Assembly (NCBI GenBank): GCA_032622095.1
Contig: CP136061.1
Location: 620,001-684,000 of the forward strand
Length of the DNA: 64,000 nt
Direction of reading: 5' to 3'
Source of the DNA: Siphonodentalium dalli
Lineage: Eukaryota > Mollusca > Scaphopoda > Gadilida > Siphonodentaliidae
The notes below the pieces were generated by a model. That model was not told the DNA's origin. It searched no databases and saw only the letters and a program-made list of their open reading frames with translations. The position numbers and the translations under genes are program-made. This document shows, piece after piece, positions 1 to 64,000 of this stretch (positions are counted from its first letter, which is position 1; every line of letters starts with the position of its first letter).

Positions 1-930
1 GGAACTATTAAAATAGCCGGTGTCCGTCCGTCCGTGCGTGCGTGCGTCCGGAAATGGTTTCCGGATGATAACTTTAGTTTCGGTTATTAGATCAAAAGCA
101 AATTTCATAGGTGAGTTTATCAGACCAAAATAAAGGTCAAGTTCGAATATGGGTTTGCTCCACCCATTTTTGCGAGAGTTATGGCCCTTTTTTAACTTGG
201 GGAAAACCCCTGAAAGTTGGTTTCCGGATGATAACTGTAGTAGAGTTAATCGGATTCAAACCAAATTTTGTATATTACTTTCTACCAGCAAAACACAGGT
301 CACGTTCGAACTTGGGTTCTGCCCGACCATTTTTGGCAGAGTTATGCCCCTTTTTCGACATAGAAAATTCAATTTTCTTCTTTTTTTTGGTTTCCGGATG
401 ATAACTTGATTTTGGATTGTTTATATGCAAAACCTGTTTTTTTGTGGATTACTTATATCAAAATACAGCTCAAGTTCGAATTTCGGTTTAATCCGATAAT
501 TTTTGCGAGAGTTATGGCCCTTTTTTGTCCGCCGACCGGACATATAAAACCCCAAAAGTTGGTGTCCGGATGATAACTTTAGTAGAGTTAATCAGATTTA
601 AATCAAATATGGTATGTCTCTTTCTCCCAGCAAAACACAGGTCAAGTTCGAATTCGGGTTCCGCCTGCCAATTTTCACCAGAGTTATGTCCCTTTTTGAC
701 TTAGAATTTTTGCTAATTTGAGGTTTCCGGATGAAAACTTTAGTAAATGTGTACTGAATGAAATTAAATTTGGTATATGTAGGTTTACTAGCACAAAAGA
801 CAGATCAAGTTCGACGAATTTGAGTTTGAACCGATGATTTTGCTCAGAGTTATGGGCTTTTCGACTTAGAAAATTCAATTTTTCTTGTAATTTTCTTCAT
901 TTTGTGCCAATTTGAGGTTATATTTTGACT
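1..930. repeat. Tandem ~160-172 bp subrepeats (GTTTCCGGATGATAACTTTAG family)
   Basis: The motif GGTTTCCGGATGATAAC or a close variant recurs at about 56, 219, 389, 561 and 722, spacing 161-172 bp. Each unit also carries a CAAGTTCGAATTTGGGTT-like block and GAGAGTTATGGCCCTTTTT. A short CCGTCCGTGCGTGCG run lies at 20-50, as in the heads of other repeat families in this window. The window cuts off the left end. Short open frames here follow the repeat and look non-coding. A fragment of the same family is at 12190-12570. Confidence 0.85.
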
Positions 931-1071
931 TTAAGAGTTTTTTTAAGATTTGGTTATTTGTATGCATGACAGTAATGAGACAATGCACAAGTGTCTTATC
1001 CATATAGTATACTTCTACAAAGCCTCCGCTCCAAATGAAGCCACCGGTTCGGGGGACACTGTGGCCGAGCG

Positions 1072-1694
1072 GCCTTTTATTATTTGTGAGTTTTTGGGTA
1101 ACGTCTGCTCATGTATTTAATTATTTGTCTGTTTTTGGCTAACGTCTGCTCATGTATTAACCCTTTGTATGTTTTTGGGTAACGTCTGCTCATGTATTAA
1201 CCCTTTGTGTGTTTTTGGGTAACGTCTGCTCATGTATTAACCCTTTGTGTGTTTTTGGGTAATGTCTGCTCATGTATTAACCCTTTATGTGTATTTGGGT
1301 AACGTCTGCTCATGTATTAACCCTTTGTGTGTTTTTGGGTAACGTCTGCTCATGTATTTAATTATTTGTGAGTTTTTGGGTATTGTCTGCTCATGTATTA
1401 ACCCTTTGTGTGTTTTTGGGTAACGTCTGCTCATGTATTAACCCTTTGTGTGTTTTTGGGTAACGTCTGCTCATGTATTAACCCTTTGTGTGTTTTTGGG
1501 TAACGTCTGCTCATGTATTAACCCTTTGTGTGTTTTTGGGTAACGTCTGCTCATGTATTTAATTATTTGTGAGTTTTTGGGTAACGTCTGCTCATGTATT
1601 TAATTATTTGTGAGTTTTTGGGTAACGTCTGCTCATGTATTTAATTATTTGTGAGTTTTTGGGTAACGTCTGCTCATGTATTAACACTTTGTTT
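1072..1694. repeat. 40-bp minisatellite, about 15 copies
   Basis: The unit contains GTTTTTGGGTAACGTCTGCT and is repeated every 40-41 bp. Two variants alternate in blocks: one joins units with TTAACCCTTTGTGTG, the other with TTTAATTATTTGTGAG, giving a crude higher-order pattern. It lies in the first visible intron or upstream flank of the EGF-like gene. No coding potential is seen. Confidence 0.95.
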
Positions 1695-2223
1695 ACTAAA
1701 TGGATTCTCTCCCGCTCGGTTATAAAAGTATACTTTGGAATGGTCTATTATCATATTGATCAGGAGGGGTGTTCAGGAAATTAAAGCAGACGACAGATAA
1801 CACAGATAAAGTGCAGAAGGATTTCTATTCATTGGTGGGAAATACTCAGATAATAAGTTCAAGGCCTTGACGTTTGTGTTGAACTTATTATCTGAACATT
1901 TTCAATGAGAATTACATGTCAATAGTATTTAGTAAAGAATGGGTTAATTTATTATCTGCACATTTCCAAAGAGAACTACATGCTGGTCAATGTATATGGT
2001 AAAGTACGGTTTGCTTTTAGTTTTTCTGTCAACATTTACTTTGAACAACTTCTCATCTAATTTAATCCAAATTTGTTTGATATTTCCCCTGTTAACCGTT
2101 ATGTGTATTCAAATGATTAGAATGATACAAATGATGGGCATGTCAATAATGGCTGGAAAATAAAATATATGGTTAAAATAATAGCAAATAATTTAAATTG
2201 ATTAATAGTGGCTTTAACACCAC
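1695..2223. other. AT-rich non-coding stretch
   Basis: No gene, splice-supported exon or transposon terminus was found. A short inverted repeat (AGATAATAAGTTCAAGG at 1848 against GTTGAACTTATTATCT at 1878) could form a hairpin. Confidence 0.5.
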
Positions 2224-2322
2224 ATCTTTAAATGTCTTCACAAAGAATTGTATTTGTACAAATATGCAGTATCTTTAAATGTCTTCATAAAGAGTTGTAT
2301 TTTATTTGTACAAATATGCAGT
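2224..2322. repeat. 47-bp direct duplication
   Basis: ATCTTTAAATGTCTTCA starts at 2224 and again at 2271. The second copy differs by a few substitutions and a 5-bp insertion (TTTTA). It lies just upstream of exon 1. Confidence 0.85.
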
Positions 2323-2395
2323 TTGATATTTATTGTTTGTTCTGTTACAACAAGAGTCCAATAGAATACAAGACATATTTGTTTGTGCACTGTAG

Positions 2396-2533
2396 GTTTG
2401 ATGCAAGGCGTCCAGTGTTCCTCACACATGACCCATGATGACCCCTGTTCACATGCTCTGATTTGCCGGGATGGAGTGTGCAAATGTCCCACATCGGACC
2501 AATATTGGGATGGTACTTCATCGTGCCCGGCAA
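2396..2533 (+). CDS. EGF/EB-like cysteine-rich module exon 1 (partial gene)
   Basis: This is one internal exon of 138 bp. The acceptor is CACTGTAG at 2388-2395 and the donor is GTAAGTT from 2534. Reading starts with two bases of a split codon (phase 1), then 45 codons, then one base, so the exon is symmetric and can be duplicated or skipped without shifting frame. Six cysteines fall at module positions 7, 17, 23, 28, 30 and 43 (C-x9-C-x5-C-x4-C-x-C-x12-C), with QYWDG before the last Cys. The C-x-C pair and overall spacing fit an EGF-like or EB-like disulfide module, expected in a secreted or extracellular region. The ligand and the full protein are unknown. The other five exons share the pattern, which strongly supports it. 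No start codon is in view. Confidence 0.82.
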
Positions 2534-2975
2534 GTAAGTTAACTATCTTTATGTGATGCATACGCGACCCATGATGACCCCTGTTTATATGTCCTGATTT
2601 TCCGGGATGGAGAGTGCAAATGTCCCACATCGGACCAATATTGGGATGGTACTTCATCGTGCCCAGCAAGTAAGTTAACTATCTTTATGTGATGCATACG
2701 TGACCCACGATGACCCCTGGTTTGCCTGTATGGAGAATGCAAATGGCATTCATCATACCAATATTGGGATGGTACTTAACTGTGCCCAGCAAGCAAGTAA
2801 CCTCTGCTTGATAATTTCATCTCAGTCTGTTTTACTCTTCACAATTTCTTTAAATGACATCCCCTATCAATTCTCTTGGTGATACATCAACCAATAGTTG
2901 GAAGGCAGTTTTCCTGTCCAACAAGTAAGTAACCTCTTTGATTTATTCATCTCAATCTGTTTTACTCTATACATT
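2431..2975. repeat. Four tandem ~135-bp copies of exon-1 3' half plus donor
   Basis: GACCCATGATGACCCC begins near 2430, 2566 and 2702 (period 136 bp), and ACCAATAGTTGG near 2891 is a fourth, worn copy. Each unit runs from the middle of exon 1 across its donor into about 30 bp of intron. No unit after the first carries the acceptor. Divergence increases to the right. Confidence 0.85.
2567..2669 (+). pseudogene. Decayed second copy of exon 1 (lost Cys, no acceptor)
   Basis: It retains the second half of the EGF-like module, including the KC-P-T-S-D-Q-Y-W-D-G stretch and the GTAAGTT donor at 2670. The third Cys is now Phe (TGC to TTC), and GTG before the C-x-C has become GAG. Without a splice acceptor it is unlikely to be an exon. 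The next copy (2703-2795) has lost the C-x-C pair and contains a stop (ACTTAA). Confidence 0.75.
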
Positions 2976-4182
2976 TTCTTTATATGGCGTCCCTTATAAT
3001 GACCTATATATTACATGAAGTTTTCGTGGATGGCTGGAGTTCGTTCTTGATCTGAGTCACGAGGAAATAACTGTAACAGAAAAAAATCTCAATCTCTGTT
3101 TCAAATAGTGAATCAATTAATTCAGAGTTAGAGCTAAAAAGAATAAAAGTTCAAGGTGTATTCATAAAGTTAAGCGCTCTTCGTGTCAGTTGTGTTTTGA
3201 TATTAAAGGTGAGTGTTACTTGCAATAGTAGGGGTCATGCTGAGTGAAGACATTTTCTGTTACAGTTGACATCGTCAATGAAGTAATCGGTTTGTATTGT
3301 CTAAGGACAAGACATATTTTTATTAACATTATGAAATCTGTATTTTGCTGTATTTCGCAAAAATAAACCAATGGGTATATGCAATATACATGAAAAAAGT
3401 AAAATGTAATTATAACAAAAATAGAGATAAAGTCACACTCACAACAAATAACTGATACATCTTTAGGTAGAGTTGTATGAGAACATTGATATTGCAAATG
3501 TGTACTGAAACAAAACAAAAGCTACAAAACTGTAACATAGGTCTACATGTACGGGGCTTAATTTAACTGGATTCACATCGCTATTTGCAATGCAATTTCC
3601 AATTTCTGCTAACCAACTTTAATATGAAAAAACATGTATTAATAGGGAATGCAAAATGCTGCACAAATTAAAAACAATTAAATTGACCCCTGCATGTAGC
3701 TGATATTGTATACAAATATAAACTGTAACATAGGTCTACATGCAGCTGATATCGTTGATATATGAATGAGTAAAGATTTGACTATTGTTGGAACCATTAA
3801 GATGTATTGCCTATTGACTCACAAAGGACACAAAACTAGGGGCAAGGCCCAATGATATGGTGCTGGACATTTATAGAGTGAACTGTACAGTGGGCTAGCA
3901 TCATTAAATTCACTCTCTGATGACTAATTCTGCTTATGCCTCATTTTCTCTGGAAAGTATCTTTATTATCAAATTAACAGGTTGTTTTGTTTCATTAGAA
4001 ACTTCTTCACAAAGATTCTTTTTCTGTTCAGTTTAGTATCTCTATATTCCCAAATTGGCAGACGACATGTTGCATAATCGAGGTGCTCATTGGGTAAACA
4101 TCACCATCTTCTCCATGTGGGAACAGATATCTGAGTCTGGGTCTCCCATAGTAGATGGATGCCATGCTAATGAGGTCCCAAG
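2976..4182. other. Intron 1, unassigned
   Basis: No exon or clear transposon was found. A phrase AACTGTAACATAGGTCTACATG occurs twice, near 3525 and 3720. The stretch 3840-3960 resembles the flanks of the hAT insertion at 5340-5460, so both may be worn copies of one older repeat. Confidence 0.4.
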
Positions 4183-5333
4183 TAGTGATGAGCCGATAAT
4201 CGGGAACGACAATCGGAATCGGCCGATTGTGGCCCATCGGATGACAATCGGTACTCGGGTTTGAACATCGGGATTTCCGATTGTCTAAATAATAAATAGT
4301 GCTTGTTTTTCTTCAATGAACTTGTTTAAATATGACGATGTTTTGTTGAATAAATGACCTGTAAACATGGGGAAAGTGATCCCAAACACAAACTTGATAT
4401 AAAGACATGTCCTCTTCAATACCCCGGCCGTACCTGGGTCTATGTTTGAACAATATATAGTGGGGATCACCGGGAAGCACGTGACACTTTGTGTTAGAGT
4501 GACGCTGCAAGCATGACGCCATGATTGCGCATAATCATTAATTATTGGCATACCGGAACAGTCGTTTCAGTCGATTGATTTCATTAGCATTATGATGTAC
4601 ACATCATGGGACTCATGTATGCCCATAGGTAACTTTATTGTTCGTCAACATGTAGACATTTTGATTTATGTCAGACTATCAAAAATCAAGATGTATGCAT
4701 ACGGAGTACAACAGAGCTATCTATATAGTGCGTACAGTGTAACAGGTATAAACTATACTATAGAAACCGAAAGTGCATGTCACGTGGCTTTAAATAGTCA
4801 AAGACAATGTCATTCCATGATCCAGTCAGTCTCGTGTGACGTCACGTATAGGTCACCACCAATGATTATTATGATGACCACGCTGAAATTGACATGAACA
4901 TGGTGTAACTTGCAATTAGTTCAGTCGGCTCATTTCCTTTGATATGATGTCTTTGAATTGGGATCAAAGAAAAATGCCGTTTGATGAATTGTTATCAAAA
5001 ACGAACCGTGGACATGTCGTCATGTCATCAAACTTTCAAACAATTTGTTATGGAATAGCCTAAAATACATGGGTAAGTTGCCTGTATTCGATCACAAGTC
5101 CGCCCATGCCCACCTATATATACTTACCCAAACATATACTTATGTATACTGTGTACTGGCATATTATTTCGTTTGTTGCTTGCTTCTATAATTCTAAGTA
5201 TTATATAACACATATAACATATATTCTGCTATAATTATTGAAATAATCGGAATCGGCACCTGAATCGGCCGATTGTGATCTCAAATAATCGGCAATCGGC
5301 GCAAGGCTCTATTTGACAATCGGCTCATCACTA
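4183..5333. mobile_element. Non-autonomous hAT-like element (hAT-1), 1,151 bp
   Basis: The ends are inverted: TAGTGATGAGCCGAT on the left and ATCGGCTCATCACTA-type on the right. A perfect 8-bp target duplication GTCCCAAG lies at 4175-4182 and 5334-5341. An 8-bp duplication with YA-N-N-G termini is diagnostic of the hAT superfamily. Subterminal regions are dense in the AATCGG / CCGATT motif, typical of transposase-binding clusters. No transposase coding is seen, so it depends on a partner elsewhere. Confidence 0.9.
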
Positions 5334-5341
5334 GTCCCAAG

Positions 5342-6029
5342 AGGATGAATTTGGTGATGCTAGACCACTGTGAGGGGTAGCATCACTACATTCACCCTCT
5401 GGGGACCTCATTCGGCACATGTCCGTCACCATATTCTCAGCCCTGCTAGGGGCTAATCATAATTATTTTGATACCAGTAAGTAAGCATGTGCAACTTCTG
5501 ATAAATTGTTATCCGACATATAGTGGCAAGCAACTACTGATTCATTACATATTGAAGGCTGTAAGGGTATTAGTGAGACATTCGGCGAGATGATTGATGA
5601 TTATAAGCCTCAAACGTTTTGGTTAACCATTTCATGATGGGAGCTGCGATGGTGCAGCATTAAAGACCCTGTGCCAGTGCATTCTCTTATATATACGAGT
5701 CTCCCATAGGGAGTCTTGCATATATAAAAGAATGCACTGGCTTATAAGGTCAAGGTAAATATTGTTAGGCCAATGTATTCACTTATATATGCGAGACTCC
5801 CTACGCAAAGTTGTGTCGGCATATTTGGTGTTTACATGACGACCAGCATCATCCCAGAAGTCCACAATGTGCATGATATAGGGTGTACTCGATCGTCTAT
5901 CCTGATTGTTCTAGATCACACTAACAAAATGTTTGGCTGGGTTCCCTCTGTCTAATGTTGTTTCTACAACTCACGGAAACTAATAATAATAGAGGAAAGT
6001 GCTGACATAATTTCTTTCTTGAATTCCAG
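5342..6029. other. Intron 1, right part
   Basis: Apart from the hairpin element at about 5620-5790, nothing coding is recognised. The sequence right after the hAT continues the pre-insertion repeat. Confidence 0.4.
5673..5741. repeat. 69-nt hairpin of a dispersed short element (copy 1)
   Basis: GCCAGTGCATTCT pairs with AGAATGCACTGGC, and the inner part (TTATATAT, CTCCC-ATA-GGGAG) extends the stem to nearly the whole 69 nt. Related copies at 37752-37788 and 38068-38132 share the upstream AAAGACCCTG and downstream AAATATTGTTAGGC, so a unit of about 170 bp (roughly 5620-5790) is dispersed as a block. Confidence 0.8.
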
Positions 6030-6167
6030 AGGTGGCATACAATGACAACTGCAACATTAATCCAGTCATAGTAGACCAGTGTGTTGTCTCTCTGTCTTGT
6101 CAAGGAGGTGTCTGTAAATGTGCTGACAGTACTACAAAGTACTGGGATGGAGACAGCTGTGAAACAA
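6030..6167 (+). CDS. EGF/EB-like cysteine-rich module exon 2
   Basis: Internal exon of 138 bp, acceptor GAATTCCAG ending at 6029, donor GTTAGT from 6168, phase 1 on both sides. The 45 full codons carry Cys at positions 7, 17, 23, 28, 30 and 43, the same spacing as exon 1, with KYWDGDSC at the end. The one-base and two-base overhangs join in frame with exons 1 and 3. Four of the six exons share an acidic or Pro-rich stretch between Cys1 and Cys2. The function of the protein cannot be told from the modules alone; EGF-like arrays occur in receptors, adhesion and matrix proteins. Confidence 0.82.
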
Positions 6168-6537
6168 GTTAGTTATATCATACGTTTTCTCTAGTTTAAC
6201 AGTGTTTCTGTGGGGACATTTTGGTATATAGAAAAATGAGCTGAATTCAACACACATCTGAACATTATGTTTTTAGCTCAACTTTACAAAGTTTGAGTTA
6301 TTGCCATGGACTGGTATCCGATATCCGTGTGTTTGTCGTGTGTTGAGACGTCCGTCAACAATTTCCATTAGCACAGGCTACAGGTCGTACCTTTGGTCAG
6401 ATCATTATGAAATTTGTCATGGCTTTTGACATTGGCATGTAGATGGGAATGAGTCATTTTGGGCTCATTCAGTAAAAAACATGGCCACTAGCAGCCACCT
6501 TTGATTTCAAGATTCAATCCATTAGCATGGGCTACAC

Positions 6538-7834
6538 CCTTGCGAAAATACCTTGGACATTCTTGGGATATCCTAGATTTATTCTATAATGGAAAGTCGG
6601 TATAACCTTGGATAAGTCCTAGTCCATTTAGTACCAGGTTATAAGCTGGAGGAATAACCTGGGTTACGAAACCAAGGTTATCCCAGATTGTACATGGATA
6701 GTACTAGCTTCTGTAGAGTGAATAACTATAGTGGAATATTAACCTGGAATAACCTTGGACAACCTTGGACTAAAACCTGGAATAACCGTGGACTAAAACC
6801 TGGAATAACCTTGGACAACCTGGGACTAAAACCTGGAATAACTTTGGACAACCTGGGACTAAAACCTGGAATAACTTTGGACAACCTAGGGCCGAGATCA
6901 ACAGTATGGTAGCCTTGGTAGGTTATTCATGCTTTGTTAAAGGTTTGATTAAAGCTGGCCTGACATACGAAGTCCCATGTTATCTATTATCTAAGGAATA
7001 TACCAGGTTTTTCCTCCCTAACAAACTGTCTACATATTGGTCAGAATTTATACATTGATTATAACATCATATATGTGTAAAGTTACTAGTTCCTTAGTGT
7101 ATTGATAACTTGTGGGTACCTGACTTGAGTGGGAATTATAGCATATTTGAAATGACCCAGTGATTTACATTATTCTCATAGGAATACCTTGAAAATAGGA
7201 GACTTTGTAAAAACATTTACCTCAGAGAATCCTTTCCTTATATAATCCAATTGGAATAACTGTTGTGCTGAATCCTGGTTTTAACTAAAGAGGTAACTGA
7301 TATACCCACTCTTGCCATTCTTCAAATAAGTTGCGAAATTACTTAGCAAACCTGTCAACACATTTTGTTAAGACATACAGCTTCCAACTGAATTCGGAAA
7401 ATATAAACTTGATCATGACACAGAATTCAGCCAAGGAGATATTAATTCAAATTTTAGCAAGATGTCTCAGCTTATCTCAGTTTTATGAAAACCTGATAAT
7501 TTACTTGTGGATAATGGCTGATGCCATTCGACAGAAGTCCCAGCTTTGTCCTAGTTTTTTGTTGGATGCTGGGACATCAAACTTATTTGTTTGCAATCAA
7601 GTCTTAGCTTAATCCAGCTTGTCCCAGGTTTGGGGAAAGGATATTCCCTCTATATTTATGAGTTCCAGGTTATACAAGCTTATCCCAGATTTTCATACAG
7701 TGGGTTCTCACAATATACCAGCTTTGAATAAACCTAGAATTTTTTGCTGTTGAAACCAGAGATTGACCTAGGATATCCTAAGATGTCCAAAGTTTATTTC
7801 CAAAAGCTGGAATTTCATTCTGCAACGGCAGGCC
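6538..7834. mobile_element. Inverted-repeat element nested in repeat copy A
   Basis: Imperfect inverted ends TACCTTGGACATTCTTGGGA and a counterpart near 7765-7800 (GGATATCCTAAGATGTCC) enclose about 1.3 kb. The host repeat reads GGGCTACA on the left and resumes as GGCC-ACTGTTTGTC on the right, marking the insertion. I could not find a convincing target duplication, so the superfamily and exact ends are open. Confidence 0.6.
6742..6895. repeat. 33-bp tandem repeat (about five copies)
   Basis: Units of AAAACCTGGAATAAC plus TTGGACAACCTGGGACT repeat within the nested element. An open frame of 74 codons through it encodes a KPGITLDNLGL repeat because 33 is divisible by three; I regard it as non-coding. 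Confidence 0.85.
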
Positions 7835-8554
7835 AAACTGTTTGTCGGGTCATCATCAAATTTTTTAACATTGACATGTAGATAGGAACGGATCATTTTG
7901 GGGTCATTCGGCCTTAAAACATGGCCGCCGGCAGCCATCATGGATTTTACTCTTTGCATGACTCAATCCTTTGGCACGGGCTACAGATCGTACCTTTGGT
8001 CGGTTCATAATGAAATTTGTCAGGGATGTTAACATTGACATGTAGATAGGAACGAATCATTTTGGAGTCATTCGGCCATAAAACATGGCCACCAGCATCC
8101 ATCTTGGAATTTAATCTTAGCGTGACTAAATCCTTTGGAATAGGCTACAAGTCGTACCTTTACTCAGGTCATTATGAAATTTGTCATGACTGTTGACATT
8201 GACATGTGGATGGGAACGAGTCATTTCAGGGTCATTCGGTTAAAAAATTCAATCCATTATCACCGGCTACAGGCTGGAGTGTTCGTCTGATCATCATGAA
8301 ATTTGTCGTGGATGTTAATATTGACATGTAGATGGGAGTAAGTCATTTTGGGGTCATTCACCCAAAAACATTGCTGCCGGATCATTATGAAATTTATCAC
8401 GGATTTTAATGTTGATATGTATGGGAATGAGTCGCAAAACAAGACCTTTTCTATAACTTTTGGCTTTCCTTCTTCTTTATCATTCTATTCATTGCTCAGC
8501 AAATAATAAACTCCTTCCCAAGTTGAGCTATAGTGTCATTGACACTTTCCTGTT

Positions 8555-10110
8555 AGCTCAACTTGACAAAGTCAAGTTTGAGCCATTGCGTGGGTTGGCG
8601 TTGGAGCATCCATCAACAATTTTCTTTGACACACCCTACAGTCCACATCCCTTATCTGATCACCACTAGGGTTTAATATATTCCCGGATTTTGCGGAACC
8701 GGGACCGGGACTGAAAACGTCATCAGAACCGGGAACTGGGAATTTTCCTGGGTAATTTACAGACCAACAGGAATGACTGACAACTGAATATGTACATGCG
8801 CTGTCTGTATGATCATGGGTGGAGTGCCTAGATAAATAGTGAGTGATGTTATGGTTATGGGTAATGTGTATAGGTGTACATGGGATGACTGTACGGTCAT
8901 GACTCATGATTGAAGTGTATATGCATACCTGGACTCCTGGAGTAAGCTGGATGTTCATTGGCGAGCGTGTGGGTATATAATGACTAAATGAGTGCCCTTT
9001 TGGTAACGGGTGGGACGTATATTTATATATGTTGTGAATGTATTATCATTGGTGGTGTATATGGAGTAGCTGTATGATCATGGATGGCGTGTATGAGTAT
9101 ACAGTGAGTTGCTGAATTGTCATGTGTGAGGTGTATATGCAAGTATGGAACTTATGAGTGGTTGTGTGTGCGGGTATTGGTATATCTGGAAGGGCTCACC
9201 ATTGGTGAGGTCACAATGAACATGCGATATTAATCACATTGAGTCAGTTTTTGCTGCCGAAGTACTTCCTTAGAAAAAGGAGATCACACAACGATCGATC
9301 ACTAAGAGACTCATGCACTTCACAGCCTTTGAGCCTTTGGCACGTGAATTGCGTCATTCTTATTTATACTGCACGTGAATTGCGTCATTCTTATTTATAC
9401 TTTATAGACACTCAAATCGCTCAATGTGCCTCACGTTTGTCACTTATACACATTGTGGAATTTGTGGCATTACACAACCATGTTCATCCCGTGACTCTGT
9501 GAGTCCCGTGACCAACGAATCTGCGACTGGGACACCATGGATCACGAGTGAGTGACTCGTGAGTGACGCGACTGTGCATGCAGCATGTGTTGATGCCAAT
9601 CATGACTCTTTAAATTATTGACCCTGCTTCCGTGAGGGCAGTCATTAATATTCACGTTTTGTTCTATGAAAAGAAATCATATATTGGCTCTAATATCGAA
9701 CGTATTAGACGGTATTACGCTAATTATATAGGGACTTTGATTCCCGGTTCTGCTCATTGAATTTCCCGGGAATCGGGACCAACTGCCGGAACGGGGAACC
9801 CGGGAATTCCCGGTCCCGGGATTAAACCCTAATCACCACCAAACTTCAATCGGATCTTTGGGGTTAAAAAACATGGCCGCCAGCAGTCATCTTGGATTTC
9901 AAATTTTAATCCATCAGTACACCCTGCATATCAAAGAAATGTTTTGAAAATTTACAGGCATGATTAGGATTACCTCCAGATGGTAGCTATCAAATTTGAA
10001 CGATTTTCGATGAAAAACATGGCCACTGGCAGCTATCTTGGATTTTACATTTGAATCTATTGGCACACCTTGCAGCCCACATTTATTGGAGAAATGTTTG
10101 AAATGAAAAT
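8555..10110 (+). repeat. Hairpin-headed repeat, AGCTCAAC family, copy B
   Basis: It begins 5 bp after the tail of copy A with AGCTCAACTTGACAAAGTCAAGTTTGAGC, a hairpin head. The hAT at 8667-9831 splits it; ATCACCAC flanks both sides. The right half has CATGGCCGCCAGCAGTCATC and a second CATGGCCACTGGCAGC block. No tail hairpin is visible, so the right end is approximate. Confidence 0.65.
8667..9831. mobile_element. Non-autonomous hAT-like element (hAT-2), 1,165 bp
   Basis: Ends TAGGGTTTAAT and ATTAAACCCTA are perfect inverses, and the 8-bp target duplication ATCACCAC is present at 8659-8666 and 9832-9839. Subterminal regions are rich in the GGGACCGGGA / TTCCCGG motif. A 31-bp direct duplication (CACGTGAATTGCGTCATTC) sits at 9341-9402. 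No transposase reading frame is seen. Confidence 0.9.
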
Positions 10111-10414
10111 AATTTCATTAACTCGTTTAGGATGGGAAACGGATACATGTATATCCATTTCCCATTTCATGCACTTTTTATCTGCAAATGATTCTTTTAT
10201 AAAATGTTTGCACAGATTATAACATGTTGTCATTCAGTGAGGGGTCCAGGATGATGTAACCTATTTTTGGCATTATGTGAGGATCAGGTGCCATGATTCG
10301 TGACATCATTGTTCCAAAATGGCAGACTCGTGATAGTAAGCCGAAGATGCATAGACAAGTTTTTGGTTTGCACTCGTTCTTATTGCTGCATATTCTATCG
10401 CTAGGCTTCATTAC

Positions 10415-10555
10415 CCTGAACTTTGACTCCATTTGACTGCATGCACTCAATCGGAAGTAACTATAAATTAACTAATCAACAAATGCAGCCATGGTATGGG
10501 CTTAGTTAATTTAGTTACTTCCCATTGAGTGCATGTGGCCAAATGGCGTCAAATG
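10415..10555. repeat. Imperfect hairpin of about 140 nt
   Basis: GCATGCACTCAATCGGAAGT on the left pairs with ACTTCCCATTGAGTGCATG on the right; arms extend through AACTA..AATTAACTA and outward to CATTTGAC. The loop is about 30 nt. It could be a small MITE; its ends and target duplication are not clear. Confidence 0.65.
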
Positions 10556-10559
10556 TACT

Positions 10560-11165
10560 CAAATTTCTGTGTAATCAAACCAAATGGCACTGACTTGAGT
10601 GATGCATTTTCTTTGTTTTTACTAGTATCGCGTTTAGCCTTGTAGTTGTGTCAAACTGCACGCCGTTTCTTTTCTTTAAGTGTTTTACAATGCCATGTGC
10701 ATTGGTTGCCAACCACCAAATTCAAAGAATCCAAATTCTCGCCTGTAATGAACTTTTACATGCCAGGACAAAAATTATAAGCTCATTTGTGAGCTGGAGA
10801 CTTGCTAGGTCAGTCCATGGCAGGTGGATCTTGTCGCCTTCAGCGGAAGGAACCAGAAGCGAGAGCAATTTAAATATAATCCTGGATCATATAACTTTGG
10901 AAATTAATTACATTTGATTCAAAATGTCGCAAACATCTCATCAAATAGCGAAATTACAGCCCCCAAATGCATAATTTTCTGAAAATCAGTGATTATAGCA
11001 TACAATATGTTTGTGATATTCATGTGTGTATTTTGTACTTAAGTTATCGTATCCTCATAAAGACAAGCGCCAAAGTAGATTTGCATGTGTTTTCCATGAG
11101 CTGTGTAGAGCAGCCACACTGGTAGTGCTGGTTTATGTATGTGACTAGATTGTTATTTATTACAG
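10560..11165. other. Intron 2, unassigned
   Basis: No exon, repeat terminus or RNA gene recognised before the acceptor of exon 3. Confidence 0.4.
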
Positions 11166-11300
11166 GGCATCCCTTTGGTCCGGGCTGTACAACATCACCT
11201 GGTGAAGACTCTTGTGTCTCTGGGCTGCAATGTCTGGGTGGATCTTGCAAATGTTCAAATTATGAGACTGAGTACTGGACGAATTCTGCCTGTGTATCTC
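11166..11300 (+). CDS. EGF/EB-like cysteine-rich module exon 3
   Basis: Internal exon of 135 bp, acceptor TTATTACAG ending at 11165, donor GTAAGTAA from 11301, phase 1 both sides. Cys spacing is C-x8-C-x5-C-x4-C-x-C-x12-C, with CKC and EYWTN before the last Cys. It is one codon shorter than exons 1 and 2 between Cys1 and Cys2. Only 486 bp of intron separates it from exon 4, the shortest intron here, so the two modules probably arose or move together. Confidence 0.84.
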
Positions 11301-11786
11301 GTAAGTAATCTTGTCTGTTGTGTATGCATGAAAAACCTATATTAAATACAGCATGAATTTATGTAAATGGAAGATTGGATATCATTATGGTAATTGCTTA
11401 CTGGCGGTCGATTGATTCTGTGTGAGTTACTTAGTTGCGTAGCATAATGTACTTTCTGCACCATAGACCAACACAACTGATAATGCGAGTAAGAACCGAT
11501 GATAAAACTTCTCCAACCAACCATTGTTTGTTTAATGTGAGTAAGAACCGATGTTAAAACTTATCCAACCAACCATTGGTTGTTTTGATGATGTTACCAT
11601 AAAACATTGTATATTTTAGTACACTTATATATCATCTGGTATGTAGAAGAGTGGGTCTGGGATATGCAGATTTGTATCTTTGATCATAAGAGGTCAGTGC
11701 ACACAAGAGTTACTTTATGTAGTACTTTATATGTCACCAAGCTGGAAAAGATGATTGTAGTCTCCATTATCCATATTTTATTCCAG

Positions 11787-11921
11787 GAAAAAATGTGAAT
11801 ATTGGTTGTCAAAGAATCCCTGAGAACTCATGTAAGGTTGGACTTACTTGCGTCATTGCAAGTAATACCTGTACGTGTGATGACAGTAACCTATACTGGA
11901 CTGGATCAGCTTGTGCATCTA
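11787..11921 (+). CDS. EGF/EB-like cysteine-rich module exon 4
   Basis: Internal exon of 135 bp, acceptor TATTCCAG ending at 11786, donor GTGAGTTC from 11922, phase 1 both sides. Cys spacing is C-x7-C-x5-C-x6-C-x-C-x11-C; the last loop has LYWTGSAC. Exon 6 has identical spacing and a similar G-L-T/I-C core, so exons 4 and 6 are the closest pair. An ATG-initiated frame from 11795 runs on past the donor, but the consensus donor and family match favour the exon reading. Confidence 0.84.
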
Positions 11922-12189
11922 GTGAGTTCCTGATTCATTATCACATTCAGACAGGCTGCATTTACCTGGGGTATACTGGATTGTCTATCTATCTGTACAT
12001 GTATTTAGCCGTTCTATCTTACTGTCTGGGCATACATCTCTTCCATGGGTTAACAGATCTGAATGAAATTTGGTATGGAGGTTCCACATGGGCTTGAAAT
12101 GTGCTTCGCTGCCCCCAATACCTGTATGCGTCGTCCCTATATACATGCCTGTTTTGCATCATGGTAACATACAAGAGACAAGGGAACAA

Positions 12190-12570
12190 TATAATTTCTT
12201 CTAATAATTTCTCTATGGGTGAATATATCCACCCATTTTTGCCATGGTAATTCCTTGTCGACTTAGAATTTGCCAATTATTTTGGTTTCCGATGATAACT
12301 TTAGTTTTTGTAATCTGATTGTTTTTTAATTTGGTTTGTTTATGAAGCACTTGAAGATACAGGTCAAGTTCGAATTTGGGTTTGATCCGCCCACTTTTGC
12401 AGGAGTTATGGTCCTTGTCGACTTAAAATTTGCTGATTATTTTCGTTTCCTGATGATAACTTTACTTTTAGTTATCTGATTGTTTTTAAATTCAACTGAA
12501 TCTCTTGATATTTGGAAAGTGGTTCAAATTTCAGAAGACAAAGGCCAAGTTCGAATTTGGTCATTAGTTT
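12190..12570. repeat. Fragment of the ~165-bp GATGATAACTTTAG repeat family
   Basis: GGTTTCCGATGATAACTTTAG and CAGGTCAAGTTCGAATTTGG recur at about 12285-12375 and 12445-12560, matching the tandem repeat at 1-930. The foldback element at 12571 starts within or at the edge of this fragment. Confidence 0.75.
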
Positions 12571-12729
12571 GGGAGCCAGGAGGGTTTTAATTACACTATC
12601 GCGCAAGGAAGGTTTGATGCTCTTGATTTGTTGGCGGTGATAGATCATTACGGAAAACTAATTTCTTAAGTTGCGCATTCCTGGCGTTTAGGGGCCAGAT
12701 GGCCCTCCAAAACCCCAAAAATGACTTTT

Positions 12730-13345
12730 AATTACACTATCGCGCAAGTCCACCATCTTTACATTGAATACTCTACTATGTTCACTGATCATAGAAACAT
12801 AACTTAAGAACGGAAATTTCCTGGCGTTTTCAAATAAGAAGGGGTCTTCTAGGGGGACCCAAAAATGTCAAAATTTCACTTTTAATTACACAATCGCGCA
12901 AGTCCACCATTTTTTCCTGAAATGGTCTACTGTATTCACTGATAATAAAAAACGCAACTTAAGAACGCAAATTTTCTGGCGTTTTCAAATAAGAAGGGGT
13001 CTTCTAGCGGAAGGGGGGGGGACAAAAATGTCAAAATTTCACTTTTAATTACACATGCAATCGTGCAAGTCCACCATTTTTTCCTGGAGTAGTCTCCTGT
13101 ATTCACTGATCATAAAAAACAACTTAAGAACGGAAATTTCCTGGCATTTTCATATAAGAAGGGGTCTTCTAGGGGGACCCAAAAATTTTAAAATTTAACT
13201 TTTAATTACACAATCGCGCAAGTCCACCATTTTTACCTGGAATAGTCTATTATGTCCACTGATCATAAACACACAACTTAAGAAAGCAAATTCCCTGGCG
13301 TTTTCAAATAAGAAGAGGTCCATATATAGGTGGTACAAAAAACTC
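12730..13345. repeat. FB1 left subterminal array (~153-167 bp units)
   Basis: CGCGCAAGTCCACCAT recurs at 12741, 12895, 13062 (as CGTGC) and 13215. Each unit also has CTTAAGAACGGAAATTTCCT, GGCGTTTTCAAATAAGAAG and GGTCTTCTAGGGGGACCC. The inverse array is at about 17600-18370. Confidence 0.85.
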
Positions 13346-13587
13346 ACATATATGTAGTTCTTTGTGTGATAATATATTGTCATTTAGTAACTCAAGCTTA
13401 AAACATGGCATACAGAAGTGAAACATATACCTGTTTAAAAATTAAAAATTAAATTAAACACTTTGAACACTAAAGCTTCTTGGAACAATTACGTTTATTA
13501 TTAATTGTCGAGATCATAGAACATAAACACGGAAAGATTCATTAAGCTATTGAGCTCGGCATCTATTGACAATGAATGTATATAGAT

Positions 13588-14850
13588 CTATGGGTCCATT
13601 TGGTAATCCGTGTCGGATTCATCAGCACAACCAGTTACACGTTCATCGTCCGTATCATCGTTGTCACATTCCGGTTGTTCTGGGATAACTGACTTTGGCA
13701 AATGCGGCCCATCGAACCAGATGATCCAATACGACCCATCAGCAAGTTCCCATTCACTGCCAGGATCATTGGGCAGACTGTTATCACCACAGCATGCCAC
13801 ATATTAACCACATACTTAGCCCTGTAAATTTTCTGAGGCACATCAGACTTGCAAGGCGGAATACTACTCCCTACAGTCCTTTCAGTTTTGATAACGGTCG
13901 GTTTTCATCCTTCGGCCCAAAAGTTTTCTCAAAACTTTGAATCTGTATTTGTTAATTGGGATGGGTTTGCATGCGGGCACCATATAACGTTAATCTATAC
14001 TCTTCAAGCATCTCGTACGTTTCGTCTGAAACAGATTCTGAGACTAAGTCTGCAAATGCTTCAGGATATCGATCGTCGCGATCTACAGAGAAGCAAAATG
14101 GCGTTTCTTGCCCTTCCGAGCAAAATCGGCCGTATAATAGCACCCGATGTAGACGTGAAATGCTGGCAGCGCATAACAGATGGTTTCTCCTATTTCCTCA
14201 GACACAGCTGAAACGTTCAAGTAGCGTCTGTTACCATGTCCAGTTGTGCCAACGTCCATCCAGATAACAGATTTAAATGTATGTATGTGATGCAATAGAA
14301 TTACGAGTAAATCTGTGTCCGCAGCTCGTACTACGATGTTACCAACGGGTATTTCATGACCAATATCCACCATGTGTAGACAAACCCTTGTGTCTGCCTC
14401 AGGATGATCACAATACAGACTTTCATGGTCTGCTTCTCGACACTGCCATCGACAACAACAAACTTCACACACTCTTCGTCAAAGCCAAGGTACACTTCCC
14501 TGTCGACCAAGACATGTGTGTGGTGTGAAGAAGACCAATATTTGGCAAAAAATCGAGGCAGCTGCTTTTTGAAAGATGTAGATTTCAATGCTTTAGACGC
14601 ATATTTAGGGATCAACTGCTCAGGACCGGTTATCATGTATGTGACCTGCTCAGCACCTCTGCATTCTCGTTCACAGTCATGGGTGGAAGTTCCACGTAGC
14701 CTATGCATGTGTCGAACACCACGTCCATTCGCTTGGACGTTAGGTTTAATATCTCGATGTCAATGGGGATTGAAGAAGGAATTCTATGTCATCTTCACGT
14801 TTAGTTGCAAGGGTTGCTAGTCTTCCCAGCATAACCCTCGTGTGGCGGAG
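13588..14850 (-). pseudogene. Broken FEN1/XPG-like PIN-nuclease-type gene, left arm of FB1
   Basis: The minus strand carries pieces of one protein in several frames. In order from the N-terminal side: a segment with GPEQLIP and KSTSFKKQLPRF (about 14640-14540), VKFVVVDGSVEKQ, then PEADTRVCLHM near 14400, VVRAADTDLLV near 14330, WMDVGTTG, and LPAFHVYIGCYYTADFARKG near 14110-14150. The C-terminus is acidic and ends in a stop at 13588. E-A-D-T, A-D-T-D-x-L-V and G-C-D-Y are arranged like the metal-binding residues of FEN1/XPG PIN nucleases (known family logic). Here the D of GCDY is Tyr, and frameshifts interrupt the frame, so this copy is dead. I know similar proteins as a multicopy, probably transposon-borne family in marine invertebrates; the nuclease role is inference. 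Confidence 0.7.
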
Positions 14851-14852
14851 CT

Positions 14853-15248
14853 CTTTAACAACAATTTTACGCGCCCTTGTTTGAGAAGGTTTTCAGTTTA
14901 TTTCTGGAGATCGGCCTCTCAAAGCGATCTGGATTATCCGTACATTCCTTCACTAAATCGTGCTGGAGTGTGACAAAGGGAAGTAGAGCCGCACTTATCA
15001 GCGCTGCATTTGAACTATGTGGACTACATACAACTATATGATGTCCGAGCTGAACTGACTGACAATAGGATTGATCGTGACAATGGTGACCCCAACAAGC
15101 TTCTCATCTGTATACAGGCTAACGCATATCCATTTACTCTGGAAACAGACACCCTCTTGAACGTACAGGCCAATGTGCCAGTACTGAAATTAGCGATTCC
15201 TTATAAACAAAAAAGAAAGTTGGCAAACAGAAGCACGACGATTTAACG
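14853..15248. other. FB1 central spacer
   Basis: This is the non-palindromic middle of FB1. A 78-codon + strand frame (15010-15246) runs up to the start of the right-arm gene copy and may be an N-terminal part of it, but it has no counterpart on the left arm and no recognised motif. Confidence 0.4.
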
Positions 15249-17367
15249 ATGATAAAGAGCTCCGCTGCACGAGGGATATGCTGGGGGAAAATAGCAATCA
15301 TTGCAACTAAGCGTGAAGTTGACATAGAATTCCTTCTTCAATTCCCATTGACATCGGTACCACTCTCTATCTACAAGACTGACGGTACAATGGCTCACAC
15401 GGACAAGAGTTCATTATTCCAATTGCTCGAGGGGAGGGTCATTGACGATGGGACTCCAGAATTCGTAGATGCTCACATCGTCATTCCTGCTGCAAGGCTT
15501 ACCGTCGGCTTTACCCCCGACAGATGGTTGACTCTCTCGTGTCGTGCTTCACATACTTTTAAACCTAAAGTCCAAACGATCGAATCGACGTGGTGTTCGA
15601 CACATATGTGGAACCTTCCACCAAGGACTGTGAACGAGAACGCGAAGGTGCTGAGAAGGTCACATACGTGATAACCGGTCCTGAGCAGTTGATCCCTAAA
15701 GATGTGTCTAAAGCATTGAAATCTACATCTTTCAAGAAACAGCTGCCTCGATATTTTGCCAAAGATTGTTCTTCTTCACACCACACACATGTCTTTGTCG
15801 ACAGGGAATACACCTTGGCTTTGACGAAGAGTATGTGGAGTTTATTGTTGTCGATGGCAATGTCGAGAAGCAGACCGTGGAAAGTCTGTATTGTGATCCT
15901 CCGGAGGCAGACACAATGTTTGCCTACAAATGGTGGATGTTGATCATGAAATACCAGTTGGTAACATCGTAGTACGCGCTGCGGACACAGATATACTCGT
16001 ATTTTTCTATTGCATCACATACATACAGTTAAATCTATTATCTGGATGGATGTTGGTACAACTGGATATGGTAGCAGACGCTACGTCAACGATTCAGCTG
16101 TGTCTGAGGAAATAGGAGAAACCATCTGTTCTGCGCTGCCAGCATTTCACGCCTACAGCGGGTGCGATTATACGGCCGCTTTTGCTCAGAAGGGAAATAA
16201 ACGCCCTTTTGCTCTTGATCCCGACGATCGATAGTCTGAAGCATTTGCAGACTTGGCCTCATGATCTGTTTCAGAAAAAACGTACGAGGCGCCTGAAGAG
16301 TATACATGTATATGCTATATGGTGCCTGCAAACCCATCCCAATTAACGAATACAGATTCAAGGTGTTCGAGAAAGCTTTTGGGCCTAATAATGAAAACCG
16401 ACCGTTATCAAAGCTGAAAGGACTGGACGGTAGTAGTATTCCGCCTTGCAATTCTGTTTTGCATCAGAAAATTGACAGGGCTATTTATCTGGTTCGACGG
16501 GCCACAGATGCCAGAGTCAGTAATCCCATGGCGAACAACCGGAATGTGACAATGATGATACGGACGATGAACGTGTACCTGGTTGCAGTGTTCGCGCTGT
16601 CGGTAGCCAAATTAGCCAATGGCTAATATTATTCGAATTTGGCTAATAAAAATTTCATTTGGCTAAACTTTTTTTAACCCCAAATGGAGACGGAAAGCAT
16701 GGAGTCGTAAAGCTAATTAATAAAAGCGCTGAATAGATCGAAGTTATGTGACGAAAGTATTTCGTACTTATGTTAATACGCTGTCGATGACATTTAACCA
16801 GCCTAATCGTCAAAACGCTTAAGCTGTATACTGGTTATGTAACTGATTAAGCCGTCTGTAAGATAAAATACCTAAATGCTTTGTTCAGAAGAGCAGTTCT
16901 TAATCAATGGTTGCGTAATCTGCATCCCGTTTAATAAACTGGCTTCTCGTCATAAAAGTGTCAACGACATAGAGTTATTACAATTAATTAGCTTAGCGAA
17001 TTTATGCGGGCTTTTGCGATGTGAAATCCCGCCATATTCTATAGTAATGTTTTATGAATTGATCTGCTTGTGTGATATTCATGTAATACATACATATGTT
17101 CGTATAATATTGTTTTTAAAGTTGTTTTTGTGTTGTTTTAATTATGTTTTTATACTGAATAACAAATAAAGTTTAAAGCGAATATTTTAGTCATTAATTG
17201 TGAACCGCCCAGAAAATGAGGATTTAATTTGGCCAAAAAACATTTGGCTAAAGTTTTTCTCATTTGGCTAATAAAATTTTCATTTGGCTAAAATATTTTT
17301 CGGTCCAGCGCGAACACTGCCTGGTTGTGCTGATGACTCCGACACTGATGACGAAATTGACCCATAA
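15249..17367 (+). pseudogene. Broken FEN1/XPG-like PIN-nuclease-type gene, right arm of FB1
   Basis: This is the better copy of the gene. Segments in three frames follow each other: GKIAIIATKREVDI and LTSVPLS-KTDGTMAHTDKSS (from 15249), a FDTYVEPSTKD and GPEQLIP part (from 15590), EADT near 15904, RAADTDILV near 15979-16000, WMDVGTTGYG, ALPAFHAYSGCDYTAAFAQKG at about 16136-16195, then a C-terminal part from about 16306. A hAT splits the last codons (16586-17319) and the acidic tail ends in TAA at 17365-17367. The GCDY acid is intact here. Several frameshifts make it non-functional. Metal-binding motifs fit a FEN1/XPG-type PIN fold; the biological role in the element is unknown. Confidence 0.72.
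16586..17319. mobile_element. Non-autonomous hAT-like element (hAT-3), 734 bp, nested in FB1
   Basis: Ends CAGTGTTCGCGCTG and CAGCGCGAACACTG are perfect inverses. The target duplication CCTGGTTG is exact at 16578-16585 and 17320-17327, and the left FB1 arm shows the empty site. Clusters of TTTGGCTAA / TTAGCCAA near both ends look like transposase-binding repeats. A 97-codon open frame at 16876 has no recognisable homology. Confidence 0.93.
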
Positions 17368-17599
17368 ATATACATTCATTGTCAATAGATGCCGAGCTCA
17401 TTGCTTAATGAAGCTTTCCGTGTTTATGTTCTAAGATATTGACAATTAATACCAAGCGCAATAATTCCACAAAGCTTTAGTGTTCAAGGTGATTAATGTT
17501 TTTTTTTATTTTGAAACAAGAATTCTGAATGCCATGTTTTAATCTTGATTTACTACATGCTTATATATTGTCACACAAAGAACTACATATATGGCTGTT

Positions 17600-18370
17600 G
17601 TACCACGCATGGACCTCATCTTATTTGAAAACGCCAGGAAATTTCCGTTCTTAAGTTGTGTTTTTATGATCAGTGAATACAGGAGACTATTCCAGGAAAA
17701 AATGGTGGACTTGCGCGATTGTGTAATTAAAAGTGAAATTTTGACATTTTTGGTCTTAAGTTGTGTTTTTATGATCTTAAGTTGTGTTTTTATGATCAGG
17801 AAATTTGCTTTCTTAAGTTGTGCTTTTATGATCAGTGAATACAGTAGACTATTCCAGGAAAAAATGCGCGATTGTGTAATTAAAAGTGAAATTTTGACAT
17901 TTTTTGGTCCCCATAGAAGACCCCTTCTTATTTGAAAACGCCAGGAAATTTGCATTCTTATAAAGTTGTGTTTTTATGATCAGTGAATACAGTAGACTAT
18001 TCCTGAAAAAAATGGTGGACTTGCACGATTGTGTAATTAAAAGTGAAATTTTGACATTTTTGGTCCCCCTAGAGGACCCCTTCTTATTTGAAAACGCCAG
18101 GAAATTTGCGTTCTTATAAAGTTGTGTTTTTATGATCAGTGAATACAGTATACCATTTCATGAAAAAATGGTGGACTTGCGCGATTGTGTAATTAAAAGT
18201 GAAATTTTGACATTTTTGGGTCCCCCTAGAAGACCCCTTCTTATTTGAAAACGCCAGGAAATTTCCGTTCTTAAGTTATGTTTTTATGATCAGTGAACAT
18301 AGTAGAGTATTCAATGTAAAGATGGTGGACTTGCGCGATAGTGTAATCAAAAGTCATTTTTGGGGTTTTG
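17600..18370. repeat. FB1 right subterminal array (inverse of left array)
   Basis: About five units with ACGCCAGGAAATTTCCGTTC, ATGGTGGACTTGCGCGATTG and AAAGTGAAATTTTGACATTT, spaced about 150-160 bp, in inverse orientation to 12730-13345. One unit is internally shortened near 17760. Confidence 0.85.
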
Positions 18371-18546
18371 GAGGGCCATCTGGCCCCTAAACGCCAGGAA
18401 TGCGCAACTTAAGATATTAGTTTTCCGTAATGATCTATCACAGCCAACAAATCGAGAGCATCAAACCTTCCTTGCGCGATAGTGTAATTAAAACCCCCCT
18501 GGCTCCCTAACTACATGGTCTGATGAATTTTGACAGAACTATAAAA

Positions 18547-18735
18547 AGCTATCCTTACTAAAAACCACCTTGGAGGCCTTTTATTATATTTTGGTTGTTT
18601 GCTTAGAGAGATCAATGTAAATGGGGTGTAAGCTATCCTTACTAAAGAGCCACCTTTTCGGGGGGACACATTGTCGCCAACCTTTTATTATATATTGTTT
18701 GTTTGCTTACAGAGATCAATGTAAATGTGGTGTGT
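18547..18735 (+). repeat. Duplicated exon-5 acceptor region (decoy acceptor)
   Basis: AGCTATCCTTACTAAA starts at 18547 and 18631. Each copy continues with CCTTTTATTATAT, a pyrimidine-poor TTTGCTTAGAG or TTTGCTTACAG acceptor, and AGATCAATGTAAATG. In the first copy the reading runs into TAA within about eight codons; the second copy is the true start of exon 5. Confidence 0.8.
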
Positions 18736-18850
18736 AACTCACCAACTGCAGCCCCAGAGAATCCCTGTCAGGGGGCTATGACATGTGAGAGTAATCGATG
18801 TACCTGTAGTAACACTGACTATTGGACTGCAGGATCAGAGTGCTCCACGC
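18713..18850 (+). CDS. EGF/EB-like cysteine-rich module exon 5
   Basis: Internal exon of 138 bp, acceptor GCTTACAG ending at 18712, donor GTGAGTAG from 18851, phase 1 both sides. Cys spacing is C-x10-C-x5-C-x4-C-x-C-x11-C with DYWTAGSEC at the end. It has the longest Cys1-Cys2 loop of the six (Pro- and Ala-containing). A decoy acceptor and a truncated copy of its first codons lie about 100 bp upstream. The next exon in this gene visible here is 37.4 kb away. Confidence 0.82.
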
Positions 18851-19544
18851 GTGAGTAGCCGTGATAACCATAATTAAATATGTCTCATCCGAGTCAGGGA
18901 TTTCCAAACATCAAGTTACAACGTACAGCAACAAAGGTAGCTCATCAAAAGCTGCTTTAGTGATCAAAATTAGTTTATTTCCAATGAAATCTGCAACAAT
19001 ATACGTATAATATCATAGTTGTCAAAAAAGTCATCTTTAATGTTTTCATGACATTTTCCATAGAATGGAATGGATTATTACAACATCGTAAAAAATAGAT
19101 TCATTATGATATAATTACACCCCTTTCTCTCTTTCATTTTCCTTGATTCTGATTGGAAAAGTCCTAACAACGCCTCAGTTACTTGTTGCTTGAATTTATT
19201 GATAACGATGTAAGTGGCCGAGTCACCAGCATAAGAATTCGGGAAGGGTTAACATTCACGTGAGTTGAATGCCCCTGGGGTGAATTTACCTAGAGTGTTA
19301 TGGTGTGTCCTTTGTTACCGATCCTTTCTCGTTGAATTGAACCTCTTTTCTTGCACATTTGTTTTGTTGGCAAAATCAGCCAATAAAATTTCGTCCAATC
19401 TTTTGAACTGGATACTGGAAATCATGATTTTTTTACAACAGACAGATTTGAGATAGTTCTTTCTAATATGTTGAAGTTAATGTGCCGGAGCGTAATGGAC
19501 GATTTGCGACTAGAAGAGTTATTATCTCCTCTAACTAGTATGTA
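18851..19544. other. Start of the 37-kb intron, unassigned
   Basis: No repeat terminus, exon or RNA gene recognised. The sequence is AT-rich with short spurious frames. Confidence 0.4.
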
Positions 19545-19780
19545 CAGCTATGCTCTAATTAATCGACCCTCCTTAACGAGGTTGACATGCGGTATGACCG
19601 CGGTGTAATAACGCCTGACCGCGGTGTAATAACGCCTGACCGCGGTGTAATAACGCGGTCAGGCGGTCAGTTTTTTGGTACCGCGGTGATATCGACCGCG
19701 GTGTCATGTGGTAAGGCATTTCATGACCGCGATTGACTTCCGCCGTAACGAATTTCATGACCGCGATGTCTTATAATAAC
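19545..19780. repeat. Left terminus with CCGCGGT subterminal array
   Basis: After the 40-bp terminus come three copies of TGACCGCGGTGTAATAACGC at 21-bp spacing (about 19598-19660), then worn CCGCGGT and GACCGCGAT copies up to 19770. Clustered short motifs behind a terminus suggest transposase binding sites. Confidence 0.8.
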
Positions 19781-21092
19781 TTCTTGGTTGCACGCGGGCG
19801 GCGATAGAAAACTGAAGTTGCATACACCTAATCGTTATTTAACTATAATAAAATGACTTATCTGGTATATCTGTTGTTAGATTTGTTCTGCATGTGCCGT
19901 TAGGGTCGATCGGGTACTTTTTTCGGAAGTTCGGCACTGCCGAGGAGATTACGATTTTGCGTCGGCATTGTTTTTGTCGAGGGAGATTTCGAGGTAAGTG
20001 TCGACATTTCTTAACATGAATAAAAAATATTTATAATATTCCAAGTTGCCGGAGTTATTATTCCCGTTATCGAGTTAAATAGTAACCCAAATTCCATTAA
20101 AGTACTGTCAATACAGCAGTGCCAGGCAATAAACCCCCCCCCCCAATTGCTGGGTATCGGTACTACAAAGGAACCGAAAAAGCGGTACGAAACGTCTTGT
20201 ACCCTAATTACGCAGTTTACTGCATTAACCACGCTTCAGTTATTATATATGAGTGAAATTAAATAATTATGTGAAATAGCCCGACGAGACCAATTACAAC
20301 ATCTCATTGTTCACAAATTAACAACTACTATCCAACGTAGTGACCGCTAATCACCAATATTCAAACTGATAATCAGGTCAGACAGTGACCTCAATGACCT
20401 CTTATCAAAAGCCGACATAAAAAAAATCTGTAGACAGTAAACAAGTGTTGCGTCATGCACTGTCTCTACAGTTGAGTTCAAGATAATGTGGTATAACATC
20501 AAAATCACTTCCCCAAACGGAGATCTCGCGTAGAATTCTTGTATTTTATTAATTGGATAGGGATATTTACACTAGTAACAATTATTAACATTTTAATTGT
20601 TTTTATTTGTAATTAAACATTTCGTTCTTGTTTTGATGTGAACGGTCATGCACTCTTCCGAGTTGTAGGCTGTGACGTCATCGTGGCGAATGCCAAAACT
20701 CACCTGTGTCTAAGTTAGCCAGAATTCAGACCCCCAAAAACAGTTGTATATGGCGCATGCATATTTGATGGGAAATACTGGGTAAAAAAAACTTTAGTAG
20801 CGAAAGAATTATTGTGTGTTGGATTAATTAACCCCCAGACAGCCGATACCGCCGACAATTAATTCCTTATTCACACATCGGACTTGTCAGCATGCCGACG
20901 AAAATGAAACTTATCTGTGTCGAATGGTCATGTTAACCTCATTTTCAGGTGGATGGATTAATAATAACGCTCTTTATAAGTTTCATATATGAAAACACTC
21001 TTTATTAATTTCATATATGAAAACACTCTTTATATATTAATTTCATATATGAAAACACTCTTTATTAATTTCAATTAATTGTTTTTGTTTTT
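19781..21092. other. Intron 5, unassigned, with CTCTTTATT repeats
   Basis: No coding region recognised. At 20950-21070 a 33-38-bp unit (ACACTCTTTATTAATTTCAT) is repeated three times after one AACGCTCTTTATAA. A GAGGTAAGTG at 19988 resembles a donor but lacks an identifiable exon before it. Confidence 0.45.
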
Positions 21093-22241
21093 AGCTCAAC
21101 TTTACTTTGTAAAGTTTGAGCTATTGCCATGGCTTGGTATCCGTCGTGCGTGTGTGTGTGTGTGCGTGATTCGTCAACAATTTCCTTTAGCACGGGCTAC
21201 AGTTCGTACCTTTGGTCCGATTATTATGAAATTTGTCATGGATGTTGACATTGACATGTAGATGGGAACGAGTCATTTTGGGGTCATTCGGCCGAAAAAC
21301 ATGGCTGCCAGCGGCCATTTTGGATTTCAAAATTCAATCCATTAGCACGGGCTACAGGCCGTACTGTTTGTCTTATTGTCATGAAATTTGTCATGGATGT
21401 TAATATTGACATGTAGATGGGAACGAGTAATTTTGGGGTCATTCGGCCAAAAAACATGGCCGCCGGCAGCCATCTTAGATTTTACTCTTTGTATGACTAA
21501 ATTCTTTAGCACGGGCTACAGGTCGTACTTTTAGTCTGATCATCATAAAATTTGTCATGAATGTTAATAATGACATGTAGATGGGAACGAGTCATTTTGG
21601 GGTCATTCCAGCCAGCAGCCATCTTGGATTTTACTCTTTGTATGACTAAATCCTTTAGCACGGGCTACAGGTCATACCTTTAGTCTGATCATCATAAAAT
21701 TTGTCATGGCTGTTGAAATTGGAATGTAGATGAGAACGAGTCATTTTGGGGTCATTCAGACAAAAAACATGGCCGCCAGCGGCCATCTTGGATTTCAAAA
21801 TTTAATCCATTAGCATGGGCCACAGGTTGTACTGATCGTCTGATCATCATGAAATTTGTCATGGATGTTAATATTGACATGTAGATGGGAACGAGTAATT
21901 TTGGAGTCATTTGGCCAAAAAACATGGCTGCCAGCAGCCATCTTGGATTTTACTCTTTGTATGACTAAATTCTTTAGCATGGGCTACAGGTAATACCTTT
22001 AGTCTGATCGTCATAAAATTTGTCATGGATGTTAACGATGACATGTAGATGGGAACGACTCATTTTGGGGTCATTCGGCCAAAAACATGGCCACTAGCAG
22101 CCATCTTGGATTTTACTTTTTTCTTCATGTCTATAAACTAGTATTAGACATTCAACTTTCCACATTCCTAATCGCTCCATTGACTGTAATACATTAAATT
22201 ATTCCCTTTCCAAGTTGAGCTACAGTGTCATTGACACTTTC
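21093..22241 (+). repeat. Hairpin-headed repeat, AGCTCAAC family, copy C (complete)
   Basis: This compact copy shows the full design. The head AGCTCAACTTTACTTTGTAA folds with the following AGTTTGAGCT; a GTGTGCGTG tract follows; then about six 162-bp units with CATGGCCGCC and ATCTTGGATTT; then CAAGTTGAGCT and the terminal hairpin AGTGTCATTGACACT. T-runs flank the left end. No protein is encoded. Confidence 0.88.
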
Positions 22242-23658
22242 ATTTGTTTGTGTGTGCATGTGTGTGTTAATTTGTGATTGGATCATTCGAAATACGTATT
22301 TTACTCTATAAAACTGCATGAGTTCGCTGAAAGTAGGAGGCAATCAATATACAAGGCATAGCTATATCATGTATACGATAGACATCGGGTCTTGCATTTC
22401 ACTGAATCCACCTGACAAAAATTGACTCACGAAAATAAAGTCATTTAGAGAAGTGTTACATATCCTTATATAGTTCTGGGCACTGTCAGGAAAACATTTA
22501 TGGCCATGACACCGCCCGGTTTGTATTAATTGTGCATTTCTTTTTGACAAACCACTATATTTAATAATGTATAAATGTATTTAATAAAATGAATAAATCC
22601 TCATCCATTCGGTATATCCACACATATTCGTAGTAATTTGGTACACCGAGTAGGATACCACGTGGCAATGTTTGTCGGAAACCTTAGCGCCTCGCAGTGG
22701 AATTAATTATTTTTAGAACATCTGGTCAATAAGTACAAACGCTATTGGAAAACGTTGAGGTTGAACGCTGTGTGTCCCGGGAATGTCTGCTTGTTCGCGC
22801 ATGCATTGTACTGGGGCTTTCCTTGAATTTGGGCATGCCAAAAAGAAGCTGTTGAAACATTCTAGAATTAATTTCTGTTTGCTTATACGAATCAAATGTA
22901 TGTTAAGGGTCAGACGCACGTTTTGTCAAAATTACCTGGTATTTCAAAATGGATCCTCTATTTTTGGTATTTTAAAATGGATTTTCTCAAAATCTGCCGG
23001 TCAAGAATTTCTTTTCGTGAAATTTGGTACATTCGATTATTGTGAGTGACACAATATTTAAGAACCATTGGGTATAATCTTATTTACTTTAATTTTATGG
23101 AATGTACACTATTTAAAATTTCACTGTTTTCAATTATCAAGAACTCCTGCAAAATAATTTTTCAAAAGTGCAGTTCATATATCACTGATATCTCAAGATC
23201 ATGGGCGGAGACTTAATTCTTGATTCGTGAAATAAAATGATTATTTTCATTTAAAAAGGCAACTACCATAAATATTTCTCTAAATTTGGGAATTTTCATG
23301 TCATGCCTGTTGATCAATGAACAATTGTGCTGAGATGAGTTTTGAATACATCCTGCAGGTTATTTCCTTACATGATAAGAATACAGAGTGTTTGTGTGGA
23401 TGCCTGGACGGTTGGAAAACAGCTAATACATTTTTATCACCGTTTTTCTTGCACGTGATTTTTCAAAATAAGTTGATCCAAAAGCGAACAATTGCCGTGC
23501 CAGGTCTAAATTATACACATATTTAATACTATATTACATAGTAGGCTACCATGCAGAGGCAAGCTTCGAGTTTTTTTTTTATTGAAATTGATTCGATGTG
23601 AAAACGGGCCGTGGCTCTAACATTGGTTCTAAATCAGAAAGAGATAATGATGAAAATG
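22242..23658. other. Intron 5, unassigned
   Basis: Several open frames of 60-90 codons have no recognised motif, no codon-level support and no splice context. No transposon ends were found. Confidence 0.4.
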
Positions 23659-23666
23659 TCCCCACT

Positions 23667-25023
23667 TAGACCCCGAAGCCACGACAAATAGTTTTCACGG
23701 CTGGCTCAACCGATATTCGTGGCTGGTTAGCTAGCTAAGCCGGCTCAGTCACGACGTTCGTGGCTGACGAAATATGGCAGCTCAGCCGGCTGAGATGTTA
23801 TCATTCAGCGCGTATTTTCGTTTCCGAAATGTTCCTAATCTCCTGTTACCGGTTATAGATGCCGTTTTTTTTAGCGTTTGTGGTGAACCCGTAGAATTCC
23901 AGACCACACATAATCTTTTGATGTTGGGCTTTTCCATTATGGCGAAAATTCACGAAGGACTGGCATGGATATACTATGTAGTTTCCCATATAATCGGTAT
24001 AAGTAGTTACATTGGGACTTCTGTCGACTTCAGATTGCTATCATCACTGCCATATTGCGATATATGCATGCACCATTGAATGATGAACCCGATAGTAATG
24101 ATATATAATATTACAAACTATTTTCTATTCTTATGTGTATATATTGACAAATGCCAGTGATGTCTGAGACTGGGTGTTGTCGATATAAACAATTTATATT
24201 TTAACCCTTTCAAGACCGAATGGATGCGCCCATTCAGTTATATATGAAAGAATGCATTGGGATAGTCTATTCCACATTAAAGACACGGTTGGCCTTGGTG
24301 GTGGGTATCCTGTGAAAATATCTCCACCCGTCAAAAACCGCCACAAACAGAAAGAACATCAAAATGTAGATAGACTTTGTCCGTATACAAATAAGAAATA
24401 TCGAATAAACAGTATGTTATGGTCATTTGTTTGACCATTGTTATGTAAACAAAAGCATAAAAAGTTACTTTTCTGGTGTTTGTTTATATTATGATGGTAA
24501 ACATAAAGAGCGTTCTTTGTTGGTGAATACCTGATATGGAACTAATAAAGAGCGTTTATGTCATTTGTGTGTGATTAGCCAGTAGCATTGTGCTGTCTTC
24601 TGTAACACAATCAGGCTATCGCTTAGGTAAAATATAGTAGGTCTTTATGATAACATGCTGTTTACGCGATGGTCATGGTATATATGAACGGAACTGTATG
24701 CGTTTTAATGTTTTTCTGTTTACGGTGTTTGGAACAAATATGAATATTTTCGACAATTAAGGCCGCACGTGCCTTTAAGGGGTTCTGATAATATAACAAC
24801 CATGCCGTGTCCATGCGAGTATGCCAATATTATAGGCAATGCGGTTTAGTTCTTTGCGATTCACAGTACAGTTGTGCTTAACATATAAGCCCATGCACGG
24901 CTCAGCCATTTTACAATTCCGGCGGCGGAGATTTTTAAATGTGGCTGGCGTTTGAAATAATATGGCTGGCGGCGGCTTGTGGCCAATGTGGCTGGCGGCG
25001 TACGATGGCGGCTTCGGGCTCTA
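23667..25023. mobile_element. Non-autonomous hAT-like element (hAT-4), 1,357 bp
   Basis: Ends TAGACCCCGAAGCC and GGCTTCGGGCTCTA are inverted with one mismatch. The 8-bp target duplication TCCCCACT is exact at 23659-23666 and 25024-25031. Subterminal GGCTGGC / GCCGGCT clusters mark both ends. A 101-codon frame at 23774 begins inside the left subterminal cluster and resembles no protein I know. Two AAAGAGCGTT motifs lie at about 24507 and 24548. Confidence 0.9.
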
Positions 25024-25031
25024 TCCCCACT

Positions 25032-25639
25032 TGACATTCAAGTCACGTGGCGGTTTGCGCTCCAAAATACACCTAATATTATTGCTTTTGAATTTTTCCC
25101 CGATATCAAAATTGGTCGATAAATACTTGAATTAACTTTATACGGCATCATATGTCCCAAAAAAGAGGCATAGAAGTAATGAAAAAAAAAACAGCTTTAA
25201 ACTTGGTGTTTGGCATGGATCCCAAACAAACAAGTCATGTGCATGGCATTGGCATGGAACAAAAAGAGCGTTCGTGTTAGTCTATTCCTGATATGGTAGA
25301 AATAAAGAGCGCTTGTTTCATTCTATGCGAAAAATTTAAAGTTAGAATGTTCCTGTTTGTAACACAAATAAGAATTTGCCGGCCTAACTTTAATAGTCAT
25401 CGATGACTGGAAGTCCACTCGAACTGAAAGGCGAAAGCAGTCGCAATGTTAATACATGCACATCAAAAGAGATTACGGCGTTACGTAATCCATGCTCTGC
25501 CACTCTGTTTCAAATCATACAGTGTGGAAGGTCAGACCACATCTAATACATTTGTTTGTCTAGCATGTGTTTTTCGATAATGTCATTGTGTTCCCTTGCG
25601 GTTATCAATTTCAATACGTTAGTTGTAAAGATAAGTTTA
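25032..25639. other. Intron 5 between hAT-4 and the satellite
   Basis: Nothing coding recognised. Two more AAAGAGCG motifs at about 25265 and 25300 precede the worn first satellite monomer. Confidence 0.4.
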
Positions 25640-25778
25640 TAGTAAATTCTAACATGCCCATAGTTTAAACGCGATCATCACATTGCATGGTTAAAAAAAA
25701 ACGAACTGCAATTGTCTTGGGCCGCGTTTTTATTCAATTAATTCAGGTGTTAAATTAACGTTGTGGAAGCCACTACAA

Positions 25779-26908
25779 TAGTGATGCGGTCCGGTCCGGA
25801 TCGGGTGTCACTGGACCGGACCGCTTTTTGCCGCCGGTCCGATACTCTCCGGTCCGGTCCACTATTTTACTTCAGTAAGTTCAGTTATAATAAACTATCG
25901 CGAATATTATTGCGTATTTGCCGTCATATCAATTAGCAACGATGTATGACATGTATTGACGCATTCAAGTGGTTAATATATATTAAACGTTTGATGCCAC
26001 GAAAACAATGTATAGATGTACTTTGTACATGTCACTTTCCTTATGAAAGTGCCAGTGTGGGTGGCCGCCTGCTTTGATGTCCCCGATTTCCGACTGCCTG
26101 CTTTGATGTCGCAAAATGTTAAGCATTCTGAAAACATTTTCAAAATATAAAAATTGCTTGTTTCGTTCTAAATTGTTTTAATAACTACTATCCTACACGG
26201 GCCAACACTTTGTAGCACCCTATCAATGCGACAAACATGCAACTGAATGAGTATGGAACTATTTGTCATAAACAGTGTAACATGGCATCCACTAATCAAT
26301 TTGGATGGATATCGAATCGAGTATTCTATTGTTTTTCACAGTTATAATTATCGAAGAAACATGCAAACCACATTACATAGTACATATACAAGACAGTCAC
26401 ATTAATCCAATAGTAGTTGTACTTAGGTATATATATCTTTATTTCCTCCATCTAGGAGAGTATGTTTTACAAAAAAAAATTATAATAATAATACAGAGAC
26501 GACAATAGATAATAATAGTATAGTTATTTCGTTTTAAATTTCAATTTAATGAAAATAAGTATGATACGAATCATGCATACGAATAGTTGAGTGCCATGTT
26601 AGATTGGTTATAACACATTCTGACCCTAGCTATATATCTGTCCAATACATTTAATTGGTGCATGTGTGCCATGTTCGCATTACTAGAAATACCATTATCG
26701 TGCATCGTTCCCAGTATATCCCACCAGAGACAGACAATGATGCATACAATATGGACTCATTGCAATGCAAAACAGAATTCATTAACATATAGCCTATTAT
26801 AGGTGGACCGGACCGGTCCAGGCATGTGTACCGGACCGGAATGGCCTGGACCGGACCAGACTGGACCGCCTTGGCAGTGAAGGTGGTCCGATCCGGTCCG
26901 CATCACTA
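25779..26908. mobile_element. Non-autonomous hAT-like element (hAT-5), 1,130 bp, in a satellite monomer
   Basis: Ends TAGTGATGCGG and CCGCATCACTA are perfect inverses; target duplication CACTACAA is exact at 25771-25778 and 26909-26916. Other monomers contain the uninterrupted site (CCACTACAATAATTTA). Subterminal GGTCCGGTCC / GGACCGGACC clusters lie on both ends. No transposase frame seen. Confidence 0.93.
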
Positions 26909-27041
26909 CACTACAATAATTTATTTTTGGTGATTGTTTCAAAGGAATTACTATGAATGTCGGGATAACTTTTCATGGTATAAGTATTAATAAATATACG
27001 AAATATTTAATGTATATAGTTTATATCAATCTTATAATTAT

Positions 27042-27134
27042 ATGAGAAATGAACGTAAATTTATTTCCTATTGGGTAACTGGACGCCAATGAGAAATGAA
27101 CGTAAATTTATTTCCTATTGGGTAACTGGACGCC
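27042..27134. repeat. 47-bp duplication inside the first satellite monomer
   Basis: ATGAGAAATGAACGTAAATT starts at 27042 and 27089, ending with GGTAACTGGACGCC in both. The other monomers have a single, diverged version. Confidence 0.85.
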
Positions 27135-30100
27135 TACATGTGTTCCAAAGACTGCCATATATACTTGAAATAACTATTTATAACACGCGGTTATGGCACA
27201 GGTCGATTCCGCCTATACTCAACATTTAACATTTTTGCCGGTGCGGGTAATATTTGTGTGTAAAATAATTGCTCAAACCGCTCTCTGGATCGGCATCTTA
27301 TAGATGTTACCGAATATTTATATGACTTTCGGCCTCATTTGTTGAAGCGGCTTTTTATGAGAAAGAACTGAATTCATACAAGCCAATAAAACATGATCAT
27401 GCACCATCGTTTGCGAATAGTTTGGGATTGTTGATAGTAAATTATACAAGTAACATGCCCATAGTTTAAACGCGATCACATTGCATGGTTAAAAAAACGA
27501 ACTGCAATGAATGGTATTGGACGCGTATTCAATTAATTCAGGAGTTAAATTAACGTTGTGGGATCCACTACAATAATTTAGTTTTGGTGATTGTTTCAAA
27601 GGAATTATTATGAATGTCGGGATAACTTTTCATGATATTATAGTATTAATAAATAGGCCTACACGAAATATTTAATGTATATAGTTTTATATTAATCTTA
27701 TATAATTATATGGAAACTAAACGCTCTTTATTGATCCATGCTGTTGAATAAATTTTAGGGTAAATTTATTTCATATATGGTAAACGGACGCCTATACATG
27801 TGTTTCAAAGACTGGCATATATACCTGAAATAACTATGTATATTATAACACGCGGTTATGGCACAGGTCGATTCCGCCTGCTCAACTTTTAACATTTCTT
27901 GCCGACGTCAATTTTGTGAACCCAAGTATACAAAAACGACATTTGATTCAGAATGAAATAACTCTTGCAGAGAAAGTGACAATAAGTAATCATTAACGCA
28001 ATGAAGATTAGTGTAGTAACAGCGGTCACAAATCCCACAAAGTAAGTCGCGCGTGATTCATATAAATAGACAACTGGTGACATAATAATTTCTCTTTTGA
28101 TGTAGCTGTGTGTTGTTGGTCAGATATCGTTAAAACCAAATTAGTTGCCAAGATCATACTCCTGTTTATGAATTTTATGTTGAGGAAATTTCTGAATTTT
28201 TTAATTTAAATTTTTATTGTTAAATTGAGCAAAAACATTCAATATCAAATTAAACAAAAATGGTGGTTATTTTTTCATTTTTTTTTAAATCAAAGTTTTT
28301 AAACTATCAATATGTATAAACAAAGTGCACCAAGGAGAGTGTTTCGTCTAACATAATCACAAACGCTGATAAATCAATTCAACTATTTCTGCAGATTCCT
28401 TGTATCCTAGCAACCGTAAGCTCATTCCACTAGTGAGAATATTTGTAGAAAGTCTACAGCTGACTCTGGAGTGACCACCGGCATCGAACGTGTTATGTAA
28501 CGTTACGCATGGTGGATTGCGACTGTTTTGTAATTCCTAATTGATTTGTCCATATACGAAACGGTATATATATGAAGGATTTCACTTTGGAATCATGACT
28601 GACTAATTTCGTGGTATGAAATTGAGAAATCGCAGGTTAAAATCCGATGAGAAATAGGTTAAACACGAACTATATTTTAAATATTCGCAAGTTGAAGATC
28701 GGCTTCAGTCATCGCGATCGAGTCATCACCTAAGAGGTGTTGATGAACGTATCAACGGATTTTATCATTTTCTTGTGGATCGTTCTTTTGCCAACACGTC
28801 GATACATGACATGATCGGGGGGATATATTTGTGTGTAAAATAATTGCTCAAACCGCTCTCTGGATCGGCATCTTATAGATGTTACCGAATATTTATATGA
28901 CTTTCGGCCTCATTTGTCGAAGCGGCTTTTTATGAGAAAGAACTGAATTCATACAAGCCAATAAAACATGATCATGCACCATCATTTGCGAATAGTTTGG
29001 GATTGTTGATAGTAAATTATACAAGTAACATGCCCATAGTTTAAACGCGATCACATTGCATGGTTAAAAAAACGAACTGCAATGAATGGTATTGGACGCG
29101 TATTCAATTAATTCAGGAGTTAAATTAACGTTGTGGGATCCACTACAATAATTTAGTTTTGGTGATTGTTTCAAAGGAATTATTATGATGTCGGGATAAC
29201 TTTTCATGATATTATAGTATTAATAAATAGGCCTACACGAAATATTTAATGTATATAGTTTATATTAATCTTATATAATTATATGGAAACTAAACGCTCT
29301 TTATTGATCCATGCTGTTGAATAAATTTTAGGGTAAATTTATTTCATATATGGTAAACGGACGCCTATACATGTGTTTCAAAGACTGGCATATATACCTG
29401 AAATAACTATGTATATTATAACACGCGGTTATGGCACAGGTCGATTCCGCCTGCTCAACTTTTAACATTTCTTGCCGACGTCAATTTTGTGAACCCAAGT
29501 ATACAAAAACGACATTTGATTCAGAATGAAATAACTCTTGCAGAGAAAGTGACAATAAGTAATCATTAACGCAATGAAGATTAGTGTAGTTACAGCGGTC
29601 ACAAATCCCACAAAGTAAGTCGCGCGTGATTCATATAAATAGACAACTGGTGACGTAATAATTTCTCTTTTGATGTAGCTGTGTGTTGTTGGTCAGATAT
29701 CGTTAAAACCAAATTAGTTGCCAAGATCATACTCCTGTTTATGAATTTTATGTTGAGGAAATTTCTGAATTTTTTAATTTAAATTTTTATTGTTAAATTG
29801 AGCAAAAACATTCAAATATCAAATTAAACAAAAATGGTGGTTATTTTGTCATTTTTTTAAAAATCAAAGTTTTTAAACTATCAATATGTATAAACAAAGT
29901 GCACCAAGAGAGTGTTTCGTCTAACATAATCACAAACGCTGATAAATCAATTCAACTATTTCTGCAGATTCCTTGTCTCCTAGCAACCGTAAGCTCATTC
30001 CACTAGTGAGAATATTTGTAGAAAGTCTACAGCTGACTCTGGAGTGACCACCGGCATCGAACGTGTTACGTAACGTTACACATGGTGGATTGCGACTGTT

Positions 30101-33100
30101 TTGTAATTCCTAATTGATTTGTCCATATACGAAACGGTATATATATGAAGGATTTCACTTTGGAATCATGACTGACTAATTTCGTGGTATGAAATTGAGA
30201 AATCGCAGGTTAAAATCCGATGAGAAATAGGTTAAACACGAACTATATTTTAAATATTCGCAAGTTGAAGATCGGCTTCAGTCATCGCGATCGAGTCATC
30301 ACCTAAGAGGTGTTGATGAACGTATCAACGGATTTTATCATTTTCTTGTGGATCGTTCTTTTGCCAACACGTCGATACATGACATGATCGGGGGGATATA
30401 TTTGTGTGTAAAATAATTGCTCAAACCGCTCTCTGGATCGGCATCTTATAGATGTTACCGAATATTTATATGACTTTCGGCCTCATTTGTCGAAGCGGCT
30501 TTTTATGAGAAAGAACTGAATTCATACAAGCCAATAAAACATGATCATGCACCATCGTTTGCGAATAGTTTGGGATTGTTGATAGTAAATTATACAAGTA
30601 ACATGCCCATAGTTTAAACGCGATCACATTGCATGGTTAAAAAAAACGAACTGCAATGAATGGTATTGGACGCGTATTCAATTAATTCAGGAGTTAAATT
30701 AACGTTGTGGGATCCACTACAATAATTTAGTTTTGGTGATTGTTTCAAAGGAATTATTATGAATGTCGGGATAACTTTTCATGATATTATAGTATTAATA
30801 AATAGGCCTACACGAAATATTTAATGTATATAGTTTATATTAATCTTATATAATTATATGGAAACTAAACGCTCTTTATTGATCCATGCTGTTGAATAAA
30901 TTTTAGGGTAAATTTATTTCATATATGGTAAACGGACGCCTATACATGTGTTTCAAAGACTGGCATATATACCTGAAATAACTATGTATATTATAACACT
31001 CGGTTATGGCACAGGTCGATTCCGCCTGCTCAACTTTTAACATTTCTTGCCGACGTCAATTTTGTGAACCCAAGTATACAAAAACGACATTTGATTCAGA
31101 ATGAAATAACTCTTGCAGAGAAAGTGACATTAAGTAATCATTAACGCAATGAAGATTAGTGTAGTTACAGCGGTCACAAATCCCACAAAGTAAGTCGCGC
31201 GTGATTCATATAAATAGACAACTGGTGACGTAATAATTTCTCTTTTGATGTAGCTGTGTGTTGTTGGTCAGATATCGTTAAAACCAAATTAGTTGCCAAG
31301 ATCATACTCCTGTTTATGAATTTTATGTTGAGGAAATTTCTGAATTTTTTAATTTAAATTTTTATTGTTAAATTGAGCAAAAACATTCAAATATCAAATT
31401 AAACAAAAATGGTGGTTATTTTGTCATTTTTTTAAAAATCAAAGTTTTTAAACTATCAATATGTATAAACAAAGTGCACCAAGGAGAGTGTTTCGTCTAA
31501 CATAATCACAAACGCTGATAAATCAATTCAACTATTTCTGCAGATTCCTTGTCTCCTAGCAACCGTAAGCTCATTCCACTAGTGAGAATATTTGTAGAAA
31601 GTCTACAGCTGACTCTGGAGTGACCACCGGCATCGAACGTGTTACGTAACGTTACACATGGTGGATTGCGACTGTTTTGTAATTCCTAATTGATTTGTCC
31701 ATATACGAAACGGTATATATATGAAGGATTTCACTTTGGAATCATGACTGACTAATTTCGTGGTATGAAATTGAGAAATCGCAGGTTAAAATCCGATGAG
31801 AAATAGGTTAAACACGAACTATATTTTAAATATTCGCAAGTTGAAGATCGGCTTCAGTCATCGCGATCGAGTCATCACCTAAGAGGTGTTGATGAACGTA
31901 TCAACGGATTTTATCATTTTCTTGTGGATCGTTCTTTTGCCAACACGTCGATACATGACATGATCGGGGGGATATATTTGTGTGTAAAATAATTGCTCAA
32001 ACCGCTCTCTGGATCGGCATCTTATAGATGTTACCGAATATTTATATGACTTTCGGCCTCATTTGTCGAAGCGGCTTTTTATGAGAAAGAACTGAATTCA
32101 TACAAGCCAATAAAACATGATCATGCACCATCGTTTGCGAATAGTTTGGGATTGTTGATAGTAAATTATACAAGTAACATGCCCATAGTTTAAACGCGAT
32201 CACATTGCATGGTTAAAAAAAACGAACTGCAATGAATGGTATTGGACGCGTATTCAATTAATTCAGGAGTTAAATTAACGTTGTGGGATCCACTACAATA
32301 ATTTAGTTTTGGTGATTGTTTCAAAGGAATTATTATGAATGTCGGGATAACTTTTCATGATATTATAGTATTAATAAATAGGCCTACACGAAATATTTAA
32401 TGTATATAGTTTATATTAATCTTATATAATTATATGGAAACTAAACGCTCTTTATTGATCCATGCTGTTGAATAAATTTTAGGGTAAATTTATTTCATAT
32501 ATGGTAAACGGACGCCTATACATGTGTTTCAAAGACTGGCATATATACCTGAAATAACTATGTATATTATAACACTCGGTTATGGCACAGGTCGATTCCG
32601 CCTGCTCAACTTTTAACATTTCTTGCCGACGTCAATTTTGTGAACCCAAGTATACAAAAACGACATTTGATTCAGAATGAAATAACTCTTGCAGAGAAAG
32701 TGACATTAAGTAATCATTAACGCAATGAAGATTAGTGTAGTTACAGCGGTCACAAATCCCACAAAGTAAGTCGCGCGTGATTCATATAAATAGACAACTG
32801 GTGACGTAATAATTTCTCTTTTGATGTAGCTGTGTGTTGTTGGTCAGATATCGTTAAAACCAAATTAGTTGCCAAGATCATACTCCTGTTTATGAATTTT
32901 ATGTTGAGGAAATTTCTGAATTTTTTAATTTAAATTTTTATTGTTAAATTGAGCAAAAACATTCAAATATCAAATTAAACAAAAATGGTGGTTATTTTGT
33001 CATTTTTTTAAAAATCAAAGTTTTTAAACTATAAATATGTATAAACAAAGTGCACCAAGGAGAGTGTTTCGTCTAACATAATCACAAACGCTGATAAATC

Positions 33101-36100
33101 AATTCAACTATTTCTGCAGATTCCTTGTCTCCTAGCAACCGTAAGCTCATTCCACTAGTGAGAATATTTGTAGAAAGTCTACAGCTGACTCTGGAGTGAC
33201 CACCGGCATCGAACGTGTTACGTAACGTTACACATGGTGGATTGCGACTGTTTTGTAATTCCTAATTGATTTGTCCATATACGAAACGGTATATATATGA
33301 AGGATTTCACTTTGGAATCATGACTGACTAATTTCGTGGTATGAAATTGAGAAATCGCAGGTTAAAATCCGATGAGAAATAGGTTAAACACGAACTATAT
33401 TTTAAATATTCGCAAGTTGAAGATCGGCTTCAGTCATCGCGATCGAGTCATCACCTAAGAGGTGTTGATGAACGTATCAACGGATTTTATCATTTTCTTG
33501 TGGATCGTTCTTTTGCCAACACGTCGATACATGACATGATCGGGGGGATATATTTGTGTGTAAAATAATTGCTCAAACCGCTCTCTGGATCGGCATCTTA
33601 TAGATGTTACCGAATATTTATATGACTTTCGGCCTCATTTGTCGAAGCGGCTTTTTATGAGAAAGAACTGAATTCATACAAGCCAATAAAACATGATCAT
33701 GCACCATCGTTTGCGAATAGTTTGGGATTGTTGATAGTAAATTATACAAGTAACATGCCCATAGTTTAAACGCGATCACATTGCATGGTTAAAAAAAACG
33801 AACTGCAATGAATGGTATTGGACGCGTATTCAATTAATTCAGGAGTTAAATTAACGTTGTGGGATCCACTACAATAATTTAGTTTTGGTGATTGTTTCAA
33901 AGGAATTATTATGAATGTCGGGATAACTTTTCATGATATTATAGTATTAATAAATAGGCCTACACGAAATATTTAATGTATATAGTTTATATTAATCTTA
34001 TATAATTATATGGAAACTAAACGCTCTTTATTGATCCATGCTGTTGAATAAATTTTAGGGTAAATTTATTTCATATATGGTAAACGGACGCCTATACATG
34101 TGTTTCAAAGACTGGCATATATACCTGAAATAACTATGTATATTATAACACTCGGTTATGGCACAGGTCGATTCCGCCTGCTCAACTTTTAACATTTCTT
34201 GCCGACGTCAATTTTGTGAACCCAAGTATACAAACGACATTTGATTCAGAATGAAATAACTCTTGCAGAGAAAGTGACATTAAGTAATCATTAACGCAAT
34301 GAAGATTAGTGTAGTTACAGCGGTCACAAATCCCACAAAGTAAGTCGCGCGTGATTCATATAAATAGACAACTGGTGACGTAATAATTTCTCTTTTGATG
34401 TAGCTGTGTGTTGTTGGTCAGATATCGTTAAAACCAAATTAGTTGCCAAGATCATACTCCTGTTTATGAATTTTATGTTGAGGAAATTTCTGAATTTTTT
34501 AATTTAAATTTTTATTGTTAAATTGAGCAAAAACATTCAAATATCAAATTAAACAAAAATGGTGGTTATTTTGTCATTTTTTAAAAAATCAAAGTTTTTA
34601 AACTATAAATATGTATAAACAAAGTGCACCAAGGAGAGTGTTTCGTCTAACATAATCACAAACGCTGATAAATCAATTCAACTATTTCTGCAGATTCCTT
34701 GTCTCCTAGCAACCGTAAGCTCATTCCACTAGTGAGAATATTTGTAGAAAGTCTACAGCTGACTCTGGAGTGACCACCGGCATCGAACGTGTTACGTAAC
34801 GTTACACATGGTGGATTGCGACTGTTTTGTAATTCCTAATTGATTTGTCCATATACGAAACGGTATATATATGAAGGATTTCACTTTGGAATCATGACTG
34901 ACTAATTTCGTGGTATGAAATTGAGAAATCGCAGGTTAAAATCCGATGAGAAATAGGTTAAACACGAACTATATTTTAAATATTCGCAAGTTGAAGATCG
35001 GCTTCAGTCATCGCGATCGAGTCATCACCTAAGAGGTGTTGATGAACGTATCAACGGATTTTATCATTTTCTTGTGGATCGTTCTTTTGCCAACACGTCG
35101 ATACATGACATGATCGGGGGGATATATTTGTGTGTAAAATAATTGCTCAAACCGCTCTCTGGATCGGCATCTTATAGATGTTACCGAATATTTATATGAC
35201 TTTCGGCCTCATTTGTCGAAGCGGCTTTTTATGAGAAAGAACTGAATTCATACAAGCCAATAAAACATGATCATGCACCATCGTTTGCGAATAGTTTGGG
35301 ATTGTTGATAGTAAATTATACAAGTAACATGCCCATAGTTTAAACGCGATCACATTGCATGGTTAAAAAAAACGAACTGCAATGAATGGTATTGGACGCG
35401 TATTCAATTAATTCAGGAGTTAAATTAACGTTGTGGGATCCACTACAATAATTTAGTTTTGGTGATTGTTTCAAAGGAATTATTATGAATGTCGGGATAA
35501 CTTTTCATGATATTATAGTATTAATAAATAGGCCTACACGAAATATTTAATGTATATAGTTTATATTAATCTTATATAATTATATGGAAACTAAACGCTC
35601 TTTATTGATCCATGCTGTTGAATAAATTTTAGGGTAAATTTATTTCATATATGGTAAACGGACGCCTATACATGTGTTTCAAAGACTGGCATATATACCT
35701 GAAATAACTATGTATATTATAACACTCGGTTATGGCACAGGTCGATTCCGCCTGCTCAACTTTTAACATTTCTTGCCGACGTCAATTTTGTGAACCCAAG
35801 TATACAAAAACGACATTTGATTCAGAATGAAATAACTCTTGCAGAGAAAGTGACATTAAGTAATCATTAACGCAATGAAGATTAGTGTAGTTACAGCGGT
35901 CACAAATCCCACAAAGTAAGTCGTGCGTGATTCATATAAATAGACAACTGGTGACGTAATAATTTCTCTTTTGATGTAGCTGTGTGTTGTTGGTCAGATA
36001 TCGTTAAAACCAAATTAGTTGCCAAGATCATACTCCTGTTTATGAATTTTATGTTGAGGAAATTTCTGAATTTTTTAATTTAAATTTTTATTGTTAAATT

Positions 36101-37751
36101 GAGCAAAAACATTCAAATATCAAATTAAACAAAAATGGTGGTTATTTTGTCATTTAAAAAAAAATCAAAGTTTTTAAACTATAAATATGTATAAACAAAG
36201 TGCACCAAGGAGAGTGTTTCGTCTAACATAATCACAAACGCTGATAAATCAATTCAACTATTTCTGCAGATTCCTTGTCTCCTAGCAACCGTAAGCTCAT
36301 TCCACTAGTGAGAATATTTGTAGAAAGTCTACAGCTGACTCTGGAGTGACCACCGGCATCGAACGTGTTACGTAACGTTACATATGGTGGATTGCGACTG
36401 TTTGGTAATTCCTAATTGATTTGTCCATATACGAAACGGTATATATATGAAGGATTTCACTTTGGAATCATGACTGACTAATTTCGTGGTATGAAATTGA
36501 GAAATCGCAGGTTAAAATCCGATGAGAAATAGGTTAAACACGAACTATATTTTAAATATTCGCAAGTTGAAGATCGGCTTCAGTCATCGCGATCGAGTCA
36601 TCACCTAAGAGGTGTTGATGAACGTATCAACGGATTTTATCATTTTCTTGTGGATCGTTCTTTTGCCAACACGTCGATACATGACATGATCGGGGGATAT
36701 ATTTGTGTGTAAAATAATTGCTCAAACCGCTCTCTGGATCGGCATCTTATAGATGTTACCGAATATTTATATGACTTTCGGCCTCATTTGTCGAAGCGGC
36801 TTTTTAGCTCACCTGAGACGAAGTCTCCGGTGGAGCTATAGTCATCACTCCTCGTCCGTCGTCCGTCCGTCCGTCCGTCCGTCCGTCAACAATCATCTTC
36901 TCGTCCCGAACCGTAAGACTTAACGTGTTCATATTTGGTGTGGATGTTCCCTAAGTGAATCACATTCAGATTTGTTCAAATGAGGTCACTGGGTGGAATA
37001 GTTGTGAAAGCAGGGCCATAACTCTATTCCTCCATAGTAATTCTTAGAACGACTTCTTTTACTGAACTATAAGGCCGTATGGATTCATATTTGGTGTGGA
37101 TGTTCCCTAGTTGACTCACATTCAGATTTGTTAAAATGAGGTCACCAGGTTGATTAGTTGAGAAACCAGGGCCATAACTCTATTCCTCCATAGTAATTCT
37201 TAGAATGACTTCTTCTTTTGAACCATTTGACCGATTTAGCTTACATTTGGTATGGAGAGTCCTTGTGTGACTGGGGTTCAGATTTGTTCAAATGGGGTCA
37301 CTGGGTCAAATAGGGGCAGAGCCAGGGCCCAGGGACATAACTCTTAAAAAAAAGTTAATTCAAATCCTTGTTTTAAACACTTGCCCCCCCCTCCACCCCA
37401 CCTCCCCCACCACTGCATGTCCATGCCACCCCACACCAGAGATCCCTGCAAGGTTCACCCCATTAAAAGCCTTACACTTTAGTTATATGACATACCAGGA
37501 ACTGACCAGCCTTAATTCTCACAGTGCTCACAGCTGTGTGTCCAGTCATTATAAAGTAATTAACTTTTATCTCAATATCCACAGTTATCAGGGTAAGAGA
37601 GAAAGATGTCTGTGAATGAAATTTAATCCTATGTGTTTACAGCAATCTCAAATACAACTCTAACTGTTTGACAGTGTACACATTTTATAATAGCATTAGT
37701 ATTAACCATTTCATTACCAGAGCTATGCTGGTACAGCATAAAGACCCTGCA

Positions 37752-37788
37752 CCAGTGTATTATCCTATATATAAGAGAATACACTGGG
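37752..37788. repeat. Dispersed hairpin element, copy 2
   Basis: CCAGTGTATT pairs with AATACACTGG around a TATATATAAG centre. Flanks CATAAAGACCCTG and AAATATTGTTAGGCCAAT match copy 1 (5673-5741). Confidence 0.75.
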
Positions 37789-38310
37789 GTTCAAGATCAA
37801 GGAAATATTGTTAGGCCAATATGGTCAGACATCCAAATAAATCACACATGTCCTACCGGTATTCTCGCAGGGATGTCCCCACATATGTTTGGGGAGGGGG
37901 CAAATTTCTTAGATTTGTTCATTGAGATGTAATTGTTTTTCCAAAACCAATTACATATACTAAAATAAAATGAATATAAAATAATAGACCATTGATCAAG
38001 AGAAATGAGCTCCTAGTTTTAATATTTGTCCAATATTTATTATTTTATAACAAAGTACTAGTATCATGCCAGTGCATTGTCTTATATATGTGAGTGTCCC
38101 ATAGGTAGCCTCACCTAAGAGAATGCACTGGCTTTCAAGGTTAAGGAAATATTGTTAGGCAAATGTAGACAAGCATCCAATAAATCACAGATGTCCTATT
38201 CTTGCAGGGATGTCCCCATGGGTTGAGGGGTGGAATTAGCAGATTTGTTCAATGAGATGTAATTTGTTTTCTCAAAATTAATTATATAGACTAAAATGAA
38301 TATAAAATAG
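37780..38310. repeat. ~370-bp tandem duplication inside the AGCTCACC element
   Basis: The run AAATATTGTTAGGC, GCAGGGATGTCCCCA, GATTTGTTCA-TGAGATGTAATT and ATGAATATAAAATA occurs twice, starting near 37803 and 38148. Each copy has a hairpin element at its left side. Confidence 0.75.
38068..38132. repeat. Dispersed hairpin element, copy 3
   Basis: GCCAGTGCATTGTCTTA pairs with TAAGAGAATGCACTGGC across a centre with GTCCCATAGG. Downstream AAATATTGTTAGGC is shared with copies 1 and 2. Confidence 0.75.
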
Positions 38311-41300
38311 TAAACTACTTAATTTTTTAACCCCCAGATTACATTATATAAAATATATGGCATATTATATACCATTTGAAAGAGCAAGCTCCAAAACATT
38401 GTATTATCAACTTATCCAGTATAATAAACTGTGGACATGTTGTTTTTATTGAGTTGCCAAAGAGTTTTGTCATCTAGATTGCAGTAAAAAGCTAAATTAT
38501 TTTCAATGCAGGGGGAATAACTCTATATATTAAAGATGGAGTTCTTCCCCTTCCATTAAAAAAGTTTGAATTCTGTTGCATTTTGGGATCCAAAGTGGGG
38601 GGGGGGAGTCATTCTATAATTTCAATAGTTTTTGGCTCACCTGAGACAAAGTCTCTGGTGGAGCTATAGTCATCACTCCTCGTCCGTCCGTCAACAATTC
38701 TTTAAACTTCTCCTCTGGAACCATAAGACAGAATGGGTTCATAGTTGGTGTGGATATTGCCCAGGTGACTCACATTCAGATTTGTTCAAATGAGGTCACT
38801 GGGTCAAATGTGGCAGGGACATAACTCCACAAAATATTAAAAATTGCAAGTGAAGTCTGACATTTTTATAAACATTTCCTGGAGATCTGCTAGAGGTCAT
38901 TAATTCCCAATTACAACATCAATCTATCATATGTATTGTTCAAATCTTTCAACAGGACATTTAACTCTCCCACACCCACCACTTCACCAGAACATATTTG
39001 GCAAACTTGAAAAGTGTTCTTTGAAAGAACCACCAGCTCTATTTAGTTCACATTTAATATTGAAGCTCCTTTGGTGATGTGTGATTCAGATTTGTTTAAT
39101 CAGGGTCACCAGGTCAAGTAGGTGCAAGGCCAGCTACATTACTCTTTCTCTCCATAGCAATTCATCATACGTCTTCTATGCAGGAATGAAATGGCCTATT
39201 TTGCTTATATTTAGTAGGAAATTACCTTGGGTGACAGATTTGTGAAAATGGCATCACAAAGTCGAATAAGGGCATTGCCAGAGACATAACTATTTCACAA
39301 CATAGTAATTCTTAAAATATGTATGGCAGAGCCAAGAACTAGTAGTGTACATTTGGTAATTTGGCCACATATCCTGTTTAGATCTACTTCTTTTAAAGTG
39401 ATTATGAAAAGTTCTGACTGTTGTGGTCTCCAGAGTCCCAGTCTTATCAGTCTTTGCAGTCTGGTGAGCGACCCCACAGTCATTGACTGTCTTGTTATGA
39501 GAAAGAACTGAATTCATACAAGCCAATAAAACATGATCATGCACCATCGTTTGCAAATAGTTTGGGATTGTTGATAGTAAATTATACAAGTAACATGCCC
39601 ATAGTTTAAACGCGATCACATTGCATGGTTAAAAAAAACGAACTGCAATGAATGGTATTGGACGCGTATTCAATTAATTCAGGAGTTAAATTAACGTTGT
39701 GGGATCCACTACAATAATTTAGTTTTGGTGATTGTTTCAAAGGAATTATTATGAATGTCGGGATAACTTTTCATGATATTATAGTATTAATAAATAGGCC
39801 TACACGAAATATTTAATGTATATAGTTTATATTAATCTTATATAATTATATGGAAACTAAACGCTCTTTATTGATCCATGCTGTTGAATAAATTTTAGGG
39901 TAAATTTATTTCATATATGGTAAACGGACGCCTATACATGTGTTTCAAAGACTGGCATATATACCTGAAATAACTATGTATATTATAACACGCGGTTATG
40001 GCACAGGTCGATTCCGCCTGCTCAACTTTTAACATTTCTTGCCGACGTCAATTTTGTGAACCCAAGTATACAAAAACAACATTTGATTCAGAATGAAATA
40101 ACTCTTGCAGAGAAAGTGACAATAAGTAATCATTAACGCAATGAAGATTAGTGTAGTTACAGCGGTCACAAATCCCACAAAGTAAGTCGCGCGTGATTCA
40201 TATAAATAGACAACTGGTGACGTAATAATTTCTCTTTTGATGTAGCTGTGTGTTGTTGGTCAGATATCGTTAAAACCAAATTAGTTGCCAAGATCATACT
40301 CCTGTTTATGAATTTTATGTTGAGGAAATTTCTGAATTTTTTAATTTAAATTTTTATTGTTAAATTGAGCAAAAACATTCAAATATCAAATTAAAAAAAA
40401 ATGGTGGTTATTTTGTCATTTTAAAAAAAATCAAAGTTTTTAAACTATCAATATGTATAAACAAAGTGCACCAAGGAGAGTGTTTCGTCTAACATAATCA
40501 CAAACGCTGATAAATCAATTCAACTATTTCTGCAGATTCCTTGTCTCCTAGCAACCGTAAGCTCATTCCACTAGTGAGAATATTTGTAGAAAGTCTACAG
40601 CTGACTCTGGAGTGACCACCGGCATCGAACGTGTTACGTAACGTTACACATGGTGGATTGCGACTGTTTTGTAATTCCTAATTGATTTGTCCATATACGA
40701 AACGGTATATATATGAAGGATTTCACTTTGGAATCATGACTGACTAATTTCGTGGTATGAAATTGAGAAATCGCAGGTTAAAATCCGATGAGAAATAGGT
40801 TAAACACGAACTATATTTTAAATATTCGCAAGTTGAAGATCGGCTTCAGTCATCGCGATCGAGTCATCACCTAAGAGGTGTTGATGAACGTATCAACGGA
40901 TTTTATCATTTTCTTGTGGATCGTTCTTTTGCCAACACGTCGATACATGACATGATCGGGGGGATATATTTGTGTGTAAAATAATTGCTCAAACCGCTCT
41001 CTGGATCGGCATCTTATAGATGTTACCGAATATTTATATGACTTTCGGCCTCATTTGTCGAAGCGGCTTTTTATGAGAAAGAACTGAATTCATACAAGCC
41101 AATAAAACATGATCATGCACCATCGTTTGCGAATAGTTTGGGATTGTTGATAGTAAATTATACAACTAACATGCCCATAGTTTAAACGCGATCACATTGC
41201 ATGGTTAAAAAAAACGAACTGCAATGAATGGTATTGGACGCGTATTCAATTAATTCAGGAGTTAAATTAACGTTGTGGGATCCACTACAATAATTTAGTT

Positions 41301-44300
41301 TTGGTGATTGTTTCAAAGGAATTATTATGAATGTCGGGATAACTTTTCATGATATTATAGTATTAATAAATAGGCCTACACAAAATATTTAATGTATATA
41401 GTTTATATTAATCTTATATAATTATATGGAAACTAAACGCTCTTTATTGATCCATGCTGTTGAATAAATTTTAGGGTAAATTTATTTCATATATGGTAAA
41501 CGGACGCCTATACATGTGTTTCAAAGACTGGCATATATACCTGAAATAACTATGTATATTATAACACGCGGTTATGGCACAGGTCGATTCCGTATGCGCA
41601 ACTTGGAAAGTGACAATAAGTAATCATTAACGCAATGAAGATTAGTGTAGTTACAGCGGTCACAAATCCCACAAAGTAAGTCGCGCGTGATTCATATAAA
41701 TAGACAACTGGTGACGTAATAATTTCTCTTTTGATGTAGCTGTGTGTTGTTGGTCAGATATCGTTAAAACCAAATTAGTTGCCAAGATCATACTCCTGTT
41801 TATGAATTTTATGTTGAGGAAATTTCTGAATTTTTTAATTTAAATTTTTATTGTTAAATTGAGCAAAAACATTCAAATATCAAATTAAACAAAAATGGTG
41901 GTTATTTTGTCATTTAAAAAAAAAATCAAAGTTTTTAAACTATCAATATGTATAAACAAAGTGCACCAAGGAGAGTGTTTCGTCTAACATAATCACAAAC
42001 GCTGATAAATCAATTCAACTATTTCTGCAGATTCCTTGTCTCCTAGCAACCGTAAGCTCATTCCACTAGTGAGAATATTTGTAGAAAGTCTACAGCTGAC
42101 TCTGGAGTGACCACCGGCATCGAACGTGTTACGTAACGTTACACATGGTGGATTGCGACTGTTTTGTAATTCCTAATTGATTTGTCCATATACGAAACGG
42201 TATATATATGAAGGATTTCACTTTGGAATCATGACTGACTAATTTCGTGGTTGAAATTGAGAAATCGCAGGTTTAAATCCGATGAGAAATAGGTTAAACA
42301 CGAACTATATTTTAAATATTCGCAAGTTGAAGATCGGCTTCAGTCAACACGATCGAGTCATCACCTAAGAGGTGTTGATGAACGTATCAACGGATTTTAT
42401 CATTTTCTTGTGGATTGTTCTTTTGCCAACACGTTGATACATGACATGATCGGGGGGATATATTTGTGTGTAAAATAATTGCTCAAACCGCTCTCTGGGT
42501 CGGCATCTTATAGATGTTACCGAATATATATATGACTTTCGGCCTCATTTGTCGAAGCGGCTTTTTATGAGAAAGAACTGAATTCATACAAGCCAATAAA
42601 ACATGATCATGCACCATCGTTTGCGAATAGTGTGGGATAGTTGATAGTACATTCTACATGTAACATGCCCATATTTTAAACGCGATCACATTGCATGGTT
42701 AAAAAAACGAACTGCAATGAATGGTATTGGACGCGTATTCAATTAATTCAGGAGTTAAATTAACGTTGTGGAGGCGGAGCCACTACAATAATTTAGTTTT
42801 AGTGGTTGTTTCAAAGGAATTATTATGAATGTCGGAATAACTTTTCATTGTATTATAGTATTAATAAATACACAAAATATTTAATGTACCGGTATATAGT
42901 TTATATCAATCTTATAATTATATGGACACTAAACGCTCTTTATTGATCCATGCTGTTGAATAAATTTTACAGTAAATTTTATTTCATAATATGGTAAACG
43001 GACGCCTATACATGTGTTTCAAAGACTGGCATATATACCTGAAATAACTATGTATATTTTAACAGGCGGTTATGGCACAGGTCGATTCCGCCTGCTCAAC
43101 TTTTAACATTTCTTGCCGACGTCAATTTTGTGAACCCAAGTATACAAACGACATTTGATTCAGAATGAAATAACTCTTGCAGAGAAAGTGACAATAAGTA
43201 ATCATTAACGCAATGAATATTAGTGTTGTAACAGCGGTCACAAATCCCACAAAGTAAGTCGCGCGTGATTCATATAAATATATTTTGACAACTGGTGACG
43301 TAATAATTTCTCTTTTGATGTAGCTGTGTGTTGTTGGTCAGATATCGTTAAAACCAAATTAGTTGCCAAGATCATACTCCTGTTTATGAATTTTATGTTG
43401 AGGAAATTTCTGAATTTTTTAATTTAAATTTTTATTGTTAAATTGAACAAAAACATTCAAATATAAAATTAAACAAAAATGGTGGTTATTTTTTCATTTT
43501 TTTTTAAATCAAAGTTTTTAAACTATCAATATGTATAAACAAAGTGCACCAAGGAGAGTGTTTCGTCTAACAAATCACAAACGCTGATAAATCAATTCAA
43601 CTATTTCTGCAGATTCCTTGTCTCCTAGCAACCGTAAGCTCATTCCACTAGTGAGAATATTTGTAGAAAGTCTACAGCTGACTCTGGAGTGACCACCGGC
43701 ATCGAACGTGTTACGTAACGTTACGCATGGTGGATTGCGACTGTTTTGTAATTCCTAATTGATTTGTCCATATACGAAACGGTATATATATGAAGGATTT
43801 CACTTTGGAATCATGACTGACTAATTTCGTGGTATGAAATTGAGAAATCGCAGGTTAAAATCCGATGAGAAATAGGTTAAACACGAACTATATTTTAAAT
43901 ATTCGCAAGTTGAAGATCGGCTTCAGTCATCGCGATCGAGTCATCACCTAAGAGGTGTTGATGAACGTATCAACGGATTTTATCATTTTCTTGTGGATCG
44001 TTCTTTTGCCAACACGTCGATACTTGACATGATCGGGGGGATATATTTGTGTGTAAAATAATTGCTCAAACCGCTCTCTGGGTCGGCATCTTATAGATGT
44101 TACCGAATATATATATGACTTTCGGCCTCATTTGTCGAAGCAGCTTTTTATGAGAAAGAACTGAATTCATACAAGCCAATAAAACATGATCATGCACCAT
44201 CGTTTGCGAATAGTTTGGGATAGTTGATAGTACATTCTACATGTAACATGCCCATAGTTTAAACGCGATCACATTGCATGGTTAAAAAAACGAACTGCAA

Positions 44301-45408
44301 TGAATGGTATTGGACGCGTATTCAATTAATTCAGGAGTTAAATTAACGTTGTGGAGGCTGAGCCACTACAATAATTTAGTTTTAGTGGTTGTTTGAAAGG
44401 AATTATTATGAATGTCGGAATAACTTTTCAATAAATACACGATATATTTAATGTATATAGTTTATATCAATCTTATAATTATATGGACACTAAACGCTCT
44501 TTATTGATCCATGCTGTTGAATAAATTTTACGGTAAATTTTATTTCATATATGGTAAACGGACACCTATACATGTGTTTCAAAGACCATATATACCTGAA
44601 ATAACTATGTATATTATAACATGCGGTTATGGCACAGGTCGATTCCGCCTGCTCAACTTTTAACATTTCTTGCCGACGTCAATTTTGTGAACCCAAGTAT
44701 ACAAACGACATTTGATTCAGAATGAAATAACTCTTGCAGAGAAAGTGACAATAAGTAATCATTAACGCAATGAATATTAGTGTAGTAACAGCTGTCACAA
44801 AGCAAGTCGCGGGTGATTCATATAAATAGACAACTGGTGACGTAATAATTTCTCTTTTGATGTAGCTGTGTGTTGTTGGTCAGATATCGTTAAAACAAAA
44901 TTAGTTGCCAAGATCATACTCTGTTTATGAATTTTATGTTGAGGAAATTTCTGAATTTTTTGGCATTACGTTCGCGTGTGGTTACACATCTCAATAATTT
45001 ACATTAGCCATAAAGACCAGTTCAAGTTGGTTGCATCATTGTCCCATTTTGAGGTTTAATCCATGGCAACTATTCCATGTGGTCAGTTTCCCCTCCAGAT
45101 CCATTCCTGATAATGTATATGCATTATTAGTTTCAATATATGCATGTTTTCTAAATCATAGAAGCGCAGTTATTCATTGTATATTTCGATATGTTCAATA
45201 TGGACTAACAGCATATACCCACCTCCAAGGCGCCCGTATCTTTAAAATCCGATGAAAATTGGTTAAACACAATTTTTTTTTTAAATATTGGCAAGTTGAA
45301 GAACGGCCTCATCGCGTTTGAGTCAACAGCTGCGAGGTGTTGCTGTGTTGGTGAACGTATCAACTGATTTTATAATTTTCTTCTAGATCGTTCTTTTGCC
45401 AACACGTC

Positions 45409-46519
45409 GGGTTGACTAGACCTCTTAATTCATAGTACGGCGATAGGTGGATTGATAAAAATTATTTCCGTTGATCAATTGCATATAAACTTGAATAAGT
45501 GACATAACTGCTCTATACAAAGCATAATTAGACTCCAATAAGTTCGTAATGTAATCTTCTAGTATATATACACAGAGTATATATACATCCACCGATATGC
45601 AGGGACAAATGCAGCGAAATGCAATGCAGCAGTGTTCGGTTAATTATCAGGCGGCATGCACGAGAAAAGAAACATTCAAAACACCAGTCAGTGAGATAGA
45701 CAATGTTGTAAACTCTGTCCTTGATGTTGGTACGTCACTGGCCACGTGCGCGTTCGTGATTATTGTCGGGCGGCATTGTTTGATCTTTTCCTGCAACGTT
45801 TGGTAATCGCATGCATTTGCTGTAGTGGGCAGTTCACAGTACAACATATTTTTTACATATTCTTATCAAATCACGATTCGGATGAAACACATGTATGCAA
45901 TTGGAATGGGGAAAATATCCCTCTATATAAGTCTGTTTCAAGTTGGTTCGCGCAAGATAATTATGCGATCCCCAAATTTCACCGACACAAAAATCTGATA
46001 ATCTGATAATTCTTATAAATATTTTTGAAAGCATCTTCAACAGAGAATAAATAAAGACACTGTGTGGTGGTATGTTTAGTTCTTTATTCCGGATTTTGTT
46101 ATCGCGTTGGAGTTGAATGGAGTTGTGTCGGCATATTTGGAATTGAATTTGAAAATTCTCTGTCTCCTTGGCTTACCTGTGGTCGCTATCCAAATGTTCT
46201 AACTGATTTACGTACGAAAAGACTTGGAAGTATGTCTGAATATAGATCCGAGCATATTATCACCCAATTGCCCGCGCCCGCCGAAAGCGGCGACCTCAAG
46301 GAATTATGTGCTTGGGGACGTCAACCATTGAAGACGTTAGTACTCTAAAATATATTTAGTTTCACGTGATGAATGAATGTAAGGTCAGTTTCTTAATATA
46401 TTAACGCATATTATAGACCAACTTGAACAAAACAGATCGAAAATGTCACACAGCCTTGAGTCTTAAAAAAAACAGCGAAAATTATTCTTATCGGCAGATT
46501 ATTCGATCGCGGTTGACAC
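45409..46519. other. Between satellite and right terminus, unassigned
   Basis: Open frames of 65-95 codons on both strands (for example 46064-46348) overlap each other and resemble nothing known to me. No splice-supported exon. Confidence 0.4.
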
Positions 46520-46763
46520 GAGGAATGACCGCGGTGTAAGGCCGTCGTGGAAAATACTACCGCGGTGCACGCCGGTAACGGACTAGATTACCGTGGTGTA
46601 CTACCGTATGACCGCGGTGTACTACCGCATGGCCACGGTGTACTACCGCATGACCGCGGTGTATTACCGCATGACCGTGGTGTATTACCGCATGGCCGCG
46701 GTGTACTACCGCATGACCGGCCCATAACCTCGTTAAAGGGGTCGATTAATTAGAGCATAGCTT
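46520..46763. repeat. Right terminus with CCGCGGT subterminal array
   Basis: About eight units of ATGACCGCGGTGTACTACCG at 21-bp spacing (46525-46720) precede the terminus CCTCGTTAAAGG..GTCGATTAATTAGAGC. On the + strand the array units have the same orientation as in the left array, although the termini are inverted. A 68-codon frame (46547-46753) of HGVLPHDRGVLPHG type is a product of the 21-bp period. Confidence 0.8.
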
Positions 46764-46829
46764 TATATTGAACTCAAAGAAGATCACCAAATGCGTTCTT
46801 CTCAAAGTAACATAACCCTTTGAACCCGA

Positions 46830-46892
46830 CTGGCCGCAAAAGCGGCCAGCCAGAAAACGTTCATACACCCGACTGGCCGCAAAAGCGGCCAG
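46830..46892. repeat. Two perfect 20-nt hairpins near the piggyBac-like left end
   Basis: CTGGCCGCAAAAGCGGCCAG occurs exactly at 46830-46849 and 46873-46892 (43-bp spacing). Each has an 8-bp stem and an AAAA loop. They could be transposase contact sites. Confidence 0.85.
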
Positions 46893-47517
46893 CAGCATTC
46901 AGTTACATCATAAACCTATGTAGCATGTGTATACATGTTATAACCATTGGTATATCCACTTATATCTATGTAAATGATCCCAAGGAACTTCAGCATTGCC
47001 ATGGGTGTATATGTATGAGTTTGTTGCCGACTAGTTGGGGTAGAAAAACATGCGCATGCGCACAGCGCAGAATTCAACAAACGTACATTATTTGAAGCTA
47101 TTCGGATAAAGCTCTACATTGTTGCGCGGTTCGCAGGATTGTAGAAAGACACCATGCATTTCGATCACTCTTTTTGGTTTAAATTAGTATTGCATACATA
47201 ATCAATGTTCTGTCATATGTGCGGAAGGCGAATGCAGTTTCTTATTTGAGTCGATTTGTTTCGCGCATGCGCATAGGATAAAATGATAAATGTATGGATT
47301 ATTGTGAAATGATACATTCACATCAAGGATCTCCATAGTACATAAATTTGCGTTATACAGCTGCACGTTTTGACATTGCACCAGAGTAGTACTGTGGAAA
47401 TGGGTTGCATGGTCACAATACCATCTAGTCCGATCTACTTGCGCGTGCACATTACAAACATGTGGTCAAATCGTGCATTATTGAGCAATTATGTAAAGTT
47501 TAAGACTCGTGGCACCA

Positions 47518-48300
47518 TTTGAACATGACCATCACCTTGCACTATAGGCGATGTCTAAAGGGACGTAACGCCATTGAATGCATAGGGAAGTGGTGTCATT
47601 CGATCACTTGGGCTATATGCTTAGCAACCATTGATACCGTTAAATACAAACTACATGTAGGTTCAATCTTCTGACCTGCTGTATCTCCAGTTTCACAATA
47701 GGGTATTGACTGCATAGAAAATGCTGTTTCTTAGCACGGAATTATACGACGCTATAAGCTATAATTGAATTATACTTTCAGTTCCGGGTAGTTGCTTAGA
47801 AACCGTTACCAGGGTACCAGGGAGTGATCGTGTGGCAAAGTATACCGTTTAAAAAAAAATACACAGTGGCCCATGGGAACATACCTTTAAAATTTCAGAC
47901 CTGTAGCACCATTTGAACATAACCATCAGCATGTGCATGCCAAGAATGTCTAAATTGGGGCATAATACAATTGGATTCACAGGGCAATGGTGTCATTCGA
48001 GCATTTGGGGTATTTGCTTAGCAACCGTTGCTACCCTTAAATACAAGTTAGGATCAGACTTCTGGCCAGATATATCTCAGATTTCACAATAGGGTGTTGA
48101 CTGCATCAAAAACGCCATTTCCTTGGGCTGAATTACGACCATAAAAGCTATAATTGTATTTTACTTTCAATATCGGGTAGATGCCTAGCAACCGTTACCA
48201 GGGAGTGATCACGTGGGAATGTAACCATATCGTAAAATAATCAGTGATCCATGGGGAACATACATCTAAAATTTCAGAAATGTGACACCACTTGAACATA
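47518..48300. repeat. ~390-bp tandem duplication inside the piggyBac-like element
   Basis: TTTGAACATGACCATCA-type starts recur at about 47518, 47912 and 48291 (spacing 394 and 379 bp; the third is partial). Units share GGTGTCATTCGA, TTGCTTAGCAACC, TTTCACAATAGGGT and GTTACCAGGGAGTGATC. Confidence 0.85.
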
Positions 48301-48404
48301 AACAACACCATACATCTAAACACTGGCCACAATATAAAAAATACCACTGGGAGCCCAGGGTCAGGGTGTAGATCGTTGTGGGGAGCCAGGGTTCAAAGGG
48401 TTAA

Positions 48405-50065
48405 CAAAGCAATGTTATATCAAAACTGCAACATGATTTTTTTGCTTTATTTGTCAATATCAATATCAGAATGGCATAATCCTAACTCCACAATAATTGA
48501 AACATATTTGCTAGTTCTTTCATTTTATACGGGGAATATATAGTTCTATACGCCTACAAAGACGGGAATATCTGCCTGTGGGCTGTTTATACACACACCT
48601 GTGGAAAGACATAGGACTGTAGATTGTCGTCTTAGAAGTAAGAAATCAACGTATTTATTTTTTGCATTTATGGGCTTATAAAATTGTAAGTGGCTGAAAA
48701 ACTTACTTGGTATAATTTCGCAATATGTTCTTTGGCCCCTTACATTTGTATAAGACCATAAATGTAAGAAAAAAAATTGTTGATTGCCTATTATATTGAT
48801 CAAATCAGCAGATAAAACCAACTGTGTATGTTGATGTGTGTACATATGTATAAAGTGCCTACAATCTTAAAGGATTACGGCGCTATTTTAAGTTTGCATG
48901 TAGTCGATCGCGGCCCCTTTGAAGATTGTCACGTTATCACACTGCGAATGCAAAACTTCGGCGAAAACATCGCCGTTCTCGTAATTAAATGTCTTTATCG
49001 TGTTATTATTATTATTTTATGTATCGCGATGTGTTGTTACTATAAAGCCATGCCCGTATATTATTCAGTGCTCGTGTTTATATATTTGTTTTCGTTACCG
49101 GAATAGTCCCAAGTTATATTATATATTCATATAAAGATTGCATATATATATGCGAAGACTTGCATAGTTATTAGGCAATTATCATCTCGTAAACATTCCA
49201 ATTTCCAGATGCCCTTAGTCGTGTGTCAATAAAGAGCGTTTCGTTTTAATTTATTGTAACGCGGTAAAACAAAAACAAATCGGTTTATTGCTGTCGGATT
49301 TAATCAATTATAATCAAGTCATTCATTACCAATATGATATGATAAGTTCATTTTTTCTTGGTTATGAATCATGTATATATTAGGGCAATATAGTGTTTAT
49401 ATATATTTCGGAATATTGCTTCACCCACCCCCAAACAATCTTGCCGACTGTCACTGATGGAAATTCACTGCGTCTATGCATGGTTATTGGCCTATAAAAT
49501 TAGCAGTCTAGCGATGCGGTCTATTGAATATCCAGGTCACAAATCGACCTCTATGTGTCATTTACGCATAACAATAGGATTATAAAATATATAAACGTTC
49601 GCCGTGGTTCGTTTAAACATCCAATCATATCTAACATTTTTTGAAAGAGGGATAATAATCCGGTTTAATATGTAATCACATATACAAGCGCTCTTTATTC
49701 GCAATAGTTCGTAATTGTTAACGCTCTTTATTGCGTCAAGGTAAAGGGACTCGACTTAGAACAGTTGTCATTGTGATTGTTTACTGATTACACCAATACA
49801 GGTTAATACATGTACACGAACTTCCGATATGCATGATTTATATATCCTTCCAAGTCATAGCAATTTCCGCTTTATTAAACTCTTTTTATTCGTACCATAT
49901 TAGGAAAACTCTTAACATGGAACGCTCTTTATTGAGCCATGGTGAAGGAAATGGGGACTCGACTTAGAATAGTGGTCATCGTGAATTATTCATCAACATA
50001 CTCCCCACTTTAACTGCAATTGTATGTATTCGTAACCATGACTGACTCGTCAAATTAAACGCTCT
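48405..50065. other. Intron 5 with dispersed AACGCTCTTTATT motifs
   Basis: AATAAAGAGCGTT (49228, inverse) and CGCTCTTTATT (about 49690, 49721, 49922, 50059) recur; the same core is in each satellite monomer and left of it. No exon recognised. The 92-codon frame at 48828 matches nothing known to me. Confidence 0.5.
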
Positions 50066-50230
50066 TTATTTGTTATATGTAATCGGTTTCTGATTTTGCG
50101 CAACAGGTTTCCCACAGAAATCCCGCCAAATGTCACGTAAACGAACATCGTTTGGAAATGAATACAACATTATACCTAACTGGGAATCACTAGACCGGCC
50201 ACAGCCGAAAACACTGCATTTATATGGCAT
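50066..50230 (-). pseudogene. Truncated THAP zinc-finger exon
   Basis: Reading from the ATG at 50230 on the minus strand, the peptide begins MPYKCSVFGC, then about 18 residues, LYSFPNDVRLRDIWRDF, and ends at a stop (50066). A start Met-Pro, C-x4-C, an aromatic-x-F-P block and R-x-x-W-x-x-F are the N-terminal half of a THAP (C2CH) DNA-binding domain. The second half (the C-x2-H pair and the AVPTF box) is missing from the open frame, and I see no convincing donor, so it is either a truncated relic or a first exon whose splice I cannot place. THAP domains occur in cellular factors and in P-element-type transposases. An upstream in-frame Met (50305) exists, but THAP domains begin at the Met-Pro. 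Confidence 0.6.
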
Positions 50231-50862
50231 TGTCGCGAATGAAGGATTGTAAATACGGGACACTCGGGGCATATATACGGAAAATTCAAACAACATCGCG
50301 AACACGCACCCGAATAAAGTTCACATGTCAGCTCGTTTTTTATAACCTCTATTTTTGACACGAAAGTGTTATCTACCCCGATCAATCGGCCTTCTAATGT
50401 TTTTGTTTTAAGACAAATCACAAGTGAAGATAACTCACCGCGCGATGACAATTCATCATGTGTACACAATGATATTGATATGCCCCGCAGTAATTCCATT
50501 ACACTCACGCGCTGATGTCGATTCCGGATTTTCCATCGCCATATAGGTAGACATAATTAACTCCGATTCCCTGGTTTTAATTAGTTTACCTCGCTTGACG
50601 TCATGCGAGGTTTTGCGACGGAGATAGCCGACAACCGGTGGTGGTATTTATTTATTTATTACGCGATTTTTATGGGACTTGGATCATTGTGATCACAATA
50701 GGGGTGGCTTTCCGATAGAGTTTTGTTGTTTCATGAGGATAGTAATCCTTTAACAGGCACATGTGTTGGGTTTGTGAGTATATTGTGTGAATTTTTTATG
50801 GGGGTGGGGTTACATTTTACATGGGTATCAAGATTAACAGATATATGCAACTTACCATTATT
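50231..50862. other. Region upstream of the THAP relic
   Basis: No exon is recognised. A TTGACGTCATGC near 50596 matches the CRE core TGACGTCA; a similar TGACGTCATC is at 20673. Whether either is a promoter is unknown. Confidence 0.35.
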
Positions 50863-53800
50863 AGCTCAACTTTACTTTGTAAAGTTGAGCTATTGCCATG
50901 GATTTGTCATCCGTCGTCCGTCTGTGCGTGTGTACATGTGTGCGTGATTCGTCAACAATACAGGCTACAGGTCGTACCTTTGGTCGGATCATTATGAAAT
51001 TTGTCATAGCTGTTGACATCAACATTTAGACTGGAATGATTCATTTTGGGGTCACTCGGAAAAAAAAAATGGCCGCCAGCGGCCATCTTGGATTTCAAAA
51101 TTCAATCCATTAGCACGGGCTACAAGTCGTACTGTTCGTCTGATCGTCATGAAATTTGTCATGGATGTTAATATTGACATTTAGATGGGAACGAGTAATT
51201 TTGGGGTCATACTCTTTGCATGACTAAATTCTTTGACACGGGCTACAGGTCAAAATTTGTCATGGACGTTAACAATGACATATAGATGGGAACAAGTCAT
51301 TTTGGGGTCATTCAGCCAAAAAACATGGCCGCCAGCAGCTATCTCGGATTTTACTCTTTGTATGACTAAATCATTTAGCACGGGCAACAGGTCGTACCTT
51401 TAGTTTGATCATCATAAAATTTGTCAGGATGTTAATAATGACATATTGATGGGAACGAGTCATTTGGCCAAAAAACATGGCCGCCAGCAGCCATCTTGGA
51501 TGTTACTCTGTATGACTAAATCCTTTACTGCTCATTTTTAGCTCAACTTTACTTTGTAAAGTTTGAGCTATTGCCATGGCTTTGTCGTCCGTCGTCCGTG
51601 TGTGCGTGTGCGCATGTGTGCGTGTGTACGTAAGGCGTCAACAATAGAGGCTACAGGTCGTACCTTTGATCGGATTATTATGAAATTTGTCATAGCTGTT
51701 GACATCAACATTTGTACCGGAATGATTCATTTTGGGGTCATTCGGAAAAAAAACATGGCCGTCAGCGGCCATCTTAGATTTCAAAATTCAATCCATTAGC
51801 ACGGGCTACAGGCCGTACTGTTCGTCTGATCGTCATGAAATTTGTCATGGATGTTAATATTGACATGTAGATGGGAACGAGTAATTTTGGGGTCATTCGG
51901 CCAAAAAACATGGCCGCCAGCAGCCATCTTCGATTTTACTCTTTGCATGACTAAATCCTTTAGCACGGGCTACAGGTCGTACCTTTAGTCAGATCATCAT
52001 AACATTTGTCATGGATGTTAACAATGACATGTAGATGGGAATGAGTCATTTTTGGGTTATTCGGGCAAAAAACATGGCCGCCAGCAGCCATCTTGGATTT
52101 TACTCTTTATATGACTAAATCCTTTAGCACGGGCTACAGGTCGTACCTTTAGTCTGATAATCATGAAATTTGTCATGGCTGTTGAAATTGGAATGTAGAT
52201 GGGAACGAGTCATTTTGGGGTCATTCGGACAAAAACATGGCCGTCAGTGGCCATCTTTGTTTTCAAAATTCAATCCATTAGCACGGGCCACAGGTCGCAC
52301 TGTTCGTCTGATCATCATGAAATTTGTCATGGATGTTAATATTGACATGTAGATGGGAACGAGTTATTTTGGGGTCATTCGGCCCAAAAACATGGCCGCC
52401 AGCAGCCATCTTGGATTTTACTCTTTGTATGACTAAATTCTTTAGCACGGGCTACAGGTCGTACCTTTAGTCTGATCATCATAAAATTTGTCATGGATGT
52501 TAACAATGACATGTAGATTGGAACGAGTCATTTTGGGGTCATTCGGCCAAAAAACATGGCCGCCAGCAGCCGTCTTGGATTTTACTCTTTGCATGACTAA
52601 ATCCTTTAGCACGGGCTACAGGTCCTACTTTTAGTCTGATCATCATAAAATTTGTCAAGAATGTTAATAATCACATGTAGATGGGAACGAGTCATTTTGG
52701 GGTCATTCGGCCAAAAAACATGGCTGCCAGCAGCCATCTTGGATTTTACTCTTTGCATGACTAAATCTTTTAGCACGGGCTACAGGTCATACCTTTAGTC
52801 TGATCATCATAACATTTGTCATGGATGTTAACAATGACATGTAGATGGGAATGAGTCATTTTTGGGTTATTCGGGCAAAAAACATGGCCGCCAGCAGCCA
52901 TCTTGGATTTTACTCTTTATATGACTAAATCCTTTAGCACGGGCTACAGGTCGTACCTTTAGTCTGATAATCATGAAATTTGTCATGGCTGTTGAAATTG
53001 GAATGTAGATGGGAACGAGTCATTTTGGGGTCATTCGGACAAAAAACATGGCCGTCAGTGGCCATCTTTGTTTTCAAAATTCAATCCATTAGCACGGGCC
53101 ACAGGTCGCACTGTTCGTCTGATCATCATGAAATTTGTCATGGATGTTAATATTGACATGTAGATGGGAACGAGTTATTTTGGGGTCATTCGGCCCAAAA
53201 ACATGGCCGCCAGCAGCCATCTTGGATTTTACTCTTTGTATGACTAAATTCTTTAGCACGGGCTACAGGTCGTACCTTTAGTCTGATCATCATAAAATTT
53301 GTCATGGATGTTAACAATGACATGTAGATTGGAACGAGTCATTTTGGGGTCATTCGGCCAAAAAACATGGCCGCCAGCAGCCGTCTTGGATTTTACTCTT
53401 TGCATGACTAAATCCTTTAGCACGGGCTACAGGTCATACCTTTAGTCTGATCATCATAACATTTGTCATGGATGTTAACAATGACATGTAGATGGGAATG
53501 AGTCATTTTTGGGTTATTCGGGCAAAAAACATGGCCGCCAGCAGCCATCTTGGATTTTACTCTTTATATGACTAAATCCTTTAGCACGGGCTACAGGTCG
53601 TACCTTTAGTCTGATAATCATGAAATTTGTCATGGCTGTTGAAATTGGAATGTAGATGGGAACGAGTCATTTTGGGGTCATTCGGACAAAAAACATGGCC
53701 GTCAGTGGCCATCTTTGTTTTCAAAATTCAATCCATTAGCACGGGCCACAGGTCGCACTGTTCGTCTGATCATCATGAAATTTGTCATGGATGTTAATAT

Positions 53801-55818
53801 TGACATGTAGATGGGAACGAGTTATTTTGGGGTCATTCGGCCCAAAAACATGGCCGCCAGCAGCCATCTTGGATTTTACTCTTTGTATGACTAAATTCTT
53901 TAGCACGGGCTACAGGTCGTACCTTTAGTCTGATCATCATAAAATTTGTCATGGATGTTAACAATGACATGTAGATTGGAACGAGTCATTTTGGGGTCAT
54001 TCGGCCAAAAAACATGGCCGCCAGCAGCCGTCTTGGATTTTACTCTTTGCATGACTAAATCCTTTAGCACGGGCTACAGGTCCTACTTTTAGTCTGATCA
54101 TCATGAAATTTGTCAAGAATGTTAATAATCACATGTAGATGGGAACGAGTCATTTTGGGGTCATTCGGCCAAAAAACATGGCTGCCAGCAGCCATCTTGG
54201 ATTTTACTCTTTGCATGACTAAATCTTTTAGCACGGGCTACAGGTCATACCTTTAGTCTGATCATCATAACATTTGTCATGGATGTTAACAATGACATGT
54301 AGATGGGAATGAGTCATTTTTGGGTTATTCGGGCAAAAAACATGGCCGCCTGCAGCCATCTTGGATTTTACTCTTTATATGACTAAATCCTTTAGCACGG
54401 GCTACAGGTCGTACCTTTAGTCTGATAATCATGAAATTTGTCATGGCTGTTGAAATTGGAATGTAGATGGGAACGAGTCATTTTGGGGTCATTCGGACAA
54501 AAAACATGGCCGTCAGTGGCCATCTTTGTTTTCAAAATTCAATCCATTAGCACGGGCCACAGGTCGCACTGTTCGTCTGATCATCATAAAATTTGTCAAG
54601 AATGTTAATAATCACATGTAGATGGGAACGAGTCATTTTGGGGTCATTCGGCCAAAAAACATGGCTGCCAGCAGCCATCTTGGATTTTACTCTTTGCATG
54701 ACTAAATCTTTTAGCACGGGCTACAGGTCATACCTTTAGTCTGATCATCATAAAATTTGTCATGGCTGTTGATATTGGAATGTAGATGGGAACGAGTCAT
54801 TTTGGGGTCATTCGGACAAAAAACATGGCCGCCAGTTGCCATCATGGATTTCAAAATTTAATCCATTAGCATGGGCCACAGGTCGTACTGTTTGTCTGAT
54901 CATCATGAAATTTGTCATGGATGTTAATATTGACATGTAGATGGGAACGAGTCATTTTGGGGTCATTCGGCTCAAAAACATGGCCGCCAGCAGCCATCTT
55001 GGATTTTACTCTTTGTATGACTAAATCCTTTAGCACGGGCTACAGGTCGTACCTTTAGTCTGATCATCATAAAATTTATCATGGATGTTAACAATGACAT
55101 GTAGATGGGAACGAGTCATTTTGGGGTCATTCGGCCAAAAAACATGGCCGCCAGCAGCCGTCTTGGATTTTACTCTTTGCATGACTAAATCCTTTAGCAC
55201 GGGCTACAGGTTGTACCTTTAGTCTGATCATCATAAAATTTGTCATGAATGTTAATAATGACATGTAGATGGGAACGAGTCATTTTGGGGTCATTTGGCC
55301 AAAAAACATGGCCGCCAGCAGCCAACTTGGATTTTACTCTTTGTATGACTAAATCCTTTAGCACGGGCTACAGGTCGTACCTTTAGTCTGATTTCGGGAT
55401 CATTCGGACAAAAAACATGGCTGCCAGTGGCCATCTTGGATTTCAAAATTTAATCCATTAGCACGGGCCACAGGTCGTACCTTTAGTCTGATCGTCATAA
55501 AATTTGTCATTGATGTTAACGATGACATGTAGATGGGAACAACTCATTTTGGGGTCATTCGGCTGAAAACATGGCCGCCAGCAGCCATCTTGGATTTTAC
55601 TTTTCTCTTCATGTCTATAAACTAGTATTAGACATTCAACTTTCCACATTCCTAATCGCTCCATTGACTGTAATATATTAAATTATTCCCTTTCCAAGTT
55701 GAGCTACAGTGTCATTGACACTTTCATTTACACTCCTTTTTAATCTCTCTATTCTTTGCTCAACACAAAAAAATTACCTTCTTTACAAAGTTGAGCTACA
55801 GTGTCATTGACACTTTCA
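50863..55818 (+). repeat. Hairpin-headed repeat, AGCTCAAC family, copy D, with higher-order repeats
   Basis: There are two heads (50863 and 51540) and two tails with AGTGTCATTGACACT (ending about 55725 and 55817), so one element is nested in or fused to another. Between them lie about 25 units of ~162 bp. The distinctive CCGTCAGTGGCCATCTTTGT unit occurs at 52241, 53052, 53699 and 54510 (spacing 811, 647, 811), showing five-unit and four-unit higher-order blocks. Within blocks copies are nearly identical. Confidence 0.9.
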
Positions 55819-56214
55819 TTTTCGGGGGTTATTTTTATATATTTTAGGGGCATGTATTCTACCGGCATCTTACATAATCTTCAGATTTTCCACCATTATT
55901 TCACATTATATCTCAATGCATGACATGAGTGGTTGGGATACTGGATTATGGAATTCAGTTTTTCCACAAACTTACATCACTTCCTCCACATATTATGTGA
56001 ATGATTGGGATATGGATTCAGTTATTCATACCATTTATCTGTCAGTCTGAGCATCTCAGCCACATCGTGCCAATCATGAGATCGACCAAGATAGTCAGTT
56101 GCATTTCACGGTCGGTGGTTGCTAAGTGCAGTGGGGCTAGCGACTGAAATTACAATAAACCAATCTAAATCCAGTTTCTTCATCTGCATCCTAATTAAAA
56201 TCTCAATTCTACAG
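55819..56214. other. End of the 37-kb intron
   Basis: No repeats recognised; ordinary intronic sequence leading to a TCAATTCTACAG acceptor. Confidence 0.5.
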
Positions 56215-56349
56215 GGAACAACTTGAAGGAAAGTTGTGTGAGAGATCAAGAAGATTCCTGTATTGTTGGATTGATTTGTCTTACTGACACAAACAAGTGT
56301 AGATGCTCTGTTACGACGAAGTACTGGACTGGATTTAACTGTGATCAAC
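56215..56349 (+). CDS. EGF/EB-like cysteine-rich module exon 6
   Basis: Internal exon of 135 bp, acceptor TTCTACAG ending at 56214, donor GTAAGTTA from 56350, phase 1 both sides. Cys spacing C-x7-C-x5-C-x6-C-x-C-x11-C equals that of exon 4, with KYWTGFNC at the end and a similar QED-SC / G-L-I-C core. It is still in frame and on the same strand after a 37-kb intron, so it most likely belongs to the same gene, although a separate paralogous gene cannot be excluded. No terminal exon, stop or polyadenylation context is seen in the remaining 7.6 kb. Confidence 0.83.
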
Positions 56350-56531
56350 GTAAGTTAGCTTACCACTTAGTAAATTTCGCCACATTGTGTGTTATATTTC
56401 CCATGCATGTACACAGGGCAACACTTGGCATGTCAAGGAGATAAGGACATATTGTTAATATTGTTAATATCAGAGTATGACACTTCCGGTCAGACGGTAG
56501 ACAGGATGTGATGTTTGAATGCTGAAACTTT

Positions 56532-59500
56532 ATAGTCCAGGAGATATTGGTAGACCTCTGCACCCCCCCCCCCCCCCCCCCAGGACTTAACTTCACCCCA
56601 CTAATTTTCTTCCTTAAGGTCTCCTCTAATTTTTTTCACTTGTTAACAAGAAAAAAAGTGGCCGCAGAGACTCCAGACAAGATGGCGTCCATCATGGCGG
56701 CCATTTTTTTAATATGCACCAGGTCTCTTTGATCGCCGTTATAGTAAAGATGATGTCACATGCGGTCTTGTTTTCCGTTCGATTCGTTATGGTAATATAC
56801 AACCCTTACAAATTAGCCAAAAATCCGACACAAAAATCCAATATGGCGGCCAAGATGGCCGCCGAAATGTGAAAATTTGCTATTTTTCGGACATTTCACC
56901 ACCTTTCGTTTGTCTCTGTGGGAAAATATTGGCACCTTGACGCGATTTTATACATTTATCGTCTAGAAGAGTCATTGGCGAACACACGGGGACCATAATA
57001 TATATTCCTTGACGGATATTTTTGTCCGATATCACGTTTTCCCAAATGCCGGTATAATCCGGTCAAAGCCAAAACGACGCTAATAACGCAATGTATGTTT
57101 CGAATCAATGAGTGTTATTGTTATTATTACTCCAGCCATGATTATATATGTGCAGGAGATACTCGGGCTAGGATTCCTCTTATACCTGAGTTGAGGAATA
57201 TTCACCCAAATCCAAGATGGCGGCCAACATGGCCACCAGAAATAGAAAAATCACCGAAAATCGCTGATTTTAACATCAGTGAGAGTTATTGTCACGACAA
57301 CTCCACACCTGCTTACTATCGTGAGTTGGGAACACTTAGTTGAATAACTTTCCTTATTTGCATCCAAATAATAGTCCCCCAAATCCAAAATGGCGCCCAC
57401 AATGGCCGACAAATTTTGAAAAATCACCGAAATTCCCTCATGTTCACATCATTGGGCATTATTGTCGAGAAAAACTCCACACATGCTGACAGTTGAGTTG
57501 TAAATACTGAGGTGAAGTTATTACCTTTCATCCCTTGCAAGAAATGGTTTTCCAAATCTAAGATGGCGGCCAAAATGGCGACCGATATTTGAAAACACGC
57601 CTACATTCCTTTACTTTCTTACGATGGGCGTTATTGTTTCGCGAATTCTACCCACCATCACATGTTGATATGGAATATTGGTATGAAGTATTCATTTGAG
57701 TTTGTCAATTGATACTCAAGGTCAAGATGGAAGCTAAACTGGAGGCCAGAAATTGAAAAGAAATCGATATATTCACATACAAATTTCAACTTTTTGTCAT
57801 AGTATCGATATGTATGGACGAAACTATACACAAACCATATATTAGTTCAACTTAAAACGTATCAAAACGCACAACATTGATCGGGTCCTTCTGGAAGTAC
57901 GAAAACCCACACTTAATATAGCGATGTGTCATTTCGAAATCCATTTGACACTTCGCGCCGATAATGGCCGTAACCGTAGGTGCGCCGAATAGCCACATTA
58001 GAACAATTACCTGGTAAAAGATTCTGATTTGCCACGTCCTTAATGATCGGGACCAGTTTCCATTTATTTGCCTGATAAATCTAGGTCGTTCACACCGACA
58101 AAGTATTCAACACTTCCTGTGAGAAGGGTCCCTTTAGTCATAACGTTTCAAACAATTAATTTCCCGGTGTCTGGCTTAAGATTTTAGATGCTTGCTAAAT
58201 ATGAGATTTGTTCGTCATCTTGAACTAGAAAGGCATATGGTCGATAAGTATACATGCTTACAGAAAGTCATCTCTATGGATGTCTTTCTCATACCCCGTG
58301 GGGATAATGACATGTATACATGGCGAACTTCCCACTTAACTAGTCACTTCTCAATAGATGGTTCAACTCACAAACTTAGCGAACGTATTGGCATACGTGG
58401 ACAACTTCGGCAGTGTTTCGGAGGTAGCTAGCTGTCTCATTCCCTTGGACAGATGCCTATCTGCTAAGGAGAAGACCATAATGTACCGACTACCCACACT
58501 TCTTGATCATGATCCTAAGAAAACTGTGTGACGTCCCGCAGTCGTCTCGTCGATTAGCTCCCAGCAGAGAAGAACAATACTCGCGGTGCTAGTTTGTGGA
58601 CATGCGCCATGACAGTGGGAATGAAATGGGCCACGGTATACAACCCTACACCATGTGCATGTTTCAATATAGAATGTCATGCGTGTTGATCTTTTTGGTG
58701 TGGTAAGATTGTATTTCCACATCCGTTTCAAGGCCGTTCTGAATCAACATGACCAGACGTATAATTTTGTATGGATAATACTATCCTAGCCAGTCGGATG
58801 GACTAAAGGATAATGTCTTTATGGAATGAAGGTATGCATTGTTGTTATGATCTCTCAGGGTTAGTGTCAATATGTGGACGGTATTATTTAAGAAAATGTC
58901 AGGAACTGTGGTGCATTTATTTCACTGTGTGTTTAAAGAACAATTTATAGTCTCGATGGCAATGGATGTGGACGTTGGTGAACGTGACCTTTATGATCAT
59001 ATAGCTTTATATTATATAACTTTAGAATATAGTAGTTAAGATGTCCCATGCAGGACAATGGTTTTGAATGGTTATGTTACCAATAAATCACTTGGTGTAC
59101 CCAACGTAGGTTAAACTGAATGCAAGATCTCATCAAAGTAACATTCCTCTAGATGTTCTTCGTGTTGATGGCATTGTACTTTCTTGAACCATACCGACCA
59201 CCACCCAGCATGAGTATGACATATTATCGGTAACTATAAAATGCATCGTCCTGAAGACTACACCCCAGTCTGGTGGGGCTTATATAGTAGTAGCCAATGG
59301 TACACGTCTGGTTTGTTGATTAAGAACGGCTTCCAAGCGGATTAAAAGATACAATCTTAGCATACAAGGAAAGCAAAGCCACATGAGATCATGTCTGACT
59401 CTAAAACATACCCAAAGAAGGGGCGGTGCAGTCATGGTCCAATTTCATTTCCACGATCATGACACATGCCCACAAACTAGCACCGCATGTATTGTTATTA

Positions 59501-61601
59501 TCTGCTTGGATCTGTACGGTGAGACGATTGATGGACGCCACCAGGACTGTTCTTCTGATCATGGTCAAGAAGTGTGGGTATATTATGCATTATGGTCTTC
59601 TACGCCTTAGCAGAAAGGCATCCGTCAAATGTTAGGCTTTCAACATTCGAAGCCATATACAGCAGTTGTCCGGCTATGTCAGTACGTGAATATGTGAATT
59701 GATGAACCATATATTGAGAAGTGGCTGGATGGGAAGATCACCAGATGTACAGTTTGTTATCCACATTAGATAACCAAATCTGAAAAATACGCAGATAGAG
59801 AGATCCTTCTGAAAGCTAGTATGCGCATCAACCGCATACCTTTGTAGTTTATCACGCAAGATGACGCTCAGATCCCATATGTAGCATCTGAATTATACCA
59901 TAAGCTACCACGAATGAAGCTCGCCAAGAATAAGGATAAGAATTCCCAGCTTTCGAGACAAACACGTGAGCTTGACACCGGCATATGTGTTGTTTGAAAC
60001 ATTCCGATTAGTGGGACCCTTCTACCAAGAAGTGTAGAAAACTGTGTTGGAGTGAGCGAGATAGATTAATGTGACGAGACGGATGCTGATCCAGATAATG
60101 CTGAAAGTGGCAAATCAGAATAAGCTCAGGTACTGTTGTTTTGATTCTTGGAAGTCATAATATGACTATTCGGTGCACCCATATACGGTTACGGCCATTA
60201 TGGGCGCTTAGTGGAGAATGGATTTCTAAATGCCACATCGCGATTATTGTGGGTTTTCATCCTTCCAGAAGGCGACGACCTATGTTGGAACTAATAGATG
60301 GCTTATGTACCGTTTCGTCCAATGCATACATATTGATATTATGACAAAAAGTTGAAATTAGTATGTGACAATTTCGACTTCTTTTCAATTTCTGGCCGCC
60401 AGTTTGGCAGTCATCTTGATTGTGAGAGTTGGCCAAACTCAAATGAATACTTCATATCAATGTTCCATATGAATACTTCATATCAATGTTCCATATGGGT
60501 AGAATTCGCGTAACAATAATGCACATAGTAAGAAAGTAAAGGAATGTAAGCTTGTTTTCAAAGTTCGGATGCCATTTTGGCCGCCATCTTCGATTTGGAA
60601 AACAATTTCCTTCATCAAATGCAAGGTAATTACTTCACCTCAGTATTTACAACTTAACTGTCAGCATGTGTGGAGTTTTCTCGGCAATAATGCCAAATGA
60701 TGTGAACATGAGGGAATTTCGGTGATTTTTCAAAATTTGTCGGCCATTGTGGGCGCCATTTTGGATTTGGGACACTTTTATTTGGATGCAATATAAGGAC
60801 AGTTATTCGACTAAGTGTTCCCAACTCACAATAGGAAGCAGGTGTGGAGTTGTCGTGACAATAACTTTCACTGATGTTAAAATCAGCGATTTTTCTATTT
60901 CTGGTGGCCATTTTGGCCGCCATCTTGGATTTGGGTGAATATTCCTCAACTCAGGTATAAGAGGAATCCTAGCCCGAGTATCTCCTGCACATATATAATC
61001 ATGGCTGGAGTAATAATAGCAATAACACTCATTGATTCGAAACAGACATTGCGTTATTAGCGTCGTTTTGGCTTTGACCGGATTATACCGGCATTTGGGA
61101 AAACGTGATATCGGACAAAAATATCCGTCAAGGAATATATATTATGGTCCCCGTGTGTTCGCCAATGACCCTTCTAGACGATAAATGTATAAAATCGCGT
61201 CAAGGTGCCAATATTTTCCCACAGAGACAAACGAAAGGTGGTGAAATGTCCGAAAAATAGCAAATTTTCACATTTCGGCGGCCATCTTGGCCGCCATATT
61301 GGATTTTTGTGTCGGATTTTTGGCTAATTTGTAAGGGTTGTATATTACCATAACGAATCGAACGGAAAACAAGACCGCATGTGACATCATCTTTACTATA
61401 ACGGCGATCAAAGAGACCTGGTGCATATAAAAAAAATGGCCGCCATGATGGACGCCATCTTGTCTGGAGTCTCTGCGGCCACTTTTTTTTCTTGTTAACA
61501 AGTGAAAAAAATTAGAGACCTTAAGGAAGAAAATTAGTGGGGTGAAGTTAAGTCCTGGGGGGGGGGGGGGTGCAGAGGTCTACCAATATCTCCTGGACTA
61601 T
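56532..61601. mobile_element. Foldback element FB2: 5.1-kb imperfect palindrome
   Basis: ATAGTCCAGGAGATATTGGT on the left equals the inverse of the right end (ACCAATATCTCCTGGACTAT). The match continues through a poly-C / poly-G tract (about 56563-56580 and 61557-61571) and across arms of about 1.4 kb (to about 57990 and from 60165) at high similarity. It continues at lower similarity to a centre near 59060. Arms hold 165-187-bp subrepeats with AAATCCAAGATGGCGGCC. No protein recognised, and no clear target duplication. Confidence 0.85.
58190..59950. other. FB2 diverged centre with degenerate mirrored frames
   Basis: Short frames on the two arms still align: minus-strand 58731-58507 and plus-strand 59383-59610 both contain CPQTSTA-x-IV. 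The inward frames also align (NNNT-x-GASLW-x-C), so the sequence does not say which strand, if either, was coding. I recognise no domain. Confidence 0.4.
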
Positions 61602-61617
61602 TAAGCAGTGTTGTTAG

Positions 61618-62470
61618 AGCTCAACTTTACATTGTAAAGTTTGAGCTATTGCCATGGCTTGGCATCCATCATTCGTGTGTGTGTGTGCATGTGTGAGGCA
61701 TCAACAATACAGGCTACAGGTCGTACTTTTGGACGGATCATTATGAAATTTGTCATAACTGTTGACATTGATATTTAGATGGGAACGAGTCATTTTGGGG
61801 TCATTCGGGAAAAAAACATGGCTGCCAGTGGCCAACTTGGATTTCTAAATTCAATCCATTAGCACGGGCTACAGGCCATACTATTTGTCTGATCATCTTG
61901 AAATTTGTCATGGATGTTAATATTGAGATGTAGATTGGAGCGAGTCATTTTGGTGTCATTATGGCCAAAAAACATAGCCGCCAGCAACCATCTTGGATTT
62001 TACTCTTTGCATGACTAAATCCTTTGGCATGGGCTACAGGTCGTACCTTTAGTCAGATCATCATGAAATTTGTCACAGATGTTGACAATGAGATGTAGAT
62101 GTGAATGATTCATTTTGGGGTCATTCGACCAAAAAACATGGCCACCAGCAGCCATCTTGGTTTTTACTCTTTACATGACTAAATACTTTGGCACAGGCTA
62201 CAGGTCATACATTTGATCTGATCATTATCAAATTTGTTGTGGCTGTTGACATTTATATGTAGATGGGAACGAGTCGTTTTGGGGTCATTCGGCAAAAAAA
62301 GTTGGCCTCCAGTGGTCATCTTGGATTTCAAAATTCAATCCATTAGCATGGGTTACAGGCCATACTGTTTGTCTGATCATAATGAAATTTGTCATGGATG
62401 TTAATATTGAGATGTAGATGTGGTCATTCGGCCGCCAGCAGCCATGTTGGATTTTACTCTTTGCATCAGG
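61618..62470 (+). repeat. Hairpin-headed repeat, AGCTCAAC family, copy E (no tail)
   Basis: AGCTCAACTTTACATTGTAA and its inverse form the head; a GTGTGTGTGTGCATG tract and five ~162-bp units follow. Homology stops around 62470 at CATCAGGGGGGGGTC without the tail hairpin, so the copy is truncated. It starts only 17 bp after FB2. Confidence 0.8.
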
Positions 62471-63296
62471 GGGGGGTCGGAAATTTTTTCCAGGCACGTA
62501 TGATGGGGTGGGTGGGTGTCTCTTGGGTCCAAAAAGCAGTTTTTTCCATATGCCAATTTTTTTTTCCATTCCTGCTATTGAGTCTTATTTTGATGTGTTT
62601 TGAACAGAAACGGGTCATATATAGTTAATTGTAATGCTATGCTACATATAGAGGTTATCAGAAGTTGGATCAGTTGCACAATCGCCAACAATAACCCAAA
62701 TTCAACTTGATAGAACTAGAAACTGCGCTATTGGAAAAATAAAATTTAATCAGGATTCCATCTACTGATACAACAAAATAAGAATGACTATGCAGAACTC
62801 AGCTGAAATAAGTAATAAAATGAAAGCACACTTGACCATATGTGACATGGAAATAAAGATATAATAAATAATGGAATAAAATAGACTTTTGACAACGTAA
62901 AACATAAAATCTTAACAAATAAATTGAAGGCCAGCCAGGCCAGCTTGAACAATTTCACATTGTTTTCCATGTTAATGTGGATCAGCTTGTAATGTTAATC
63001 ACAGTAATGAAGATTTTATCGTCACTGATATCGTGAGCAAAAAAAGAAGTGAAATTGGGCTATCCATCCATATTATTCCCAATTATTACGAAGCCTATTA
63101 CTTCAGGCAGTGGCTACCAGCCTGCCATTACACGCTATAACATGTTTCCTCAGTTCTGGTTTCTGAGATGCCCCAAGAAGAGTAGCGCGGTTATATCATG
63201 GTTATGTTTGGTATTAGCATTATTCTTCAAACTGGGATGAACTGGGATGAACAGTTGTATTTCCACATGTTTTGATAAACAATTTGATTCCAGCAA
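62471..63296. other. Unassigned, G-rich at left then AT-rich
   Basis: A G-rich GGGGTGGGTGGGTGTCTC lies at 62503, similar to the minisatellite at the window end. No exon or element ends recognised. Confidence 0.4.
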
Positions 63297-63298
63297 TA

Positions 63299-63511
63299 CA
63301 GTAATGCCCTAATTAAACGACTCCATAACCACAGCAGAATAATGAGTAATTTTTCACAATTTAGTCGGAAATATGGCTTGTTGTCATTCATTGGAAAGCT
63401 CTCACCGAGAGCTTTCCGATGAATGACAACAAGCCATATTTCCGACTAAATCCTGAAAAATTACCTATTATTCTGCTGTGTTTATGGAGTCGATTAATTA
63501 GGGCATTACTG
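63299..63511. mobile_element. 213-bp palindromic MITE, Tc1/mariner-like
   Basis: Nearly the entire element is an inverted repeat: CAGTAATGCCCTAATTAAAC at one end, its inverse at the other, arms of about 105 bp meeting at GAGCTCTC-ACC-GAGAGCTTTCC. TA flanks both sides (63297-63298, 63512-63513). Such a palindrome would fold into a long hairpin in RNA or single-stranded DNA. Confidence 0.92.
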
Positions 63512-63839
63512 TATATCACATAGCAAATATCAAAATATCAAATAATCTGAAATTTGTTGTACCGGTACCATGTATTATGTAGAATACTCAAATGTGATTA
63601 TGTGACTAGATCATGTGACTATATATTATGAAAATGAATGTTAATAAACACTTTGGCACTCTGTCTATATATCCCTTGAAATGTGATTATGTTGACACAT
63701 TTCTTGATTAATGACACTTATATAATAAATTCAAATAGTATCGTTATCTCATTATGCACTGTTCTATTCAAATATCGCGCAATAAATTATGATAATGCAG
63801 GATAATCAGCTATTTGGTTGCTCAATTGATAATTTTCTC

Positions 63840-63985
63840 AAATTTAGGGGGGTGGGTGTCCAAAACTGACCGGAAAAAAACTTCCTGAAACGGAAAAAAA
63901 AAGGGTGGGTGTCCAAAATTGCCTGGAAAAAAAGACCGGAAACGGAAGAAATTGGGTGGGTGGGTGGTCCGAGGCCGGAAAAAAT
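63840..63985. repeat. ~50-bp minisatellite (GGGTGGGTGTCCAAAA), three copies
   Basis: GGGTGGGTGTCCAAAACTGA, then a similar unit at 63903 and a worn one at 63953, each followed by CCGGAAAAAAA and GAAACGG. The window ends just after it. Confidence 0.75.
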
Positions 63986-64000
63986 AAAAATCATCATACG

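Follow-up and report, generated by a model that had tools for sequence, protein, structure and literature searches.

Why does a DNA element that folds back on itself carry, in each of its arms, a copy of what looks like a flap-cutting nuclease gene? The question is raised by a palindrome in a 64,000-nucleotide stretch of the genome of the scaphopod Siphonodentalium dalli (contig CP136061.1, positions 620,001 to 684,000; hereafter the window). A first-pass annotation, made from the letters alone, had read it as a foldback transposon with mirror-image FEN1/XPG-like genes, which would be either part of the element's own machinery or captured and duplicated with the arm, and in which the nuclease might be a natural partner of folded DNA. 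We consider it probable that the element descends from an AcademX-type cut-and-paste DNA transposon with long terminal inverted repeats, as a non-autonomous foldback founded by mirroring of the 3′ end of the transposon gene.

Self-comparison of the window showed that the inverted arms are real and form an imperfect palindrome of 5,949 bp, whose limits had to be moved from 12571..18507 to 12565-18513 (Table 1). Excluding a nested insert, the arms measure about 2.4 kb on the left and 2.8 kb on the right. Their global alignment gives 1954 identical positions out of 2240 aligned (87%), with identity peaking at the tips (97%) and reaching its minimum beside the nested insertion. The outer 387 bp of the arms are 97% complementary, and the blocks 14092-14300/16005-16213 and 14496-14689/15615-15808 are 91-92% complementary. 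The inverted block joining gene to gene scored 1145 bits versus 29 bits for the top match in 20 letter-shuffled controls. Each arm is built from three layers, namely an outer terminal repeat of ~160 bp, an array of ~154-bp tandem repeats and a gene fragment that reads outward; the long terminal inverted repeats and internal tandem repeats typical of foldback elements are therefore present. The element ends read TAGTT[T/A]GGGAGCCAGG, with CAT on either flank. The left array repeats a 22-bp motif, TTTAATTACACWATCGCGCAAG, which is also found in the terminal repeat; all 10 of its matches in the window lie in the arms, with an expectation of 0 from 100 shuffles. As single-stranded DNA, the first 160 bases did not fold clearly better than shuffles (z -1.55).

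The degenerate gene copies do read outward from the center as previously annotated, the left one on the minus strand and the right one on the plus strand, but the simple two-arm layout was incomplete. Additional pieces of this gene occupy the center, each arm contributing one strand, and come together near 15010 (the right-hand central stretch 15010-15246 gives a weak match of 29 aa, E 0.001), and the right arm is split by an insertion of 734 bp. This insertion has inverted ends of 14 bp (CAGTGTTCGCGCTG) together with a duplication of 8 bp (CCTGGTTG), from which we take it to be hAT-like, and it has no match among the other host-genome loci compared (L001-L050). The gene relic amounts to about 1.4-1.6 kb per arm, and no open reading frame in the window that begins with a usual start reaches 150 codons.

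Table 1. Features of the foldback element and its immediate flanks (positions in the window)
Feature	Position	Strand	Remarks
Target-site duplication, left	12562..12564	.	CAT
Whole foldback element	12565..18513	.	Inverted arms; ends common to other copies
Outer terminal inverted repeat, left	12565..12723	+	TAGTTTGGGAGCCAGGAGGG...
Subterminal tandem array, left	12724..13320	+	154-bp unit, 3.8 copies
Left gene relic	13588..15010	-	Frame-broken; P0001 residues 1033-1102 and 1189-1557 matched
Right gene relic	15010..16585	+	Frame-broken, cut at 16586; P0001 residues 1070-1144 and 1176-1522 matched, weakly 963-991
Nested insertion	16586..17319	.	734 bp, inside right arm
Right gene relic tail	17320..17367	+	Acidic C-terminus, past nested insertion; read from sequence
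Subterminal tandem array, right	17612..18354	-	Unit about 156/310 bp
Outer terminal inverted repeat, right	18355..18513	-	Reads TAGTTAGGGAGCCAGGGGGG...
Target-site duplication, right	18514..18516	.	CAT

The element belongs to a family with multiple copies in the host genome (2.23 Gb, 9 contigs). In a DNA search with the left arm, 40 of 1010 candidates were scored (at least 68 matches), and the ends were examined at 21 loci, i.e. 20 other places and the window. Both ends are visible in 15 of them (14 and the window), and exact 3-bp target duplications flank 14 of these 15 copies, L016 being the sole copy without one, compared with a 3-bp flank agreement in 20 of 210 cross-copy pairings used as a control. 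Agreement over 4 bp was seen in 0 of 15 copies. The duplicated triplets are CAT, GTA, TAT, TAG, ATA, TAA, TTA, CTG and AAA. Many copies with target-site duplications, as expected from a mobile foldback element, are thus observed. In a protein search with one gene piece, the best 150 of 1,485 candidates were grouped into 89 places. Among the matches listed, the 56 places with at least 50% identity comprise 34 opposite-strand pairs, all 34 reading outward, and 22 single places, for which a second arm may fall outside the best 150 of 1,485 matches; these 22 are truncated copies, copies with an unscored second arm or non-foldback members. At 33-46% identity, none of the 33 places listed is paired and the domain is single in all 33.

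The origin of the fragment is indicated by a distant relative. At locus L049, a stop-free open frame of 1,564 codons (protein P0001, ~1,540 residues) is flanked on both sides by inverted repeats that are 88% identical and no shorter than 628 bp (L049 3178-3805 and the stretch joining L049 and L050); the sequence read stops inside the repeat, and the outermost ends and target duplication lie outside the stretch. The window pieces align in order with the C-terminal third of P0001 (residues about 960-1560). Across the family, residues 951-1563 are matched by 41 of 41 sequences and residues 1-950 by none of the 41 (L009-L048 and the window, representing 26 distinct places; L029-L048 are short and 15 of them come from places already represented). 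It follows that the arms carry the 3′ end of a transposon's own gene. The two gene tails lie head to head near 15010, the internal pieces lost differ between arms, and no region of the window element matches the transposase-like middle of P0001. This middle part is qualified as transposase-like from a weak match to DUF6589 (E 0.0007, below cut-off), the sole Pfam match of the protein, while Cys/His clusters can be recognized by eye in the N-terminal part. Between the two origins initially envisaged, the element's own machinery is therefore nearer than capture, since the fragment corresponds to the C-terminal third of the relative's ~1,540-residue protein, with the qualification that the gene is here a relic. 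The fragment was probably not captured and is probably inactive, being what is left of a protein that belonged to the element.

The intact-frame relative that the first-pass annotation had proposed to look for was thus found in the form of a 1,564-codon frame, but it belongs to a cousin: the best window-family fragment is 43% identical to P0001 over 120 residues, and the readable part of the L049 terminal repeat bears no resemblance to that of the window family. The length of the L049 repeats (at least 628 bp) suggests that long repeats may be usual in the lineage. The mobilizing partner of the window family was not found, and no relatives were found in the viral contigs scanned. Separately, the place C3:290841517-290841804 matches the query piece at 76% identity, contains a 361-codon open frame and is unpaired among the matches listed; it is possibly a closer relative of the mobilizing partner.

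Which superfamily gave rise to the family is less firmly established than its architecture. AcademX nucleases are of the XPG type. Duplications of 3 bp are also made by PIF/Harbinger and CACTA types and do not settle the superfamily by themselves, so that the lineage could be one of these with a nuclease-like domain rather than Academ, a possibility that deserves some weight although we find it on the unlikely side. Against it, AcademX, which encodes a nuclease, is the one with 3-4-bp duplications among the nuclease- or helicase-bearing lineages named in the available part of PMC10045372, and a duplication of this length is found here, with 14 of 15 copies showing exactly 3 bp. Several Kolobok lineages bear other nucleases, and KolobokE, KolobokD and KolobokP are placed in a superfamily with TTAA duplications in the portion of PMC9587614 at hand. 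One difference is that AcademX is described, in the text available, as encoding its own enzymes (PMC10045372), whereas the window element does not. The lineage of the window foldback is probably Academ, a membership that we infer. No literature linking a foldback with Academ was found in a search that did not include the main description of Academ, and such absence is therefore unproven.

The many copies also give the order of events. A tree built from 36 gene arms at 21 loci, for which six arm rows with both probes on the same stretch were reduced to one row per locus and labeled by the better-matching probe, parts left from right types with a support of 1.0 (branch 0.085). Distances are 3.3% between left arms, 3.5% between right arms and 11% between left and right arms, the latter being equal within a copy and between copies, which implies that the mirror preceded the spread. 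In 14 of 15 copies, one tip of the element is C-type and the other A-type; those of the window copy are T and A. Together, tree and tip types indicate that one founder with two already different arms was amplified, and the arms were not homogenized afterward. Frame breaks occur at the same places in different copies (among the copies listed, with no more than 16 rows for each piece). When the two arms of the window copy are compared over 185 codons, dN is 0.084 and dS 0.073 (dN/dS 1.16), with differences spread as 16/15/12 over the three codon positions; in this small sample of 43 differences from one copy, nothing points to selection acting on the protein after the arms separated.

These figures also bear on an alternative origin, in which two separate transposon copies were inserted head-to-head and later mobilized as a unit, with no inverse duplication by repair. 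The 11% divergence of the arms compared with 3.3-3.5% among copies of one arm would fit with this scenario, as would the slightly different gene points at which the arms start. However, decay after duplication explains the divergence equally well, and once-active copies should show purifying selection, in contrast to the dN/dS of the window arms. We therefore regard this origin as unlikely.

The resemblance to flap-cutting nucleases deserves a more cautious reading. FEN1 proteins display the motifs IDA.. and VFDG.PP..K..E..R. In P0001, segments similar to the acidic motifs of FEN1 can be recognized by eye and follow one another in order (IVDAFF, FVADTYKHPSIKDIERES, HEEADTR, YSDTDVL and GCDYTASF), and the upstream stretches IVDAFFLIRTL and FVADTYKHPSIKDIERES look like FEN1 motifs. 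In the window, E-A-D-T and A-D-T-D-x-L-V are present in both arms as annotated, but G-C-D-Y is restricted to the right arm; the left arm reads GCYY in the window copy and GCDY elsewhere, e.g. in L009. A foldback transposon with a FEN/XPG-like order of acidic motifs is thus what is seen by eye, P0001 included. The proposed profile search of an intact homologue for a PIN fold gave no match with Pfam, PDB, the FEN1 profile or hhalign, an outcome that the first-pass annotation had named as counting against its reading; the domain query profile was made of three sequences, two of them partial, which makes such fold searches weak. Neither the window pieces nor P0001 gave a significant XPG_N/XPG_I or FEN1 profile match with this shallow query. 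Eight window gene pieces had chance-like Pfam matches only (best, STAG domain, E 0.005, below cut-off), four pieces had none in NCBIfam, and the P0001 domain gave one match in PHROGs (E 0.12). No nuclease was retrieved from PDB sequences with a window piece, whole P0001 or the three-sequence profile. Alignment with hhalign to 19 archaeal FEN1 proteins reached a probability of 0.6 on a scale of 100 over 13 columns, and the domain was absent from the matches to the archaeal FEN1 profile, though some shuffles scored 2.8 bits. A regular expression for the ordered acidic motifs (D, D, E-x-D/E, D-x-D, G-x-D) missed the P0001 domain but also 13 of the 19 archaeal FEN1 proteins, and single-sequence AlphaFold modeling of the 128-residue left piece of the window gave a mean pLDDT of 35. 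The C-terminal tail resembles a flap-cutting nuclease, its putative PIN/FEN fold being undecided, and intact relatives may possess nuclease activity.

Capture of a host FEN/XPG-type repair gene, subsequently duplicated with the arm, would account for the FEN-like motifs of both the fragment and its intact relative, but we hold it to be very improbable, given that the distant relative fuses the C-terminal region to an upstream part of ~950 residues between its own inverted repeats and that the domain is not found by the archaeal FEN1 profile. Hardly credible is a working flap or hairpin nuclease that aids replication or movement of the element, for which the FEN1-like motif order and the fragment in both arms at no fewer than 34 places may be invoked, against the frame breaks common to the copies listed, the dN/dS of the window arms and a longest stop-free stretch in the gene of only 265 codons with an internal deletion (20 loci, threshold of at least 180 codons). 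The earlier view of the nuclease as a working partner of folded DNA finds no support in view of the common frame breaks, the neutral arms of the window copy and a domain that is single at all 33 distant places listed. In the window element the fragment has the appearance of cargo in decay, and nothing observed here supports a functional tie of the nuclease to the foldback shape.

Under the favored derivation from an AcademX-type transposon, the complete relative resembles a big cut-and-paste element with long inverted repeats and encodes one protein of ~1,540 residues that combines an N-terminal part, a transposase-like middle and a FEN/PIN-like C-terminus. In the founder, the gene 3′ end, the downstream region and the terminal repeat would have been mirrored head-to-head, most likely because the repair of an excision gap switched templates, with loss of the N-terminal three fifths of the gene. 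Both gene copies would then have decayed. The 154-bp repeats with the terminal-repeat motif are probably extra, putative transposase-binding sites, and the transposase of a relative may have amplified the founder in trans. AcademX and the Kolobok nucleases make a complete relative of this kind plausible and, together with Galileo and Tetris, suggest copying during gap repair and spread in trans.

Among these, Galileo of Drosophila (P superfamily) has long and internally repetitive terminal repeats with secondary transposase-binding sites, extended by inverted recruitment of internal sequence and longest in non-autonomous copies only (PMC3573991, as far as its available text goes). The window family shares the repetitive long termini and the inverted recruitment. 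In contrast, Galileo generates 7-bp duplications, its repeats reach up to 1,260 bp compared with arms of about 2.4/2.8 kb here, and its recruited F1/F2 spacers flank the coding segment, whereas the window element recruited coding sequence. Tetris of Drosophila virilis is likewise a non-autonomous foldback whose autonomous partner was not found and whose tandem repeats (~220 bp) echo the flanking terminal domain through a shared 37-bp stretch, according to the accessible part of PMC4079207. It differs by duplications of 8-10 bp, for which Mutator has been suggested, versus 3 bp, and its copies are described there as devoid of conserved ORFs, whereas each window arm keeps its gene relic. In the Tm1 Mutator/foldback group of Meloidogyne, foldback termini are common to a transposase-coding element and its non-autonomous kin, some of which retain short pieces of sequence lying 3′ of the transposase domain, as in the present case (PMC3169594, available part). 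However, the transposase is of the Mutator/Phantom type, the duplications are 9 bp long, and the remnants are not described as mirrored in that part of the source.

Neither foldbacks nor extended terminal repeats nor transposons that bear a nuclease are new in themselves. New, as far as we have seen, are foldback arms that consist for the most part of the mirrored coding end of a transposase-nuclease-like gene, and many-copy evidence for the order of events. The family offers a worked example of the birth of a foldback, with the single-copy gene end in a relative, its mirrored and decayed form, and copies that place the mirror before the spread. The findings suggest that, like the P and Mutator types, a transposon lineage bearing a nuclease (probably AcademX) is able to give rise to foldbacks, a class proposed to have arisen independently in several lineages. 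They also call for caution, as conspicuous motifs in the arms of a transposon may be no more than relics. One might further speculate that the FEN-like domain of the parent trims flaps or hairpins in excision gaps and thereby favors head-to-head duplications of the 3′ end, so that foldbacks mirroring this domain would arise repeatedly; we consider this improbable. If the nuclease domain did promote such rearrangements, an accessory enzyme would be tied to a structural class of transposons.

A few additional observations concern the host genome. Outward-reading pairs with a best identity of 61-64% occur at C9:155868974-155870293, C3:207484454-207486047 and C4:110594911-110596444; they may belong to a sister family of foldbacks or be copies in an advanced state of decay, and could represent an independent case of domain mirroring. 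At C4:177036174-177053254, five minus-strand matches with a spacing recurring every ~3.55 kb, and a plus-strand match 10 kb further, look like a local tandem amplification. The two left ends of L028 (positions 1429 and 3566), which lie 2.1 kb apart with identical 14-bp flanks, are a local duplication of one copy's end. Finally, a dispersed repeat of ~140-190 bp (71-73% identical) occupies several stretches in window positions 55-871 and is found once at 12253-12464, to the left of the element.
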